DNA from: Halopelagius inordinatus | GTDB taxonomy: Archaea; Halobacteriota; Halobacteria; Halobacteriales; Haloferacaceae | DNA: 64,000 nucleotides | Assembly (NCBI RefSeq): GCF_900113245.1 | Contig: NZ_FOOQ01000009.1 | Coordinates: 1 to 64,000 of the forward strand | Direction of reading: 5' to 3' | Shown: in pieces, positions 1-64,000 of the stretch | Layout: each line of letters opens with the position of its first letter | How positions within the stretch are numbered: position 1 is the first letter of the stretch | Made by a program: the position numbers and the translations under genes | Notes under the pieces: generated by a model | Databases searched by the model: none | Seen by the model: only the letters and a program-made list of their open reading frames with translations | What the model was told of the DNA's origin: nothing

Positions 1-864
1 GGCGCGCCGTTCTCGCCCGCCATCAGTTTCGCCGGCGGCGCCGCCGCCGCCGCGTACGCCGCGAAACGCGGCTACATGCAGTCTGGCTTCGACTACCACA
101 ACGCAAAGGACATCGCCTTCGCACTCGGGACGAAACCCGACGTGCTCGCGGTGGGTGGAGTGTTCGGCATCCTCGGCTACTGGCTGACGGTGATTTCGGC
201 CACGTTCGCCATGCCGTACGACCACATCGCGATGGGCGTCGTGCTCTCTGCGCTGTTCCACCGTCTCATTCTCGGGTACGACGTCATCGGGAAGGTCCGC
301 GGCAAGGGGATTCTCGACATGACGCCGTTCGAACGCGAAGAGATGCGAACCGCGGACGGGTCCGCCCCCGGAGGCGGCGCAGTCGCCGACGGCGGCACGG
401 TGAACCGTCTGGCGGTCGAACCGTGGCTTCCCCACCAGTACGAGTGGGGGAACGTCGCGGCGATGGGCGCAGTCGCCGGCATCTTCGGCGGCTACATCGC
501 GATGGCGACGGGCAGCGCGTTCCTCGCGTTCGGTATCAGCGCGGCGTCGCTGCTGTTCTTGAACCTCGGCGTCGAGCGGATTCCGGTCACCCACCACATG
601 ACGCTACCCGCGGGTACGGCGGCGCTCGCGTTCACCGCGGGCGGGAGCCAGGGGTCCGCGGCCGTGGCACTCCTCGTGGCCGGCGTGTTCGGCCTCGCGT
701 GCGGTCTGTTCGGTGAACTGTTCCAGCGTATCTTCTACGCGCACGGGGACACTCACTGGGACCCGCCCGCGGCGGCTATCGTCTTCGGGACGTTCCTCGT
801 GTTCGTCCTGTACGCCGTCGGTGTCTTCCCCGACAGTTCGTGGGTCGCGACGCTCGGAATCTAA
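1..864 (+). CDS. Polytopic membrane protein, 5' end outside window
   Basis: The reading frame is open from base 1, so the ATG at 76 is probably internal and the true start lies upstream. The visible 287 residues are rich in Ala/Gly/Val/Leu and contain about six or seven hydrophobic segments, separated by a soluble loop after about residue 90 (negatively charged, then a Gly/Ala linker). The C-terminus ends in a hydrophobic segment. This looks like a haloarchaeal integral membrane protein or permease of unknown substrate; I do not recognise a characterised family. It stops 76 bp before the Orc1/Cdc6-like gene, whose promoter probably lies in that gap. Confidence 0.75.
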   Translation, partial: GAPFSPAISFAGGAAAAAYAAKRGYMQSGFDYHNAKDIAFALGTKPDVLAVGGVFGILGYWLTVISATFAMPYDHIAMGVVLSALFHRLILGYDVIGKVRGKGILDMTPFEREEMRTADGSAPGGGAVADGGTVNRLAVEPWLPHQYEWGNVAAMGAVAGIFGGYIAMATGSAFLAFGISAASLLFLNLGVERIPVTHHMTLPAGTAALAFTAGGSQGSAAVALLVAGVFGLACGLFGELFQRIFYAHGDTHWDPPAAAIVFGTFLVFVLYAVGVFPDSSWVATLGI

Positions 865-940
865 CCGCTCTCGCAAATTTATTACCGGCCGTACCCAATC
901 GGCAACTGAAGGACGGCCGGTCGGAACCCGGTTCGACTGA

Positions 941-2104
941 ATGAACATCGAAGAACGAATCCTCCAGCGGAAACGTCGGGGGGAACGGAGACGGTTGCTC
1001 GTCGAAGAAACCGTGTTGAGCCCCGTCTGGCACCCGGAGAGTCCGGTCGGACGCGGCGCGACCATCGAGCGACTGCTGGACCGACTCGACCCCGTGTTCG
1101 ACGGCGAGACGCCCGACGACGTCTACGTCCACGGCCCGTCGGGGTCCGGAAAGTCCGCCGTCGTGACCGCGCTGTTCCGGCATCTCTCTCGGCATCTCTC
1201 CTCGCCGACGAACACGATACAGACGACGACTCGGAGCGGAAGCGAGTCGGGGACCATCTTCGCGTACGTCGACGTGCGGACGGCGACGAGCGAGTTCGAG
1301 TTCTCCCACCGACTGCTCGACGAGTCCACCGAGGAGTCCGTTCCCCGGCGAGGACTCTCGACGGACGAACTGCGCCGGCGGATTCGACAGACCCTCCGGA
1401 CGCAGTCGCTCGTCGTCGCACTCGACCACGTCGACGACGTAGACCCGACGCTCTTGGAGTGGCTCTCGACCGAACGCGAGGAGTGGAGTCGCGACGTGGC
1501 GGTGGTCGCTGTCGGGCGCGCGCGCCCCGCGACGGCCCCGGCGGCGGTGTCCGACGCTTCGGTGGTCGAACTGACGCCGTACCACCGCGCCGAGGTGACG
1601 GACATCCTCACCAGCCGAACCACCGCGGGACTGGCGCGCGACGCCGTCACCCACGACCAGATTCGCACGCTCGCGACGTGGTCGGAGGGAGACGCCCACG
1701 ACGCACTCGCGGCGCTTCTCGGAAGCGTCGACGCCGCACTCGACGACGGAGCGACGGTGATAGAGGAGCGTCACCTCCGGGCCGGTATCGACTCGGTGCC
1801 GCGTCCCTGCGCGTCGCTCGGCCGCGTCCTCGCACTCGCGGACAACAGACAGGAGGTGTTGCGCTACCTGCTGGAACTCGACGACGCCGACCGCTCGTCG
1901 GTACAGAAGACGGCGGACGCCCTCGCGTCCCGGTCGTCGCTCTCGGCGAGCACGATACGGCGCTACCTCTACGAACTGGCCGAACAGGACATCATCGCGC
2001 GGGTCCAAGCCGACGAGTCCGACGGCGCGGGCCGTCCGCCGAGCAGAGTCGAGCCTCGATTCCCGACGCGGGCGTTCGAGCGCCTGACCGCCGTCGATAA
2101 CTGA
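941..2104 (+). CDS. Orc1/Cdc6-family AAA+ ATPase
   Basis: This 387-residue protein has the archaeal Orc1/Cdc6 layout. The N-terminus has the usual basic approach (hexad rich in Arg) and a segment ending in PVGR, then a Walker A motif GPSGSGKS near residue 68. A Walker B-like strand with VVALDHVDD lies near residue 155, and a C-terminal winged-helix region follows (about 300-385). Family members bind origin recognition boxes and load MCM, though haloarchaea carry many paralogues and not all mark active origins. Walker B reads DH rather than the usual DE, so ATP hydrolysis may be altered. No origin-like repeat cluster was seen in the 76-bp upstream gap, so an accessory paralogue is as likely as a true origin initiator. 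Confidence 0.85.
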   Translation: MNIEERILQRKRRGERRRLLVEETVLSPVWHPESPVGRGATIERLLDRLDPVFDGETPDDVYVHGPSGSGKSAVVTALFRHLSRHLSSPTNTIQTTTRSGSESGTIFAYVDVRTATSEFEFSHRLLDESTEESVPRRGLSTDELRRRIRQTLRTQSLVVALDHVDDVDPTLLEWLSTEREEWSRDVAVVAVGRARPATAPAAVSDASVVELTPYHRAEVTDILTSRTTAGLARDAVTHDQIRTLATWSEGDAHDALAALLGSVDAALDDGATVIEERHLRAGIDSVPRPCASLGRVLALADNRQEVLRYLLELDDADRSSVQKTADALASRSSLSASTIRRYLYELAEQDIIARVQADESDGAGRPPSRVEPRFPTRAFERLTAVDN

Positions 2105-2291
2105 GAGGCGGGGCGACCGCGACCGACCGAGCGGAGAGCGCGCGGACGCAAGTTGTTATATCGACGGCGGCCGATACGTCCCGTACAGAACGGGGCGAAC
2201 GCGCTTCCGGGCAGGCCCCGCACGCCTCGAACGCGACGCCGACGAGACGCCGCGTCTCGGTCCGTGCTGGACGCTCCGTTCCAGAACACGT

Positions 2292-2576
2292 ATGCCACCC
2301 ACCTCACCACTCGGAGACGGTCCGTCCGACAGAGAGCCGTACTACTCGGGCGGAGACCCCCTCGGTCTCCAGGTCGTCGAAGCCGTCGCGGCGTTTCGCG
2401 GAGTCGACCCCCTCGAACTCGACCCGCTGGCAGAGAGTATCGACGCCGACGCGTTGAACGGTCTGTTCTCGCCGGTCGGCGACCGAAACACCGCGAACAT
2501 CTCGTTCACCTACGAAGGCGTGCGCGTCACGGTCACCAGTCGCGGGGATATCGACCTCCGAGAGGCCGACCGCTAA
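2292..2576 (+). CDS. HalOD1 output-domain protein
   Basis: This 94-residue protein consists almost entirely of the haloarchaeal output domain HalOD1. A helical segment (LGLQVVEAVAAFRGVDPLEL) is followed by PLAESIDADALNGLF and a beta-hairpin ending in TFEYEGVRVTV-type residues. HalOD1 proteins are small and are found alone or fused to response regulators; their biochemical role is unknown and a regulatory or signalling function is inferred. A second HalOD1 gene lies at 33883-34158. The 187-bp upstream gap shows a TATA-like TTATATC near 2155, too far for a leaderless start. Confidence 0.8.
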   Translation: MPPTSPLGDGPSDREPYYSGGDPLGLQVVEAVAAFRGVDPLELDPLAESIDADALNGLFSPVGDRNTANISFTYEGVRVTVTSRGDIDLREADR

Positions 2577-2675
2577 CGTCGCCGTCTTCGCGGCGGCGAC
2601 TCGCGCGAACGCCTCGCGGGCAACCGCACCGGCGAAGCGACGAAGCCAAACGGCCCGCCCGACTACCGACTCGCA

Positions 2676-3908
2676 ATGGACATCCGGTTTCTGGGCGGCG
2701 CGCGCGAGGTCGGTCGAAGCGCCATCCTCGTCAACGACAGCCTCCTTTTGGATTACGGGATTTCGACCGGGAACCCCCCGCAGTTTCCGGTGGACGCGCT
2801 CGACCCGGACGCCGTCGTCGTCAGTCACGGCCACCTCGACCACGTCGGGTCGGTCCCCTCCCTCCTCTCGGGGGACCGACGCCCGCCGATTCACTGGACG
2901 CCGCCGACTCGCGAACTGGCGCTCACGCTCGCTCGCGACACGCTCAAACTCCACGGCGGGTCCTACAACTGCCCGTTCACCGAGGCGGAGATAAAGCGCG
3001 TCACGCAGGTGTCTGAGACCCACGGCTACCGAGAGACGTTCGAGGCGGCGGGCCACGAGGTGACGTTCTACAACGCGGGTCACATCCCCGGAAGCGCCCA
3101 CGTCCTCGTGGACGACGGCGAGACGCGACTGTTCTACACCGCCGACTTCCACACCGAAGACCAGCGGTTGGTGTCGGCCTCTACCGCCCGCCCCGACGCC
3201 GACGCGGTCGTCTGTGAGAGCACCTACTCGGACGTCGAACACGAACCGCGCCGACGCATCGAAGACCGGTTCGTCGAGAGCGTCGAGACGACCGTCTGGG
3301 ACGGCGGCACCGTCGTCGTCCCCGCGTTCGCCATCGGCCGGACGCAGGAGATGCTTCTCGTCTGCGAAGCGAACGACATCGACTGCTACGTCGACGGGAT
3401 GGGCAAGGAAGTGACTCGGATGCTTCGCCAGCACCCGACGTTCGTCCGGGACCCCGAAGCACTCAAGCGCGCGACGTCGAACGCTCGCTTCGTCACCGGC
3501 CGCGACGGGCAGAGAAAGCGAATCGCCGCGCAGAACACGGTCATCGTGACGACGAGCGGAATGCTCTCGGGCGGACCTGCGATGACGTACGTCCCCGAGA
3601 TACGGGCGAGTCCGACGAACAAAGTCGCGCTCACCGGCTATCAGGTCGAGGGGACGCCGGGACGGGAACTGCTCGACTCCGGGCGCGCGGAGATAGACGG
3701 TCGGGTGATGCCGATAAGCGCGCGCGTCGAGTGGTACGATTTCTCCGCGCACGCCGACCGCGAGGGGGTACTGAGCCTGCTCGACTCCTATCGGGACAGT
3801 CGAGTGCTCGTGAACCACGGCGACCGGTGCGAGGCGTTCGCCGAGGAACTCGACGGCGAGGGGTTCGACGCGTCGGCGCCGGAACTGGGCGAGAAGGTGA
3901 CGGTGTAG
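2676..3908 (+). CDS. Beta-CASP metallo-beta-lactamase-fold RNase (aCPSF2-like)
   Basis: This 410-residue protein starts directly with the metallo-beta-lactamase fold. The metal-binding motif HGHLDH is at residues 51-56 and a further His occurs in GHIPGSAH. The Asp of YTADFH follows, then the beta-CASP region with VVPAFAIGRTQE, and the C-terminal motifs DFSAHAD and VNHGD complete the metal site. No N-terminal KH domains are present, so it fits the KH-less archaeal CPSF2 type rather than aCPSF1. It probably cleaves or trims RNA in the cytoplasm. It is transcribed alone between the HalOD1 gene and the histidine kinase. Confidence 0.9.
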   Translation: MDIRFLGGAREVGRSAILVNDSLLLDYGISTGNPPQFPVDALDPDAVVVSHGHLDHVGSVPSLLSGDRRPPIHWTPPTRELALTLARDTLKLHGGSYNCPFTEAEIKRVTQVSETHGYRETFEAAGHEVTFYNAGHIPGSAHVLVDDGETRLFYTADFHTEDQRLVSASTARPDADAVVCESTYSDVEHEPRRRIEDRFVESVETTVWDGGTVVVPAFAIGRTQEMLLVCEANDIDCYVDGMGKEVTRMLRQHPTFVRDPEALKRATSNARFVTGRDGQRKRIAAQNTVIVTTSGMLSGGPAMTYVPEIRASPTNKVALTGYQVEGTPGRELLDSGRAEIDGRVMPISARVEWYDFSAHADREGVLSLLDSYRDSRVLVNHGDRCEAFAEELDGEGFDASAPELGEKVTV

Positions 3909-3955
3909 CAGACTCCGCGAACGGCCACGTGTGACTGTCTCACGGACGACGAGTG

Positions 3956-3963
3956 GTTTAACT
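3956..3963 (+). promoter_or_regulatory. TATA-like box of the histidine kinase gene
   Basis: TTTAACT lies about 28 bp before the ATG at 3987, the spacing of a leaderless haloarchaeal transcript. This supports 3987 as the start. Confidence 0.5.
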
Positions 3964-3986
3964 TTCCGAAGAGTCTCTTAGATACA

Positions 3987-6920
3987 ATGAGTACCAATCC
4001 GGATGCTACCCCAGAGGCATTGTGGGGAGATGCCGACGGCGACGTAGCACTCCGTCGGTATCAGACGCTCACCGATACGCTCGACGACGGAATCTACCAT
4101 CTCGACGCCGAGGGACGGGTCCTCGCGGTGAACGACGAACTTCTGGAGACGACGGGCCACGCCCGCGAGGAACTCCTCGGCGAACACGCCTCTGTTCTCT
4201 TGGCCGACGACGGCGCCGAACGGGCGGCCCGCGAGATATCGCGCAGACTGCAGTCGCAGAGCCGAGACGTCACCCCCATCGAAGTCGGCCTCCGAACGGC
4301 CGGAGGCGAAGCGGTTCGCCGCGAACTCCGAGTGAGTCCGCTCGTCGAAGACGGCAAGTTCCGCGGGAGTCTCGGCGTCGTCCGCGACTGCGGGCGGACG
4401 GCCGATGCCCGCAGAGAGACGGAAGAACAGTTCCGCTCTCTCGCCGACGCCGTCGAGGAGTACGCCATCTTCCGACTCGACGCGGAGGGCCGCGTCGCCA
4501 GTTGGAACGAGGGCGCAGAGAGAATCAAAGGCTACGACGAAGCGGAGATAGTCGGCGAGCACATCTCGGCGTTCTACACCGACGACGACAGGGAGGCGGG
4601 CGCCCCCGAGCGAAACCTCGAACGGGCGCGAACGGAGGGGTCTATCGAAGACGAAGGGTGGCGCGTCAGGCGAGACGGCAGCCGGTTTTGGGCGAACGTG
4701 ACTCTCACTGCGATTCGAGACGACGACGGGACCCACCGAGGCTATCTGAAGGTCACCCGCGACATGACCGACCAGCACCGGCGGGAACTGGAACTGGAGA
4801 GCGAACTCCAGCGTCTCTTCAGCAGAATCTCCGACGCGTTCTACGCGGTGGACGACGAGTACCGCTTCACGCACGTCAACGAACGGGCCGAGGAACTCCT
4901 CCAGCAGTCCGAAGAAGAACTGCTGGGCAAGCGTCTCTGGGACGTGTTCCCCTCCGCCGGGGAGATAGACGACGTCTGGGACGCCTTCGAGACGGCAAAG
5001 GAGTCACAGGAGGCGACCAGTTACGAACTGTACTACGACATGCTCGGCTTCTGGGTGGAGGCGAACCTCTACCCCTCCGAGACGGGAATCTCGGTGTACT
5101 TCCGCGACGTGAGCGACCGGAAAAAGCGCGAACAGGAGCTAGAGCGGTACGAGACCATCGTGGAAACCGTCGACGACGGCATCTACGCCGTCGATTCCGA
5201 CTCGCGGTTCGTCATGGTCAACGGTGCGTTCTGCGAGATGGTCGGTTACGAACGCGAAGACCTACTCGGCGAACCCGCATCGACAGTCCACAACGAGGGA
5301 ATCACCGCTCAGGCCAAGACGATGACAGAAGAGGTCCTCTCGGGCGAGCGAACGCTCGCGAAAATCGAACTCGACCTCTGGACGAGTTCGGGCGAGACGA
5401 TTCCCGTCGAGAGCCATTTCGCCCCGTTCCCCGACGGCGACGGGTACGGGCGGTGCGGGGTGGTTCGGGACATCTCCGAACGCATCGAACGCGAGCGAGA
5501 ACTGGCGAAGTACGAGACGATAGTCGAAGCCGTCGAAGACGGCATCTACGCGGTGGACGCCGAGGGCTACTTCACGATGGTCAACGACTCGTACACGGAG
5601 TTGACCGGCTACTCCCGAGAGGAACTGCTCGGTTCGCACGTCTCGACGGTGGTCGGCGACGACACCATCGGGCGCGCGAGAGAGATAGAGGCGGAGTTGA
5701 AACGGGGGGGCCTCGGCGAACCGCTCGAAGCGGAGTTGCAGACGGCGGACGGTGGTCGCGTCGCCGCGGAGGCGACGTTCGCGTTGCTGCCGGGCGACAG
5801 TCGCGAACGTATCGGCGTCGCGCGCGACATCACCGAACGGAAGGCGCGAGAACGGGCCCTCGAAGAGAGCGAACGCCGGTACCGAATGCTCGTCGAACAC
5901 TTCCCGAACGGCGCAGTGGGGCTGTACGACGAGGGGTTGACCTACACCGTCGCCGGCGGCACGATGCTGCACGAACGCGGGATTTCGCCCGGAGAGGTGG
6001 TCGGAACTTCCATCTACGAGCGCTACTCCGAGGAGTTGGTCGAGGAGATAAAGCCCCACTTCGAGGCCGTCTTCGACGGCGAATCGCGGACGTTCGAGGT
6101 GGAGCACCTGAACAGACATCTGTTGGCGCACACGCTCCCCGTCCGGAACGCCGACGACGACATCTACGCGGGGATGGTGATGTTACAGGACGTCACGGAG
6201 CGAAAAAAGTACCGCGAGAAACTGGAGGCGTCGAACGAGCGGTTAGAGCAGTTCGCGTACGTCGCCTCTCACGACCTACAGGAGCCGCTTCGGATGGTGA
6301 CGAGCTATCTCGGGCTGATAGAGAACCGGTACGCCGACGCACTCGACGAGGACGGACGGGAGTTCATCGACTTCGCCGTCGACGGGGCAGAGCGGATGCG
6401 CGAGATGATAGACGCGCTTCTCAGATACTCGCGCGTCGAGACGCAGGGCGACTCGTTTCGGCCGGTGGACCTCGACGCGGTTCTCGAAGACGTCAGAGAC
6501 GACCTCCGGATGCGAATCGAGGAGACCGACGCCGAAATCGAGAGCGACTCGCTTCCCCGCGTCGAGGGCGACGCCAGCCAACTCCGCCAACTGTTTCAGA
6601 ACCTCCTGAGCAACGCGCTCCGGTACAGCGGCGACGAACCGCCGCGGGTCGATATCACCGCCGAACGCGAGGGCGACGACTGGGTCGTCTCGGTGCGCGA
6701 CGAGGGCATCGGCATCGACCCCGAGGATTCCGACCGGGTCTTCGAGGTGTTCCAGCGACTCCACACGCGCGACGAACACGCCGGAACGGGCATCGGACTC
6801 GCGCTCTGTCGGCGCATCGTCGAACGCCACGGCGGGGAGATATGGGTCGACTCCGAACCGGGCGAGGGAGCGACGTTCTCGTGTCGACTGCCGGACGGCG
6901 GCGACCGGACCGACGGCTGA
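3987..6920 (+). CDS. Multi-PAS sensor histidine kinase
   Basis: This 977-residue soluble kinase has no membrane segment. Six PAS-type modules follow one another (roughly residues 20-130, 148-270, 275-385, 390-505, 510-625 and 630-745). The fourth and fifth share the near-identical opening ETIVE-V-DGIYAVD, which points to internal duplication. A HisKA domain carries the phospho-acceptor His762 in the SHDLQEPLR motif. The C-terminal HATPase has the N box (FQNLLSNALRYS), the G1 box (DEGIGID) and the G2 box (GTGIGLAL). The last domain contains no receiver, and no response-regulator gene is adjacent, so the partner is unknown. The kinase probably senses cytoplasmic redox, ligand or light cues. Confidence 0.93.
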   Translation: MSTNPDATPEALWGDADGDVALRRYQTLTDTLDDGIYHLDAEGRVLAVNDELLETTGHAREELLGEHASVLLADDGAERAAREISRRLQSQSRDVTPIEVGLRTAGGEAVRRELRVSPLVEDGKFRGSLGVVRDCGRTADARRETEEQFRSLADAVEEYAIFRLDAEGRVASWNEGAERIKGYDEAEIVGEHISAFYTDDDREAGAPERNLERARTEGSIEDEGWRVRRDGSRFWANVTLTAIRDDDGTHRGYLKVTRDMTDQHRRELELESELQRLFSRISDAFYAVDDEYRFTHVNERAEELLQQSEEELLGKRLWDVFPSAGEIDDVWDAFETAKESQEATSYELYYDMLGFWVEANLYPSETGISVYFRDVSDRKKREQELERYETIVETVDDGIYAVDSDSRFVMVNGAFCEMVGYEREDLLGEPASTVHNEGITAQAKTMTEEVLSGERTLAKIELDLWTSSGETIPVESHFAPFPDGDGYGRCGVVRDISERIERERELAKYETIVEAVEDGIYAVDAEGYFTMVNDSYTELTGYSREELLGSHVSTVVGDDTIGRAREIEAELKRGGLGEPLEAELQTADGGRVAAEATFALLPGDSRERIGVARDITERKARERALEESERRYRMLVEHFPNGAVGLYDEGLTYTVAGGTMLHERGISPGEVVGTSIYERYSEELVEEIKPHFEAVFDGESRTFEVEHLNRHLLAHTLPVRNADDDIYAGMVMLQDVTERKKYREKLEASNERLEQFAYVASHDLQEPLRMVTSYLGLIENRYADALDEDGREFIDFAVDGAERMREMIDALLRYSRVETQGDSFRPVDLDAVLEDVRDDLRMRIEETDAEIESDSLPRVEGDASQLRQLFQNLLSNALRYSGDEPPRVDITAEREGDDWVVSVRDEGIGIDPEDSDRVFEVFQRLHTRDEHAGTGIGLALCRRIVERHGGEIWVDSEPGEGATFSCRLPDGGDRTDG

Positions 6921-7024
6921 GTTTCGGACGCCGACGCGCGGGGCCGAGCGCAGTCGGTGCGGCCCGAGAGCGCGGCGTGAGACGCGCGCAGGACTCATCA
7001 CTCTCCGCGACGCAAGAGACGAGT

Positions 7025-7372
7025 ATGACAGGAGACAGGACTCGCGCCCCGATTCGCGAACTCGTGGCCGACCTGTCGGACCGCCTCGAATCGACGGCCG
7101 AACTGCCGGTCGCCCGCCCGGAGAGCGCGTACCTCGGCGAGGCAGAAGCCGTCGCCTCGGACGCCTCCTCGCTTTGGCTCGCGGGACATCCGTCCCGGGC
7201 GGGCGACGCCGACGTGTCTCTGACCGTCGTGCGGGCGCGAATCGAACACGTCGCGGAGTTGCTGTCGAACGTCGAGGACGTCGAGAACGACGCCGCGAGA
7301 GACCACGTCGAGGCGGCGCGGGAGTTGACAGCGGAGATTCTCTACCGACTCGACGACGACGACCCGAATTAA
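7025..7372 (+). CDS. Small helical protein of unknown function
   Basis: This 115-residue acidic protein starts at ATG 7025, after a 104-bp gap from the kinase. It begins with MTGDRTRAPIRELVADL and appears mostly alpha-helical, with a Gly/Pro-containing break in the middle (WLAGHPSRAGDADV). No catalytic motif or metal ligand set is visible. A much longer frame reads through the kinase region without a stop, but that part is the antiphase shadow of the kinase. The stop overlaps the stop of the convergent gene by 4 bp. Function is unknown. Confidence 0.65.
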   Translation: MTGDRTRAPIRELVADLSDRLESTAELPVARPESAYLGEAEAVASDASSLWLAGHPSRAGDADVSLTVVRARIEHVAELLSNVEDVENDAARDHVEAARELTAEILYRLDDDDPN

Positions 7373-7659
7373 AAGCGCGTCACCTGAAACTCCCGGTAGC
7401 CGCCGTAGGCCGCTTCGAGAGACCCGAGCCACCAGTTCCAGCGGTCGGAGACGCTCGACCCCTCCGGTGCGTCGCCCATCTGGCGGACCACCTCCGCGAC
7501 GGTGAGCGGTTCGCCCCGGTCTTCCTCCGGTTTCCCCGAGTCCGCGAGGTCACGCGCCTGCCGAGCGACGACGGTTCGTTCCCGTTCTCGGCCGTCGAAC
7601 GCGCGTTCGAGTTCGGCCGTTAACTCGTCCGCGTCGAGAGATGGCGGTGAGTCGGACAT
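7369..7659 (-). CDS. Small conserved-looking protein of unknown function
   Basis: This 96-residue protein uses the ATG at 7659; an in-frame start 27 bp upstream would add a poor N-terminus. It is acidic and helical in its first half. The C-terminal half has a Trp-rich segment (RWNWWLGSLEAAYGGY) that may form a small folded core. No motif ties it to a known family. It converges on the gene at 7025-7372 with a 4-bp overlap of stop codons, leaving no room for a separate terminator. Confidence 0.6.
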   Translation of the reverse strand: MSDSPPSLDADELTAELERAFDGRERERTVVARQARDLADSGKPEEDRGEPLTVAEVVRQMGDAPEGSSVSDRWNWWLGSLEAAYGGYREFQVTRF

Positions 7660-7708
7660 GGCCGCCCGTTCGAGAGCGAGACCCAAGAATGGTCGCCGTC
7701 CCCGCCGG

Positions 7709-8563
7709 TCACGCCGCCCACGCGGCGACGAAAAAGAGGACGCCGAACGACGCGACGATGGCCGCCGGGCCCGTCATCAGTATCGCTTCCTCACCGCCGG
7801 TGGCGAACCCGACGACGCCCGCGAGAGCCAAAAAGAGGGCGCCAAAGGCGGCGAGGGCCGCTCTCGCCGCGCGCGAGGTTTCGCTCGGGTCGAGGCCGTA
7901 GTCGCGCGCGGCTATCTCCGAGAGGGCGGCTTCGACGGCCGGGTAGTCTCGTTCGGGGACGAAGAGCAAAAACGGGGGAGAAAGAGAGAGCGACCCCGCG
8001 TACCGCAGGTGGACGACGCGCGTCCGCCCGACGGAGAGAGACCGGTAGTCGCGGAGTTTCCGAACGTCGTGCGAGCGCGGTTTTACCCCCGAGAGGATGC
8101 GGACCGACCCGTCTTCGACGGACAGTTCGCCCGCGGACTGACGCGCGGCGACGACCAACTGCGCGACGATGGCCCCGAAGACGAGAACTGCGACGCCGTA
8201 CGGGAGACTCGCCGCGCCGACGAAGATGGCAGCCGAAAACGGCATCGCGAGGAGGACGTATCTCGCACGTAGACCCGGCGACGGAAACAGGTCGCGAAGG
8301 CCGCCCTCCGCGTTCGCCGCGAGGAGATAGAGAAGCGAGAACGGGCCGCCGACGAAGAGCAACGTAACGAGGACGACGAGAAACTCCACGGAGTCGTCGC
8401 CGGTGACTACCTCGACTGCGAGGACGGCGACGAGAGCGGCGACGGCGACGACGGCCGCCGCGAAAAAGCCCGCGACGAGGTGTTTGAGAACAACGCGGAG
8501 ACGACCGGAGGAGGACCGCTCCCACGAGACGACCCGCGGGGGAGAGTCGGGGGAGGTGGCCAT
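7709..8563 (-). CDS. Membrane protein of unknown function
   Basis: This 284-residue protein has two long hydrophobic segments near residues 30-52 and 62-80, another pair near 107-140, and a final pair near 232-284. A soluble beta-rich region lies between them (about 145-230). The layout of paired helices around a cytoplasmic domain resembles small bacterial PH-like or DUF membrane proteins, but I cannot assign a family. It is followed on the same strand by the unrelated gene at 7369-7659 after 49 bp, which may be co-transcribed. Confidence 0.7.
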   Translation of the reverse strand: MATSPDSPPRVVSWERSSSGRLRVVLKHLVAGFFAAAVVAVAALVAVLAVEVVTGDDSVEFLVVLVTLLFVGGPFSLLYLLAANAEGGLRDLFPSPGLRARYVLLAMPFSAAIFVGAASLPYGVAVLVFGAIVAQLVVAARQSAGELSVEDGSVRILSGVKPRSHDVRKLRDYRSLSVGRTRVVHLRYAGSLSLSPPFLLFVPERDYPAVEAALSEIAARDYGLDPSETSRAARAALAAFGALFLALAGVVGFATGGEEAILMTGPAAIVASFGVLFFVAAWAA

Positions 8564-8633
8564 ATCGACCGGGTTTCCGGCGCGAGAAGTTAACAGTTAG
8601 TCGGTCGAACGGTCCGGCGAGACGGCCGCGGCG

Positions 8634-9728
8634 TCACCGCCACCACTCGCTTCGGCGTTCCTCGTAGGTGGCGTCGCGGAACGGCGGCGGTTTCTCCGCG
8701 TCGTCTTCCATGCCGAGAGCGTACGCCAACCAGTAGCCGACGTGCCATCCGACGGCGTCGGTGTCCGTGTCCGCCGCGAGTGCGATTTCGACGCCAGCGT
8801 ACGTCTCGACTGCCCCGTCGCCGTCGGGGTCCCACCCGGTCGTGCCGGCGCAGGACGCCGCCTCCGCCGAACACGGGGTGTCCTCTGCGACTCTGACTGT
8901 CACTTCGGCGTTCGAGGGGTCGCCGACGAACCGAAAGGAGACGTTGTCGGGGACGCCCGGCGGCGCGCCCTCGTAGTAGTCGAGGGCGCGTTCGACCTGA
9001 TTTCGGACCGCCTCGGGGTTCTCCGCGCCGGACGCATCGAGGTAGACGGTGAACTCCCCGTCGTCCCACGGGAACTCGCGTTCGGTCGCGTCGAGTTGCG
9101 ATTCGGTGTACAGCACGGACGCACTCCGCATCACGTCCTCGGGGGCGTCCTCGTGGGTCAGGCCGAGCGTGTGCCCGAACTCGTGTTTCAAAACGAGAGC
9201 CGTCGACTGGTCCGAGAAGCCGGTCCGAATCGACACCTGCACCGGGCGCTGAATCTGGCCGCTATGTTGGATGAGTGGCGCGCATCCTGCCGCCTCCGCG
9301 GCGTTCTCGCAGTCGTCGACGCTCTCGACGAACCGGACGGCGACGTCGGGGTCCGCGGCGTCGGGTCGAACGACGTACTCGACGGGGTAGCCCGCGTATC
9401 GTTCGGCGTTCTCCTCCCAGTAGGCCGCCGCCTCGCGGACCAACGGAGCCCAGTTTCGGTCCGTGCCCGTCGGGTCGCGAACGGCGACGACTATCGGTTC
9501 TTGGCCCCACGGACTCGTCCGGTCCGAACGCGCAGTCGGCGTCTGCGACGAGGCCACTGCCGTCGGGTCGCCCGAGGAGTCAGTTCGGGTCTGTGAGACC
9601 GCGGTCCCGTCGCCCGCGTCGTCGTCCGCGCCGAACGGCCCGTCGGACGGAACCTCCACGGGGACGGCGCACCCGGCGAGGACGACGAGTATCGCCACGG
9701 AGACTGCCCGGACAGAGACGACAGACAT
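8634..9728 (-). CDS. Lipoprotein with metzincin-like zinc protease motif
   Basis: This 364-residue exported protein has a hydrophobic signal ending in the lipobox LAGC (Cys20), followed by a Thr/Ser/Asp-rich linker (to about residue 72). The core contains the sequence HEFGHTLGLTH at residues 182-192, the HExxHxxGxxH zinc signature of metzincins such as matrixins. A Met-containing stretch, EDVM, lies just after. The C-terminal region (about 230-364) looks like a second, partly similar domain that lacks the zinc motif. It is probably a membrane-anchored extracellular protease. It lies 54 bp from the P-type ATPase stop, on the same strand. Confidence 0.8.
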   Translation of the reverse strand: MSVVSVRAVSVAILVVLAGCAVPVEVPSDGPFGADDDAGDGTAVSQTRTDSSGDPTAVASSQTPTARSDRTSPWGQEPIVVAVRDPTGTDRNWAPLVREAAAYWEENAERYAGYPVEYVVRPDAADPDVAVRFVESVDDCENAAEAAGCAPLIQHSGQIQRPVQVSIRTGFSDQSTALVLKHEFGHTLGLTHEDAPEDVMRSASVLYTESQLDATEREFPWDDGEFTVYLDASGAENPEAVRNQVERALDYYEGAPPGVPDNVSFRFVGDPSNAEVTVRVAEDTPCSAEAASCAGTTGWDPDGDGAVETYAGVEIALAADTDTDAVGWHVGYWLAYALGMEDDAEKPPPFRDATYEERRSEWWR

Positions 9729-9782
9729 CGTTGAAATGGTGAAAGTCGGGGGGAGACAAGAACGTTCGCCTCGCGTCCGGCC

Positions 9783-12449
9783 TCACCCGTGGTCGCCCGA
9801 TTCCGACTCGGGGTCGATGCCCGCGAGACGGAGCGCGTTCGTCGTCACCCCGAGACTCATGCCCATGTCGCCGACGACGATGGCGAACGCGACGCTGACG
9901 AGTCCGAGGGGCGCGCCGACGGCGAGGACGGCCTTCACCGCGAGCGACGACCAGACGTTCTGCTCTATGATGCCCGTCGTCTTCCGCGAGAGGGTGACGA
10001 GGTAGGGCAGACGCGTCAGGTCGTCCGAGAGGAGAGCCACGTCGGCCGTCTCCAACGCGGTGTCGGTTCCGGCCGCACCCATCGCGATGCCGACGGTGGC
10101 GGCGGCGAGGGCGGGGGCGTCGTTGACGCCGTCGCCGACCATCGCGACGCCGCCGTCGGCTTCGAGTTCGCGCACCGCATCGACTTTCTCCTCGGGGAGG
10201 AGGTCGGCGCGCACCTCGTCGACGCCGAGGCGTTCGCCGATGACCGCGGCGGTTCGCTCGTTGTCGCCGGTGAGCATCACGACGCGTTCGATGCCGAGTT
10301 CGCGGAGGCGCGAGACGGTCCACGCCGCCTCCGGGCGGACGGTGTCCGCGACGGCGACGACGCCCTCTAACTCGGTGTCCGTGCCGACGAGGACCACCGA
10401 CTTCCCCTCCGACTGCAGGCGCGGGACGACTTCGTTCGCCAAGTCCACGTACGACCCGTGTTCGCAGTCGCGGGCGGCCGCCTCGGGCGCGAGGCCGCCG
10501 TCGGTCCGGACGTGGGTGTGTTCGAGGTCGAATCCGAGTTCGGCGAACAGCGACGGCTTACCGGCGTAGTGGGTCTCTCCGTCCAACTCCGCGCGGACGC
10601 CCTTCCCGGTGAGCGCCTCGAATCCCTCCACCTCGCGGTTCGGGACCGCTCCGTCTTCGGCGCGGGCGACGATGGCTTTCGCGATGGGGTGTTCGCTCCG
10701 CGCTTCGAGGGCGGCGGCGCACCCGAGGAGTTCGGCCTCCGAGGTGCCGTTGACGGGAACCACGTCGGTGACGCCGAGTTCGCCCGTCGTGAGCGTCCCC
10801 GTCTTGTCGACGGCGACGGTGTCTACGTCGGTCATCGCTTCGAGGTACGTCCCGCCTTTCACGAGGACGCCGTTGCGCGCCGCCGAGGTGATGCCCGAGA
10901 CGACGGAGACGGGCGTCGAGATGACGAACGCGCAGGGACACGCCACGACGAGGAGCGTCAGAGCGCGGACGAACCACACCCGCCAATCGCCGACGAAGGT
11001 GGCGGAGTACCCCGCCGCACCGACCGAGACGGGGTCTGAGACGAGAAGTGGCGGCACCGTCGCGGTCAGTATCGCGCCGACGACGATGACGGGCGTGTAG
11101 TAGCGAGCGAAGCGGTCGATGAACTGCTCGGACTCCGTCTTCTCGCGGTTGGCCTCCTCGACCATATCGACGACTTGCGAGAGCGTCGAGTCGCCCGCAG
11201 AGGCCGTCGTCTCTATTTCGAGGTAGCCCTCCTCGACGATGCTGCCCGCGTACGCCTCGTCGCCGGGCGAGAGGTCCACGGGGACGGACTCGCCGGTGAT
11301 GGGCGATTCGTCCACGGCGGATTCGCCCTCGGTGACGACGCCGTCCAACGGGACGCGTTCGCCCGGGCGGACGAGAACCGTCTCGCCGACGGCCACGTCC
11401 TCGGCGGCGACGACGACTTCCTCTCCCCCGCGTCGGACCGTCGCCGTGTCGGGCGACAGTTCCATCAGTTCGCGCAGGGAGTTGCGCGCGCGGTCCATCG
11501 AGAAGCGTTCGAGCAACTCCGCGACGCTGAACAGGACCGCAAGCGTCGCCGCCTCGAACGGCATGTTGACCGCTATCGCGCCGACGATGCCAGCCGACAT
11601 CAGCAGGTCGATGTCGAGGTTGAGATTCCGAACCGAGTAGTAGCCGTTCCGCAGAACCGGCACGCCCGCGGCGGCGACGGCGACGGCGTAGGCCACCCAC
11701 GCGACGGATATCTCGTAGCCGAGAGGTGCCGCGAGGACGGCGTCGAAGCCCGTGAAGACGAACTCCAGCGCCAGTCCCACGACGAGGAACGCCGCGCCCG
11801 TCCACGTCTTCAACGCGCGCGGACTCGTCCAGACGTCGCGCGACTCGCCGGCGTCCGCGTCGTCGTCGACGACGTCGTAGCCCGCGCCCTCGATGGCGGC
11901 GACGAGGCGTCCGCGCGAGGTCACGTCGGGGTCGAAGGAGGCGGCGACTTCCCCGAGGGTCGGTTGGGTGTCCACGTCACCGACGCCCTCGACGGACCGA
12001 AGCGCCGACTCGACTTTCCCGGCGCAGGAGGCGCAGTCCATATCGGGCACGTCGAACGTCGCCGTCTCCTCGCCGAGAACCGAGTACCCGGCCGCTTCGA
12101 CGCGTTCTCTGACGCCGTCTGTCGTCGTCTCTCCGGGGTCGTAATCGACGTACAGCGTCCCCGTCGTCGGTTGGGGGTCCACGTCTCTGACGCCCGCGTC
12201 CGCGCGGACGCTCGTTTCGACTTTCTCCGCGCAGGAGGCGCAGTCCATCTCCGGCACCGAGAGGCGAAGCGTCTCGACGCCGCCCCCGTCCGCGGGCGTC
12301 TCCGTCACCTCGTCCGTCTCGGCGGCCGACGCGCCCGCCTCTCGTTCGGCGGTCGGTCCGTCGGCGTCGCACCCGCAGTCGTCCCCGGACCCGCACTCGC
12401 CCTCCGGCGAGTCGTGGTCGTGACCGCGGTGCTCGTCGTCTCTGCTCAT
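9783..12449 (-). CDS. zntA: Zn2+/Cd2+-type P1B ATPase
   Basis: This heavy-metal pump has 888 residues from the ATG at 12449; an upstream in-frame start would add 14 residues and is less likely. The N-terminus is His/Cys-rich (HRGHDHDS, CGSGDDCGC), then two HMA domains each carry MDCASC. Eight-helix topology follows, with the TGES actuator motif, CPC at residues 504-506 and the phosphorylated Asp548 in DKTGT. The last helices have a Lys (SSLAVKAV) and the DMGMS motif typical of the P1B-2 Zn/Cd/Pb group rather than the Cu group. It should export divalent metals across the membrane. No metal-responsive regulator gene is adjacent. Confidence 0.92.
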   Translation of the reverse strand: MSRDDEHRGHDHDSPEGECGSGDDCGCDADGPTAEREAGASAAETDEVTETPADGGGVETLRLSVPEMDCASCAEKVETSVRADAGVRDVDPQPTTGTLYVDYDPGETTTDGVRERVEAAGYSVLGEETATFDVPDMDCASCAGKVESALRSVEGVGDVDTQPTLGEVAASFDPDVTSRGRLVAAIEGAGYDVVDDDADAGESRDVWTSPRALKTWTGAAFLVVGLALEFVFTGFDAVLAAPLGYEISVAWVAYAVAVAAAGVPVLRNGYYSVRNLNLDIDLLMSAGIVGAIAVNMPFEAATLAVLFSVAELLERFSMDRARNSLRELMELSPDTATVRRGGEEVVVAAEDVAVGETVLVRPGERVPLDGVVTEGESAVDESPITGESVPVDLSPGDEAYAGSIVEEGYLEIETTASAGDSTLSQVVDMVEEANREKTESEQFIDRFARYYTPVIVVGAILTATVPPLLVSDPVSVGAAGYSATFVGDWRVWFVRALTLLVVACPCAFVISTPVSVVSGITSAARNGVLVKGGTYLEAMTDVDTVAVDKTGTLTTGELGVTDVVPVNGTSEAELLGCAAALEARSEHPIAKAIVARAEDGAVPNREVEGFEALTGKGVRAELDGETHYAGKPSLFAELGFDLEHTHVRTDGGLAPEAAARDCEHGSYVDLANEVVPRLQSEGKSVVLVGTDTELEGVVAVADTVRPEAAWTVSRLRELGIERVVMLTGDNERTAAVIGERLGVDEVRADLLPEEKVDAVRELEADGGVAMVGDGVNDAPALAAATVGIAMGAAGTDTALETADVALLSDDLTRLPYLVTLSRKTTGIIEQNVWSSLAVKAVLAVGAPLGLVSVAFAIVVGDMGMSLGVTTNALRLAGIDPESESGDHG

Positions 12450-12577
12450 AGTTGTCGCTAGGAGGTCACGGGTTATTAATTCGGCTACCAAATACGGCCG
12501 CTCGGGTGGGAATGCTTGCTATGGACGTTCGGCCGATATAATAACAGAACGCTTATTCGTCTCTCCGCGTCGGGTGC
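12450..12577. other. Intergenic gap with probable promoter of the metal pump
   Basis: This 128-bp gap lies between the start of the P-type ATPase and the 3' end of the RNase P RNA, both on the minus strand. On the minus strand the sequence near 12472-12482 reads as an AT-rich box (ATTAATAACC), about 25 bp before the ATPase start, consistent with a leaderless promoter. A second AT-rich stretch, ATATAATAAC, is at 12535-12545. No metal-operator palindrome was recognised. Confidence 0.4.
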
Positions 12578-12970
12578 GGCTGAGAGGAGTAAGCCCCCTT
12601 CTGTTCGTCCCGGCATTCGGCTAAGCGTCCGCGTCCTCCCCGGACGACTCCGGGGGCACCTCGGGCCGTCCCGAGGGTGCTGTCCGGACTACCTTGGCGG
12701 CGCGGACTTGCACCGGTGAGGATTCACCGTTCCATCCGTTCTCGACCGTCCGCGCGCGGCCACGAAGTGACCGCGCATCCCTCTGCGGGTTAACTCCCTT
12801 CCCTTACGGGTCGGTTCGCACGCATCATCGGTCGGGTCGAGGGGTCTCGTTTCTGTTTCAGAGCCAGCCGTCTCCGACTCCGGGCTTGCGCCCGGTCACC
12901 TGTCCGGACGGTGGGGGGACTTTCCTCATGCCTCGCGGATGCGGGGCACGGGAACCGGGCTCTCTCTGCC
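12578..12970 (-). ncRNA. rnpB: RNase P RNA (archaeal type A)
   Basis: Read on the minus strand, the RNA begins near 12970 with GGCAGAGAG and ends near 12578 with CTCTCAGCC. The two pair as helix P1 with one A-A mismatch. Conserved core sequences are present in order: GAGGAAAGTCCCCC after the first helices, and ACAGAA followed by GGGGCTTAC near the 3' end, the universally conserved CR I, CR IV and CR V regions. Length is about 390 nt, normal for archaeal RNase P RNA, which processes the 5' ends of tRNA precursors. Exact ends are estimated from P1. AT-rich sequence at about 12985-12997 is the likely promoter. Confidence 0.93.
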
Positions 12971-13114
12971 AGTCGAGACTACTCGGTTTTATCGCATAAG
13001 CCGTTCGATTCGAGGGACCCCCTCACGTTTCTCGGTGGCTTGGGCGGGAATCAAGCCCCGAAACTGGTGGTGACAAGGGAAGCGTTCAAGTTAAACCAAT
13101 GCATAAGAATAGAT

Positions 13115-13717
13115 ATGTCCGAGGCGCAGACCGTACACCTCACCTACGAGGATGGGGCGAGGGCGGTCGAATTAGCGCGGGAATCGGTCGAATCGTATGT
13201 TCTTCACGGGCAACGTGAACAGCCAGGTAGTATGCGCGATGCATTCTACGCTCGAACGGGGGCATTCGTACGAATACAATCCACGCGGGGACGGGGGCGG
13301 CTACGGGGGTGTGCCGGCGCCTACCGCGGAAAAGACCAACTGGGCCACGCCATCGTGGACGCCGCCATCCAGGCCGCGTCCGGCGATTCCTGTGGCTCCG
13401 AGATAGAACAGCCGGAGCTTCCGAACCTGAATATCTCCGTCTGTATCGTCTGTAATCACGTCCTAACGAACGACCCGGTGGCCGATATCGAACTCGGCAC
13501 ACACGGCGTCGCCGTCGACATGGACGGGCAACACGGCTGGCTCTACCCGACGATACCGGTCGAAAACGGTTGGAGCGAAGAGCAGTTCCTCACCCACGCC
13601 TGCCGGAAGGCGGGGCTGCCGCCACTCGCGTGGCAAGACGAGGACGCCATGGTGACGCTGTTCGAGGGACAGGTGTTCCGCGAACGCGCCGACGGCGGCA
13701 GCGTCGAAGAACTGTAA
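13115..13717 (+). CDS. AMMECR1-domain protein
   Basis: This 200-residue protein is one AMMECR1 domain. The hallmark LRGCxG is present as LRGCAG near residue 61. It is preceded by a variable strand and followed by the helical segment and the long C-terminal region (VDMDGQHGWLYPTIPVE). A longer frame starts upstream at 12911 but runs through the RNase P RNA, so the ATG at 13115 was chosen. AT-rich sequence 20-25 bp upstream (GTTAAACC, CATAAGAAT) fits a leaderless transcript. The biochemical function of AMMECR1 is not established; it is thought to be an enzyme acting on nucleic acid or modified residues. Confidence 0.88.
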   Translation: MSEAQTVHLTYEDGARAVELARESVESYVLHGQREQPGSMRDAFYARTGAFVRIQSTRGRGRLRGCAGAYRGKDQLGHAIVDAAIQAASGDSCGSEIEQPELPNLNISVCIVCNHVLTNDPVADIELGTHGVAVDMDGQHGWLYPTIPVENGWSEEQFLTHACRKAGLPPLAWQDEDAMVTLFEGQVFRERADGGSVEEL

Positions 13718-13849
13718 CGGAACCGAAAACGGGAGCGGGGAAGGGGGGTCGGCGGGCCCGAACGGCCGCCGACGGCTTCTGCGCCTCTCGTGTCACTTTT
13801 CGCGGTCGGTCGTCGCGCCGGAAGCGACGGCGTTCTCGGCGTCTCCCCG

Positions 13850-15010
13850 TCAGGAGTCGTCTGCCCCGTACGCCGTCAGGTCGGCGTCGCGCGCGGCCCG
13901 TTCGGCCGCCGCGTCGACGTCGAAGGAGACGCCGTCGACGAGTTCGCCGTCGCGGAGGAGGGGTTCGAGCAGTCGTTCGCCGTCCGCGGACTCCTCGCGC
14001 CCGCGGAACTCGATTCGGTGGCCGCCCTCGGGCGTCCGGTACACCTCCTTCGCGCCGGTGAGTTTGCCGCGCTTTGCCGCCTCGCGGCCCTCTATCTCGA
14101 CGATGTCGAGTGCGAAATCCACCGGGTCGGCGTTCGAGACGTAGCCGCCGACGCCGAACCCGTCGGCCACGTCGCGGAGGTGTCTCAGTTCCGTCGGGCC
14201 GAGGCCGCCGGAGACGAACACCTCCACGTCCGCGTCGTGCGCGTCGAGCATCCACTGCACCTCGCGGACGATGTGCCGGAAGTCGCCGCGGCGCGAGGAG
14301 GTGGTGTCGAGGCGGACGCTATCGAGGCGGTCACCGAGTGCGTCCACCGCCCGGAGCACCTCGTCCACCTCGTCGCTGTAGGTGTCACAGAGGGCCACAC
14401 GCGGAACGGAGTCGTCCACCGCCTCGTCGAACGTTACCCACGCGTCTTCCTGATTTCCGCGGCCGAAACAGATCAACAGAGCGTGCGGCATCGTCCCGGA
14501 CGCCTCGTGGCCGAGAATCTCGCCCGCCGCGACGTGCGAGATGCCGTCTACTCCCGCGACGAGTGCGCTTCGCTCTACCATCGCGGCGATAGAGGGGTGG
14601 ACGTGCCGCGCGCCGAAAGAGAGGACGCGACTGTCCGGCGCGGCCCGGCGCACGTCGAGTGCCGCCGTCGCGACGCCGGAGGCGTGCGAGAGAAAGCCCA
14701 AAAGCGAGGTTTCGAACCGGGCGAACTCCAGGTACGGCCCCTCGATTCGCATCACCGGGCCGCCGTCGAACAGGCGGCCCTCGGGGATAGCGTCGACGTC
14801 TACGTCGCGTCCTTCGAGGAGTGCGGCGGCGTCTTTCACCCCGGCGAGCAGTTCGTACTCGCCGGTCGAGAACTGATCCGCCGTCACTTCGGCGACGACG
14901 TGCGGGTTCTTCCCCGCGTGTCGAAGCGTCGTCTCCGTTCGCTCGAAGTACGCGTCGGTGGCGCTCCCGTCGCGGATAGCGTCCTCACCGACGATGTCGA
15001 ACGTAGTCAT
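13850..15010 (-). CDS. pncB: Nicotinate phosphoribosyltransferase
   Basis: This 386-residue enzyme converts nicotinate and PRPP to nicotinate mononucleotide for NAD salvage. The N-terminal region contains the family's SATDAYF-type start. The central region includes SFGARHVHPSIAAM, and the later FVSGGLGPTEL phosphate-binding region completes a type II phosphoribosyltransferase fold. The length matches the archaeal short form. The matching nicotinamidase is 3.6 kb away at 18615 on the opposite strand, so the pathway is close but not one operon. The RNA 5' side has a short gap to a divergent lipoprotein gene cluster. Confidence 0.9.
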   Translation of the reverse strand: MTTFDIVGEDAIRDGSATDAYFERTETTLRHAGKNPHVVAEVTADQFSTGEYELLAGVKDAAALLEGRDVDVDAIPEGRLFDGGPVMRIEGPYLEFARFETSLLGFLSHASGVATAALDVRRAAPDSRVLSFGARHVHPSIAAMVERSALVAGVDGISHVAAGEILGHEASGTMPHALLICFGRGNQEDAWVTFDEAVDDSVPRVALCDTYSDEVDEVLRAVDALGDRLDSVRLDTTSSRRGDFRHIVREVQWMLDAHDADVEVFVSGGLGPTELRHLRDVADGFGVGGYVSNADPVDFALDIVEIEGREAAKRGKLTGAKEVYRTPEGGHRIEFRGREESADGERLLEPLLRDGELVDGVSFDVDAAAERAARDADLTAYGADDS

Positions 15011-15094
15011 AGGGGTGGCTATTCGCGGAGCAACGAAAAGGTCACGTGTTCGGCACGCGCGACCGACGGAGAGTCACCGCCGACGCGACGGCTG

Positions 15095-15514
15095 TCAGCA
15101 GACGGCGACGTCCGCCCGGTAGACGTTGCCGTCGTGTTCGACGTACGGACGGTCGACCCAGAACCGGTATCCCTCTCCGCTCTCTTCGAGTTCCGCGCTC
15201 CCCTCGACGAGTGCCATGTCGAACTCGGCTTTTCGCTCCGCGGAGAGGTTACCGTAGGCCAGAGCCGTCTCGTTCGTCGGGTGCTCGACGGCTTCGAGAT
15301 AGAGAACTGCAGAGCAGTCCTGCGTCGACGACGCCCGACCGCTCGCGTTCGGCGCCGCGTTCGTCACAGACCCGGACGCCTCGGTCAGTTCGGCCTCCGG
15401 TTCGGTCGTCGTCGATTCCGTCTCCGTCCGCGCGTCCGAGTCGGGAGAACCCGGCGCGCCCGAACAACCCGCGAGAACGACGAGGGCCGCGACGAGAAGT
15501 GTGCGGAGGTCCAT
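15095..15514 (-). CDS. Small lipoprotein of unknown function
   Basis: This 139-residue exported protein starts at ATG 15514; a GTG two codons upstream is an alternative. The signal ends in the lipobox LAGC (Cys17), followed by an acidic Ser/Thr/Glu linker to about residue 60. The mature domain contains a Cys (STQDCSAVLY) and a C-terminal Cys, which may pair. I do not recognise the family. It lies 36 bp downstream of the next lipoprotein gene on the same strand and may be co-transcribed with it. Confidence 0.7.
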   Translation of the reverse strand: MDLRTLLVAALVVLAGCSGAPGSPDSDARTETESTTTEPEAELTEASGSVTNAAPNASGRASSTQDCSAVLYLEAVEHPTNETALAYGNLSAERKAEFDMALVEGSAELEESGEGYRFWVDRPYVEHDGNVYRADVAVC

Positions 15515-15550
15515 AGACACCCAGTGGGGAGTATCCGGTAAGTGCTTTCT

Positions 15551-16909
15551 CTACCGGGGCCGCTCGTGGACGGCGTCTAACTGCCCCCTCGTCGGCGCGT
15601 TGACGACCGTGACGCGAGTTCCCCGGCGCGTCACGCGGAACGCGTCGGCGTACGGCCCGTCCTCGACGACGAACGTGTTCGGCCCCGCCCGCGTCGCGTT
15701 CAGTCCCGTCCGAAGCGCCGTCTCGTAGGCGGCCGAAAACTCCGCCGCGTCTCGCTTTGTCTCCCACTCGGTGGCCCAGACGTAACCGAACTCACCGCCG
15801 TCGCTTCGGTACGGAACGACGGCGTCGCCCGCCCACCCGGCACTCGCGTTCGCCTCGTAGTTGTACCGCGAGTACGCGCCGGTGTCGCGTTCGAGCGTCG
15901 CCGAAGGTATCGCACCCCGCCTGAGGAGCATCACGAAGATGGGCGCTTCGCCGACGGTGCTTCCGACCGGTTCGCGGTCGAACCGCGACCACGGGTCGGC
16001 CGCCCTGTCGGGCACCGCGACTTCGACCGGTCTGTCGTCGGGGTACGCCTCGGGGTGGAGTATCTGCTCTGTGGACGCCGGGTGGTTCGCGTACGCCGCG
16101 TCGACGGCGTCCCACCCGCCGCGGTCCCGAAGCGACCGGACGAACGTCGGGCCTTCGCTGTACGGCGCGTAGATGGTCAAGTACACCCCGCGGTCGAAGT
16201 CGTCTCTGGGTATCTCTCGGTCGGGTCGTGAAACGCAGTCCCACTCGCCGTCGCAGCGTTCCTCGTACAGTCGCTCGACGTACCGCGCGTCGCCTTCGAC
16301 GAGGCCGTCCTCGGCGAGGCGGCCGTCGAGCGTCCGGGGCGCGCCGCGGACGTCGAACTGCTGGTACTGGAGCGCGTGCATCAGTTCGTGCGCCAGCGTC
16401 GCTCTGTCTATCACCGGGTTCTCGGCGTCGCTGACGACGACGATTCGCTCCTCGGAGGGCGAGTAGTAGCCGAGGACGGCGTCGCCGTACAGGTCGTCGA
16501 ACACCGATTCGACGGTCCTGTCCTCGCCGACCAACAGGAGCGCCTCCCACAGTTGGTCGTTCCAGCCCGGACCGGCGGCCTCCCCGTCGCCGCCCGACTG
16601 CTCGCGGTACTCCGCGCGCGTCAGCACGTCCACGTCCACCGACTCCTCGAATTCGAGCCCGCGGACGCGTTCGACGCGGGCCATCGTCCGGGCGACGAAG
16701 GCGTCGCGTTCGGTGGCGTTCAGGCCGTCGGACTGGTCTACGTCTATGGACTCGTTGTACCAGTAGCCGCTCTCCCAGCCGATTCGGTCGGTCCGTGGGT
16801 CGTCCGGCCACGCCCCGTAGTTCGACTCTGCGACGGGCGCGGCACACCCCGAGACCAGAAGCGTCGCGGCCACGAGAAGCGTGACGACGTGGTCGTGCGT
16901 GACGATCAC
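15551..16909 (-). CDS. Hvo_1808-like surface lipoprotein with HELMH motif
   Basis: This 452-residue lipoprotein starts with GTG at 16909. The lipobox Cys is residue 22 (SGCAAP). The region near residues 43-65 (GWESGYWYNESIDVDQSDGL) and the later DRATLAHELMHALQ (His174-Glu175-His178) are shared with the neighbouring paralogue at 16957-18465. HExxH suggests a zinc peptidase, but no experiment known to me shows activity. It resembles the haloarchaeal Hvo_1808-type surface proteins. The pair lies head to tail with 47 bp between the stop of the longer copy and this start, so it is a tandem duplication. Confidence 0.75.
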   Translation of the reverse strand: MIVTHDHVVTLLVAATLLVSGCAAPVAESNYGAWPDDPRTDRIGWESGYWYNESIDVDQSDGLNATERDAFVARTMARVERVRGLEFEESVDVDVLTRAEYREQSGGDGEAAGPGWNDQLWEALLLVGEDRTVESVFDDLYGDAVLGYYSPSEERIVVVSDAENPVIDRATLAHELMHALQYQQFDVRGAPRTLDGRLAEDGLVEGDARYVERLYEERCDGEWDCVSRPDREIPRDDFDRGVYLTIYAPYSEGPTFVRSLRDRGGWDAVDAAYANHPASTEQILHPEAYPDDRPVEVAVPDRAADPWSRFDREPVGSTVGEAPIFVMLLRRGAIPSATLERDTGAYSRYNYEANASAGWAGDAVVPYRSDGGEFGYVWATEWETKRDAAEFSAAYETALRTGLNATRAGPNTFVVEDGPYADAFRVTRRGTRVTVVNAPTRGQLDAVHERPR

Positions 16910-16956
16910 ATACTATCGGTCGGTCCGGTCGGACAAAAGAATTCGCGAGGAGTCAG

Positions 16957-18465
16957 TCAGGCGTCTCGCGGGCGGATGTCGTTCAGGTCGCCGGGGTCGG
17001 GTCCGTTGACGATGACGACGCGGGTTCCATCGCGCGTCACGCGGAACGCGTCTTCGAACTCGCCGTCGGGGACGACGTACGTGTTCTCGCCGCGTTCCGT
17101 CGCGTCGTGCGCGGACAGCATGTTCCGATACGCGTTCTGGAACTGCCGCGCGTCGGCTTCGGAGTCCCACTCGGTCACCCAGACGTAGCCGAACTCGCGC
17201 GCGTCACCAGACTGCGTCTGGTTGCCCGCCGAGTTTTGCTCGGCGGCGTCGCCGGAGCCCTTCTTGTACGGGAACAGGCGGTCGTTGCCCCACCCGTTCG
17301 ACGGTTTCGCGTCGTAGTTGTACGTGTCGTATCGGCTGTCGGGCTGAAAGAGGCCCCGCGGGTTGACTGTGTCTGCGCCGGTAGTTCGGGCCTGATACCA
17401 GAACATGGAGAAGATAGACGCCTCCCCGACGGTGTCTGACCCGTCTTGGCCCTGACTCTCGAACGTCGACCAGCCGTTTCGGCCTCGGTCTCTGAACGCT
17501 ATCGGCACCGGTTCGTCGTCCGTCCCGTGGATGACCTGTTCGGTGGACTCCGGCGGGTTCTCTAACTGGTCGTCCACCGCCTCCCACCCGCCGCTTTGGT
17601 AGTGTTCGGAGATGAACACCGGACCGTCGGAGTAGGGTTGGAAGATGGTGAGGAAGATACCGTAGTTCCGTCCGTCCGAGGAGGACGACTCGGACGATTG
17701 GCCCCGTTGCGGCGCGGGGACGCAACTCCACTCGCCCTCGCACATCTCGTCGTAGCGGAGTTCGACGTACTTCGCGTCACCTTCGACGGCACCGTCTACG
17801 GCCAAGTCGCCGTCTTGGGTCTCCCCGGAGTACTTCCGTTTCGTCAGGTCGTAATGCTGGTCCTGAAGCGCGTGCACGAGTTCGTGAACGAGCGTCGCGT
17901 TGTTTATCGTCGGCGAGTCCGGAGAGTTCGTGATTATCTTTATCTGGTCGTCGCGGGGCGAGTAAAAGCCCGCGACGGCGGAGTCGCGCGTACCGCTGAT
18001 GGTCGATTGACTGTCCTCCGTCTCACCGGTGATAAAGAGCGCCTCCCACACCTGGTTGTTCCACTGGTCGAACTCGCTCGGACCGGACGACGACGACGGC
18101 GTGCCGGTAGAGCGGTTTCGGTACGCCGCCCGCGAGAGCGATTCGACCGACACGCGTTCTCGGAACTCCTTGTGTCGGATGTACTCGACGCGGGCCATCG
18201 CCCGGCCGACGAACGCCCGGAGTTCGGTGTCGGAGAGTCCGTCGGATTGGTCGACGTCTATCGGTTCGTCGTACCAGTAGCCGTCCTCCCACCCGAGAAC
18301 GTCCGTCTCTGGGTCCGAGAAGTTCTCGCCCGGCGTCGCGGGCGTCGGTGCGTCGGAGCCTGAGTCGTCGGCGTCGGCGTTCGGGTTCGTCGCGGGCGCG
18401 GCACAGCCAGCGGAGACGAGCAGCAAAGCGAGGGCCGCGGCGACGAGCCCGTGGCGCGGTGGCAT
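16957..18465 (-). CDS. Hvo_1808-like surface lipoprotein, paralogue of the downstream copy
   Basis: This 502-residue lipoprotein uses the ATG at 18465; the frame continues upstream but would add an implausible 14-residue tail. The signal ends in SAGC (Cys21). The mature protein shares the GWEDGYWYDEPIDVDQSDGL segment and the HELVHALQ motif (NNATLVHELVHALQ) with its downstream neighbour, and also the C-terminal FRVTRDGTRVVIVNGPDPG block. It is 50 residues longer, with an added Ser/Gln-rich stretch. Together with the metzincin-like lipoprotein and the small lipoprotein it forms a four-gene set of exported proteins. The exact substrate is unknown. Confidence 0.75.
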   Translation of the reverse strand: MPPRHGLVAAALALLLVSAGCAAPATNPNADADDSGSDAPTPATPGENFSDPETDVLGWEDGYWYDEPIDVDQSDGLSDTELRAFVGRAMARVEYIRHKEFRERVSVESLSRAAYRNRSTGTPSSSSGPSEFDQWNNQVWEALFITGETEDSQSTISGTRDSAVAGFYSPRDDQIKIITNSPDSPTINNATLVHELVHALQDQHYDLTKRKYSGETQDGDLAVDGAVEGDAKYVELRYDEMCEGEWSCVPAPQRGQSSESSSSDGRNYGIFLTIFQPYSDGPVFISEHYQSGGWEAVDDQLENPPESTEQVIHGTDDEPVPIAFRDRGRNGWSTFESQGQDGSDTVGEASIFSMFWYQARTTGADTVNPRGLFQPDSRYDTYNYDAKPSNGWGNDRLFPYKKGSGDAAEQNSAGNQTQSGDAREFGYVWVTEWDSEADARQFQNAYRNMLSAHDATERGENTYVVPDGEFEDAFRVTRDGTRVVIVNGPDPGDLNDIRPRDA

Positions 18466-18614
18466 TGTACGATTTGACGGCCCGCGGTCTGAAGTAGCTT
18501 TCCGCATCGACTACAGAGGCGGCAGCCCCCGGAGTCGGTGATAGGCGGCGAATCGACCGGTGACCGGTGACCGGTCGCCGTACAGTTTTGTCGAGCGACG
18601 GACAACGTGGTGGT

Positions 18615-19196
18615 ATGAGCGAGTACACGTTCGACTCGGAGCGAACCGCCCTGGTAGTCGTCGACGTGCAGAACGGGTTTTGTCACCCCGACGGAAGCCT
18701 GTACGCCCCGGGGAGCGAGGCGGTCGTAGACGACGTGGCCGCCCTCGTCGACGACGCGCGCGAGGCGGACGCGACGGTGGTGTACACGCGCGACGTCCAT
18801 CCGCCGGAACAGTTCGAAGACAGCCACTACTACGACGAGTTCGAACGCTGGGGCGAACACGTCGTCGAGGGGACGTGGGAGACGGAACTCGTCTCCGAAC
18901 TCGACGTGCGCGAGGAGGACCACGTCGTCGTCAAGCACACGTACGACGCGTTCCACCGGACCGAACTCGAAGGGTGGCTGAACGCCCACGGCATCGACGA
19001 GTTGGTCATCTGCGGCACACTGGCGAACGTCTGTGTCCTTCACACCGCCGGAAGCGCGGGATTGCGCGACTTCCGCCCCGTGTTGGTCGAAGACGCCATC
19101 GGCGCGATAGAGGACGAACACAGAGAGTACGCGCTGGACCACGCGGGGTGGTTGTTCGGCGAGGTGACGACGAGCGACGACGTCGAGTTCGAGTGA
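18615..19196 (+). CDS. pncA: Nicotinamidase, isochorismatase-like hydrolase
   Basis: This 193-residue enzyme deamidates nicotinamide to nicotinate. The triad is Asp17 (VVDVQNGFC), Lys107 (VVVKHTYDAF) and Cys140 (LANVCVL). The metal site of nicotinamidases is visible as Asp60-x-His62 followed by further His residues. The cysteine hydrolase fold and length match the family. The start at 18615 was chosen because the earlier in-frame ATG at 18567 reads an unrelated basic tail. Together with the nicotinate phosphoribosyltransferase at 13850-15010 it would complete nicotinamide salvage. Confidence 0.85.
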   Translation: MSEYTFDSERTALVVVDVQNGFCHPDGSLYAPGSEAVVDDVAALVDDAREADATVVYTRDVHPPEQFEDSHYYDEFERWGEHVVEGTWETELVSELDVREEDHVVVKHTYDAFHRTELEGWLNAHGIDELVICGTLANVCVLHTAGSAGLRDFRPVLVEDAIGAIEDEHREYALDHAGWLFGEVTTSDDVEFE

Positions 19197-19197
19197 G

Positions 19198-19707
19198 TCA
19201 GTCCCGAAACAGCCTGTAGGCGGCCTGACCGGTGGCGACGGCTTCCGAGTCGGTGGTGCCCTCCCACCGCTCTGCGGAGTCGTCGTCCACGTCGTCGGGG
19301 ATTTGGCTCGCGACGGTGACTGTGCTCACGCCTATCGTACCGCCAGCGCGGACGACTTCCGCCGTCGCCCGGAGCGTTCCGGACGCCCGGCGGAGATAGT
19401 TGACGTTCAGGTTCACCGTCGCCACGCCGCCTGTCATCGGGTCTTCGAGCATCGTCCGTTGGGCGATGCCGCCCGCGGTGTCTATGAGCGTCGCGGCGAT
19501 GCCGCCGTGGACCGTCGGCGGGTTCGTCGTGTTCGTGAGTTTCTCGTCGTACGGGACGGTCATCACGACGCGGCCGCGTTCTATCTCCTCGACGCGGGTG
19601 TTCAGCCACGAGAGGTAGCCGTGTTCCTGTTCGATGTACTGCTGGACGAGCGTCGCCGCTTCGCTCGGAAACCCACCGTCGGAGCCGTTCTCGTCGCCGT
19701 CGGTCAT
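19198..19707 (-). CDS. Hotdog-fold thioesterase
   Basis: This 169-residue protein has the PaaI-type hotdog features: the segment NPPTVHGGIAATLIDTAGG, in which His-Gly-Gly precedes the long central helix with its catalytic-type Asp, and the later VNLNVNYLRRA strand. Such proteins hydrolyse acyl-CoA thioesters, often aromatic. The start ATG at 19707 gives a normal family length; longer in-frame extension upstream is not credible. The stop is 2 bp from the convergent nicotinamidase stop. Acidic residues at the N-terminus are typical of the host. Confidence 0.85.
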   Translation of the reverse strand: MTDGDENGSDGGFPSEAATLVQQYIEQEHGYLSWLNTRVEEIERGRVVMTVPYDEKLTNTTNPPTVHGGIAATLIDTAGGIAQRTMLEDPMTGGVATVNLNVNYLRRASGTLRATAEVVRAGGTIGVSTVTVASQIPDDVDDDSAERWEGTTDSEAVATGQAAYRLFRD

Positions 19708-19763
19708 TGGTCTCACCGCGCACGCGAGGGGTATGAAATCCGCGGTTCCCCCGCGGCGACGGC

Positions 19764-20633
19764 TCAGTCCAACCGAACCGGGTCGTCGGTCTCTCGAATC
19801 TCGACTTCGACCGACTCGCCCGCCGCAAACGAGCGGTCCGGACAAACGAGTTTCGCGCCGAACTCGGGGGTCGACCCGGCGAAAAGCGAGATGCCGGTGA
19901 TTCTGTCGCCGTTCGCGACGACGTCGAAGGAATCCCACGCGACGGACCGTCCCGCGACGGTTCCGACGGGGTGGCCGAGAAACGACACCGTCCGCCCGTC
20001 CGCGCCCGGAGAGAGGACGCCGCCCCGAGAGTAGTGCGCGAGGCCGCCGTCGAGAGCGACGGGCGAGAGTCCGCAGTCGCCCGCGACGGCGGCCCACCGG
20101 TCGCCGGGTGCGGGGTGGGTCGGTTCGTCCAACACGGCGTACGTCTCGCCCGTCTCGACGACGGTTCCGGTCCCGTCCCACGGGACTGGTTCGACCGAGA
20201 CGTCGGCGACGACCGGAAGCGACCCCCCGGCGCGGTGCGGGTTCTGGTCGCGGCGGCGGAAGCCGAGGTGGACGTGGTTGCCGACCCACGGCGCGAAAAA
20301 CCCCGAGCGAATCATCGGCCCGAGGCGGTCGCCGACTTCGACGGAGTCGCCCACCTCGACTTCGGGGCGGACGTGGAGGATTCGCGCGACGTAGTCGCCG
20401 GTGTCTATCAACACGAGATACTCCTCCTCGTGTGCGTACGGTTTCGGCGGCGCTCGGACCGTCCGCGTCTCCACGACGTCGCCGGAGACGGGCGAGAGGC
20501 CGTCGTTCGACGCCGGGTAGAGGTCGATGGCGCAGGCGTCGTCGTGAGCGGGATACGGCGAGTTGTACAGAGAGAACCGACGGTAGCGGTCGAGCACGTC
20601 CGCAGAAATCCTCGCGCAGTCGTCGCCGTCCAT
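19764..20633 (-). CDS. M23 peptidase-like protein of unknown role
   Basis: This 289-residue protein has no signal peptide. Its first half resembles the LytM/M23 barrel: PYPAHDDACAIDLYP near residues 27-41 aligns with the first metal ligands (His, Asp), and GNHVHLGF near 117-124 gives the HxH ligand pair. The second half is a beta-rich domain without obvious motif. The absence of a signal peptide means it probably does not act on a cell wall, and haloarchaea lack murein. It may be a non-peptidase relative. It ends 56 bp upstream of the thioesterase start, and probably shares its transcript. Confidence 0.6.
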   Translation of the reverse strand: MDGDDCARISADVLDRYRRFSLYNSPYPAHDDACAIDLYPASNDGLSPVSGDVVETRTVRAPPKPYAHEEEYLVLIDTGDYVARILHVRPEVEVGDSVEVGDRLGPMIRSGFFAPWVGNHVHLGFRRRDQNPHRAGGSLPVVADVSVEPVPWDGTGTVVETGETYAVLDEPTHPAPGDRWAAVAGDCGLSPVALDGGLAHYSRGGVLSPGADGRTVSFLGHPVGTVAGRSVAWDSFDVVANGDRITGISLFAGSTPEFGAKLVCPDRSFAAGESVEVEIRETDDPVRLD

Positions 20634-20685
20634 GCAGAACCGGGGGGACCGGGAGGGCTTAGACGCGTCGGCTCGTCTCCCCGCT

Positions 20686-21411
20686 ATGGACGCCGAAACG
20701 AGCGACCGAGTCCGAGTCGTTCGCGGGCGCAGGGAGACGCGAGAAGCGGACCGGTCGGTAACGGCGGCGATGCTCGACCGAACGGGGCGAGACGGCGTGC
20801 CCGCCTTCCGCGCGTGGACGCCGCACAGACAGGTCGCGTTCGGTCGCCGCGACAGTCACGCCGAGAGGTACGACGAGGCGCGCCGCGCGGCCGAAGACCG
20901 GGGGTTTCCGCCGGTCGAACGGAGCGTCGGCGGCCGGGCCGTCGCCTACACCGGGACGACGACGCTGGCGTTCGCACACACCGTGCCGACAGCGGACGTC
21001 CGCACCGGCCTCGACGCCCGGTACGAGGCGGCGACGGAGTCCGTGGTCGAAGCGCTCCGGTCCGTCGGCGTCGCGGCGACGCCGGGCGAACCGCCGAACT
21101 CGTTCTGCCCCGGCGCGCACTCGGTGCGGGCCGAGGGGAAACTGTGCGGCATCGCACAACGCGTTCGGAGCGACGCGGCACTCGTCTCCGGCGTCGTCGT
21201 CGCGGACGACAGCGCGGAGATAGCCGCGGTGTTGGAACCGGTGTACGCGGCGCTCGACGTCCCGTTCGACCACGAGACGGTCGGAAGCGTCGCGGAGAGC
21301 GGCGGTCCCTCGGACCCTGAGCGGACGGTTCGAGCGCTGGAGTCGTCGTTCGTCGGCGACGCGGAGTGGGAGGTGACCGACGCCGCCGCGTTCGTCTCCG
21401 ACGACGAGTAG
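20686..21411 (+). CDS. Lipoate-protein ligase A-like protein
   Basis: This 241-residue protein has the BPL/LplA/LipB fold. RSVGGRAVAYTG near residues 80-91 matches the lipoyl/biotinyl ligase RxxGGxxV motif, and GKLCGIAQR near 146-154 carries the usual Lys. The start at ATG 20686 was chosen over an earlier in-frame ATG, which would overlap the divergent gene's start. It probably attaches lipoate or octanoate to carrier proteins. Direct partner genes (gcvH, 2-oxoacid dehydrogenase E2) are not in the window. It has 46 bp to the downstream dihydroorotase gene and may be co-transcribed. Confidence 0.8.
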   Translation: MDAETSDRVRVVRGRRETREADRSVTAAMLDRTGRDGVPAFRAWTPHRQVAFGRRDSHAERYDEARRAAEDRGFPPVERSVGGRAVAYTGTTTLAFAHTVPTADVRTGLDARYEAATESVVEALRSVGVAATPGEPPNSFCPGAHSVRAEGKLCGIAQRVRSDAALVSGVVVADDSAEIAAVLEPVYAALDVPFDHETVGSVAESGGPSDPERTVRALESSFVGDAEWEVTDAAAFVSDDE

Positions 21412-21457
21412 CGCCGCGAATCGCGGGGCTTAGGTCGCCACCCGCAGAGACACGGGT

Positions 21458-22765
21458 ATGTCTACGCTCATCGTCGGTGCGACGCTCGCAGACGGGCGCG
21501 TCCGGGACGTTCGGGTCGAAGGCGGAGAGATAACCGCGGTCGAACCGTCCCTCGACCCGAAGCCGGACGAACGGGTGAGAGAGGCCGACGGCCGACGCCT
21601 CCTGCCGGGCGCGATAGACGCGCACGTCCACGTCCGCGAACCGGGCTACTCCCACAAGGAGACGTGGGAGACCGGGTCGAAAAGCGCCGCCGCGGGCGGC
21701 GTGACGACCATCGTCGACCAACCGAACACGACGCCGCCGACGACGACGGGCGCGGCGTTCGACGAGAAGGCGGGCCTCGCCGAGAAGTCGCTCGTGGAGT
21801 ACGGCATCAACGGCGGCGTGACCGCAGAGTGGGACCCCGAGTCGCTTTTCGACCGGCCGCTTTTCGCACTCGGCGAGGTGTTCCTCGCGGACTCGACGGG
21901 CGACATGGGCATCGAGTCGGACCTGTTTTCGAACGCCGTCGCGGCGGCCGCAGACGAGGACGAGGTCGTCACCGTCCACGCCGAGGACGCCGACCTGTTC
22001 GACGAGTCGGCGCGGGAACGCGACGCGGGCGGGACCGGACGGGACGCGGACGCCGACCCGTGGAGCCAGTACCGCGCCGCCGAGGCGGAGGCCGCCGCCG
22101 TCGAACGCGCGGTGGAGGTGGGCGCGGACTCCGACGCCGATATCCACATCGCACACACGAGTACGCCGGAGGGCGTCGATGCCGCAAAATCGGGCGGGGC
22201 GACGTGCGAGGTGACGCCGCACCACCTGTTTCTCTCCCGCGAGGACGCGACGGAACTCGGCACGTTCGGGCGGATGAACCCGCCACTCCGCAGCGAGGAC
22301 CGCCGCGCGGGGATGTGGGACCGACTCGTCGAGGGCGGCATCGACATCGTCGCCACCGACCACGCGCCGCACACCGTCGAAGAGAAGGACGCGAGTCTCT
22401 GGGACGCGCCGAGCGGCGTTCCGGGCGTCGAGACGATGCTTCCGCTTCTGTTGGCGGAGGCCCGAGAGGGCAACGTCTCCTACGAACGGGTCAGAGACGT
22501 GACCGCCGCGAACGTCGCCGAGATATTCGGCCTGCCGCGCAAGGGCCGAATCGAGGTCGGACGCGACGCCGACCTGGTGCTTTTCGACCCCGAGGCGACG
22601 CGGGAGATTCGCGGCGAGGACCTACACTCGAAGTGCGGGTGGACGCCGTTCGAGGGACGCACGGGCGTCTTCCCCGACCTGACGATGGTTCGCGGGAGCG
22701 TCGTCTACGAAGGGGGGACGTTCGGCGACACCGTCGGCGAGAACGTCCGCGAAGCGGCCGAATAA
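21458..22765 (+). CDS. pyrC: Dihydroorotase
   Basis: This 435-residue amidohydrolase catalyses cyclisation of carbamoyl aspartate to dihydroorotate in pyrimidine synthesis. The metal motif HVHVREPG begins at His56, and AAGGVTTIVDQPNTTP follows. Later ligands are in the VHAED and HIAHTST segments and the catalytic Asp is in VATDHAPH. Length and order fit the class I (pyrC) family. It follows the lipoate ligase by 46 bp. The rest of the pyrimidine pathway is not in this window. Confidence 0.93.
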   Translation: MSTLIVGATLADGRVRDVRVEGGEITAVEPSLDPKPDERVREADGRRLLPGAIDAHVHVREPGYSHKETWETGSKSAAAGGVTTIVDQPNTTPPTTTGAAFDEKAGLAEKSLVEYGINGGVTAEWDPESLFDRPLFALGEVFLADSTGDMGIESDLFSNAVAAAADEDEVVTVHAEDADLFDESARERDAGGTGRDADADPWSQYRAAEAEAAAVERAVEVGADSDADIHIAHTSTPEGVDAAKSGGATCEVTPHHLFLSREDATELGTFGRMNPPLRSEDRRAGMWDRLVEGGIDIVATDHAPHTVEEKDASLWDAPSGVPGVETMLPLLLAEAREGNVSYERVRDVTAANVAEIFGLPRKGRIEVGRDADLVLFDPEATREIRGEDLHSKCGWTPFEGRTGVFPDLTMVRGSVVYEGGTFGDTVGENVREAAE

Positions 22766-22927
22766 GGGCGAACTGCCGGCGAGAGCGTCGTCCCGGGTCG
22801 AACGCCGGGCTACCGCGAACCGACCCGGGGGCGGCGGTCAGAGCACGGAGGCGTTGCCCTCGTCATCCGGTTTAAACTCCGGCAGCGATGGAGACGCCTT
22901 TTCGGTCGTGCCGGTCGAACACAGAGT

Positions 22928-23446
22928 ATGGACGACCCGACGGAGAGACCCTCTGGCCCGGACGGGACGAGAGCGGAGTCCGGCGTGACGGAGTTTTGGG
23001 ACCGCGTCGTCGGCAGAGCCGAGGACGCCGCGACGGCGTACCGAGACGCCGGATGGGACGCGGTCGAACTCCACCCCGGAAACGCGACGCCGGTGCCCGC
23101 GATGGGCGGCGAGGGGGCGGGCGACTACGGACTGAGCGTCCTCGTTCCACCCGACGAGTTCGAGACGGTCGAACGACTCGCGGGCGAGACGACGTTCGAC
23201 GACGCCGACGTGCGCCGCGTCGAACGGGGCGAAACGGTGTTCGTCGTCGCCGCATTCCTCGCGCCGGAGTCCGGAGACGCCGTCGTCGTGCCGACGCACT
23301 ACAGGCGGCGCGAAGCGGCGTCGATGCTCGACCGCGCGCTATCGGCGGGTGAGATGCGCGTCCTCGTCAGGTCGCCGGACGACGACCCGGTGGTCTTCCG
23401 CGACGACGACGTAGCGTCGTGGACGCCGGACCGAGAGTCGGAGTGA
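22928..23446 (+). CDS. Conserved haloarchaeal protein of unknown function
   Basis: This 172-residue protein is acidic and probably cytoplasmic. The N-terminus is disordered-looking, and the core begins near residue 22 (EFWDRVVGRAEDAA). It ends with VVVPTHYRRREAASMLDRAL and a strand near residue 155. It matches, by memory, a haloarchaeal DUF family (possibly DUF7529), which I cannot confirm. A TTTAAACT box about 50 bp upstream may drive it. It converges on the gene at 23459 with 12 bp between stops. Confidence 0.7.
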   Translation: MDDPTERPSGPDGTRAESGVTEFWDRVVGRAEDAATAYRDAGWDAVELHPGNATPVPAMGGEGAGDYGLSVLVPPDEFETVERLAGETTFDDADVRRVERGETVFVVAAFLAPESGDAVVVPTHYRRREAASMLDRALSAGEMRVLVRSPDDDPVVFRDDDVASWTPDRESE

Positions 23447-23458
23447 GAGACCCGCCCT

Positions 23459-24226
23459 TCAGTCGTCGCTGGCCGCGTCGTCGTCCGCCAGTTCCTCCTC
23501 GCGCATCTCGGCGCTTGCCTCTCTGACCTCCCGCATGACGCTCGAGATGCGCTCTTCGGCCTCCAGTTCCTCCTCCACGGAGAGGTCGACGCCCTCGACT
23601 TCGAGGAGGAACTTCGCTATCTCGGAGACTTCGTACATCAGTTCGTCGAGTTCCTCGGCCGTGAAGAAGCCGGACATCGCGCCGTAGAGAAACGTCGCGC
23701 CCGACTTTCGGACCTTGTCCTCGAAGGAAGAGCGGGCTTGATTGACCGCCTGCGGGGTGTACGTATCCGTCATGAACGGGACGAGTTCGGGGAGGTTGTC
23801 GCCTATCTTCGTCATCTCGACGCCCGTCTCCGTCCGGAAGTCGGCGCAGAGACGCGCGATGGCCCACTCGCGGGCGGTGACGTACGTCCGGTCGCGGAGG
23901 AACTCGTTGACCCGGTCGTACTCCGCGCCGTCCATCTTCTTGAAGCGCGCGTACTTCTGCACGTCGTCCGGCGGCGCGTCGGCGGCGTCACCGTCGGCAC
24001 TGGCGTCGTTACCGTCCGCGTCGGTCGCTTCGCTCTCGGATTCCGTCACCGCCGAACCGGAATCGCCCGCGTCGGCGGCGTCCGCCGCCCCGTCTTCCTT
24101 CTCGACTCCTCGGTCTCCGGGCTTTCGTTCGTCTGCCGCCGACCGCCCGTCCTCGGACGACTGCGTCCGTCGGGGCGAGGAGGTCCGTTCCTCGCCGTCG
24201 TCGGGCGTCGGGTTCTCGTCGCTCAT
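23459..24226 (-). CDS. Conserved haloarchaeal protein, DUF5806-like
   Basis: This 255-residue protein has a disordered acidic N-terminal third (Asp/Glu/Ser-rich to about residue 90) and a helical core starting near QKYARFKKMDGAEYDRVNEFL. This matches, from memory, the haloarchaeal DUF5806 family. The core includes the segment TPQAVNQARSSFEDKVRKSG, and the tail is again acidic. No catalytic residues are apparent. The start at 24226 was chosen; a longer frame upstream would add a basic, Arg-rich tail overlapping the next gene's promoter. Confidence 0.72.
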   Translation of the reverse strand: MSDENPTPDDGEERTSSPRRTQSSEDGRSAADERKPGDRGVEKEDGAADAADAGDSGSAVTESESEATDADGNDASADGDAADAPPDDVQKYARFKKMDGAEYDRVNEFLRDRTYVTAREWAIARLCADFRTETGVEMTKIGDNLPELVPFMTDTYTPQAVNQARSSFEDKVRKSGATFLYGAMSGFFTAEELDELMYEVSEIAKFLLEVEGVDLSVEEELEAEERISSVMREVREASAEMREEELADDDAASDD

Positions 24227-24334
24227 ACGCGGGGTTTTCCGGCGCGTCGGAAAAGGGTTCCGTCGAGGGAATCGGCCGCTTTCGACCCCCAACACGGGCA
24301 ACTGTTTTCTACCGGCCACACAACATAGTCGCTC

Positions 24335-24703
24335 ATGAAGGTTCTCTTGGGAATCGGGGGAAGCGAAGACTCGGTTCGGGCGCTAGAGGAGACGGTTTCG
24401 AGAACGACGGTCACGGGCGACGAACTCACCGTCGCACTCGTGGACAACCCCTCGTCGGACAGGTCGAAAGACGAACTCGAAGAGTCGGTTCAGGACCTCC
24501 TCGACTCGGAGGGGGTCGACGCGGAGATTCGACGACTCGAGGGCGACCCCGGTAGTCGCCTCGTCCGCGTCGCGGAGGAGGAGGGATTCGACAAGATAGT
24601 CCTCGGCGGCGGGCAGACAAGTCCGATGGGCAAGATAAACATCGGCGGCATCGCCGAGTTCGTCCTCTTGAACTCGCACGTCACGGTCACCTTAGTCCGA
24701 TGA
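24335..24703 (+). CDS. Universal stress protein-like protein
   Basis: This 122-residue protein has the UspA fold: a start strand MKVLLGIGGSEDS, an alternating helix/strand pattern, and the nucleotide-binding-like GGGQTSP with a following Gly-rich segment. It is short for the family, with an atypical ATP-binding loop (QTSPMGK). The stop overlaps the following GNAT start by 4 bp (ATGA), so the two are translationally coupled. Three USP-type genes sit within 2 kb here, each with a different sequence. Confidence 0.82.
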   Translation: MKVLLGIGGSEDSVRALEETVSRTTVTGDELTVALVDNPSSDRSKDELEESVQDLLDSEGVDAEIRRLEGDPGSRLVRVAEEEGFDKIVLGGGQTSPMGKINIGGIAEFVLLNSHVTVTLVR

Positions 24704-25275
24704 CACCGCCAGACCGACGCTACCCGGACGCGCCCGCGGGACCGTTCGAGAGTCCGCCGTACTCGTTCGAAGACCGCGAGGGAAGAGAGATAGAACTGCG
24801 CGCGTACGACGGCACGGACGCGGAGTTCGAGGCTCTCGTGTCGATGTATCTGGAGTTCGACCCCTCCGACAGAGCGCAGGGAATCCCGCCGGGCCAAGAG
24901 AGTCGCGTCCGCGAGTGGTTGGAGAACATCCTCGGAGAGGACTGTCTGAACGTCGTCGCGTGGAACGGCGACGAGGCGGCGGGACACGCGACGCTCGTCC
25001 CGGACGGCGAGGCGTACGAACTCGCCATCTTCGTGCTGCAGGCGTACCAGCAGTCCGGAATCGGCACGAGACTGATGAAGGTGCTCCTCGGCTACGGGTA
25101 CGACTCGGGCGTCGAGAAAGTGTGGCTCACGGTCGAACGCTGGAACCGCGCGGCGGTGAGTCTGTACAAGAAGATAGGCTTCGAGACGACGAACTCCGAG
25201 AGTTTCGAGTTGGAGATGGCGCTCCGACTCAGCGAGAGCGAGTCCGAGTCCGAGTCCGAGTCCGAGAAGCGCTAA
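24700..25275 (+). CDS. GNAT-family N-acetyltransferase
   Basis: This 191-residue protein has the GNAT core. The segment ELAIFVLQAYQQSGIGTRLMKVLL carries the acetyl-CoA binding QxxGxG loop (residues about 111-126), and WNRAAVSLYKKIGFE gives the C-terminal helix and strand. The substrate is unknown. The protein ends in an unusual Ser-Glu repeat encoded by a GAGTCC hexamer tandem at about 25240-25266. It overlaps the preceding USP by 4 bp, so the two are probably in one operon. A perfect 9-bp inverted repeat lies across its stop codon. Confidence 0.85.
   Translation: MTPPDRRYPDAPAGPFESPPYSFEDREGREIELRAYDGTDAEFEALVSMYLEFDPSDRAQGIPPGQESRVREWLENILGEDCLNVVAWNGDEAAGHATLVPDGEAYELAIFVLQAYQQSGIGTRLMKVLLGYGYDSGVEKVWLTVERWNRAAVSLYKKIGFETTNSESFELEMALRLSESESESESESEKR
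25240..25266 (+). repeat. GAGTCC hexamer tandem in a coding tail
   Basis: Roughly four to five consecutive GAGTCC units encode a Ser-Glu repeat at the GNAT C-terminus. Hexamer slippage would change the tail length without a frameshift. Confidence 0.8.
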
Positions 25276-25287
25276 GCGGCGCTTCTC
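25264..25287. terminator. Possible bidirectional terminator hairpin
   Basis: GAGAAGCGC at 25264-25272 and GCGCTTCTC at 25279-25287 form a perfect 9-bp stem with a 6-nt loop containing the GNAT stop codon. It lies between convergent genes. Archaeal terminators usually need a T-tract, which is not obvious here, so the role is uncertain. Confidence 0.4.
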
Positions 25288-25744
25288 ACACCGAGAGTAC
25301 GGGCTGTGTCGCGTACAGAAGCACGTACTCGGCGGCTTTCTCGAGGACTTCGCCGGGGTCACCCGAGACGGGTTCCCGCGGGACGACGATGAAGTCCGCG
25401 CCGAGTTCCTCGGCGGTGTCGAGGATGACGCTCCCCGGATGGCGCAGTTTCATCTTCGTCGAGAAGCCGTAGGCGACGGACGTAGAGAGGCCGACGCCGC
25501 AGTCCTCGGCGATGCCTCTCGTCGTCTCCGTGATGGCCTCGCCGTCTGCGGCCACCTCCTCGTCGTTTACGACGCCCGTCTCGATAGCGCGGACGACGTC
25601 CTCGCCGAGGACGTGGACGGCGTGAACTGCCGCGTCGTACTCGGCGGCGATGGCGCAGGCGTATTCGACGGCGGCGGCGGATTCGTCGCTTCGGTCGACG
25701 GGAACGAGGACGAGTTCCACGTCCAGCGGACGGCGGTCGGTCAT
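25286..25744 (-). CDS. Universal stress protein
   Basis: This 152-residue USP-family protein has the first strand LVLVPVDRSDES, a helix and the strand AVHAVHVLG. The expected C-terminal nucleotide-loop region is degenerate: GADFIVVPREPVSGDPGEV lacks a clear G-x2-G-x9-G[ST] motif. It therefore may not bind ATP. It converges on the GNAT gene, with an inverted repeat between, and diverges from the third USP, whose start is 101 bp away. Confidence 0.85.
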   Translation of the reverse strand: MTDRRPLDVELVLVPVDRSDESAAAVEYACAIAAEYDAAVHAVHVLGEDVVRAIETGVVNDEEVAADGEAITETTRGIAEDCGVGLSTSVAYGFSTKMKLRHPGSVILDTAEELGADFIVVPREPVSGDPGEVLEKAAEYVLLYATQPVLSV

Positions 25745-25813
25745 ATCCGGTCATGCGACGGCCGACGGGAAAAAGCCTCACCTCGCGGCCCGTCGGTCGG
25801 CGACGACGGTTGG

Positions 25814-25821
25814 ATTTATCC
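25814..25821 (+). promoter_or_regulatory. TATA-like box of the third USP gene
   Basis: ATTTATCC lies about 28 bp before ATG 25845, fitting a leaderless start and arguing against the upstream in-frame start at 25650, which would overlap the divergent USP. Confidence 0.5.
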
Positions 25822-25844
25822 CGGTTCCCGATGAAATCGCGCCC

Positions 25845-26312
25845 ATGTTCGACACCATCGTCATCGCGACGGACGGGTCCGAGAGCGTCCGGCGGGCCAT
25901 CGACGTCTCTTTGGACCTCGCGGACCGGTTCGACGCCGCCGTCCACGTCCTCTACGTCGTCGACGCCAGCGAGGTGGAGTCCTCGCCGGACCGTCTCCGC
26001 GACGAGATGCGCGACGCCCTTTCGGACCGCGGCGAACAGGCGCTTTCGGAGGTTCGAGAGGCCGCCGACCGCGACGTGACGACGGCCGTAGTCGAGGGAC
26101 GCCCCGCGGGCGTTATCGGCGACTACGCTCGCGACCACGACGCCGACATGGTCGCGATGGGCACCCGCGGCCGCCACGGCGAGAACCGGTTTCTCATCGG
26201 GTCGGTCGCGGAACGCGTCGTCCGCACCTGTCCGGTCCCCGTGTTGACCGTCCGCCAACTCGCAGACGACGAGGAGGAAGGCGGGCCGACCGGAACCCCG
26301 GAGACGGCCTGA
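25845..26312 (+). CDS. Universal stress protein, ATP-binding type
   Basis: This 155-residue protein has the full UspA layout: MFDTIVIATDGSES, an alpha/beta core, and the C-terminal motif GTRGRHGENRFLIGSVAERVVR, a good match to the G-x2-G-x9-G[ST] ATP-binding loop. The next strand VPVLTVR and a short acidic tail follow. It is the most canonical of the three USPs here. The start at 25845 fits the leaderless promoter. Confidence 0.92.
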   Translation: MFDTIVIATDGSESVRRAIDVSLDLADRFDAAVHVLYVVDASEVESSPDRLRDEMRDALSDRGEQALSEVREAADRDVTTAVVEGRPAGVIGDYARDHDADMVAMGTRGRHGENRFLIGSVAERVVRTCPVPVLTVRQLADDEEEGGPTGTPETA

Positions 26313-26403
26313 GCGCCGACGTTCGCCGCCGATTCCCGGCCTGATGCGCCGACCGGCCGGAGCGGACCACCGCCGTTTTCATCCCCGGCCCCCTCTCTCG
26401 CGT

Positions 26404-27657
26404 ATGGAAGACGAACTCATCGACAGTTCTCGGCTCTCGCTCTCGCGGAAGTCCCAGCTTCCGGGCGCGGGCTTTTTCTATCCCGACTCGCTCGACGAGG
26501 ACCGCTCGGAGGAACGCGTCGAAGAGGCCGTAGAGGACGCCGAAGTCGTCGTCGTCGCCGACACGGACGCCGACGGCCTCGGCTGCGTCGCGTTGCTCCG
26601 CGAGGCGTACGACGCCGCACTCGACGCCGACTCCTTCGAGGAGGATATCGCAGAGCGAATCGAACAGCTAGAGAACCCGGTCGAATCCGACGAGGAAGAC
26701 GCGGAGGCGGACGCGGACGCACTCGAAGACGAGGACGTGGGACCGAACTCCTCGGTCGCTCTCGTGGGGTCCGGGCCGTACTCGCTCGAAGACGAACTCG
26801 ACAACGTCGCCGAGTACGCGCCCGAGGGCGTCGAAGTGTTCGTCTGCGACCTCTGTCCCGACAAGTACGAGTACGTAGACGAGGAACTCGACCGCCTCGT
26901 CGAAACCGCCTCCTCGGTTCGGTGGTTCGACCACCACCAGTGGAACGACGACGTGGCCGCCGCCGTCCGCGAGGCGGGCGTCGAACTCGTCGTCGGCGAG
27001 TCCGACGAGGAGTGCAGCACGGACGTGACGCTTCGGTCACTCGACTACGAGTTCGACGACCGGTTCCGCGAACTTGCCGAGGTCACCCGCGACCACGACC
27101 TGTGGATACGCGAGGACCCCCGAAGCGACGACTTGGCCGACTACGCGTACTGGACGGGCGCAGAGGAGTACGTCACGATAGTCGGCACCTACGGCGCCGA
27201 CCTCCCGGACGTGGCGACCGAGTTCGTCGAACTCCGCCGCGTCGAAAAGGAGAACCTCATCGACCGCGCCGTCTCGCGCGCGGAACTGAAGTCCGTCGGG
27301 CCGTGGACCGTCGGCGTCACCTACGGCCGGTGCTCGCAGAACGAGGTGGCGGAAGCGCTCCGCGAACGGGGTGCGGACGCCGCAGTCGTGGTCAAGCCCG
27401 CCGGAAGCGCCAGCATCCGCGGAACCGACGACTTCGAACTCTGCCACGAAGTGGCCGGCCAGGTCAACGGCGGCGGCCACCCGAAGGCGGCGGGCTGTAA
27501 GCCCGACATCTACGACGACATGCTCGACTACGCGAACCACTGGACGACGCAGGGAAGCGCGGCGAAGCGAGTCATCCTCGCGGCGTTCGAACGCGTGGCC
27601 GAACGGTTCGAGGCGGGCGCGTACGACGACGACGAGGGCGTCGAGACGGAACGCTGA
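26404..27657 (+). CDS. DHH/DHHA1 family phosphoesterase
   Basis: This 417-residue protein has the DHH superfamily motifs: VVADTDADGLG near residue 50, a long acidic insertion (residues about 85-125), WFDHHQW for motif III, and the C-terminal DHHA1 region with QVNGGGHPKAAG. Such proteins are RecJ-like exonucleases or nanoRNA/cyclic-dinucleotide phosphodiesterases; which of these applies cannot be told from motifs alone. The ATG at 26404 was chosen; the longer frame begins with an Arg-rich tail. It is transcribed alone. Confidence 0.88.
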   Translation: MEDELIDSSRLSLSRKSQLPGAGFFYPDSLDEDRSEERVEEAVEDAEVVVVADTDADGLGCVALLREAYDAALDADSFEEDIAERIEQLENPVESDEEDAEADADALEDEDVGPNSSVALVGSGPYSLEDELDNVAEYAPEGVEVFVCDLCPDKYEYVDEELDRLVETASSVRWFDHHQWNDDVAAAVREAGVELVVGESDEECSTDVTLRSLDYEFDDRFRELAEVTRDHDLWIREDPRSDDLADYAYWTGAEEYVTIVGTYGADLPDVATEFVELRRVEKENLIDRAVSRAELKSVGPWTVGVTYGRCSQNEVAEALRERGADAAVVVKPAGSASIRGTDDFELCHEVAGQVNGGGHPKAAGCKPDIYDDMLDYANHWTTQGSAAKRVILAAFERVAERFEAGAYDDDEGVETER

Positions 27658-27690
27658 ACGACGAACGACGGGGCGGGCCGCACGAAGCCG

Positions 27691-27900
27691 TCAGTCTTTG
27701 TTTATCATCACTTCGCTCGCCTTGATGACGGCGCTCACGTCGTCGCCCTCGGCGAGTTCGAGTCTGTCGGCGGACGCCCGCGTGATGGTCGACGTCACCC
27801 GTTGCCCGTCTCCGAGTTCGACGACTACCTCCGCCATCACCTCGTCTTTCCGCACCGAGACTACCGTTCCCGACAGGTCGTTGCGAGCACTCAGTCCCAT
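27691..27900 (-). CDS. TOBE-domain molybdate-binding-like protein
   Basis: This 69-residue protein is one TOBE/Mop domain: MGLSARNDLSGTVVSVRKDEVMAEVVVELGDG and then EGDDVSAVIKASEVMI, the standard oligonucleotide/oxyanion-binding beta-barrel. Stand-alone Mop-like proteins bind molybdate or tungstate as oligomers. No molybdate transporter genes are nearby, so its function is inferred only from the fold. Confidence 0.85.
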   Translation of the reverse strand: MGLSARNDLSGTVVSVRKDEVMAEVVVELGDGQRVTSTITRASADRLELAEGDDVSAVIKASEVMINKD

Positions 27901-27957
27901 ACCCGATACTGTCGGGGATATGATACAAAGAGCTACCGGCGCCGACGCCGGTTCGAC

Positions 27958-28404
27958 CTACAGCGACTTTTTCATGCAGACGGCCGTCGCGGGACAGATA
28001 TCCTCGAACTCGGTGGTCGCTCGGACCGAGTCGGGAGCGTCACTCCGCGCGATTTCGGCGAAGCCTCGGTCCGCGAAAAAGTCCGCAGCGGTCGTCGTGA
28101 GCAAGAACAGCGTTTCGACGCCCGCGGCGCGGGCCTCCCCCTCCAACGCGTCGCACAGCGCCGTCCCGAACCCCTCTCCTCGCTTCGACTCGGCGACGAC
28201 CACCGACCGAAGGAGTCCGGCGGTCCCGTACGCCTCGATGCCGCCGACGGCGACTGCGTCGCCGTCAACGTATCCGGCGTAGAAACAGTCCGGCTTCGAC
28301 CGCACGTCCCGCGACGGCAACCCGGTCTCCTCCAGCATCGACTCGACGCACGAGAGAGACTCGTCGTCGTCCGCCTCTCGGAGCGTCAGGGTCGCTCCGC
28401 TCAT
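27958..28404 (-). CDS. GNAT-family N-acetyltransferase, ArsN2-like
   Basis: This 148-residue protein has the GNAT core with LLRSVVVAESKRGEGFGTALCDALE, carrying the acetyl-CoA loop, and the aromatic-containing helix LTTTAADFFADRGFAEI. The ADFF and C-terminal ICPATAVCMKK segments resemble those of arsenic resistance-associated acetyltransferases (ArsN2 type). No arsenic genes are seen nearby, so this is only a sequence resemblance. The ATG at 28404 gives the standard length. Confidence 0.83.
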   Translation of the reverse strand: MSGATLTLREADDDESLSCVESMLEETGLPSRDVRSKPDCFYAGYVDGDAVAVGGIEAYGTAGLLRSVVVAESKRGEGFGTALCDALEGEARAAGVETLFLLTTTAADFFADRGFAEIARSDAPDSVRATTEFEDICPATAVCMKKSL

Positions 28405-28460
28405 GTCTGCGGTAGCTCTCGGATGGATAATACGTCTTTCGACGGCTTCAGTCCCTCTCG

Positions 28461-28901
28461 TCACGCGCTCCGACACTCGGCGTCGAACCCCGGTTCGCCG
28501 TCTTCGACGAACGCCTCGACGAGGAAATCTCCGCACTCGGTCGGGTCCCACGTCCGCCCGCGTTGCCCGCCCGAGGTACTGATCGTGAACTCGTGTTGCT
28601 CGTCCGTCGCTCGGACCGTCGCTCTCATTTCGACGACCTGCTCCGAGTCGGCGGGCAACACCCCCGAGAAGGAATCTCTCACGCTCTCGCCTTGGCTGAC
28701 GACGACTTCGTACTCGCGTCGTTCGTCGTCTCGGTTCCGGAGTCTGACGGTCACCGCGGCCTCTTCGGGTCGCGGCGTCGGGGTGTTCGCGTCCGACGAA
28801 CAGCCCGCGAGTCCGGTCCCGACTGCGACGCCGACCGCCGCGAGGAGTCGCCGCCGGTTCGGGGAGTCGAGACGAGAGGAGAGCGCGGGTCGTTCTGTCA
28901 C
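28461..28901 (-). CDS. Predicted Tat lipoprotein of unknown function
   Basis: This 146-residue protein starts with GTG at 28901. It has a twin-arginine motif (NRRRLLAA) followed by a hydrophobic segment and the lipobox LAGC, so it should be exported folded by Tat and lipidated. The mature region contains a beta-rich stretch (VTVRLRNRDDERREYEVVV), typical of a small immunoglobulin-like or FxLD-type haloarchaeal lipoprotein. Two Cys near the C-terminus (TECGDF, DAECRS) may pair. The ligand is unknown. Confidence 0.75.
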   Translation of the reverse strand: MTERPALSSRLDSPNRRRLLAAVGVAVGTGLAGCSSDANTPTPRPEEAAVTVRLRNRDDERREYEVVVSQGESVRDSFSGVLPADSEQVVEMRATVRATDEQHEFTISTSGGQRGRTWDPTECGDFLVEAFVEDGEPGFDAECRSA

Positions 28902-28968
28902 ACCGGAGTCGTTCGGCCCGACGGTGAATAAGTCTCCGTCCGCGGGCGTCGAACCGGACGGCCGGGCC

Positions 28969-29445
28969 TCAGTTCGCCTCGGCCGGTTCGTCCTCGCCGG
29001 GTTGGACGCCCGTCTCGTCTTCGGCGCCGACGACCCACCGGTCGGAGTAGTCCGTCCCGCAGGTGCAGTGAGCGTAGGCGTGGACGACGTCGCCGCGTTC
29101 GTACAGGCCGCCGACGCCGTCGTTTTGCTCCTCCGCGAACGCGAAGATGAACCGCGTCTGGTGGTTCTCGTCGGGCGCGCTGTCGGGGCACTCGCCGCCG
29201 CCCAAGTCGCGTTCGACGTGGCTCTTGTTTCCGGTCGCCTGTTGGGCGAACTCCATCGCGTCCATCCCGGTTCCGGCGGCGAACGCGCGGCGGCCGTCGT
29301 CGCCGTCTACGACGAGGACGTACCCGTTCTCGACTTCCTCGCCGAGGTTCGGAAGTTTCCCCTGACTGTCGAGATACTCGTGGGTGAGAAACAGCGCCAC
29401 GTCGTCCAGTCTGTCGCCCGCGAGAAACGCCTCGAGTTTGCTCAT
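28969..29445 (-). CDS. Conserved haloarchaeal protein, DUF5807-like
   Basis: This 158-residue protein begins MSKLEAFLAGDRLDDVALFL, matching from memory the haloarchaeal DUF5807 family. It has a conserved core with LPNLGEEVENGYVLVVDGDDGRRAF, and a Cys pair (HCTCGTDYSD) near residue 128 plus GGGEC earlier, which may bind metal. No known catalytic motif is visible. The start at 29445 was chosen; an upstream in-frame extension would be basic. It is probably cytoplasmic. Confidence 0.75.
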   Translation of the reverse strand: MSKLEAFLAGDRLDDVALFLTHEYLDSQGKLPNLGEEVENGYVLVVDGDDGRRAFAAGTGMDAMEFAQQATGNKSHVERDLGGGECPDSAPDENHQTRFIFAFAEEQNDGVGGLYERGDVVHAYAHCTCGTDYSDRWVVGAEDETGVQPGEDEPAEAN

Positions 29446-29504
29446 GGTGTCTCTGACGCGCGGAAGCGTAAAAAGCGCCTGAACTCGAACACGAACCGCC
29501 CGCG

Positions 29505-29939
29505 CTACTCGTCGCGGCCGAACTTCTCTGCGATGTCGGAGAGCGAAGCGTTCGGCCGTTTCGGCACGGAGTAGACGGTCCGTTTGCCGGGTTCGCGTAG
29601 GCCGTAACAGAACCCGGGTTCGAGTTCGTCGAGTTCGACCGCCGACCCGGGGTCGCGACCCGTCTCCGAACACCACTCCGCGAGGCGGTTCTCCCCCTCG
29701 CCTGCGTTCCGGGCGAGTCGCTTGTTGTCGTACGCGCCGCGGACGAGACGCCCGGACGCGTCCGAATCGACCCGCGCGTGGTAGTGGCCGCCGCCCGCGA
29801 GGAGCCGAATCAGGTCGCCCTCGGCGACGGCCGCCTCGTCGGGGAGGCGGAGACAGGGCCGTCTGGTCCCGCCGCTACGCGCGATACTCGCGCGGAACGT
29901 CGTGACCGATGCGTGGTCGCTCGGAACGCGTTCGGACAC
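29505..29939 (-). CDS. Conserved haloarchaeal protein of unknown function
   Basis: This 144-residue protein starts with GTG at 29939. It is mostly beta-rich in the first half (ASVTTFRASIARSGGTRRPCLRLPDEA) and has a patterned GHYHARVDSDASGRLVRGAYDN segment that could be a ligand-binding barrel. Three Cys are present but not as a zinc motif. I believe it belongs to a haloarchaeal DUF but cannot name it with certainty. Downstream of S6e by 15 bp on the same strand, it is very likely co-transcribed with rps6e, suggesting a translation-related context. Confidence 0.7.
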   Translation of the reverse strand: MSERVPSDHASVTTFRASIARSGGTRRPCLRLPDEAAVAEGDLIRLLAGGGHYHARVDSDASGRLVRGAYDNKRLARNAGEGENRLAEWCSETGRDPGSAVELDELEPGFCYGLREPGKRTVYSVPKRPNASLSDIAEKFGRDE

Positions 29940-29954
29940 GGCTGTCTCGCGTCG

Positions 29955-30362
29955 TTACTCGTCGTCGGATTCGGCTTCGTCGTCGCCGTCACCGAGGGCG
30001 GCGGCGACGTCGCCGTCGCCTTCGACGACTTTCGCGTTGACCTGTGCGGTGTCCTCGGAGACCTGACGGCCGCGGACGGTGACTCGCTTGCGTTCGCCGT
30101 CGCGGTTCGGCTTGTAGCCGACGCCGCCCTCCAAGAGGAGTTCTTTGAGGTTCGCACCGGCGACGTTCTCTCGCATCGGGCGTCCGGCCTTGTCGGACCC
30201 GCCGGTGAGTTCGAGCGTGAATCCGTCGAGTCCGACGGGCGCGCCGTCTACCTCGTCGCCGATGTCTCGACCGAGGAATCGGTTCGCGTCCTGTCCGTCG
30301 ACCTCGAACTGGTACGTGTTCCCGGTGTCGGGGTCGGAGACGACAACCTTGAAGTCTGCCAT
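29955..30362 (-). CDS. rps6e: 30S ribosomal protein S6e
   Basis: This 135-residue protein has the eS6 N-terminal motif [18 protein letters not shown] and the family signature [20 protein letters not shown], followed by the basic [17 protein letters not shown] segment. It is shorter than eukaryotic eS6, as in all archaea, and has an acidic C-terminal tail. It is a small-subunit ribosomal protein. The gene is followed on the same strand by the 29505 gene after 15 bp. Its start is 136 bp from a divergent small zinc-ribbon gene. Confidence 0.95.
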
Positions 30363-30498
30363 GGGAGGGAAGAAACGACCGCCGATAAAAAGTACGTCGA
30401 AAGCGACTCCCGCCCGCGGAGCCCCGACAGGCCGATATTCGTGACACTCCGCGACAGCCACGATAACGATTAACACACCCAGAGCCGTACCCCTCGCC

Positions 30499-30633
30499 AT
30501 GTCGGAGTCGTTCGACAGGTCGATGTGGTACGAATGCGCGCGGTGCGACTTCCGGTCGGAACCGGGGGACCCGACGACGGTCTGTCCGCGGTGCGGGTCC
30601 GCGATGCGGAATCTCGGACGGACGCGGGGGTAG
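30499..30633 (+). CDS. Short zinc-ribbon protein (CPxCG type)
   Basis: This 44-residue open frame was found by reading the sequence directly. It has two Cys knuckles: YECARC near residues 11-16 and CPRCGS near 31-36, which would bind one Zn. Similar short haloarchaeal rubrerythrin-like or CPxCG proteins are common; several in Haloferax volcanii have regulatory phenotypes. It starts with [10 protein letters not shown]. It is divergent from rps6e and 80 bp upstream of the convergent aminopeptidase stop. Confidence 0.75.
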
Positions 30634-30713
30634 AATCTCACTCTTTTCGAGGGTTCCTCGTCCGCCCTCGCGCAGACGAACCCCGCGAAGAGTACGGACC
30701 GAAAAGCCGCCGT

Positions 30714-31826
30714 TTACTCCTCGAAGCCGTCTTCCCACCGGAAAGCGCCGTTTCTCTGGACCACCTCGCCGTCCACTTCGAGTCGGGACGCCTCGCTCAC
30801 GTCGGTTATCATGTCCACGTGGACGGCGGAGTCGTTGCCCGCCTCGCCCTCGGGGAGACAGGCGTCGTACGCGCGCCCGACGGCCAGGTGGACGGTGTCG
30901 CCCATCTTCTCGTCGAACAGGACGTTGTCGGTGAAGCGGTCGATGCCGCGGTTCATCCCGATGCCGAGTTCGCCGAGTCGGCGCGCGCCCTCGTCCGTGT
31001 CGAGGATGTCGCCGAGGGCGTCTTCTCCCGTCTCGGCGGCGTAATCGACCACCTCGCCGTCTTCGAACGAGAGGTGGACGTTCCGCACGCGCGTCCCCGA
31101 GAGGGTCATCGGCACGTCGAAGAACACCTCTCCCTCGGGGTCGTACGGCGCGGTGAACACCTCGCCGGAGGGGAGGTTGTGGGAGTCGTAGGCGACGGAG
31201 GCGGCGGAGTTGACGGCGGTTCTACCCTCGATGGACATGGTGAGGTCCGTGGCCGACGACGCCGATTCGCCGCCTTTCACGAGTCGGACTTCGCTCCCCT
31301 CGTCGAGTATCGCCTTCATCTTCGCCATCTCTTCTGCGAGGGCCTCCCAGTCGCGGAGGACGGCGTCGTAGACGAACTCGCGGTACTGTTCGACGGCCAT
31401 CCCCGCCTGTTGCGCCAACGACCGCGTCGGGTGGACGGTAGAGACCCAGTCGGCGTCCATGCGGGCCTCGCGCACCTCCTGATTCGCGCGCGAAGCGGCC
31501 TGTCGCGTCTCGCCGGGGACGTCCGCGGTGGCGAAGGTGTTTCGGCCGCCGCCGAGAAAGAGAACCGAGTCGGCGTTCTCGTAGAGGGCCAGTTCGTGCG
31601 CCGCGGTGTCGAACTCGCCGTCGTGCGCGCGGAGGTAGGCGCGGGACACCTCCTCGGAGGCGTACGTCGTCACGACGTTCGCGCCGCGTTCGCCCAGTTT
31701 CTCGGCGACGGCGACGGCGAGTTCGTGCGCCCCTTCGGCGACGCTGACGACCACGTCGTCGCCGGGTTCGACGCGCGCACTCCAGTCTACGAGAACCTCG
31801 GCGTGTTCTCGGATGCGTAAGTCCAT
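30714..31826 (-). CDS. M29 family aminopeptidase
   Basis: This 370-residue protein matches the thermophilic aminopeptidase (M29) family in length and order: an N-terminal domain to about residue 230, then the metal-binding C-terminal region with SGEVFTAPYDPEGEVFFD (Glu), VDYAAETGEDAL (Glu) and the LGELGIGMN segment, followed by VHLAVGRAYDAC and VHVDMITDV. These metal-dependent enzymes release N-terminal amino acids in the cytoplasm. It is transcribed alone. Confidence 0.88.
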   Translation of the reverse strand: MDLRIREHAEVLVDWSARVEPGDDVVVSVAEGAHELAVAVAEKLGERGANVVTTYASEEVSRAYLRAHDGEFDTAAHELALYENADSVLFLGGGRNTFATADVPGETRQAASRANQEVREARMDADWVSTVHPTRSLAQQAGMAVEQYREFVYDAVLRDWEALAEEMAKMKAILDEGSEVRLVKGGESASSATDLTMSIEGRTAVNSAASVAYDSHNLPSGEVFTAPYDPEGEVFFDVPMTLSGTRVRNVHLSFEDGEVVDYAAETGEDALGDILDTDEGARRLGELGIGMNRGIDRFTDNVLFDEKMGDTVHLAVGRAYDACLPEGEAGNDSAVHVDMITDVSEASRLEVDGEVVQRNGAFRWEDGFEE

Positions 31827-31883
31827 ACGAAAGGCGTCGCCCGCGGCGGAGAAAAATCCCTCACTCGACGTCCGACCGGGACC

Positions 31884-32282
31884 TCACCCCGTCAGTTCCA
31901 ACAGGGCGTCGAACTCGCGGGCGTACGTCGCCAACAGGTCCTCGAACGTGACGACGCCGACGTACGCGTCTCTTTCGTCCACGAGGACGGCCGCCCGAAC
32001 GTCCCGCCGAGAAAACAGACGGAGGAGGGCCTCGCGGTCGGCCGTCTCTCTGATCGTGACCGGGTCGTCGTCGAGTAACGTCCCGACGGGCACCGCGCGG
32101 ACGTCTTCGTCGGCGACGACGGCGCGGCCGATGGTCGCCGGCGAGACGAGTCCGAGCGGTCGTTGCTCGTCGACGACAGCGACGATGTCGGCGTCTCGCG
32201 TCCGCATCGCCGCGGCCGCGTCCGCGACGGTCGTATCCGGCGACGCGGTCAACGCGTCCGTGCGTGTGATGTCTCCGAGCAT
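31884..32282 (-). CDS. CBS-pair protein
   Basis: This 132-residue protein has two CBS motifs: TRTDALTASPDTTVADAAAAMR with VAVVDEQRPLGLVSPA, and DDPVTIRETADREALLRLFSRRD with VLVDERDAYVGVVTFEDLL. CBS pairs bind adenine nucleotides and regulate attached or interacting proteins; stand-alone copies are common in archaea and their partners are usually unknown. The start at 32282 gives the normal length. It diverges from the 6-phosphogluconate dehydrogenase gene, with a 102-bp gap. Confidence 0.9.
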   Translation of the reverse strand: MLGDITRTDALTASPDTTVADAAAAMRTRDADIVAVVDEQRPLGLVSPATIGRAVVADEDVRAVPVGTLLDDDPVTIRETADREALLRLFSRRDVRAAVLVDERDAYVGVVTFEDLLATYAREFDALLELTG

Positions 32283-32384
32283 GAGAGAGGCTACGGCGCG
32301 AACGTCAATAGGCGCGTCGGGCGGTCGGGGAGGGGAACCTCCCGAATCGGAACCACTACCTCCCCCGACGGTGGACGAGAATCC

Positions 32385-33284
32385 ATGCAACTGGGCGTCA
32401 TCGGACTCGGCCGCATGGGTCAAATCGTCGTGAATAGAGTGGTTGACGCGGGTCACGAAGTCGTCGCGTTCGACCTCGACGCGGAGGCCGTGGCGACGGC
32501 CGCCGACGCCGGGGCGACACCCGCAGAGAGCGTCGCCGACCTCGCGGACCGTCTCGGCGACGACAAGCGCATCTGGCTCATGGTCCCCGCAGGTGCCGCG
32601 GTGGACGCGACGTTGGACGAACTCGCTTCACACGTCGACGAGGACGACGTGGTCGTGGACGGCGGCAACTCCCACTTCGAGAAGTCGGTCGGCCGCGCGG
32701 AGACGACGGATGCGGCGTACCTCGACTGCGGCACCTCCGGCGGCCCCGCGGGCGCGGAACTCGGTTTCTCGCTCATGGTCGGCGGCCCGCAGTGGGCGTA
32801 CGACGAGATGACGCCCGTCTTCGACGCCGTCGCCACCGGCCCCGCGGGACACGACCGGATGGGCCCCGTCGGGTCGGGACACTACGTGAAGATGGTCCAC
32901 AACGGCGTCGAGTACGCACTCATGCAGGCGTACGGCGAGGGCTTCGAACTCCTCGCGAACGGCCGGTACGACCTCGACTTAGAGGCCGTCGCGAAGACGT
33001 GGAACAACGGCGCGGTCATCCGGTCGTGGCTCTTGGAACTCTGCGAGGAGGCGTTCCGAGAGGAGGGCTCGGACCTCGGCGACGTTGCCGACCACGTCTC
33101 GGGGGGGTCCACCGGGACGTGGACCGTCCGAGAGGCACTCGAACAGGAGGTTCCGGTTCCGCTCATCTACCAGGCCCTCGCAGAACGGTTCGGCAGTCGC
33201 GACGACGCGCGGTTCTCCCGGCGACTCGCCAACCGTCTCCGGTACGGATTCGGGCGGCACGAAGTGGTCCGCGACGAGGAGTAG
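32385..33284 (+). CDS. gndA: 6-phosphogluconate dehydrogenase, decarboxylating
   Basis: This 299-residue enzyme oxidises 6-phosphogluconate to ribulose 5-phosphate in the oxidative pentose phosphate pathway. The NAD(P) motif GLGRMG is at residues 7-12, the family segment DGGNSHFEKS near 92-101, and the catalytic Lys169 with Asn173 in GHYVKMVHNGVEY. It is the short archaeal/bacterial form that lacks the C-terminal tail of classic GND, as expected for haloarchaea. The ATG at 32385 was chosen over an upstream in-frame start in the CBS gene's 5' region. Confidence 0.94.
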   Translation: MQLGVIGLGRMGQIVVNRVVDAGHEVVAFDLDAEAVATAADAGATPAESVADLADRLGDDKRIWLMVPAGAAVDATLDELASHVDEDDVVVDGGNSHFEKSVGRAETTDAAYLDCGTSGGPAGAELGFSLMVGGPQWAYDEMTPVFDAVATGPAGHDRMGPVGSGHYVKMVHNGVEYALMQAYGEGFELLANGRYDLDLEAVAKTWNNGAVIRSWLLELCEEAFREEGSDLGDVADHVSGGSTGTWTVREALEQEVPVPLIYQALAERFGSRDDARFSRRLANRLRYGFGRHEVVRDEE

Positions 33285-33509
33285 CGCCGACCGTCGAGAG
33301 CGACGTTCGCCTCCCATTTTCGAGGTCGTACGCGCGTGTACGGGTATTTCTCGGGCGTCTCGGTGTCGCTCTACGAAAAGCCTATATCGAACGGCGGTTC
33401 GGTGGATAGCATCCGAGGAGAACCGCATCGCTTGGACAACCTCCAGAACGACCGCCGGACGCCCGTCGATTCGCGGGAGTCGGCGAGGCCGTAGCGTACA
33501 GTGGCAAAG

Positions 33510-33845
33510 ATGGGCACGACAGTTAGAAACGGAGAAAGCGCGGCCGAGACGGCGTTTCGGGTGATAGCTGACGAACTCAGTCGGTACACTATCGTCCGTC
33601 TCTCGGCGACTCCGGACGGCGTCGCATCTCGACGCGAACTGGCCGACTACGTCGGCACTCGCTCTACCGCGGTCGAGACGCGAAAACGGGTGACCGCTCG
33701 ACTTCACCACGTCGTCTTACCCCGGTTAGAGGCTGCCGGACTGATCGAGTACGACCCCCGAAGCGCGACCGTCCGGTACTACCCGGAACCGGTCGTCGAG
33801 TCGCTACTCGACCACGTCGAGGTGGAGTCAAAAGAGAGCGAGTGA
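33510..33845 (+). CDS. Winged-helix domain protein, DUF7344-like
   Basis: This 111-residue protein has a predicted winged helix. Helix AAETAFRVIADELSRYTIVRLS precedes the SRRELADYVG helix and a recognition helix ending VVLPRLEAAGLIEYDPRSATVRYY, with the beta wing. The size and pattern match haloarchaeal DUF7344 regulators, which are numerous and mostly uncharacterised. A GTG start at 33501 would add three residues. It converges on the second HalOD1 gene; such HTH and HalOD1 genes often sit together in haloarchaea. Confidence 0.75.
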   Translation: MGTTVRNGESAAETAFRVIADELSRYTIVRLSATPDGVASRRELADYVGTRSTAVETRKRVTARLHHVVLPRLEAAGLIEYDPRSATVRYYPEPVVESLLDHVEVESKESE

Positions 33846-33882
33846 CGACCGCCACGGGCGACGGGAGGTGCCCGCGTTACCG

Positions 33883-34158
33883 TTACTCCTCCGGCGGACG
33901 CTCGTCTCCGAGCGCTTCGATGGAAACGACTCCGTGGTCTGAAACCGTAACTCGGTAGCCGTCGTACCCGAACTCGACCTCCATCTCCGACCGACCGGCG
34001 GCCGACGGACGCTCGAAGAGTCGGTCCAAGGCCTCGGGGTCGATACAGCCGTACAGCGGCGGGAGTTCGAGGGGCGAGACGCCCTCCGTCTCGGCGACAG
34101 CCTCGACGACCAAGTGGCTGACTCCGGGGTCCACGGCCTGTCGAGTTGGTGTGTTCAT
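33883..34158 (-). CDS. HalOD1 output-domain protein, second copy
   Basis: This 91-residue protein is another HalOD1 domain: VSHLVVEAVAETEGVSPLELPPLYGCIDPEALDRLFE and a final hairpin EVEFGYDGYRVTVSDHGVVSIE. It aligns with the copy at 2292-2576 in the same order of helix, loop and hairpin. The role of HalOD1 is unknown; it is inferred to be a signalling or regulatory output. It is convergent with the winged-helix gene and 38 bp from it. Confidence 0.8.
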   Translation of the reverse strand: MNTPTRQAVDPGVSHLVVEAVAETEGVSPLELPPLYGCIDPEALDRLFERPSAAGRSEMEVEFGYDGYRVTVSDHGVVSIEALGDERPPEE

Positions 34159-34380
34159 CGTTCTCTCTTCGGCTCCGCGTCATATGGGTGTGTCGGCAGT
34201 CAGACATATTTCTCGAATGTCGCAGAGCCGTGAGACTCTCCGTCGCTCACCGTCACCGGCGTACTCCCGTTCGGCGAGTCCGTCCGCGCGAGGCGTCACC
34301 ACGTCCGACTTCGGTATCCGACGGACACGGCGCGGCGCGCCCGTCGAATCGGGGTTCGCCTCCGCCGCGACAATCAAAAT

Positions 34381-34390
34381 TTCCTTAACC
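34381..34390 (+). promoter_or_regulatory. Promoter element of the ferredoxin gene
   Basis: TTCCTTAACC lies about 24-30 bp before ATG 34412, preceded by an AAAATT run, consistent with a leaderless start at 34412 rather than the distant in-frame ATG at 34151. Confidence 0.4.
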
Positions 34391-34411
34391 CCCGACTCCG
34401 TAGCGCCCCTC

Positions 34412-34996
34412 ATGGTCGAAATCAACCTCGTGGGTCTGGGTCTCGGCGCGACCCTGACGCTCGTCGCAGTCGCCCTGCACTTCTCGCGGGGTACCGAGTG
34501 GCAGCCCAGCGCGGACATCTCCCAAGAGGTCCTCGAACGCCGGGCGAGTACCGTCCCCGAGACGGAGTTCCCCGAACCGATGAACCGGTCCATCGGCGGC
34601 GGCGGTGTCGCCGCGGGGGCCGTCGGCGCGGGCGAAGAGGGAGCCGAACTCGAAGAGACCGACGAGGACTCCGGGAGTCCCGCCGACATCCCCGAGGACG
34701 AAGTCGAGTACTTCGAGGTGGAGTTCGCAAAACAGGGCGAAACCGTCGAAGTCGCCAACAACAAGACCGTCCTCGAATCCGGCGAGGACGAGGGGTGGGA
34801 CCTCCCCTACGCCTGCAGACAGGGCCAGTGTGTCTCCTGTGCGGGTCAGATCACCTCGGGCGGTAACTCCGAGGACTACGTCGTCCACGACGACCAACAG
34901 ATGCTCGCCGACGAAGAACTCGATGAGGGGTACACGCTGACCTGCGTCGCCTACCCCCGCGACGACTTCACCATCGAAACGGGCGAAGCGCCCTGA
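34412..34996 (+). CDS. Membrane-anchored plant-type 2Fe-2S ferredoxin
   Basis: This 194-residue protein has an N-terminal transmembrane segment (residues about 4-25), an acidic and Gly-rich linker to about residue 100, and a [2Fe-2S] ferredoxin domain. The cluster motif C-x4-C-x2-C is YACRQGQCVSCAG, with the fourth ligand in LTCVAYP. Haloarchaeal plant-type ferredoxins are usually soluble, so this anchored form would deliver electrons at the membrane. Acidic insertions are typical for halophilic stability. The redox partner is unknown; it has no neighbours in an obvious operon. Confidence 0.9.
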   Translation: MVEINLVGLGLGATLTLVAVALHFSRGTEWQPSADISQEVLERRASTVPETEFPEPMNRSIGGGGVAAGAVGAGEEGAELEETDEDSGSPADIPEDEVEYFEVEFAKQGETVEVANNKTVLESGEDEGWDLPYACRQGQCVSCAGQITSGGNSEDYVVHDDQQMLADEELDEGYTLTCVAYPRDDFTIETGEAP

Positions 34997-35173
34997 CGTC
35001 GGCGACCGTTCCGAAAACGACCCCGAGGTTCTCGTCTCCGTTTTTCCCGACTCCGACCGCAGAGCGACGCCACCGGTAGCGAAAAAGCGAGTCACCTGTT
35101 TCGAATCGAAACATGCGGCAACCCGTTCGACTATCGACGGGTTGAAAATAACAACCGTCGTTCGAAGCGTTCA

Positions 35174-36652
35174 GTGCCCTCCACTCCCGCCACGGCCGGG
35201 GGTTCGCTCACCGAAGGCGACCTGAAACGGCCGATGTTCGACCTCGCGTGGCCCATCATCGTCACCGAACTGCTTCAGGTCGCGTACAACTTGGCAGACA
35301 CCGTCTGGCTCGGCCGTCTATCGACCGACGCCGTCGCCGCCATCAGCCTCGCGTTCCCTCTCATCTTCCTTCTCATCTCCGTCGGCGGCGGGTTCACCGT
35401 CGCCGGGAGTACGCTCGTCGCGCAGTACACGGGGGCCGAAAGCGAGGCGTCTGCGGGAACAGTCGCCGGACAGACGCTGAGTTTCATCACCGCTATCGCC
35501 GTCGTCGTCGGCGTCGTCGGCTTCTTCGCGACGGACGCCATGCTCTCTGTCCTTCCGAGTTCTCCGGCGACGGCGAACCAAGTCGTGCCGATGGCCGCAG
35601 ACTACATGCGCATCTTCTTTCTCGGACTGCCCGCGCTGTTCGGGTTCTTCGTCTTCTCGGCGCTGATGCGCGGCTACGGCAACACGCGCGCGCCGATGGT
35701 CGTCATGTTCGTGAGCGTCCTCGTCAACGTCGTCATAGACCCCGTCTTCATCTTCGGCTTCGAATCGAACCCGCTTTTCGGGATGCTCGGCGCTCCGGGC
35801 GTCGAGGCGACGCTCTTCGCCGCCACCGGATTCGAGGGCTGGGGCATCGAAGGGGCGGCGTTCGCGACGGTTCTCTCCCGCCTCGTCGCCACGGTCATCG
35901 GCGTCTACATCATCTTCTATACGAGCGCCGGGCCGAACGTCTCGCTCCCCGACTTCCGGCCCCAACGAGAGTTCGTCGCGAAAATCGTCCGCATCGGCGT
36001 TCCGAGCGCCGTCGAACAGTCCGCCACCGCACTCGGATTCATCACGCTGACCGCGATGGTCGTCACGTTCGTCCCCGAGGTGCTGGCGGCCTACGGTCTC
36101 GGCAACCGCCTCGTCTCTCTGGTCTTTCTCCCGGCGTTGGGTCTCGGCCGCGCGACAAACACCATCGTCGGGCAGAACCTCGGCGCTGCAAAACCCGAAC
36201 GCGCCGAACGCGCCGTCTGGATGGCGGCGAAAGCCGGGTCGAGCGTGATGGTCGTCATCGGCGTCGTCGCGTACGTCTTCGCGGAACCCATCGTCGGCGT
36301 GTTCATCGACACGGGGACGGAGTCGGCGGCCCGGACCGTCGCGTTCGGCGTCGAATACGTCCGAATCCGCGCGTTCGAGTTCGGCTTCATCGGCGTCCTT
36401 CAGGTCGTCTTGGGCGCGTACCGCGGTGCCGGAAACACGAAGACTGCGCTCGCGTTCTCGCTTTTCGCGCTGTGGCTCGGCCGGATTCCCATCGTCTACT
36501 ACCTCTCTTTCGTCCGCGACTTCGGCGAAACGGGTATCTGGATCGGGATGGCCGTCGGCCAGATTCTCGGTGCCGTCGCCGCCGCAGTCTGGTTCACCCG
36601 CGGGACGTGGAAGGCGGCCGTCGTCGAGCAATCGGAGTCGCCCGGCGAGTAG
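35174..36652 (+). CDS. MATE-family multidrug/cation antiporter
   Basis: This 492-residue protein starts with GTG at 35174, consistent with a leaderless promoter GAAAATAA at 35144-35151. It has about 12 transmembrane segments in two related halves, beginning with PMFDLAWPIIVTELLQVAYNLADTVWLGRL, the conserved MatE start. It is predicted to export drugs or metabolites using Na+ or H+. The N-terminus carries a short soluble tail. The substrate cannot be inferred. It is 122 bp from the tRNA gene downstream. Confidence 0.9.
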   Translation: MPSTPATAGGSLTEGDLKRPMFDLAWPIIVTELLQVAYNLADTVWLGRLSTDAVAAISLAFPLIFLLISVGGGFTVAGSTLVAQYTGAESEASAGTVAGQTLSFITAIAVVVGVVGFFATDAMLSVLPSSPATANQVVPMAADYMRIFFLGLPALFGFFVFSALMRGYGNTRAPMVVMFVSVLVNVVIDPVFIFGFESNPLFGMLGAPGVEATLFAATGFEGWGIEGAAFATVLSRLVATVIGVYIIFYTSAGPNVSLPDFRPQREFVAKIVRIGVPSAVEQSATALGFITLTAMVVTFVPEVLAAYGLGNRLVSLVFLPALGLGRATNTIVGQNLGAAKPERAERAVWMAAKAGSSVMVVIGVVAYVFAEPIVGVFIDTGTESAARTVAFGVEYVRIRAFEFGFIGVLQVVLGAYRGAGNTKTALAFSLFALWLGRIPIVYYLSFVRDFGETGIWIGMAVGQILGAVAAAVWFTRGTWKAAVVEQSESPGE

Positions 36653-36773
36653 TCGGAGGCTTCGAAGCGGTCGGGCGGCGAGGAGGCTGAAACCGCGATG
36701 GCCGCGGCATCACCCCGACGCAGTCAGGCGGTTCACACCCGATTATAGCCCGCGCTGGTCTATGGATACCCGA

Positions 36774-36899
36774 GGGGCCGTAGCTCAGCGGACAGAGTGC
36801 TTGGTTCCGGACCAAGATGTCGCGTTCCCACGAGCGGCAGCGAGCGGGGGCATATCGGGCCGTCAGGCCCGATAGCGGGTTCAAATCCCGTCGGGTCCG
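36774..36899 (+). tRNA. tRNA-Arg(CCG) carrying a 53-nt insert before the T arm
   Basis: D stem GCTC/GAGT at 36783-36798, anticodon stem CTTGG/CCAAG around loop TTCCGGA, anticodon CCG at 36807-36809 (reads CGG), and T arm GCGGG-TTCAAAT-CCCGT at 36875-36891 are all present. Between the variable loop (ATGTC, 36817-36821) and the T stem lie 53 extra bases, flanked by the trinucleotide GCG on both sides; removing one copy restores a perfect fold. The acceptor stem GGGGCCG/CGGGTCC has one wobble and one G-G mismatch. It is either a non-canonical intron or a disrupted tRNA; no clear bulge-helix-bulge was found. Confidence 0.75.
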
Positions 36900-36970
36900 T
36901 TCGGCCTTCAGCCTCACTCCCCCGACGACTTCCCGTTCGATTCGCTCACGGGAATCCCATCGGGTCCGTT
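36884..36970 (+). repeat. Direct repeat of the tRNA 3' end
   Basis: AATCCCGTCGGGTCCGTT at 36884-36901 (T arm and acceptor of the tRNA) recurs as AATCCCATCGGGTCCGTT at 36953-36970, 17 of 18 identical. Between them is a 7-bp inverted repeat, TTCCCGT/ACGGGAA (36930-36954). Copies of a tRNA 3' end are the hallmark of integrase att sites. Confidence 0.75.
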
Positions 36971-37359
36971 TTGTGGAGTCTGCACGTGAACAGAGTTTGT
37001 CTCGTCTCGTACATCCCGACCGGAGTCCGTTTTTCCACGCCCACACTCCGAAACAGGAGACGGTGCACCCGTCCGTTTAAATACGCGGTTGGCTATTCTC
37101 CGTGATCAGACTGCGCGTGCGGGGCAATAAAGATATCAGGGTAAGTCAGCTAAGAAACCCGATTAGTTCTTGCTTCACTAACCGCGTCGGACCCACCGTA
37201 TCGCTGGGAATCGACCCCGAAGTAGGCCGTTGACGGCTATTACGGGATTCTACAGCAAAGAGACAGGGTGCGAAAAGAGAACACTGAGCTAAGACCGTCT
37301 CACCGAAACTGAGACTCAGGAAGCCCATCGCTGTTCGACGTCGGCGGCTCGAACAAAAA
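36971..37359. other. AT-richer non-coding region after the tRNA
   Basis: This stretch of about 390 bp carries no convincing gene; the largest open frame (60 residues, minus strand 37146-37328) lacks haloarchaeal codon bias and acidity. Base composition is visibly richer in A and T than flanking sequence, as expected for sequence derived from an integrated element. It holds the upstream side of the small membrane protein gene. Confidence 0.6.
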
Positions 37360-37367
37360 TTTATACT
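37360..37367 (+). promoter_or_regulatory. TATA-like box of the small membrane protein gene
   Basis: TTTATACT preceded by a run of A lies about 29 bp before the ATG at 37393, a strong haloarchaeal leaderless promoter. Confidence 0.6.
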
Positions 37368-37392
37368 CAGAGTGTACGTTCATTGACAACAT

Positions 37393-37653
37393 ATGCCACC
37401 GTCCAGACCGTTCGTGGACTCCGAGGGGTCGATAGACATCACGCAGGTCCTCGACGAAGCCCGAACGCTGGCGTCACTCGTTGGACTCGTTGTCGCAGCG
37501 TCCCTCGTCCCGTTGGTACTCGTGCTCGTAGGAGGAGTGATTCCGGGACTTGGAGTGCTGTTCGTGGCCCTCGCGTACATCGTCTTAGTAATCGGAGGTG
37601 GGATCGTCCTGATGTACGTCATCGCTCGGGGGATGCAACTCTCGGTCAAGTGA
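37393..37653 (+). CDS. Small membrane protein of unknown function
   Basis: This 86-residue protein has a soluble N-terminus (about 30 residues) and two hydrophobic helices near residues 30-52 and 54-78 with a Gly hinge, and a short Lys-ended tail. No family is recognised. It is likely leaderless from the TATA box at 37360. It lies in the accessory segment after the tRNA and is followed by the transducer gene after 270 bp. Confidence 0.7.
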   Translation: MPPSRPFVDSEGSIDITQVLDEARTLASLVGLVVAASLVPLVLVLVGGVIPGLGVLFVALAYIVLVIGGGIVLMYVIARGMQLSVK

Positions 37654-37923
37654 TCCCGTGCGTGATGGATCGGCGGAGAGGTCCGCCAGAGAAGTACCGA
37701 TTCTCAGATACTCAGACCGTGTCCGAGTACTCTCTCCGCGTTCCCGATTCCTCAGGAGTGTGTCCGGTCGGTGAACGACTCTACTTGGACAGAAATGAGG
37801 CCCGGTCGGTCACTCGAGAGGATACCGCCTCGACTGGCGTCGTCGCGGTACTCACAGAGCGCGGTTATCAGTGATGAGTATTTGGAGGATACATCTTTTA
37901 CGCGCAAACATATCTGCAACGAT

Positions 37924-39750
37924 ATGAGTGTAGAGAGATCAGAGAAACCGGTCTCGAAGGGGCGCGAATGGGCGCGGGCGGTGCGGGAGTTCGTGAGATA
38001 CATCCCGCGGGGGAGTTCGATACCGGAGGAGACGTGGAAGGGGCGTCACCGAAACATCGTCTTAGTGCTCGCAGCACACGCTCCCTTCCTGTTTTTGATC
38101 GGGAGTTACACCGGTACCGAACCGTACGTCACGGGGGCCACACTCACAGCCGCGCCCCTCGAATTCGTCGTTCTCGGCGTCGGCGTCATCGTCGGCCTGT
38201 CGCTGCTTGCGAGTTGGCCGCGACTGTCTCGGCGGATTCGGACCGGGATAGCGGCCATCGGTTTGATGACCTCGTCTGCCCTTCTGGTCTACTTCTCCGG
38301 CGGCTACATAGAGGCGCACTTTCACTTTTTCGTCGTCGTGGGCGTGATCGCAGTCTACGAAGACTGGCTCCCGTTCGCCGTCGGAATCGGGTACGTGGCG
38401 ATCCAACACAGCATATTCGGGATGGCGCATCCGGAGGCGGTGTACAACCACCCCGACGCCGTCGCGAATCCGATGGGGTGGGGACTCGTCCACGCCGTCT
38501 TCATCCTGAGTCTCGCCGCGGCGTTGATGTCCAACTGGGTGTCCATCGAACGCTCCCGCGAGGAGACGCGAAAGCAGGTCCAGAACGTAGAGGACAGCGA
38601 GGAAGCGAGAGCCGAAGTAGAGCGACTGAACGAGCGACTGCTGGTCCGCGCGGACGAACTCGCCGGCGCGATGGAGGCGGTTTCGGTCGGTGACCTGACC
38701 GCCGAACCCCCGAGAGAGACCGATATCGAGGCTATCGGATCGATCAGCGACGCCTTCGACGAGATGACGGACGAACTCTCGTCGACCATCGTGGACCTGC
38801 GAGCGTTCGCATCGAACGTAGAGCAGACGACGCAGTCGGTCCACGACGACGCGGAGACGCTCGAACGAACCCAAACGGAGCAAGCAAACGACATCCGAGA
38901 GTTCGCGACCGGTCTCCGCGAACAGGCGAGCAGTCTCGAATCGACCACCGGAGAGTTGACGAGTCTCTCTGCGACCATCCAAGAGATCGCCGCCAACGCG
39001 GACCAGGTGGCCGGGGAGACGAGTAACGCGGCGACCGCCGCCGAAGCGGGGAGCGAAACCGCCGCAGAGGCGATCGAAGCGATTGAACAGATCGAACGGA
39101 GCGTCGGGGAACTCGCGGACCTCGTCTCTTCGCTCGACGACCGGATGGACGGCGTCGCAGAGAGCACAGACCTCATAGAGGACATCGCAGAGCAGACGAA
39201 CATGCTCGCACTCAACGCGAACATCGAGGCCGCGAGGGCCGCCCACGGCGGGAGCGGGTTCGCCGTCGTGGCCGAGGAGGTCAAATCCCTCGCCGACGAG
39301 ACGCGAAGCCACTCGGCGGCGATAGAGCAGACGGTCACCCAGACGGTGGAGGACGTCGAACGCGTGCAAGCGGAGATGGCTCAGACCAAAGCGCAGATAG
39401 AGACCGGCAAGACGACCATAACCGACGCCGACGACGCGTTCTCGGGTCTGACCGAGACGGTCGAAGGCGTCGACGCGTCGGTCAGCACGGTCGCCGCGGC
39501 GACCGACGACGGCGCGCGGACGACCGAAGACGTGGTCGGCGCGATCGAGACGGTGGCCGACCGCTCTCGGACCATCGCAGAGCGGAGCGAATCGCTCGCG
39601 GACCGCGCCGAACGCGGGGCATCGACCATCTCCGACGTTCGCTCTCGACTCGACGGACTCACAGAACAGACCGCGACGCTGAAGAACCAACTCGACACGT
39701 TCGAGTGCGACGCGGCCGCCGAGACCGACCCCGTTCGCCGGCACCGGTAA
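37924..39750 (+). CDS. Membrane methyl-accepting transducer protein
   Basis: This 608-residue protein has about six N-terminal transmembrane helices (residues about 45-200). They include the motif [23 protein letters not shown], a segment shared by HtrVIII-like and bacterial sensors and proposed to be ligand- or oxygen-related. A HAMP-like helix and a long coiled-coil signalling domain follow, with the hairpin tip [17 protein letters not shown]. Methylation-site Glu pairs are visible. It should couple to CheA/CheW for taxis, but no che genes are in the window. The ATG at 37924 fits the sequence; an earlier in-frame ATG at 37771 adds an unlikely tail. Confidence 0.88.
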
Positions 39751-39777
39751 CCGCGCCGAGTCGTCTCGACTCGACTC

Positions 39778-40395
39778 TCAGAGAACGCGGAATACGCGAA
39801 CCGTGTCGCGCGCGCCGGGTTCAGAGAGGAGTTGAGCGAGACCGAGGTCCGAGAAGATACGCTTCCAGTTGCGGTGATAGAGGGGAAAGTCGTCGTTGAC
39901 GTAGCTGACCTCGCCGCCTTCGCGACCGCGGTTGGGGCTGTTACCCTCGTTTTCTGCTGTCACGAGCAGGTCGGACGTGATTCGGACTAACTCCTCGAAC
40001 ACCGAGACGTCCTCGGGGTGGACGTGTTGGAGCGTCTCGACGGAGTAGACGACGTCGAACGCGTCGTCTTCGAAGTCGGGGACGACGTCCTCGATAGCGC
40101 CCGTGTAGAACGTCCCCGTCTCGGCGAGTCGCGGGTAGTGTTCGGCCATCACGTCGAACGACTCCTCGTTGATGTCGATGCCGGAGAGGTTCTCGTACCC
40201 GTGCGTTCGGAGGTGCGCCAGATGGCGACCGGAACTGCAGCCGAGTTCGAGAACCGCGGCGTCCTCCGGAACGTAGTGTTCGAACACGTCCACGAGCGTC
40301 TCGGTGATTTCGTTCGGCCCGGCGTGGGCATAGAACTCCGGCGAGAACTCTCCGGACCGTTCGGCCCACCCGCGGCGGTTGTCTTCCGGTTCCAC
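39778..40395 (-). CDS. Class I SAM-dependent methyltransferase
   Basis: This 205-residue protein starts with GTG at 40395. The motif I sequence VLELGCSSGRHLAHL gives the SAM site, NLSGIDINEE is the acidic motif, and DVVYSVETLQHV is motif IV. The substrate is unknown. It is not CheR, which has a different N-terminus. It lies convergent to the transducer gene, with 27 bp between stops, which may or may not reflect function. Cytoplasmic. Confidence 0.85.
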   Translation of the reverse strand: MEPEDNRRGWAERSGEFSPEFYAHAGPNEITETLVDVFEHYVPEDAAVLELGCSSGRHLAHLRTHGYENLSGIDINEESFDVMAEHYPRLAETGTFYTGAIEDVVPDFEDDAFDVVYSVETLQHVHPEDVSVFEELVRITSDLLVTAENEGNSPNRGREGGEVSYVNDDFPLYHRNWKRIFSDLGLAQLLSEPGARDTVRVFRVL

Positions 40396-40593
40396 GGGCG
40401 GCAGTACGAGAGCGAGGATTAAAGCCTCCGCGAAGTTCGCGTCTCGTCCGGGAAGGTGCCACGCGGCGGACGCTACCGGCGCGGGTACCCTCGCCGACGT
40501 TCACCGAACGTCCACCGCGGCCGCCGAAACCGGACCCCGCGTTCGAGGAGGGCCGAAGCGGTTGAGTTCGAGAGAAGACCCAATTTTCCGCGA

Positions 40594-41622
40594 CTACGCC
40601 AGCCCGTCTATCTCCGAGCGGTGTCGTTCGAGTTCCGTTCGAACCTCGTCCCACGGAACCGGAGGCTCGAACTCGGTGAAGGCGGCGTCGAAATCGAGCA
40701 GTCGCTCGAAGCGGTCCGCTCGCGCCGGGCGGGCCGGGCCGTCGAGACGGTCGCCGACCGCCTCGCGTCGCCCGCCGAGTTCGTCGAGTCGAGCCTCTAG
40801 CTCGTCCGCGCGTTCGCCGAACGTCCGGTCTGGGACGTCGAGTTCTCCGAGTCCGTCCCGGTTCGCCCACCGCCGAAGGTCCGAAAGTTCCGCTCGGGCG
40901 TCCGCGAGGAGGAGTCCGACGACTCGGTGTCGGAGCATCGCGTCCGCCCACGCGGCGTCGATATCGACGGCGTCGTCCGTTCCGAACGACGCCGCTTCCT
41001 CGCCGTTTCGGTCCGCGCTCTCTAGTTCCTCTGCCGTCTCCGCCAACTCGTCGAGCGACCGTTCGAGGGCGTCGGCGTCAGCGTCGAGTTCCTCGGCACG
41101 CACGTCGGCGTTCGTCGCCCACCGTTCGAACGCGTCGAGGTCGGTCTGAGCGGAGTCCGCGGCCCGCTGGATGGCGTTCGCGTCCGAGGTGATGCGCCGC
41201 AGTTCGGTCACGAAGTCGTAGAGGTCGTCCGGCCCGCCGCGTCGTTCGACGGCCGTCTGCAGGTCCGAGCCGACGTCCGAGATGCGCGTTTCGAGGCGGG
41301 TCACTCGCGCTTCGAACCGGTCGAGTCGGGCATCGACCGTTTCGAGGTCCGAGACGGGGTCGGCCGTCTCTCTCGCGTCCGAGAGCGCCATCGACGCCAG
41401 TTCGGTTCGCGTCTCGGCGGTACTGAGCGCCATCGACGTGTCCGTCAACGCGTCGTCGACGGCCTCCTCGGTCACGACGTCGTCGTCGGCGACGTGACCG
41501 AGGACCGTCCGAACCGTCTCGGGGTCCCGCGACGGACGACCCGAGACGAGTTCGTCGACGGCCTCGGACAGTGACGCTCCGACCGCGTTCTCGCCGGTAC
41601 GTTCGCCGTCCTCTGAACTCAT
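40594..41622 (-). CDS. Coiled-coil protein, halo transducer-like
   Basis: This 342-residue, strongly acidic protein begins with a helical region (residues 18-60, DELVSGRPSRDPETVRTVL) and continues with long stretches of heptad-like helix (about 65-310). It has no transmembrane helix and no MCP hairpin tip. It resembles proteins annotated as halo transducer in other haloarchaea, a name that overstates what is known. Position beside the transducer hints at a signalling role. It is 195 bp upstream of the phosphate operon, divergent. Confidence 0.65.
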   Translation of the reverse strand: MSSEDGERTGENAVGASLSEAVDELVSGRPSRDPETVRTVLGHVADDDVVTEEAVDDALTDTSMALSTAETRTELASMALSDARETADPVSDLETVDARLDRFEARVTRLETRISDVGSDLQTAVERRGGPDDLYDFVTELRRITSDANAIQRAADSAQTDLDAFERWATNADVRAEELDADADALERSLDELAETAEELESADRNGEEAASFGTDDAVDIDAAWADAMLRHRVVGLLLADARAELSDLRRWANRDGLGELDVPDRTFGERADELEARLDELGGRREAVGDRLDGPARPARADRFERLLDFDAAFTEFEPPVPWDEVRTELERHRSEIDGLA

Positions 41623-41802
41623 GTGCGACGGTTTCGACGGGGAGGCGTTATACCTTCCGTAACGGAATCATATATTGTCTGATACGAACCGGATACCATG
41701 CCAACGTTTGTCAAAATATCTCTCCGTGTCACTAGCCACAGAATCGGAGCGATACCCAATATAATCACACGAGTATACAGATAGGGAGCGTACGGGACCA
41801 AT

Positions 41803-41812
41803 ATTATAAACC
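41803..41812 (+). promoter_or_regulatory. Promoter of the phosphate uptake operon
   Basis: ATTATAAACC at 41803-41812 with CCAAT just upstream gives a strong TATA box about 34 bp from ATG 41844. A regulatory palindrome for phosphate control was not recognised by eye. Confidence 0.6.
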
Positions 41813-41843
41813 GCTTTTAGGTAATCTGGCTTCGGCTCATGTG

Positions 41844-43049
41844 ATGACGCAAGAGGCAGACCGTCTGACAGAAGGCGTATCACGGCGACAGTTCCTGGTG
41901 ACGTCCGGTGTCGTCGGGGCAGCGGGACTCGCCGGTTGCTCGGGGGACGCCGGGGAGTCGAACGAAAGCGGCGGCGGCGACACCTCGGAGCCGAGCGGTC
42001 AGGCCACGGCGGGCGGGTCCGAGTCCGAGACCGACTCGGAGTCCACCGAGAGCGGTATGGACACCTCGATGCTCACCGCCGAGGGGTCCTCTACGGTGTA
42101 CCCCATCGCGAACAAGGGTAGCTCCTACTGGAACTCCAACGCGCCCGCCGACGACGGCGAGTACTGGGGCTCCAACGACGAGGGCAGCGTTCCCGGCTGG
42201 GGCGAAATCGAGACCGATCAGCGCCTCGCGGACTACTTCGCGAGCCTCTACGGTTTCGAGCCGACGGGTCAACAGGCGACGCCGCCGTTCGCGACCAGCA
42301 TCGCGCTGAGTCACTCCGGAACGGGCTGTAAGTCCGTCGCCGACGGTCTGGTGGACATCGGTAACTCCTCGGGCCCCATCACGGCCGAACTCGGCTGGAG
42401 CGAGGAGAAGGCGAGCGAGGAGGTCGTAGACCACGTCCTGGGCCGCGACGGCCAACCGGTCGTCGTCAGTAAGGACATCTACGACGCGGGCGTCACGCAA
42501 CTGACGGGCGAGCAGATCCGCCAGATCTACCAGGGCGAGGTCAGCAACTGGAGCGAAGTCGGCGGCCCCGACCAGGAGATTTACGCCATCGGCCGCGCCG
42601 AGGGCTCCGGGACCGACACCTCGTTCCGCCTCAACATGCTCGGCGGCGCCGACGCGTCGATGTCGGGTACCGACACCCGCTTCGGTCAGAACCAGCAGGT
42701 CGCACAGGCGGTCCAGCAGAACGAAGGCGCCATCGCGTACATGGCGCTGGCGTTCACGAGCGACCAGGTCCAACCCATCGCCATCGACTTCGAGGGCACG
42801 GTGTTCAAGCCCGACCGGAGCGCGGAGAACACCATCTTCGACAGCGCCTACCCGCTCAACCGCGACCTCCACCAGTACACCAAGATCACGGAGGACACGC
42901 CGGAAGGGACGGACCTCCGGGAGGCGGCGTTCATCAACATGTTCCTGACCACCTTCGGACAGAAAGTGTTCGTCGAGGACAACAACTACATCCCGCTTCC
43001 GGACAAGGACATCCAGTCCGAGGCCGAGAAACTGCCGGACCAAGCCTGA
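41844..43049 (+). CDS. pstS: Phosphate-binding lipoprotein of the Pst transporter
   Basis: This 401-residue exported substrate-binding protein has a twin-arginine motif (SRRQFLVTS) and the lipobox LAGC, so it is exported by Tat and anchored by a lipid. An acidic Gly/Ser/Glu linker follows to about residue 70. The mature domain has the signature GSSTVYPI and later SGTDTSFR, which bind phosphate. It opens the pst operon, transcribed from a TATA box at 41803. A GTG three bases upstream is an alternative start. Confidence 0.93.
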   Translation: MTQEADRLTEGVSRRQFLVTSGVVGAAGLAGCSGDAGESNESGGGDTSEPSGQATAGGSESETDSESTESGMDTSMLTAEGSSTVYPIANKGSSYWNSNAPADDGEYWGSNDEGSVPGWGEIETDQRLADYFASLYGFEPTGQQATPPFATSIALSHSGTGCKSVADGLVDIGNSSGPITAELGWSEEKASEEVVDHVLGRDGQPVVVSKDIYDAGVTQLTGEQIRQIYQGEVSNWSEVGGPDQEIYAIGRAEGSGTDTSFRLNMLGGADASMSGTDTRFGQNQQVAQAVQQNEGAIAYMALAFTSDQVQPIAIDFEGTVFKPDRSAENTIFDSAYPLNRDLHQYTKITEDTPEGTDLREAAFINMFLTTFGQKVFVEDNNYIPLPDKDIQSEAEKLPDQA

Positions 43050-43199
43050 ACCAGACCGTCCCCGGGAGAGCGTGACCGAGCGTCGAACGGTCCGACGCCC
43101 GCCTCTCGGCAGCGCTCGACGGGGCGGATATTCTTCACAACACCGACACAAAACAATGGATTCCTGTACAACCGACAGATCGACGAGGCGTTCACGACG

Positions 43200-44330
43200 A
43201 TGAGTTCGGTCAGCGAGTCAGAGCGCGGCCGACGAAACGCCGTCCAGCGGACGCGCCGTCGAGCCCGGAACTTCGTCGAGGACGCCAGCACGTCCGAACT
43301 CGCGACCGTCCTCGTCAGTTCGGCGGCCCTCTTTGCCGCGTTCGCCGGGTTCCTCGCCGCGTCGGCGTGGACCATCGTCCCGGTGGTCGTCTTCCTCCTG
43401 GCGGTCGGGTACGGGTGGATTCGCCACCAAGAGACGACGGCGAAGGGACTCACCATGACGATGACCGCGTCCACCATCCTGATACTGCTCCTCATCACGG
43501 TGTTCATCTTCGTCGAGTCGGTTCCGGTCGTCCTCTACGAGAGCGAGACGGTGTTGGGGGTGAGCGTCCCCGGCCTGCGGATGTTCACGGAGACGCGATG
43601 GGACGCGGTTTCGTCGCCGATTCGCTACTCGATGGTTCCGATGATTCACGGGACGGTGATGGTGACGCTCATCGCGACGGCCGTCGCCGGACCCCTCGGC
43701 GTCGCCGCCGCGTTGTTCTTGAGCGAAATCGCTCCGCGGACCGTTCGCGAGGTGGTCAAGCCGGGCGTCGAAATCCTCGCCGGAATCCCCTCCATCGTCT
43801 ACGGGTTCATCGGGTTCACCGTGTTGAGTCCGTGGGCGTCCGACCAGTTCCGAATCACCGGCCAGGGGACCTATCTCTTCGTCGGAATCGTCGTCGGCCT
43901 GATGGCGCTTCCGACCGTCGTCTCCGTCGCGGAGGACGCCCTGAGCAGCGTCCCGGAGGCGATGAAGAGCGGGTCGCTGGCGATGGGGACGACGGACTGG
44001 CAGACGATGACGAGCATCACGCTCCCAGCGGCGTTCTCGGGCGTCTCGGCCGCCGTCCTCCTCGGCGTCGGGCGCGCTATCGGCGAGACGATGGCCGCGA
44101 CGGTGATGCTTCGGGGCGTCCCCGGACTCACCGACCCGCTGTACAACGTCTTCTACGGAAACGCGACGCTCACCTCACTCATCGCGTCGAACTACGGCGA
44201 GGCGGACGGACTGCAGGAGGACGCGCTGTTCGTCGCGGGCATCATCCTGTTCGTCACCGTCTTGGTCCTCTCTCTCGGGTCGCAGTACATCGAAGCTCGA
44301 ATGCGTAACAAACTGGGGGGTGAGCTCTGA
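43200..44330 (+). CDS. pstC: Phosphate ABC transporter permease PstC
   Basis: This 376-residue permease has an N-terminal helical extension (residues about 20-100) followed by the six-helix core; the loop motif GIPSIVYGFIGF and the ABC-interaction segment near AIGETMAAT mark the PstC family. It forms the membrane channel with PstA. Its stop overlaps the pstA ATG by one base (TGATG), a strong sign of translational coupling. It starts 150 bp after pstS. Confidence 0.93.
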   Translation: MSSVSESERGRRNAVQRTRRRARNFVEDASTSELATVLVSSAALFAAFAGFLAASAWTIVPVVVFLLAVGYGWIRHQETTAKGLTMTMTASTILILLLITVFIFVESVPVVLYESETVLGVSVPGLRMFTETRWDAVSSPIRYSMVPMIHGTVMVTLIATAVAGPLGVAAALFLSEIAPRTVREVVKPGVEILAGIPSIVYGFIGFTVLSPWASDQFRITGQGTYLFVGIVVGLMALPTVVSVAEDALSSVPEAMKSGSLAMGTTDWQTMTSITLPAAFSGVSAAVLLGVGRAIGETMAATVMLRGVPGLTDPLYNVFYGNATLTSLIASNYGEADGLQEDALFVAGIILFVTVLVLSLGSQYIEARMRNKLGGEL

Positions 44331-45961
44331 TGGCGGGAGCGACCCGTTCGAGGCTCGTCACGGAGGACACGTCCGCGACCGACGCGGTGGCGGCGGGGGC
44401 CGTCGGACTCGCGTCGGTGCTTTTCGCCCTCGCCCTCGCGGCGCTGTTCGAGCAGGTGAGCCTGACTGACTCTGTCGGTGGGGTCCCCCTCGCCACGCTC
44501 ATCGGCGGACTCCTCGCCCTGTTGGGCGGCGCAGTCATCGCCTTCGGCGTCGGCTCACGGTTCGGCTACGTCGCGACCCAACCGAGGCCGACCGCTGGGA
44601 TAGTCGCCGCTTCGAGTTCCACGCTCGTCTGGTTCGCGGTCGGCGGCGTCGTCGCGTCGCAGTCGTTCGGACTCGGAACTCTCGGGTGGCTCTTCGTCGC
44701 CGGTCTGACCGGCGGCGCGGCCTTCGCGGTGTCGGCGGTCCTGCGGGAAGACCTCGGCTCTACGCTCCCGGCGGGCGCTTTGACCCTGTTTGCGGGGCTC
44801 GTCTTCCTCACCGGGGCCATCGGCCCGTCGTGGGTGTGGGAACTCGGCTGGGCACAGCGGGCGTCGTTCACCGCCGAGTTCGTCGTCCCCGGCGTCACGC
44901 TGTTTTGTTCTCTCTTCTCCGGGTGGGCGGCCGCGAAGGCGTACGGCGGGTTCGGCGCTCGCGGGCGGCACATGGGCGCGTACCTGCTCGTCTACCTGAA
45001 CGCCGTCGCCATCGTCGGCGTCCTGTTCGTGCTGATGGGGTTCACCATCGTCAAGGGGACTCCCGGCCTCTTCCGCGGTCTGAGCGTCGGACTCGGAACC
45101 GGCCCGGAGTCCGTCGTCGTGCTCTTCGGACAGACCGTCTCGTTCACGTGGCCCCTCGACTGGCCGTTCGTCATGAACGGCGTCGGGCTGATAAACGACT
45201 TCAACGGCGTCCTACCGGCCATCGCCGGGACGTTCTGGCTCGTCGCCGGAGCGATGCTCGTCGCGGTTCCCCTCGGCATCGGCGCGGCCATCTTCCTCAC
45301 CGAGTACGCCGAACGAGGGCCGTTCACGCAGGCCGTCGAAGTCGCCACGAACGGGCTCTGGAGCACTCCGAGCATCGTCTTCGGTCTGTTCGGGTACGCG
45401 TTTCTCGTCCCGCGGTTCGGCAACAGGAAGTCGCTGCTCGCCGGGATGCTGACGCTCTCGTTCATGCTTCTTCCTCTCGTGCTCATCACGAGTCGGGAGG
45501 CGATGCTCTCGGTCCCCGACGAGTACCGCGATGCCAGCGCGGCCCTCGGCGTGACCAAGTGGCAGACGATACGAAGCGTCGTCCTGCCCGCGGCGTTACC
45601 CGGTGTCGTCACCGGCGTCATCCTCGGTGTCGGCCGCATCGCGGGCGAGACGGCACCCATCCTGTTGACGATGGCAGGCGGCGTGTTCATCCCCGGAAGC
45701 CAGACGGTGGACGTCGTCGGCGGCTTCGAGTTCACGTCCTCGGCCCCGTTCGTCGCCAATCCCGAACTGATGCAGGCGACGTCCGCGCTCCCGTACCAGT
45801 TGTACGCGCTCATCACCGCGGGCGTCGGCGCGTCGAGCAACGTCGGCAACGCCGACGAGTTCCGCTGGGCGACGGCGCTCATCCTTCTCATCGTCGTTCT
45901 GTCGTTCTACGCGGTCGGCATCACCGCGCGGTACTACTTCCGCAGTAAACTCAGAGAGTAA
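44330..45961 (+). CDS. pstA: Phosphate ABC transporter permease PstA, extended form
   Basis: This 543-residue permease is far longer than typical bacterial PstA (about 280-300). The first roughly 215 residues contain about six extra hydrophobic segments. The core follows, with [16 protein letters not shown], the ABC-coupling loop near [21 protein letters not shown], and [12 protein letters not shown]. It pairs with PstC and PstB. It overlaps the pstC stop by one base. The extra helices are likely a haloarchaeal feature of unknown purpose. Confidence 0.92.
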
Positions 45962-45963
45962 CA

Positions 45964-46872
45964 ATGAGCGAAAGACAGCTATCCAAGACGGAGGAAAGCA
46001 CCGACCAACCGCTCCAGACGACGAGCGGAGAGACGCGAGAGCAGACGGACCCGGAGTGGACCGAGTACGACTTCGAGAGCCGAGCGAAACTCGCCGTCGA
46101 CGACCTGGACGTCTACTACGGCGAGGACCACGCGCTAAAGGGCGTCTCGATGGAGATTCCCGAAGAGAGCGTCACGGCCCTCATCGGCCCCTCCGGGTGC
46201 GGGAAATCGACGTTCCTGCGGTGTCTGAACCGGATGAACGACCGAATCGAATCGGCGCGAATCGACGGGTCGGTGCGACTCGACGGCGACGAGATATACC
46301 AAGACGGCGTCGACCTGGTCGAACTCCGCAAGCGGGTCGGCATGGTGTTCCAGTCGCCGAACCCGTTCCCGAAGTCGATTCGGGACAACATCTCCTACGG
46401 GCCACGGAAGCACGGCGACATCGAAAAGAGCTTTCTCGCCCGGTTGCTCGGCCGGAGCGACGAGGAGTACGAGGAGGAACTCGTCGAACGGTCGCTCACG
46501 CAGGCGGCCCTCTGGGACGAGGTGAAAGACCGCCTCGACGACAACGCTCTCGGACTCTCGGGCGGACAACAACAGCGTCTCTGCATCGCTCGTGCGCTGG
46601 CGACCGACCCCGGGGTCATCCTCATGGACGAACCCGCGAGCGCTCTCGACCCCATCGCGACGGCGAAGATAGAGGACCTCATCCACGACCTCTCCGAGGA
46701 GTACACCGTCGTCATCGTCACCCACAACATGCAACAGGCCGCGCGCATCTCCGATCAGACGGCCGTCTTCCTGACCGGCGGCGAACTCGTCGAGTACGGC
46801 GACACCGACCAGGTGTTCGAGAACCCGAAGAGCAGTCGCGTCGAAGACTACATCTCCGGAAAGTTCGGGTGA
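45964..46872 (+). CDS. pstB: Phosphate ABC transporter ATP-binding protein
   Basis: This 302-residue ATPase has Walker [10 protein letters not shown] near residue 77, Q loop [10 protein letters not shown], the ABC signature LSGGQQQR and Walker [13 protein letters not shown]. An N-terminal extension of about 45 residues precedes the nucleotide-binding domain. It energises phosphate import through PstC/PstA. It begins 2 bp after the pstA stop and is the fourth gene of the operon. Confidence 0.94.
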
Positions 46873-46954
46873 AACGCGTGAGAGCAACGTCGAACCGGCC
46901 GTCGGCCGCGTTCGCCCCGTGGACCCGGTCACGGTCCACTCGTCAGCCGTAGCC

Positions 46955-48031
46955 ATGGAAACGCGCAAAATTCAGCGGGTCAGCAACGGGACGTTCACCG
47001 TCTCGCTCCCGCGAGAGTGGGCCGAGTCCCAAGGCGTTACCGCGGGTACGGTCGTGGACCTACACACGCACATCGACGGTCTACTCGTCGTTCAAGCGCC
47101 CGACCGCGAGTACGACTCGGCCGAGGAGACGACCGTCCAGGTCACGGACGGACCCCCGAACCGCGTAGAACAGACGCTTCGAGCGGCCTACGCCGGAGGT
47201 CACGAGGCGGTCGTTCTCGACGCCGCCGACGGACTCACGCCCGAACAGCGACGGGCGGTGAGGCGAGTGACGCGGAGTCTGGCCGGGATGACGGTCGACG
47301 AGGAGTCCGATGACCGCGTCGTCGTCCGAAACCTGCTCGACGCGGGCGACGTGTCGGTGCGGCAGTCGGTCCGTCACCTCCAGTTCGTCGCGTTGTCCAT
47401 GCACCGAGAGGCGACGGCCGCCCTGACCGGCGACGGATGTGCCGAGGCCGTGACCGACCGCGACGGCGAAGCCGACCGCCTCTACGCGATGGTCGACCGA
47501 CAGTTCGGACGCGGACTGGCGCGCCTCGACGAGATAGACGCACTCGGCGTGACGCGTCAGGAGTTGTTCCGGTTGCACGCGACGGCGCGGGAACTGAATC
47601 GTATCGCGGACCACGCAGAACGCATCGCGCGCGTCGCATCCGCGGTAGACGACCCGACGGAGATACCGGCGGCCGACGACGTCGCCGCCGTCGCCGCTAC
47701 CGCGCGAGAGGCCGTCACCGACGCGGTGGACACCACCGTCGCAGACGCGGACGCAGAGACGGCGTTTGCGGCGTTGGCCGCGCGGGACCGAGTGCGCGAG
47801 GAGACAGAACGAATCGACCGCCGACTGTTCGAGGCGTCCGACTGCGAGTACCGACTCACCCGCGCCCTCGACAGCGTCCGCCAGACGGCCGAACACGCGG
47901 CCACCGTCGCGCATATCGGCCTCCGGACGGCGGTTCGTCGCGGCGAACTGGCCGAGACGCAGACCGGGGATACCGTCGATAGCGGTTCGGACGACGGCGA
48001 CGACCGGTCGTCGGCCTCGTCCGACGACTGA
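46955..48031 (+). CDS. phoU: PhoU-domain regulator with AbrB-like N-terminus
   Basis: This 358-residue protein starts with METRKIQRVSNGTFTVSLPREW, an AbrB/SpoVT-type swapped-hairpin DNA-binding motif, and continues with two helical PhoU-type repeats (about 110-350; each with a conserved HAxARELNRI or similar helix). It probably senses Pst activity and regulates phosphate genes directly through the N-terminal domain. The start ATG at 46955 was chosen over GTG 46919. It lies 82 bp after pstB in the same direction. It has a long Ser/Asp-rich tail. Confidence 0.87.
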   Translation: METRKIQRVSNGTFTVSLPREWAESQGVTAGTVVDLHTHIDGLLVVQAPDREYDSAEETTVQVTDGPPNRVEQTLRAAYAGGHEAVVLDAADGLTPEQRRAVRRVTRSLAGMTVDEESDDRVVVRNLLDAGDVSVRQSVRHLQFVALSMHREATAALTGDGCAEAVTDRDGEADRLYAMVDRQFGRGLARLDEIDALGVTRQELFRLHATARELNRIADHAERIARVASAVDDPTEIPAADDVAAVAATAREAVTDAVDTTVADADAETAFAALAARDRVREETERIDRRLFEASDCEYRLTRALDSVRQTAEHAATVAHIGLRTAVRRGELAETQTGDTVDSGSDDGDDRSSASSDD

Positions 48032-48104
48032 GCGTCGAACCGCGTCTCGCGGCGGGTACGACCGGCCGCGCGAAACCGCGGCGGGCGATACCGACGCCAC
48101 CCAC

Positions 48105-48112
48105 GATTATGC
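48105..48112 (+). promoter_or_regulatory. TATA-like box of the alcohol dehydrogenase-like gene
   Basis: GATTATGC about 27 bp before ATG 48136 fits a leaderless start and argues against the earlier in-frame ATG at 48109. Confidence 0.4.
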
Positions 48113-48135
48113 GTCTGCGGGCGAACTGTGAGACG

Positions 48136-49149
48136 ATGCGTGTCGCAGCATTCGGCGAACTCACGGGACCGGACGGAGTGACCGTCGTCGACCGACCGAC
48201 GCCGGACCCCGACCCCGGCGAGGCCGTCGTCGGCGTCGAGGCGTGCGCTCTGAATCGACACGACCTCTGGATACTGGAGGGCGACTCCGCGATGGTCGAC
48301 GCCGCGGACCTCCCGTTCGTCAGCGGTCTCGACGTCGCGGGCGTCGTCGAACGCGTCGGCGACGGGGTGACCGGCGTCGAACCCGGGGACCGCGTCGTCC
48401 TCTGTCCCAACGAGACCTGCGGGACCTGCCGGTTCTGCCGCGAGGGGCCGGAGAACCTCTGTGAGAACTTCTCTCTGTACCACGGCGGCCTCGCGGAGTC
48501 GGCGCGCGTCGACGCCGACCGACTCGTTTCGCTCCCGGAGTCCGTCTCGGCCGCGGAAGCGGCCGCCCTCCCGACGGCGTACGTGACCGCCTACCACATG
48601 CTCCGGCGCGCGGACGTCTCGCCCGCGGACTCGGTGTTCGTTCCGGGCGCGACGGGCGGCGTCGGCGTCGCGAGCGTCCAACTCGCGGACGTCCTCGGCG
48701 CTCGGACCGTCGGCACCTCCTCGTCGGCGTCGAAACTCGACAGACTCGACGAACTGGGGTTGGACCACGCCGTAGAGGGGACCGACCCCGACGAACTCCG
48801 CGAGGCCGTGGTCGAAATCGGCCGCCCCGACGCGGTGGTGAACCACCTCGGGGGCCCGTACACCGGACTCGGGTTGGACGTCCTCCGCCGCGCCGGGACG
48901 ATGGTCGTCTGCGGCCGCACCGCGGGCGGCACGTCAGAAATCAACGTTCCCGACCTGTTTCTCCAACAGAAGCGTATCGTCGGCAGCACCATGGGCACTC
49001 AGACCGAGTTAGAGCGGTTGGTCGAACTCGTCGCCGACGGCGAACTCGCCCCGGAGATAGACGAGGCGTTCTCGCTCGATTCGACGGGCGACGCCTTCGC
49101 CGCGATGCAGAACCGCGAGAGCGTCGGGAAGATACTCGTCACACCCTGA
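48136..49149 (+). CDS. Zinc-type medium-chain dehydrogenase/reductase
   Basis: This 337-residue enzyme has the MDR fold. The catalytic-zinc region is near ACALNRHDLWILEGD, and the structural zinc knuckle is CPNETCGTCRFCREGPENLCEN. The cofactor motif GATGGVGVASVQLA follows. An Asn-Arg-His segment in place of the usual Cys catalytic ligand suggests a quinone reductase-like or non-classical ADH. Substrate is unknown. It is alone between the phosphate operon and the sugar cluster. Confidence 0.85.
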   Translation: MRVAAFGELTGPDGVTVVDRPTPDPDPGEAVVGVEACALNRHDLWILEGDSAMVDAADLPFVSGLDVAGVVERVGDGVTGVEPGDRVVLCPNETCGTCRFCREGPENLCENFSLYHGGLAESARVDADRLVSLPESVSAAEAAALPTAYVTAYHMLRRADVSPADSVFVPGATGGVGVASVQLADVLGARTVGTSSSASKLDRLDELGLDHAVEGTDPDELREAVVEIGRPDAVVNHLGGPYTGLGLDVLRRAGTMVVCGRTAGGTSEINVPDLFLQQKRIVGSTMGTQTELERLVELVADGELAPEIDEAFSLDSTGDAFAAMQNRESVGKILVTP

Positions 49150-49493
49150 ACTCGACGGCCCGAAACCGACGACGAAGCGCGTCCGGTTCCGCCGAGTATA
49201 GTCTAACTTGTTTTATTCCTATCGGGAGCTGCCGCTTCTCGTCGAACTCGGATGAATTCCCCTCAAATCGGCTATTGTGCGCCACGCTAGCCGGTACAAT
49301 CGATATCTGGACCCGGAACGTTTGCGACTGTTCTGAAGCAAGGTTTTAGTGAACTGTAGGTATCGGGCGTTTATGCCCCGATATTCCGCCGAATCACGAA
49401 TCCGGTCGTCTCGTATCGTCCGTCGAACGGGTTATAGAAGAGATTGGACTTCCGGCCGCGCCGACAGAGGAGTCGGACCCGTCGCGTCTTGGG
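49150..49493. other. Convergent intergenic gap with a palindrome
   Basis: A 344-bp gap between converging genes. It contains the perfect 7-bp inverted repeat TATCGGG/CCCGATA at 49361-49367 and 49377-49383 around a 9-nt loop, next to AT-rich sequence (AGGTTTTAGTGAAC). No gene is supported. The hairpin may be a terminator or a relic of a mobile element end. Confidence 0.5.
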
Positions 49494-50528
49494 TCAGTCG
49501 AACTGCGGAATCACTTCGTCGGCGAACAGTTCCATCCCGTCGGTGTCGGGGAAGTCGACGAACCAGCCCTGGAACTTCGTCACACCCGCGTCGATGCGCC
49601 TCTCTATGGCCTCGGCGCACTGTTCGGGCGTGCCCATCACGAAGTAGTCGCGGGCGTCCGCCTCCGTCTCGATGTTCGCTTGGTCTTGGTACTCCTCTTC
49701 GAACTGGATGGGCAACATCAAGTCGAGGATGCGGTCTAACTTCTCCTCGTCGCGAGTGCAGATGACGTGGCCGTCCCACGAGTACTCGACGTCCGCCGGG
49801 TCCCTGCCGACCGTCTCGCAGTGGTCTTCGATGACTCCGATCTTGTGTTCTAAGGTGTCCACGTCGCCGTTGAACACGTCCGTGTTCCAGACGTCGGCGT
49901 GTTTCGCGACCAGTTTGAGCGTCACCTCCTCACCCTGCCCGCCGACGAGTATCGGCGGATGTGGCTCTTGTACCGGCGGCGGCGAGCAGTAGGCGTCCTC
50001 TATCCGGTAGTGGTCGCCGTCGAAACTCGCGCCGTCGCTCCCGGCGTCCCACATCCGCTTTATCAGGCGGATGGATTCGTCCAAGCGCATCAGTCGGTCG
50101 AACCCGTCGCGGTACTCCCAGCCGTACGCCTCGTACTCGGGTTCGTGCCACCCCGCGCCGAGTCCGAGTTCGAGTCGGCCGCCGCTTACCACGTCGAGGG
50201 TGGCGGCCATCTTCGCGACCAACGCGGGGTTTCGGTAGTCGTTACAGAGGACCAGCGAACCGAGGTTGATGTCGTCGGTGGACCCGGCGAGAGCGCTCAG
50301 GAGCGTCCAGCACTCGTACTCCGCGTTGTCGCGCCCGAGCATCAGGTGGTCCGGCGCCCACGCCGCGTCGAAGCCGAGTTTCTCCGCCGTCTCGACGCCC
50401 GTCTTCGTCGTCTCCCAGTCGAGCGTCTCGTAACACGGCGTGTCGCGGTGGACGGGGTCGGTCCCGGATTCGGGTGCGCCCGCGAACACCGGCACGTTGT
50501 ACTCGAAGCTAATCTCGGACACGGTCAC
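49494..50528 (-). CDS. LLM-class (luciferase-like) flavin/F420 oxidoreductase
   Basis: This 344-residue protein starts with GTG at 50528, overlapping the upstream stop as GTGA. The segments GFDAAWAPDHLML, GSLVLCNDYRNPALVAKMAATLDVVSGGRLELGLGAGWHEPEYEAYGW and ILVGGQGEEVTLKLVAKHADVWNT are characteristic of the luciferase-like monooxygenase superfamily, in which F420-dependent dehydrogenases are common in haloarchaea. The overlap with the sugar acid dehydratase implies a shared role in its pathway. Which substrate it oxidises or reduces is not known. Confidence 0.88.
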   Translation of the reverse strand: MTVSEISFEYNVPVFAGAPESGTDPVHRDTPCYETLDWETTKTGVETAEKLGFDAAWAPDHLMLGRDNAEYECWTLLSALAGSTDDINLGSLVLCNDYRNPALVAKMAATLDVVSGGRLELGLGAGWHEPEYEAYGWEYRDGFDRLMRLDESIRLIKRMWDAGSDGASFDGDHYRIEDAYCSPPPVQEPHPPILVGGQGEEVTLKLVAKHADVWNTDVFNGDVDTLEHKIGVIEDHCETVGRDPADVEYSWDGHVICTRDEEKLDRILDLMLPIQFEEEYQDQANIETEADARDYFVMGTPEQCAEAIERRIDAGVTKFQGWFVDFPDTDGMELFADEVIPQFD

Positions 50529-51730
50529 TCCACTGCGAAGTGGTCGAGGGCCTCGCGGTTGAGTTCGGCGCTCAGACCGACGCCCTCGGGGAGGGAAATG
50601 ACGCCGTCCTCGGCGTTCGGCGGGTGCTGGTAGATGGCGTCGGCGTACGTCGACTCCTTGTCGCCCTGTTGCTCTTTGTACCACTCGGGGATGGGGAAGT
50701 ACTCCGCCATGGGGGAGTTCGCAGAGGCGGCGATAAAGTGCAGGTGCGGGTTCGTCCCCGAGTGCGGGATTATCGGAACGTCGTGCGCACTGGCCATCGC
50801 GTCGACGCGCAGTAGTTCGGTCAACCCGCCCATGCGGTGGACGTCGGGTTGAAGGATGTCGACCGCTTCCTTTTCGAGCATCTCCTTGTACCCCCAGCGG
50901 GTGAACTCGTGTTCGCCGCCCGAGATGGGAACGTCCGAGGAGGCGCGAACCTCGGCGTAGCCGTCCAAGTCGTCGGGGATGACCGGTTCTTCGACCCACT
51001 CCACGTCGTACTTCTCCAACCGGCCGAGCATCTTCTTCGCGTAGCGGACGGTCCAGCCCATGTAGGCGTCTCCGGCGACGGCGATATCGTGGCCGACGGC
51101 GTCTCGTACCGTCTTCACCAACTCCTCGTTTTTCCGCATGCCCTCGCGGCCCGCCTCGGGGCCGTACTGGAACCGAAGCTTCATCGCGTCGAACCCCTGT
51201 TCGACGTAGTCGAGCGCCTCCCGTTCGAGCGTTTCGAGGTCGACGGGGTGGAGGTTGCTCGCGTAGGCGGGGATTTCGTCCCGTACGGGTCCGCCGAGCA
51301 GTTCGTAGACGGGCTTGTCGGCCTCCTTACCGGCGATGTCCCACAGGGCGAGGTCGACTGCGCTGATGGCTTCGATGGCCGCGCCCTTCCGACCGAACGG
51401 GATGGTCGCGCGGTACATCATGTCCCACAGACGCTCTCGCTGCGTCGGGTCCTCGCCGACGACGAGCTTCGAGAGCGTCTCGTCGACGATGGTGGCGATA
51501 GCTCCCGTCGCCCAGTTACCGTGTCCGACGCCGGTGATGCCGGCGTCCGTCTCGACTTCGACGACGACGTCGCCGACGGGACCCATCCACTTGCGGCGGG
51601 CCTGCGGGTTGTCGCCGTCGGCGTTGTTGTAGTCGTCGAACTTGCTCATGACGGTAACGAGCGGGAACTCGACGAACTCGCCCCACGACTCGGTGCTGAC
51701 TTTTGTCGCTGAAATATCGGTGATTTCCAT
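50525..51730 (-). CDS. RhmD-like sugar acid dehydratase (enolase superfamily)
   Basis: This 401-residue enzyme belongs to the mandelate racemase/muconate lactonising family. Metal ligands appear to be Asp221 (AVAGDAYMGW), Glu247/Glu248 (EWVEEP) and Glu273 (ISGGEHEFTRWG), with catalytic-type His323 (PHSGTNPHLHF). The EHEFTRWG and DILQPDVHRMGGLTELL segments resemble L-rhamnonate dehydratase. It would dehydrate L-rhamnonate or a related acid to the 2-keto-3-deoxy form. Translation starts at ATG 51730, from a promoter shared with the divergent dehydrogenase. Confidence 0.85.
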   Translation of the reverse strand: MEITDISATKVSTESWGEFVEFPLVTVMSKFDDYNNADGDNPQARRKWMGPVGDVVVEVETDAGITGVGHGNWATGAIATIVDETLSKLVVGEDPTQRERLWDMMYRATIPFGRKGAAIEAISAVDLALWDIAGKEADKPVYELLGGPVRDEIPAYASNLHPVDLETLEREALDYVEQGFDAMKLRFQYGPEAGREGMRKNEELVKTVRDAVGHDIAVAGDAYMGWTVRYAKKMLGRLEKYDVEWVEEPVIPDDLDGYAEVRASSDVPISGGEHEFTRWGYKEMLEKEAVDILQPDVHRMGGLTELLRVDAMASAHDVPIIPHSGTNPHLHFIAASANSPMAEYFPIPEWYKEQQGDKESTYADAIYQHPPNAEDGVISLPEGVGLSAELNREALDHFAVE

Positions 51731-51897
51731 GGGTACTACCGGACCGCAGACGCTCTCGGCCCTTGCCTCGAACCACAGAGAACGGAACTATAAACCTTTG
51801 TGCGCCGCCTCGCCGACGCCCCCGGCCTAAATTATAAGGCGACGGGCCCGAATCCATCTTCGAACGCTTCGTCGCCGACGAGCGTTACGTGTACACA
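51731..51897. promoter_or_regulatory. Divergent promoter region of the sugar cluster
   Basis: In this 167-bp gap AAATTATAAGG near 51831-51841 (plus strand) and its counterpart TATAAACC near 51791-51798 read as AT-rich boxes placed about 60-65 bp from each start. Short 5' leaders are expected on both sides. No clear operator palindrome was found, although the IclR regulator at 55315 is the obvious candidate to act here. Confidence 0.5.
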
Positions 51898-52929
51898 ATG
51901 AAAGCTATCGTTCAGACCGGACCCGAATCCGTCGAGGTCCAACAGCGCGAACGGCCGGTACCGAACTCCGAAGAAGTCCTCGTCCGCGTCCACGCCGCGG
52001 GTCTCTGCGGAAGCGACGCCCACGCCTACCGCTACGAAGGCGGCTACGAGTGGATACCGATTCCGCGGGTGATGGGCCACGAGTACGCCGGCGTCGTAGA
52101 GAGCGTCGGCGACGACGTGGAGGGCTTCGAGGCCGGAGAGAAAGTCGTAGAGGAACCGATTCACGACTGCGGCTCCTGTTTCCAGTGCAAGAACGGCCAG
52201 CCGAACGTCTGTCAGAACTTCTCTATCACCGGAATGCACCGCGACGGCGCGTACACCGAGTACGTGACTGTCCGTCCCGAACACCTCCACTCCGTCCCCT
52301 CGGACGTTCCACTCGCCCACGCCGCCATCACCGAACCGACGAGCATCGCCGCCCGCGCCGTCTTCGACCAGTCCGTGACGACGCCCGGCGACAACGTCCT
52401 CGTGGAGGGACCGGGACCGATAGGCGTCCTCACCGCGTGCATCGCGGACTCTCTGGGCGCGAACGTCCTCGTGTCGGGACTCGGGCGCGACACCGACTAC
52501 CGCCTCCCTCTGCTCGAAGAACAGGGCATAGAGACTGTCAATCTCGACGACGACGACTTGGAAGCCGAGACGGAGTCGTTCACCGACGGCATCGGATTCG
52601 ACGTCGTCTTCGACACGACGGGACACAAATCGGGCGTCGAGATGGCCGCAGAACGCGTCCGCAAGGGCGGCCAGATAGTCGTCGTCGGACTCCCCGGCGA
52701 GGAGAGCGAGGTGTTCATGACACCCCTCGTTCGGAGCGAAGTCGACCTGAACACCTCCTACGGGTCGACGTGGACGAACTTCGAACAGGCGCTTCGACTG
52801 ATGGACAACGGCGCTATCGAACCGGCGGCCATCGTCGACGACTCCTACTCCGTCGACGACCCGACGGGCGCGTTCGAGGCGTTCTTGAACTCCGAGACGT
52901 GTAAACCGGTGTTCACGTTCGCGGAGTAA
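51898..52929 (+). CDS. Zinc-dependent sugar or polyol dehydrogenase
   Basis: This 343-residue MDR enzyme has catalytic ligands Cys in GLCGSDAHAY and His/Glu in GHEYAGVVESVG, structural zinc Cys in HDCGSCFQCKNGQPNVC, and the Rossmann motif VEGPGPIGVLTA. Family members oxidise polyols, threonine or sugars with NAD(P). It diverges from the RhmD-like dehydratase and is followed by the SDR gene after 53 bp, so it probably oxidises an intermediate of the same sugar pathway. The start at ATG 51898 was preferred to a GTG nine bases upstream. Confidence 0.87.
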   Translation: MKAIVQTGPESVEVQQRERPVPNSEEVLVRVHAAGLCGSDAHAYRYEGGYEWIPIPRVMGHEYAGVVESVGDDVEGFEAGEKVVEEPIHDCGSCFQCKNGQPNVCQNFSITGMHRDGAYTEYVTVRPEHLHSVPSDVPLAHAAITEPTSIAARAVFDQSVTTPGDNVLVEGPGPIGVLTACIADSLGANVLVSGLGRDTDYRLPLLEEQGIETVNLDDDDLEAETESFTDGIGFDVVFDTTGHKSGVEMAAERVRKGGQIVVVGLPGEESEVFMTPLVRSEVDLNTSYGSTWTNFEQALRLMDNGAIEPAAIVDDSYSVDDPTGAFEAFLNSETCKPVFTFAE

Positions 52930-52953
52930 CCGCGAACGCCCGCGTTCAGTAGA

Positions 52954-52961
52954 GTTATTTT
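52954..52961 (+). promoter_or_regulatory. TATA-like box of the SDR gene
   Basis: GTTATTTT lies about 26 bp before ATG 52983, indicating that this gene has its own leaderless promoter in addition to read-through. Confidence 0.45.
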
Positions 52962-52982
52962 CCCGCCGGAGAGACGGTCGGT

Positions 52983-53771
52983 ATGCGAGACGATAGACTC
53001 GCCGAGAGACACGTCGTCGTGACCGGCGCGGCGCAGGGAATCGGGCGCGGAATCGCGACCAGAGTCGCCCGCGCGGGGGCGGACGTGAGCATCTTCGACG
53101 TGAACGCCGAGGACGCCGAGACGACGGCGGAACTCGTCCGCGAGGAGGGCGGGCGGGCGGCGGTGTACGAGGTGGACGTGACCGACGCCGCGGCGATAGA
53201 GGGCGCACTCGACGCCGCAGTCGAAGCGTTCGGCCCCGTGGACGGACTCGTGAACAACGCGGGCGTCCAACAGTCGATTCCCGTACTGGAGACGACGGAA
53301 GAACAGTGGGACCGCCACATGGACGTCAACGCCAAGGGCGTCTTTCTCTGTTCGAAAGCCGTCGCCACCCGCATGCGCGAGGCGGGCATCGAAGGGAGCA
53401 TCGTTAACGTCGCGTCCGTCGGCGCGGTTCGGCCGTTCCCCGGACAGGGCGTCTACGCCGCGACGAAAGCGGGCGTCACCGCGTTCGGCGTCGTCCTCGC
53501 GAAGGAACTCGCGGACGACGGCATCACGGTCAACAGCGTCAACCCCGGCACCATCGACACGCCGATGGTCGAGGCGTGGTTAGAGGAGAACGCGGAACAG
53601 GCCGGGACGACGCCCGAGGAGGTTCTGGCCGAGACGGTGGAGATGCACGTGTTGAACCGCATCGGCCGACCGGAAGAGGTCGGACACGCCGTCACCTTCC
53701 TCCTCTCGGAGGAGGCGGCGTGGATAACCGGCGAGTCCCTCAACGTGGACGGCGGGTTCACCGTCAACTGA
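52983..53771 (+). CDS. Short-chain dehydrogenase/reductase
   Basis: This 262-residue SDR has the coenzyme motif TGAAQGIG near residue 15, the NNAG motif (VNNAGVQ), and the active site Ser and YAATK. The sugar-linked context and family suggest oxidation of a sugar or of 2-keto-3-deoxy acid at C4. In Haloferax volcanii L-rhamnose is degraded through such a diketo route, so a role as 2-keto-3-deoxy-rhamnonate dehydrogenase or as the sugar dehydrogenase is plausible but not shown. Confidence 0.87.
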   Translation: MRDDRLAERHVVVTGAAQGIGRGIATRVARAGADVSIFDVNAEDAETTAELVREEGGRAAVYEVDVTDAAAIEGALDAAVEAFGPVDGLVNNAGVQQSIPVLETTEEQWDRHMDVNAKGVFLCSKAVATRMREAGIEGSIVNVASVGAVRPFPGQGVYAATKAGVTAFGVVLAKELADDGITVNSVNPGTIDTPMVEAWLEENAEQAGTTPEEVLAETVEMHVLNRIGRPEEVGHAVTFLLSEEAAWITGESLNVDGGFTVN

Positions 53772-53802
53772 GGACGCTCTCCGACCGTCGTTTCTCTCCG
53801 GG

Positions 53803-54108
53803 CTACTTCATCCGGTAGACTTCGTCCATCCAGACGTCGCCGCCACCGTCTTCGAGGATGGGGTCCATCACCTCGTTCCAGTCGGCCTGTGCCTCACTCG
53901 ACTCCATCACGCGGCGAATCGTCTCCACGTCTTCGAGTTCCATGTAGCCGAAGACGTGTCCGTCCCGTTCGAAGACGCTGTACGTCTCGAGACCCGCGCC
54001 GGAGGTGAGATACGCCTCCTCTAGGGCCTCGGGGACGTCCTCGTGGGCCCGTCGGTACGCCTCTCTGTGTCCGTCCGCTATCCGCAGGTGAAACGCGATT
54101 CGTTCCAT
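53803..54108 (-). CDS. rhaM: L-rhamnose mutarotase-like protein
   Basis: This 101-residue protein aligns with RhaM in length and in the catalytic segment. Tyr18, His22 in YRRAHEDVPEAL, and the trailing residues WNEVMDPI match the family's order (bacterial RhaM uses His22 and Tyr18). It should interconvert alpha and beta anomers of L-rhamnose or a related deoxy-sugar. It is transcribed opposite to its neighbours, convergent with the SDR, 31 bp between stops. Confidence 0.87.
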   Translation of the reverse strand: MERIAFHLRIADGHREAYRRAHEDVPEALEEAYLTSGAGLETYSVFERDGHVFGYMELEDVETIRRVMESSEAQADWNEVMDPILEDGGGDVWMDEVYRMK

Positions 54109-54154
54109 GAGACCACATCGCTCGACCCCTACAAAGCGGTTTTCCCCGAGGAAT

Positions 54155-54162
54155 GATTTATC
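54155..54162 (+). promoter_or_regulatory. TATA-like box of the amidohydrolase gene
   Basis: GATTTATC about 28 bp before ATG 54188 fits a leaderless transcript and argues against the in-frame start at 54107. Confidence 0.45.
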
Positions 54163-54187
54163 AGCGGGCGGGGTGTCCCCTCGAACG

Positions 54188-55057
54188 ATGGTCGTAGACA
54201 GTCACACACACGCGTGGGGACGCCCGAGTCGCGAACATCCGTGGGTGAACGGCGACATCGTGGAGTTAGTCGAGACGTTCGACGTGGACGCCGTCTACAC
54301 CGCAGAGAAGTTGCTCGCGGACATGGACGAGGCGGGCGTAGACGAGGCAGTCGTCGTCGGCTACCCCATCTGCGAGTGGACGGACAACTGGTACACGGTG
54401 AAAGCGGCGACGGAGTACGACAGACTCAGCGGTGTCGTGATGGTAGACCAGTTCGCGGAGGGCGCGGGCGAGAGGCTCAGAAATCTGATGGGCAACGACG
54501 GGATAGTCGGCTTCCGCCTCGGCGCTATCTGTCCGTACGACCGGATGTGGGAGACGTTCGACCCCTCGGCGGAGTGGCTTCGCGAAGCCAAAGACGAGAC
54601 GGAGTTTTGGGACGCCGCCCGCGAGACGGACGCTGCGGTGCAGATACTCGCGCACGTCGACCAACTCGACCAGGTAGTCGAACTCGTCGAGACGTACCCC
54701 GAACTGACCTACCTGATCGACCACTTCTCGCACGCCGACCCGAACGAGTCTCCCGACGACTCTGCGTTCGCGCGGTACGCGGAACTCGCCGAGTACGACA
54801 CCGTCTACGCGAAGGTGTCGGAGGTACAGCACCGGTCTGAGGAGTCGTACCCCTACGAAGACGTGCACGACCACGTCAGATGGCTCTTAGAGCGGTTCGG
54901 CAAAGAGAGAGTCGTCTGGGGTGCGGACTACCCGAACGTCAGCGACGAATCGACGTACGAGGAGTGCGTGACGTGGATAGAGCGGGTGGACGGACTCAGC
55001 ACCGCCGACCGGAACTGGATGATGGGCCGGGCGTTCGAACGAGCGATCGGTCGCTGA
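54188..55057 (+). CDS. Amidohydrolase, probable sugar lactonase
   Basis: This 289-residue protein has the metal-dependent hydrolase fold with HTHAWGRP near the N-terminus (HxH), His in YLIDHFSHAD, and the C-terminal Asp in VVWGADYPNVS. It belongs with amidohydrolases of the COG3618 type, several of which hydrolyse L-rhamnono- or L-fucono-lactones. In this cluster it would open the lactone made by the sugar dehydrogenase. It is followed by the IclR gene after 257 bp in the same direction. Confidence 0.83.
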   Translation: MVVDSHTHAWGRPSREHPWVNGDIVELVETFDVDAVYTAEKLLADMDEAGVDEAVVVGYPICEWTDNWYTVKAATEYDRLSGVVMVDQFAEGAGERLRNLMGNDGIVGFRLGAICPYDRMWETFDPSAEWLREAKDETEFWDAARETDAAVQILAHVDQLDQVVELVETYPELTYLIDHFSHADPNESPDDSAFARYAELAEYDTVYAKVSEVQHRSEESYPYEDVHDHVRWLLERFGKERVVWGADYPNVSDESTYEECVTWIERVDGLSTADRNWMMGRAFERAIGR

Positions 55058-55282
55058 CGGTCAGGCGGTCGCTTTTTCGTCGTCTCCGGTGTCTCTCGTC
55101 TCCGCGTCGGCGACTGCTCGGAGGAGAACCGCGGAGACACGGAACCACTCACGGTCGGACGGGGACGAAGTCGTATCCGGTATGAGCCGATAGACGGCAG
55201 TCGAGCGGAACACACAGACGGACGGCCGTGCGGCCCGCTACGAGCTATCGACCCTCCGATTTGCCGTCCGGTATTACCAAAC

Positions 55283-55290
55283 GTTTATTT
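55283..55290 (+). promoter_or_regulatory. TATA-like box of the IclR gene
   Basis: GTTTATTT about 25 bp before ATG 55315; a strong leaderless promoter. Confidence 0.55.
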
Positions 55291-55314
55291 GGCGTCTGTG
55301 AACAAGTATCAGCA

Positions 55315-56079
55315 ATGACCGCACCAGACCGACTCCGAGTGAAGTCCGCGGGAACCACGTTCGAGATAGTGGACGCGTTACAGGAACTCGACGACCCGAG
55401 CGTCGCCGACGTCGCAGACTACCTCGGGGTGCCGAAGAGCACGGCGCACGACCATCTGAGCACGTTGGTGGAGCTGGAGTTCGTCGTGAAGGGAGCGGAG
55501 GGCTACCGAATCGGCGCGCGATTCCTCGAATACGGCGGGTACGCCCGCGAGAACATGAAGGTGTATCGCGTCGCGCGCCCCGTCGTCAACCGACTCGCGG
55601 ACGAGACGGGCGAACACGCGAACCTGATGATAGAGGAACACGGACTCGGCGTCTTCCTCTACAAGGCGAAAGGCGAAGACGCGGTCACCCTCGACACGAG
55701 GCCGGGGATGCGCGTCCCTCTCCAGACGACGGCGCTGGGAAAGGCGATTCTCGCGCACATGCCGCGGAGCGACGTCGAGGAGATTATCGACGAACAGGGG
55801 ATGCCGAACGTGACGGAGAAAACGGTCACCGACCCCGAAGAACTGTTCGAGCAGTTAGCGGCGGTCAGAGACCGGGGGTACGCGACCGACGACGAGGAAC
55901 GGGTCGCGGGGATGCGGTGCATCGCCGCGCCGGTGTTGAGCCAGACCGACGAGGTTCTCGGCGCGGTCAGCGTCTCCGGACCGATGAGTCGGATGAACGA
56001 CGAGAGATACCGCGACGACGTCCCCCGGAGCGTCAAAAGCGCGGCCAACGTCATCGAAGTGAACATGACGTACTCGTAG
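55315..56079 (+). CDS. IclR-family transcriptional regulator
   Basis: This 254-residue regulator has an N-terminal winged helix (SVADVADYLGVPKSTAHDHLSTLVELEFV) and a C-terminal ligand domain (about 80-250). The latter is marked by QTTALGKAILAHMP, GYATDDEERVAGMRCIAAPV and SVSGP. IclR proteins sense small organic acids or sugar acids. Given its place amid the deoxy-sugar genes it likely controls the divergent promoters at 51731-51897 and nearby. The TATA box at 55283 supports this start over the in-frame 55228. Confidence 0.92.
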   Translation: MTAPDRLRVKSAGTTFEIVDALQELDDPSVADVADYLGVPKSTAHDHLSTLVELEFVVKGAEGYRIGARFLEYGGYARENMKVYRVARPVVNRLADETGEHANLMIEEHGLGVFLYKAKGEDAVTLDTRPGMRVPLQTTALGKAILAHMPRSDVEEIIDEQGMPNVTEKTVTDPEELFEQLAAVRDRGYATDDEERVAGMRCIAAPVLSQTDEVLGAVSVSGPMSRMNDERYRDDVPRSVKSAANVIEVNMTYS

Positions 56080-56613
56080 TGGCCGATATTACCGGACGGT
56101 CGGTGTTCCCTCCGCTTCGGTGTTCTCGGACCGTACTTCGCCGACTCTCGACTTCTCGTTCGGGCGGTCGAAGAGATTTCGTCCGAGAATACCGGACGAC
56201 ATCCTCGGTGGTTGTCTGTTACACCCGTAGTTGTGTAATGGTGTGGGGTTCGGCACTGCGACTCGCGAGGATGACGAACCGACGGTTCGGTATCGCCACA
56301 CACCGCTAGTACTCGTCCGTAGTCCAAAAATAAATATTCTCCCGAGTAGATTCTCGGAGGTCAAATACCGCCATATTCGGATTCATGACCGCCTCAAAAC
56401 GAACTTCTCCGAGTTACTTACTCGCTCTGATTTTCAGTATCCTCTCGCCCGATTTAATAACTATAATGCGCTGTTCGACCACATATCGGGCTTTTGAGCC
56501 GGTCTTTCGAGACTAGTATCCAAACAGGACTAATCATAATTAATTGTATCTAGGATATTCACAACCCGAATCGTCGTCGATACTGACTCGCATATCGAAC
56601 CGGGAAACGAGAT
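56080..56613. other. Gene-poor AT-rich stretch
   Basis: About 530 bp without a supported gene. The right half (56320-56560) is clearly AT-rich (for example TTTAATAACTATAATG and AATCATAATTAATTGT), unlike the rest of the window. Short open frames on both strands lack haloarchaeal acidity. It may be decayed mobile or plasmid-derived sequence, and also the upstream flank of the HTH gene's 3' side. Confidence 0.55.
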
Positions 56614-56859
56614 TCACTCCGCGCTCGCCGTCGACGAGTAGAGTCGCTTTCTGGCGTCGCGGAGACAGACGTCTTTGCTTACCAAGTCGGCTCCGTCTAA
56701 CTGCCCGAGTGCGTTCCGGACCGTCCGCGGAGACAGTTGCGTCCGTTCGACCAGTTCGCTCTGCGTCAGCGGGGATTCTCGCTGGAGCAGGACGTACACG
56801 AGTTTCGCACTCGGAGTCAGGTCGTCGAAGGCGGTTGCGTTCTGTGTCGTGTGAGCCAT
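56614..56859 (-). CDS. Small MarR-like HTH protein
   Basis: This 81-residue protein has one winged-helix: DDLTPSAKLVYVLLQRESPLTQSELVERTQLSPRTVRNALGQLDGADLV, followed by a short beta wing and tail DARKRLYSS. The layout and size match common small haloarchaeal MarR-type regulators. A frame extending to 56958 was rejected in favour of ATG 56859. It is divergent from the aldehyde dehydrogenase gene and may regulate it. Confidence 0.8.
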   Translation of the reverse strand: MAHTTQNATAFDDLTPSAKLVYVLLQRESPLTQSELVERTQLSPRTVRNALGQLDGADLVSKDVCLRDARKRLYSSTASAE

Positions 56860-57221
56860 GGCGGGTAGATGAGTTCGTCTGCGGGGAGCGTACTCGGCGG
56901 AGCGAGTCTCGAAGGCTCGCCCCGTCTCTCGTCGTACGCCTGTACGGGCTATCCGCACTTATCTATTCCTTGGCACGAGCGTCACCGGGTTACATCGACG
57001 TTACCGCGGCGCGTCGGCGGCGGAGATTCGGGAAGAAGAACCCCCACTGCCGAGAACTCGAACGCCGATTTCAGAACGCGGACGGAACGAGTCGCGCAAC
57101 CGCTTCGACGGCGGATACGACTGACGGCCGCGCGGGCGGAGTATCTAACTCTATCGGTACGCGAGGTTTCCTCACGGTAGTCGCGCGCCTTTGGGTACGT
57201 GGAGCGTACTGTACGGTCCAC

Positions 57222-58766
57222 ATGGTCGACATCTCGACGGAAGCAGACTGGAACTCACTGTACGTCGACGGAGAGTGGACGGATTCGGCGGGCGAGGAGA
57301 CGATTGCCGACCGAGACCCCTCGACCCGCGAGACGTTCGCGCACGTTCCCGCGGGCGTCGAAGCCGACGTCGACGCCGCCTACGAGTCCGCCGCGGAGGC
57401 GCAAAGAGAGTGGGCGAACGCACCACCGGCGCGTCGCCAACGGGTCGTGCAGGAGGCACTTCGCGTCCTCCAGGAGAACAGCGACGACGTCATCGAACTG
57501 CTGGCGTACGAGGCGGGCGGCACGCGTATCATGGGCGAGACGTCCGTCCAGATCGCATCCGACCACCTCGGGGAGGCGGCGACGCTTCCCGCCCGGATGA
57601 AGGGCGAACACGCCCAGTCGAACGTCCCCGGCAAGGAGAACGTCGTCAAGCGACTCCCGAAGGGCGTCGTCACCTGCATCTCACCGTGGAACTTCCCGCT
57701 GAACCTCTCGATGCGCGCCGTCGCGCCCGCCATCGCCACCGGGAACGCGGTGGTTCTCAAGCCCGCGACGAACACGCCGATCGTAGGCGGTCTCCTCTTG
57801 GCGAAACTGTTCGAGGAGGCGGGCCTCCCCGAAGGCGTCCTGAACGTCGTCACCGGCCGCGGGTCCGAGATCGGCGACGCCGTCGCCGGACACCCCGAGA
57901 GCGATATGGTCGCGTTCACCGGTTCGACGCCCGTCGGCCGGCAGGTGGCCGCCACCGCCGCGGAGAACCTCGCGGTGCAGGCGATGGAACTCGGTGGGAA
58001 CAACCCCCACGTCGTCACCGCGGACGCCGACTTGGACCGCGCGATAGACGGGGCGGTGTTCGGGTCGTTCGTCCACCAAGGGCAGGTGTGCATCTCCATC
58101 AACCGTCACGTGGTTCACGAAGACGTCTACGACGAGTACGTCGAGCGATTGACCGACCGCGCCGAGGAACTACCGGTCGGAAGCGCCCACGACGAGGACG
58201 CCGTCATCGGTCCGATAATCTCCGAGTCCCAACGCGACGAGATGCTCGGCTACGTCGAGGAGACGGTCGAGGCGGGCGCGACGCTCGAAACCGGCGGCGA
58301 AGTCGCGGAACTCGACGGCGTTCACGAATCGCAAAGCGATTCGTTAGCCAGCCAGAAGTCGACGACTTCTGGCGACGTCGAAGACTCCCTCGTCGTCGAA
58401 CCGACGGTGCTCTCTGACGTGACCAACGACATGCCCGCCGCGCGCAACGAACACTTCGGGCCGATCGCGCCCGTCATCCCGTTCTCGGACGTCGAGGAGG
58501 CCATCGAAATCGCAAACGACACCGAGTACGGCCTCTCGGGGTCCGTCCACTCCGGCGACTTCGAGACGGCGATGGACATAGCAGACCGCATGCAGACGGG
58601 CCACGTCCACATCAACGACCAACCGATCAACGACGAGGCGCACATCCCCTTCAGCGGTACCGCCGCCTCCGGGATGGGCGGGTACAACAGCGAGACGATG
58701 CTCCGCGAAGTCACCGAGACGAAGTGGATATCGCACCAGCGAGAGGCGCGCGACTACCCGTTCTGA
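57222..58766 (+). CDS. NAD(P)-dependent aldehyde dehydrogenase with in-frame insert
   Basis: This 514-residue ALDH has Glu256 in MELGGNN and the catalytic Cys290 in HQGQVCISINR, in the expected order with the N-terminal Rossmann region (ISPWNFPLNLSM and AFTGSTPVGR). A segment of about 20 residues (about 368-388, Ser-rich) between ELDG and VVEPTVL is foreign to the family and is encoded by two perfect palindromes. The role is probably oxidation of an aldehyde such as lactaldehyde at the end of deoxy-sugar breakdown. The ATG at 57222 was chosen; the longer upstream frame is not credible. Confidence 0.87.
   Translation: MVDISTEADWNSLYVDGEWTDSAGEETIADRDPSTRETFAHVPAGVEADVDAAYESAAEAQREWANAPPARRQRVVQEALRVLQENSDDVIELLAYEAGGTRIMGETSVQIASDHLGEAATLPARMKGEHAQSNVPGKENVVKRLPKGVVTCISPWNFPLNLSMRAVAPAIATGNAVVLKPATNTPIVGGLLLAKLFEEAGLPEGVLNVVTGRGSEIGDAVAGHPESDMVAFTGSTPVGRQVAATAAENLAVQAMELGGNNPHVVTADADLDRAIDGAVFGSFVHQGQVCISINRHVVHEDVYDEYVERLTDRAEELPVGSAHDEDAVIGPIISESQRDEMLGYVEETVEAGATLETGGEVAELDGVHESQSDSLASQKSTTSGDVEDSLVVEPTVLSDVTNDMPAARNEHFGPIAPVIPFSDVEEAIEIANDTEYGLSGSVHSGDFETAMDIADRMQTGHVHINDQPINDEAHIPFSGTAASGMGGYNSETMLREVTETKWISHQREARDYPF
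58324..58373. repeat. Two adjacent perfect palindromes inside the ALDH gene
   Basis: ACGAATCGC/GCGATTCGT (58324-58332 and 58336-58344, 3-nt loop) and GCCAGAAGTCG/CGACTTCTGGC (58351-58361 and 58363-58373, 1-nt loop). They are separated by 6 nt, and the surrounding insert keeps the reading frame. Confidence 0.9.
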
Positions 58767-58811
58767 GGGACGGATCGGTGAGAGGGACGAAAAAGAGCGG
58801 ATGCCGCGCGG

Positions 58812-59432
58812 TCACTCGACGCCGCCGACGCCGGAGGAGGCGTCCGGCAGGTCGTACGGCGTCGCGTCCAAGCCGAGTTCTTCGAGGGCGGCCGCGAGAT
58901 GTTCGTCCTTCGCGTAGTCCGCGCCGTCCTCCTCGCGGATTCGCTGCGTGGTCGCGAGCACCTCCGCGCGTCTGTCGTCGGGGATGTCGTACTTGTCGGT
59001 CGAAAGTTCGATGACGAGGCCGTTGTTGTCCTGCGTGTAGATGGAGTGGAACACGCCCCGGTCGAAGACGTTGTAGTTGCGGCCGTCCTCCTCCAGTGCC
59101 CGCATCACGTCCTCGTAGCGTTCGGGGTCGACGCTGAAACAGAGGTGGTGGACGGCACCGACGGCGCCGCGTTGGCCGTGGGGGTTCGACGGTCGGTCGC
59201 CGACGAAGAAGGTGATGATGCGGCCGTCGCCGGTGTCGAAAAACAGGTGCGTCTGAGAGGGGTCGTCGAGGTTCGGTTGCCGGAGGACCAACGGCATCCC
59301 GAGCAGGTCCCGATAGAACGCGAGCGTGTCCTCCTCGTTGCTCCCCCAGATGGTGACGTGGTCCGTTCCGGTCGTGTGAACCGGGCTGTCTGGTAACTCC
59401 GCGGTCACCGGCGGCGCGTCGTCGTCGGTCAT
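58812..59432 (-). CDS. VOC-fold protein
   Basis: This 206-residue protein has a vicinal oxygen chelate barrel: the first His in TDHVTIWGSN, VHHLCFSV in the second repeat, and the C-terminal Glu in LVIELSTD. An acidic helical tail follows (AEVLATTQRIREEDG). Family members are glyoxalases, dioxygenases or isomerases; the paired His/Glu ligands suggest a metal enzyme. It is divergent from the double VOC protein with a 162-bp promoter region between, and each side has a TATA-like box (59454-59461 minus strand, 59564-59571 plus strand). Confidence 0.83.
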   Translation of the reverse strand: MTDDDAPPVTAELPDSPVHTTGTDHVTIWGSNEEDTLAFYRDLLGMPLVLRQPNLDDPSQTHLFFDTGDGRIITFFVGDRPSNPHGQRGAVGAVHHLCFSVDPERYEDVMRALEEDGRNYNVFDRGVFHSIYTQDNNGLVIELSTDKYDIPDDRRAEVLATTQRIREEDGADYAKDEHLAAALEELGLDATPYDLPDASSGVGGVE

Positions 59433-59453
59433 ACCTACCGTACGTCTGGGGTA

Positions 59454-59571
59454 CAGATAAGGACTCGCGGACGCGGACGCCACCCGGTTACACCGACGTC
59501 AGTGCGCGAGTCCGTTCGACCGGTGACGTTCGCGTCGGCCGGTTACACGCGCGTCCCGAACGCGCTTATTG
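59454..59571. promoter_or_regulatory. Divergent promoters of the two VOC genes
   Basis: On the minus strand CTTATCTG (59454-59461) lies about 25 bp before 59432, and on the plus strand GCTTATTG (59564-59571) about 28 bp before 59595. Both fit leaderless starts. Confidence 0.45.
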
Positions 59572-59594
59572 CTCGCCGACCCGTACCTCCGAGA

Positions 59595-60566
59595 ATGCTC
59601 TCGGATACGGTCGGCGTCCACCACGTCTCGGTCGTCACCGGCGACCCACAGCGTACGGTGGCGTTCTACACCGACGTTCTCGGTCTCCGGTTCGTCCTCC
59701 GAACGGTGAACTTCGAGGATAAGTTCGTCTACCACCTCTACTTCGGCGATAGCGAGGGCCGCCCCGGAACCGTCCTCACGGCGTTCGCGTATCCCGCGGA
59801 CGTGGACGGGCGAGACGGCCGCCCCGGAATCTCCGCTGTCCAGTTCGCCGTGCCGACGGGTTCGCTCGGCGAGTGGACCGACAGACTGGCCGAACGCGAC
59901 GTCGACTACGAGGGACCGACGGACCGGTTCGGCGAACGCCGTCTCTCTCTTTCGGACCCCGACGGAACGCGAATCGAACTGGTCGAGACGGACGCCGAGC
60001 GGAGTGAACTCGAAGCGTCCACGTCGTCCGGAGGCGACTCGTGGACGAGTCCGCTTCCCGACGACGCGGCCATCAGCGGCGTCCGCGGCGTCTCAGTCCG
60101 ATCTACGAGTCCGTACGTCACCGCGAGTCTCCTGCGGACGTTCGGCTTCGAACTCGTCGCCGAGGCGGACGACGCCGTCCGATACCGTCTCCCGTCGGGC
60201 CGGGCGGCGACGGTCGACCTCCTCCTCGACGACGCGCCGTACGGTCGGGAGGGCCGCGGGTCGATACACCACGTCGCCCTCGCCGTCGAGAGCGAGGCGG
60301 AACTCCACGAGTGGCGCGAACTCCTCTCAGAACGGGGGTTCGACGTCTCCCGCGTCAAAGACCGGGAGTTCTTTCACTCGCTGTACGTCCGCGACCCGGG
60401 CGGGGTGCTCTTCGAACTCGCCACCGAACGCCCCGGACTCGGCGTGGACGCGGCCGACGACGCGCCGGGGGCGTCGCTTCGCCTGCCGTCGTGGTTGGAG
60501 GAGGACCGCGAGATGATACAGTCGCAACTGCCGACGCTCACCTCGCCGGAGGAGGACGACCGGTGA
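59595..60566 (+). CDS. Two-domain VOC dioxygenase, MhqO-like
   Basis: This 323-residue protein consists of two VOC repeats. The first has HHVSVVTGDPQRTVAFYTDVLG with Glu in RIELVETD, and the second has IHHVALAV near residue 220 and Glu in LFELATERPG. Length and layout match the Bacillus ring-cleaving dioxygenases of the MhqO/MhqA/MhqE type that act on hydroquinones. The stop overlaps the next start by GTGA, and the next gene is a carboxylesterase related to MhqD. A quinone or catechol detoxification role is inferred. Confidence 0.85.
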   Translation: MLSDTVGVHHVSVVTGDPQRTVAFYTDVLGLRFVLRTVNFEDKFVYHLYFGDSEGRPGTVLTAFAYPADVDGRDGRPGISAVQFAVPTGSLGEWTDRLAERDVDYEGPTDRFGERRLSLSDPDGTRIELVETDAERSELEASTSSGGDSWTSPLPDDAAISGVRGVSVRSTSPYVTASLLRTFGFELVAEADDAVRYRLPSGRAATVDLLLDDAPYGREGRGSIHHVALAVESEAELHEWRELLSERGFDVSRVKDREFFHSLYVRDPGGVLFELATERPGLGVDAADDAPGASLRLPSWLEEDREMIQSQLPTLTSPEEDDR

Positions 60567-61231
60567 CCGACGGGGGTCCGCACGACGGCCAACCCATCGA
60601 GATGGCGGGGGCACCGCGGGCGGCGGCGACGACTGCCGTCGTGATGCTCCCCGGGCGCGGCGACTCGCCGCGGCACTTTCTGCGACTCACAGAGGAGTTC
60701 CACCGGCGCGGCGCGATGTATCTCGCGCCCGAACCGTCCGGGAAGGCGTGGTATCCCGGCCCGATGGAAGAGGCTCCGGAGACGAAGGAACCGTGGCTCT
60801 CCTCCGCGTTCCGCCTCGTCGCCCGGGCAGTCGAGACGGCGGGGGAGGCGGGGGTGCCGCCCGAACGGACAGTCCTCGTCGGATTCTCGCAGGGCGCGTG
60901 CGTCGCCGCCGAGTTCGCCGCGGCGCGCCCGAGACGGTACGGCGGCGTGGCCGTCCTCGCCGGTGGCCTGTTCGGTCCGAACCCGGCCGACAGAGCGGTA
61001 TCTGGGTCGCTCGACGGGACGCCGGTGTATCTCGGCTGCGGCGACGAGGACCCGCACGTCGCGTCCGAACGCGTCCGCGCGTCGGCGGCGGTGGTTCGCC
61101 GTCTCGACGCCGACGTGACCGTCGAGACGTACGAGGGACTCGGCCACGCCCTCGGCGACGGAGAGATGGCGGCGGTTCGGCGGTTGGTCGGCGCAGTCGC
61201 GGGCGACGAGAGCGACGACGCGTCGCGGTAG
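60563..61231 (+). CDS. Phospholipase/carboxylesterase family hydrolase, MhqD-like
   Basis: This 222-residue protein starts with GTG at 60563 by overlap with the VOC stop. It has the alpha/beta hydrolase triad Ser109 (VLVGFSQGA), Asp163 (CGDEDPHV) and His195 (GLGHAL). Family members hydrolyse small esters or phospholipids; MhqD is its closest described relative by context. With the preceding VOC protein it would act on ring-cleavage products. It is cytoplasmic, with no signal peptide. Confidence 0.87.
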   Translation: MTDGGPHDGQPIEMAGAPRAAATTAVVMLPGRGDSPRHFLRLTEEFHRRGAMYLAPEPSGKAWYPGPMEEAPETKEPWLSSAFRLVARAVETAGEAGVPPERTVLVGFSQGACVAAEFAAARPRRYGGVAVLAGGLFGPNPADRAVSGSLDGTPVYLGCGDEDPHVASERVRASAAVVRRLDADVTVETYEGLGHALGDGEMAAVRRLVGAVAGDESDDASR

Positions 61232-61280
61232 CGGTGGGAGGCGGCGTCCGGCCGCCGAGAACCCCCATTCGCCGCAGAAC

Positions 61281-61287
61281 GTTTAGG
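61281..61287 (+). promoter_or_regulatory. TATA-like box of the Rieske gene
   Basis: GTTTAGG about 27 bp before the GTG at 61314 supports that start over the GTG at 61287, which overlaps the box itself. Confidence 0.45.
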
Positions 61288-61313
61288 TGTCGGCGGGTAT
61301 CGGACTCTACACT

Positions 61314-61736
61314 GTGTCACGACGAACGCGACTCACGACGGTCGAAGACGTACACGAGAACGGCTCTTGGCTGTTCACCGTCCGCGACCGGTACGGCGAG
61401 AGAGAGGAGGTCATCTTGGTCCCCTGCGAGGAGAGCGTCGAAGCGTGGGTGAACCAATGTATGCACCAGCCGCAACGCCTCGATAGGGGGTTCGGCGCGG
61501 CCGTCCGCGACGGACAGGTCGTCTGCCCGAGACACGGGTCGGCGTTCGACACCTGTTCTGGCTACTGCGACAACGGAGAAGCCGACGGGACGACGCTCGT
61601 GGACGTGGACGTCGCCGTCGAAGACGGTGCGGTGTACCTCGACGACGCGGCGTACGACTTCGACCACGAGGGCGGCATCGACGACCGAGACGGCGGCGAC
61701 GACGGACCGAATTCGAGTTCGCACATCTCGTTTTGA
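61314..61736 (+). CDS. Stand-alone Rieske [2Fe-2S] protein
   Basis: This 140-residue protein is one Rieske domain: Cys49-x-His51 (NQCMHQP) and Cys71-x2-His74 (CPRHGSAF) ligate the cluster. Another Cys pair (DTCSGYC) follows but is not part of the motif. It lacks a transmembrane anchor, so it resembles dioxygenase or monooxygenase-type ferredoxins rather than respiratory Rieske proteins. It ends in an acidic tail. Its partner may be an oxygenase further downstream. The start chosen is GTG 61314. Confidence 0.88.
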   Translation: MSRRTRLTTVEDVHENGSWLFTVRDRYGEREEVILVPCEESVEAWVNQCMHQPQRLDRGFGAAVRDGQVVCPRHGSAFDTCSGYCDNGEADGTTLVDVDVAVEDGAVYLDDAAYDFDHEGGIDDRDGGDDGPNSSSHISF

Positions 61737-61754
61737 CGCCGCGAGAGCGTCCGG

Positions 61755-61973
61755 TCAGTCCGACGCCTCGTCGGCGTCGAAGGCGGCGACGCCGTCCTCG
61801 CGGGCCCCCGCTTTCTCCACGGTGGAGATGCCGACGAAGGTGTCGCGGCGGTACCGGCAGGGTTCACAGAAGAACTGCGCGTAGCCCGCGGACTGCGTAC
61901 CGCTGAATCGCATCTCTTCTCCGCAATCTGGACACCACTCGGGCGAGATAGCGGCGGGTCGTTCGACGTTCAT
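61755..61973 (-). CDS. Small zinc-ribbon protein
   Basis: This 72-residue protein has two Cys pairs, WCPDCGEEM and FFCEPCRYR, which form a zinc ribbon. A C-terminal acidic tail follows. It is a typical haloarchaeal CPxCG-type protein with no established role. It is convergent with the Rieske gene, 18 bp apart, and divergent from the second zinc-ribbon protein. Confidence 0.75.
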   Translation of the reverse strand: MNVERPAAISPEWCPDCGEEMRFSGTQSAGYAQFFCEPCRYRRDTFVGISTVEKAGAREDGVAAFDADEASD

Positions 61974-62040
61974 ACACGAATGATAATGGGAGTGAATATC
62001 ACCCTTTCGCTCACGTCAAATTCGGTGCGTCGGGGTACAG

Positions 62041-62048
62041 CTATATGT
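62041..62048 (+). promoter_or_regulatory. TATA-like box of the second zinc-ribbon gene
   Basis: CTATATGT about 28 bp before ATG 62072 supports this start over the in-frame ATG at 62045, which lies inside the box. Confidence 0.5.
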
Positions 62049-62071
62049 GTGCAGAGCTACCACGTAACACT

Positions 62072-62227
62072 ATGTCGCGAGAGACGCAGTGCCTCCGGTG
62101 TAGTACGACGTTTGATTACGACGGCGGCGAGTGTCCGTCGTGCGGGTGGAGCGCGAGCGATTTCCGCGAGCGCGGTCGGTACGGTCTCTCTCGGCCGAAT
62201 CACGGCGAACCCGGCTCCGACGACTGA
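62072..62227 (+). CDS. Very small zinc-ribbon protein
   Basis: This 51-residue protein carries CLRCSTTF and CPSCGWSA, two Cys knuckles for one Zn, followed by a basic-aromatic tail (FRERGRYGLSRPNHG). It is one of three short zinc proteins in this window. It sits between the Rieske and Fe-S assembly genes, but no functional link is shown. Confidence 0.75.
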   Translation: MSRETQCLRCSTTFDYDGGECPSCGWSASDFRERGRYGLSRPNHGEPGSDD

Positions 62228-62260
62228 CGCGTCGGAGACGGCGGCGGACGGACGCGGTTC

Positions 62261-63097
62261 TCAGTCGTCGTCCGCGAGTTCCTCCCGCCGCGCCTCGTGC
62301 AACGCGTCGCAGACGCCGCCCTGACCGCTCATGTTGACCTTGGCCAGTCTGGCGCGCCGGTGGACGAGTTCGGCCCGGGCGGGCGGTATCGGGTCGCCCT
62401 CGGGCGTCCGAAACAGTCTGTCCTCTCCGCCGCGAGACGCCGTCTCGTCTCCGTCGTCGTACAGTCCGACTTCGTCGGCCTTCCGGAGATATCGGACGAC
62501 CGGTTCCGACGGGACGTCGAGTCCGACCGACCGGTCGCGGACGTAGACGGCCATCCGCCCTTCCGTCGGGAGCGGTTCGAAGTCGTCGCGGGTCAGTTCC
62601 GCCACCTGTTCGTGCCCGAGTCCGGCGTCGAGCAACGTCTCGACGGCGTCGTACTGGCGGGCGACGCGCGCCTTCGAGTCGAGAGTCGCGCGCACGTCGG
62701 CGACGCCGCCCTCGGCGTCGGGGAAAGCGTCGGCGAAGGACCGCCCGCCGTTGACGCCCTCGTTTACCTCCGTCTGGTGCATGTGTTCTCGCAGGCGGAC
62801 GGTGCAGTCGTCGACGCCCCGCATCGACTCCACGCCGTCGCGGGCGTCAGTCGCCATCATCCACGCGAACGCCGGTGAACACCACGCCGTCGGAAGCGTG
62901 AACTCGACTGCGACGCGAGCACCGTCCTCGTCGGACTCGATTCGCACCTCGTCCACGTAGCCGAGTTCGACGATGGAGCGGTCGAGTTCGGGGTCCATCA
63001 CCCTGTCGAGAACGGAGAGTACGGCCGTTCGGTCCGGCGGGTGCTCTCTGGAACGCCCGGCGGGTCCCTCGGAGTCGTCTGTGGGTTCGACCGACAT
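62261..63097 (-). CDS. MIP18-family metal-sulfur assembly protein
   Basis: This 278-residue protein begins with a MIP18/PaaD-like domain: AVLSVLDRVMDPELDRSIVELGYVDEV and FTLPTAWCSPAFAWMMA, including the reactive Cys of the family. The C-terminal part (about 110-278) is helical and unknown; it is longer than usual PaaD-type proteins. Such proteins help mature Fe-S or diiron enzymes. It starts 1 bp after the amidohydrolase stop, so they are one operon. The start is ATG 63097. Confidence 0.85.
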   Translation of the reverse strand: MSVEPTDDSEGPAGRSREHPPDRTAVLSVLDRVMDPELDRSIVELGYVDEVRIESDEDGARVAVEFTLPTAWCSPAFAWMMATDARDGVESMRGVDDCTVRLREHMHQTEVNEGVNGGRSFADAFPDAEGGVADVRATLDSKARVARQYDAVETLLDAGLGHEQVAELTRDDFEPLPTEGRMAVYVRDRSVGLDVPSEPVVRYLRKADEVGLYDDGDETASRGGEDRLFRTPEGDPIPPARAELVHRRARLAKVNMSGQGGVCDALHEARREELADDD

Positions 63098-63098
63098 A

Positions 63099-64000
63099 TC
63101 AGTCGTCGGCCACGGCCGAGCCACCCTGTTCGTAGTGCGTTTCGAGCCCGTACTCTTCGGTTATCGCGTCGTCGGCGAACTGCTCTTTTTTGGCTTCGAT
63201 GTCGATGTCGTACAGTTCCGCGGCGTTCTCGCCCATTATCTTCCGCATGACGTTCGGGGTGAGTTCGACGCCGTACTCGTCTCGTTGCTCCTCTGTCAGT
63301 TCGGCGTTCATCACCGTTTCGACCAGCCAGTCGGGGTTCCAGAGAGCGTAGTCGCTTCCGAACAGGATTCGGTCCTCGCCCAACCAGTAGAGCAGTTCGC
63401 CCATTATCTCGCCGAACTTCCGCGGGCGGTTCTGCGCCATCGGGGCGGCCACCGCGAGTCCGCCGTAGACGTTCGGTTCTTGGGCCGCAATCCAACAGAA
63501 GTCGTCGAGGCGCGGCAGGCCGACGTGTTCGACGACGAAGTTCAGTTCGGGAAACGAGGTGGCGGCGTCGTCGACGTCGGCGACGTCGAACGCGTCGCGG
63601 TTCAACGGGCGGATGGTCGGCCCCTTGTGCGGGTGGACGTTGTCGATGCCGAGTTCGACGCACTTTTCGAGATACTCGAACGCCTCGTCGCTATCGAGTC
63701 GCCACCCTTTCGAGTCGCCGCGCCACTCGGCGGTGTACAGTTTCACGCCGTTTATGTCGTACTTCTCTTTTTGCCGTTCGAGTTCTCGAAGCCCCGCCTC
63801 ACCCTCTCTTGGGTCGAACCGACCGTTGACGACGAATCGCTCCGGGTGTTCGTCGGCGAACTCGACGTTGTCCTCGACGGTGTTGAACCCCTCGTCGTAG
63901 AACTCGTGGAGATGCGTGGGTTGGAAGATGCCCATGTCCACCATCCCGTTGCCGAACAGGTCGTTCAGCATCCTGTCTTCGGAGTACTTCCGGTACTCCT
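63099..64000 (-). CDS. Amidohydrolase of monooxygenase-associated type, start outside window
   Basis: The frame is open to the window edge, so the ATG at 63971 is probably internal and the start lies beyond base 64000. The visible 300 residues include GIFQPTHLHEFYDEGFNTVEDN, VVNGRFDPREGEAGL, VEHVGLPRLDDFC and LFGSDYALWNP with Asp and His ligands. They resemble amidohydrolase_2 proteins encoded beside propane-type soluble diiron monooxygenases in actinobacteria. It probably hydrolyses or helps mature a product or enzyme of that system. It precedes the MIP18 gene by 1 bp. Confidence 0.85.
   Translation of the reverse strand, partial: EYRKYSEDRMLNDLFGNGMVDMGIFQPTHLHEFYDEGFNTVEDNVEFADEHPERFVVNGRFDPREGEAGLRELERQKEKYDINGVKLYTAEWRGDSKGWRLDSDEAFEYLEKCVELGIDNVHPHKGPTIRPLNRDAFDVADVDDAATSFPELNFVVEHVGLPRLDDFCWIAAQEPNVYGGLAVAAPMAQNRPRKFGEIMGELLYWLGEDRILFGSDYALWNPDWLVETVMNAELTEEQRDEYGVELTPNVMRKIMGENAAELYDIDIEAKKEQFADDAITEEYGLETHYEQGGSAVADD

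Follow-up and report, generated by a model that had tools for sequence, protein, structure and literature searches.

A palindromic insert in a haloarchaeal aldehyde dehydrogenase gene as a probable copy of a dispersed 45-bp double-hairpin element

How did an aldehyde dehydrogenase of Halopelagius inordinatus come to carry, in frame, a segment built of two perfect palindromes? The gene lies in a 64,000-nucleotide stretch of DNA (contig NZ_FOOQ01000009.1, positions 1 to 64,000), here called the window. The original prediction, made from the letters alone, described about 20 codons alien to aldehyde dehydrogenases, likened them to the in-frame palindromic elements of Rickettsia and proposed a small mobile palindromic element. 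The locus comprises the following features.

57222..58766, + strand: host gene, aldehyde dehydrogenase, 514 aa (Pfam PF00171, E 9e-160; alignment)
58317..58319, + strand: left target codon GGC (of GGC^GTC), from the empty-site comparison
58320..58376, - strand: inserted element, 57 bp, long form of a 45-bp unit, absent from homologues and empty in Haloprofundus marisrubri L065
58324..58344, - strand: hairpin 2, 9-bp perfect arms ACGAATCGC/GCGATTCGT, loop AAA (TTT on the - strand)
58351..58373, - strand: hairpin 1, 11-bp perfect arms GCCAGAAGTCG/CGACTTCTGGC, 1-nt centre A (3-nt loop in the fold)
58377..58379, + strand: right target codon GTC, from the empty-site comparison

Both palindromes were confirmed, as was the preserved frame; the size was refined to exactly 19 codons (57 nt, 58320-58376), with a junction placement uncertain by 2 bp. 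The insert corresponds to residues 367-385, flanked by ..ATLETGGEVAELDG and VEDSLVVEPTVL, and reads VHESQSDSLASQKSTTSGD in the direction of the gene and GTCGCCAGAAGTCGTCGACTTCTGGCTGGCTAACGAATCGCTTTGCGATTCGTGAAC on the - strand. It is indeed alien to this protein family: all ~47 alignable haloarchaeal homologues lack it, reading ..GG-x-DG^VEDSLVV.., and the Haloprofundus marisrubri homologue (78% identity) shows the empty site GAC GGT^GTC GAA GAC. As single-stranded DNA the region folds at -22.6 kcal/mol, compared to -11.1 +/- 2.0 in shuffles (z -5.7), with a short closing stem carrying two hairpins. The two palindromes are two hairpins of one element, not two elements.

Does this element have relatives? 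The exact palindromes occur only once in the 3.53-Mb genome, and the search for further exact copies, proposed along with the prediction, came back empty. This single occurrence, together with the position of the loop at a length-variable place in the alignment, would suit a quasi-palindrome that arose by chance in a variable loop and belongs to no family. However, an exact-copy search would look negative in any case, because the family appears only when the core bases are allowed to vary with pairing kept. The outer 6 bp of hairpin 1, GCCAGA/TCTGGC, are common to other family copies, and a search for GCCAGA..TCTGGC returned more copies with different stem cores that are still perfect palindromes. 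With a covariance model built from six related copies, each exactly 49 nt with flanks, the H. inordinatus genome yielded 50 non-redundant copies (E<=1e-4), nearly all of them 49 model positions long. The expected other copies thus exist as relatives with altered stem cores, not as exact repeats. Covariance-model E-values are rough and could be inflated by haloarchaeal codon bias, and a separate scan by structure alone was therefore performed. It found 7 double hairpins in 464 kb, compared to 0-2 (order-1), 0-1 (order-3) and 0-1 (codon-shuffled) in controls, and by sequence each of the 7 belongs to the family. The sample includes a few stretches picked for holding a copy and gives no unbiased density. 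Genome counts throughout derive from model searches and sampled stretches. The copies found by the model, their range, the 45-bp empty sites, the structure scan and the covariation described below all oppose a chance origin, to which we give practically no credence as long as the aldehyde dehydrogenase copy belongs to the family. Plain hairpin abundance was likewise rejected as an explanation: perfect hairpins with stems of 9 or more number 61 in 400 kb, against 32 in a shuffle, and most of them are unrelated to the family. The best match to the element in Rfam 15 was sbcD, at 19.4 bits against a cut-off of 40.

Most copies are exactly 45 bp (15 codons), with the consensus GTC GCC RGAC NNN GTCYGGC GGS C GMCGARC NNN GYTCGKC GAC. 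The unit consists of GTC, a hairpin, a GGC-type linker, a second hairpin and GAC; its two stems are 7-8 bp long with 3-nt loops, the hairpins face each other, and the ends are inverted (GTCGCC..GGCGAC). Copies also stand in tandem at an exact 45-bp period (C1:50490/50537, C2:448241/448286, and arrays in L317 and L318). Copies that lie outside any open frame (C1:50490, 50537) have this length as well, arguing that 45 bp is intrinsic to the unit and does not stem only from frame selection. The window contains a second copy in this canonical form:

17203..17247, + strand: second copy, canonical 45 bp (model match 17202-17250, E 7e-15)

It sits in an ORF (16960-18510, - strand) of unassigned function that encodes ..DAAEQNSAGNQTQSGDA.. 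and has no Pfam match. Two weak model matches also lie in the window, at 24151-24199 (E 0.01) and 45841-45876 (E 6.9, chance level).

The aldehyde dehydrogenase insert is a lengthened, 57-bp form of the 45-bp unit. Lengthening adds 6 nt per hairpin, and both hairpins are lengthened in this copy and in the first copy of a shikimate kinase gene of the archaeal type (TIGR01920). Closest to the insert within this genome is the latter copy (73% over 63 nt, E 0.001), which directly adjoins a canonical copy, placing two adjacent double hairpins near the gene end. The 45-bp covariance model does not match the insert at E<=10, since its longer stems leave it unscored. Its putative family membership rests on architecture, target, orientation and nearest relative: ends, GCCAGA/TCTGGC arms, target, orientation and codon phase all match those of the family, and the length is 45+12.

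Pairing within the stems is conserved while the sequence is not. Across an alignment of 47 copies drawn from many genomes, pairing holds in 96% of cells, and all 16 pairs change on both sides; these copies came from a pairing-rewarding score, and the choice biases the percentage upward but has far less effect on the diversity of pair types. Double-change cells number 116; shuffles give 28 +/- 4 and slid controls no more than 19. G-T intermediates are rare (about 10/752 cells). Compensatory changes are also found within insertions shared between genomes: at pair 8-18, L159 has G-C and L280 of the sister species G007 has A-T, and at pair 5-21, L197 has A-T and L279 has G-C. This indicates that the stems are kept up after insertion, through either selection or hairpin-templated correction.

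Most copies lie in frame within genes, in unrelated proteins, a point that the original prediction had put up for checking. About 45 of 52 scored copies (the aldehyde dehydrogenase insert and the matches at E<=1e-4) fall in frames open through the element, frames having been assigned by a purpose-made codon-usage score that leaves a few cases ambiguous. Among the hosts are shikimate kinase, PurF, ArgG, FtsY, NrdR, MatE, a histidine kinase, a helicase, an aminotransferase and an amylase, and the copies often occupy termini or linkers. The codon phase is GTC|GCC in 41/45 open-frame copies. We rejected this phase as proof of selection, since GRCGYC in genes has the same phase in 1235 of 1545 cases (80%), a share from which 41/45 is not clearly different (p 0.06); the target's own phase explains the bias, and selection need not be invoked. 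Orientation is a different matter, because the target is palindromic and leaves the bias unexplained: open-frame copies are divided 35:6 (p 5e-6), and all 17 inspected open-frame copies of other genomes, some in tandem arrays, have the major orientation. The major orientation encodes hydrophilic peptides such as DVAERSSAARRTQSGDV, and the minor one the more basic, hydrophobic DVARRSLAGRRGSLVDA, which would be consistent with counter-selection against the minor-orientation peptide.

Could the peptide itself be the unit that spreads, as a linker of the DVAERSSAARRTQSGDV type multiplied by duplication or recombination for its usefulness? The dominance of one peptide frame and the tandem 45-bp units in histidine kinase N-box regions speak for such a module, but some copies have the opposite orientation or other frames, contain stop codons or lie outside genes, and covariation of DNA stems is not required of a peptide module. 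We regard this origin as very unlikely. In the histidine kinases concerned, one to several 45-bp units stand in tandem at the N-box motif NAVEHG, with VEHG repeated (L318 1283-1466 in G013; L317 1333-1515 in G028; L142, own C4:164442), and one of the hairpins seems to be made up of native codons.

Comparison of collinear sequences (84-88% identity) with the sister species G007, the sole other genome of the genus compared, revealed empty sites. At five of five H. inordinatus sites with a readable junction, the sister species lacks exactly 45 bp by alignment:

C1:396033, in a MatE transporter gene
C1:405675
C1:410418, in a membrane protein gene
C1:599360, in an aminotransferase gene
C1:605593, a more degenerate copy

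Other copies are shared: the one at C1:638095 is present in both species, as are two further copies of the sister species. Of the low-scoring matches, C1:594946 aligns through without a gap and C1:601827 shows no clear insertion, indicating that weak model matches include false ones. No target-site duplication is consistent across the compared junctions (those with the sister species and that with H. marisrubri L065), which argues against a miniature inverted-repeat transposable element (MITE) derived from a DDE transposon; judging from the junctions, the unit enters at GRC^GYC or nearby. The C1:410418 copy (L235 16419-16467) brings an in-frame TAG into a membrane protein gene and appears to cut it, whereas the sister species has the gene intact (L270, a frame of about 235 aa). 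The proposal of a small mobile palindromic element thus gains support from the family and from clean 45-bp presence/absence between two species; it is from this pattern that we infer mobility, and the same pattern can also be loss.

We therefore consider the insert to be, quite probably, a member of a haloarchaeal family of dispersed, palindromic mobile elements, non-coding in origin and canonically 45 bp long, inserted at GRC^GYC without target duplication and presumably moved by an enzyme in trans. The copies lie typically between Asp/Gly and Val/Ala codons, show no target-site duplication in the readable junctions, and add ~15 codons in frame, because it measures 45 bp (plus 6 per lengthened stem) and its target lies mostly in one codon phase. 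Such additions would be tolerated at a loop, linker or terminus of the protein. The unit may move as single-stranded DNA whose hairpins are recognised by the enzyme, and perfect pairing in its stems may afterwards be preserved either through correction templated by the hairpin or because the hairpin is under selection.

How widespread is the family? Within Haloferacaceae, copies were found in 116/119 genomes and 28/28 genera (model, E<=0.01). Among 295 genomes of the phylum, 43 are positive at E<=1e-4, every one in the order of H. inordinatus, where about four fifths of sampled members carry copies; other orders gave none at this threshold, an imperfect control given that G+C content differs between the groups. 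Copy number between genomes ranges from 0 to 50 or more. Retention throughout the order, the covariation of all pairs across genomes and the compensatory changes in orthologous copies (pairs 8-18 and 5-21) would all be expected if the units were host-functional sites, such as hairpins for nucleoid, repair or replication proteins or in mRNA, kept and spread by the host and neither selfish nor neutral. Against this stand the scattering of copies over unrelated genes with no apparent common position, the vacancy of most tested sites in the sister species and the large differences in copy number, and we hold such a function to be unlikely.

Which enzyme could mobilise the element? In bacteria, REP/REPIN elements are moved by RAYT or another Y1 (IS200/IS605-type) transposase, and the inverted hairpin doublet, the CGTC beside the stem and the lack of target-site duplication fit this model, as does Y1_Tnp (PF01797) in 80/119 genomes of the family Haloferacaceae. 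Nevertheless, Y1_Tnp had no match in the two genomes of this copy-rich genus or in the well-stocked genomes G035, G046 and G033, and the copies are mostly intragenic. Within the reach of the Pfam model, the genus encodes no Y1 transposase today; the transposase may have been lost from the genus long ago. We judge mobilisation by a Y1 enzyme to be distinctly unlikely. Reverse transcriptase was likewise absent from the two genomes of the genus, a search for Y2 transposase gave no match (nor did it in control genomes), and no parent insertion sequence was found for the 45-bp element. Viral contigs contained no match to a strict element pattern, which is weak evidence on a viral vehicle. A recent burst from a master copy left no sign either, as two copies resemble each other no more closely within a genome (69%) than between genomes (70%); transposition is therefore either slow and old or sequence-changing. 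The preferred reading of a mobile family moved in trans might be widened to an order-wide class of 45-bp elements whose length and target make nearly every insertion an in-frame addition of 15 codons, whose enzyme lies outside Y1/RAYT and reverse transcriptase, and whose stems are rewritten in pairs; this we put forward tentatively, as possible but rather doubtful. In one genome (G005, L303-L307), at least 8 identical or near-identical copies lie just 3' of tnpB-like genes, where they are probably passengers in an insertion sequence.

Until now, in-frame palindromic insertions in genes have been regarded as peculiar to Rickettsia and some other bacteria. The haloarchaeal element is best read as an archaeal form of intragenic palindromic repeats that is new and stands outside any named family, as compared with the Rickettsia palindromic elements (RPEs) and CGTC-tagged REPs by their descriptions; in working principle, these two are its nearest counterparts. 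Palindrome-associated transposable elements (PATEs) span hundreds of bp and have IS-derived ends. The literature searched, in which subscription papers are mostly missing, contains no haloarchaeal description of such elements. RPEs (RPE-1 etc.) are about 150 bp long and form several unrelated families in obligate intracellular bacteria (PMC10969869). The original comparison with them holds for the type of insertion, palindromic repeats in frame in unrelated genes that add hydrophilic peptides; by sequence the element would be no RPE, the stem, loop and tail signatures in the descriptions of RPEs and CGTC-REPs setting it apart. Archaeal MITEs, reported in Haloquadratum, Halobacterium and Sulfolobus (PMC10969869), are likewise small, non-autonomous palindromic DNA, whereas the present element is 45 bp long, without target duplication and without a parent IS. 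REPINs share the inverted hairpin doublet as a unit but are extragenic, with 71-110-bp spacing, and tied to RAYT genes (Bertels and Rainey 2011, PMC3116915), whereas the haloarchaeal unit is intragenic (about 45/52 copies in open frames), 45 bp long and found in a genus without RAYT.

In-frame palindromic inserts are widespread in haloarchaea, reaching core genes such as purF, argG, ftsY and nrdR, and closely related species differ site by site. Haloarchaeal genomes would acquire in-frame protein insertions by an apparently undescribed route, and these cultivable, partly genetically tractable archaea offer a system for studying element movement and the rate at which proteins gain loops. For annotators and structural biologists, the family is a warning of alien loops in haloarchaeal proteins.

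CGTC-tagged REPs share the tag and the doubling with the element. These bacterial repeats, which include Rickettsia RPE-4 and RPE-6 and for which only bacteria of five phyla are named (Di Nocera 2013, PMC3733652), have stems of 8-9 bp opening with A-T, loops of 4-5 nt and CCA tails, and are mostly intergenic; they are dispersed, mostly as head-to-head dimers and some in frame in genes, and no dedicated transposase was found for them (PMC3733652). The tag variants TGTC and CCTC are also accepted beside their stems. Nearly all haloarchaeal copies have CGTC or close variants by the stem, at both ends and inverted; the tag is perhaps partly target, because GAC and GTC are common codons and part of the target. 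Head-to-head doubling is also shared, in the two inverted hairpins of each unit and in intergenic dimers. In contrast, haloarchaeal stems open with G-C/C-G, loops are 3 nt, the linker is GGC/TGC, a CCA tail is lacking, and the element is a fixed 45-bp doublet, mostly intragenic and confined to haloarchaea. The intergenic head-to-head dimers of H. inordinatus, at C1:653665-653716 (L114) and C8:19511-19562 (L113), read TCGCCAGA..TCTGGC-6 nt-GCCAGA..TCTGGCGA and lie near other hairpins; they are perhaps terminators, and perhaps also the form nearest the bacterial REP doublet.
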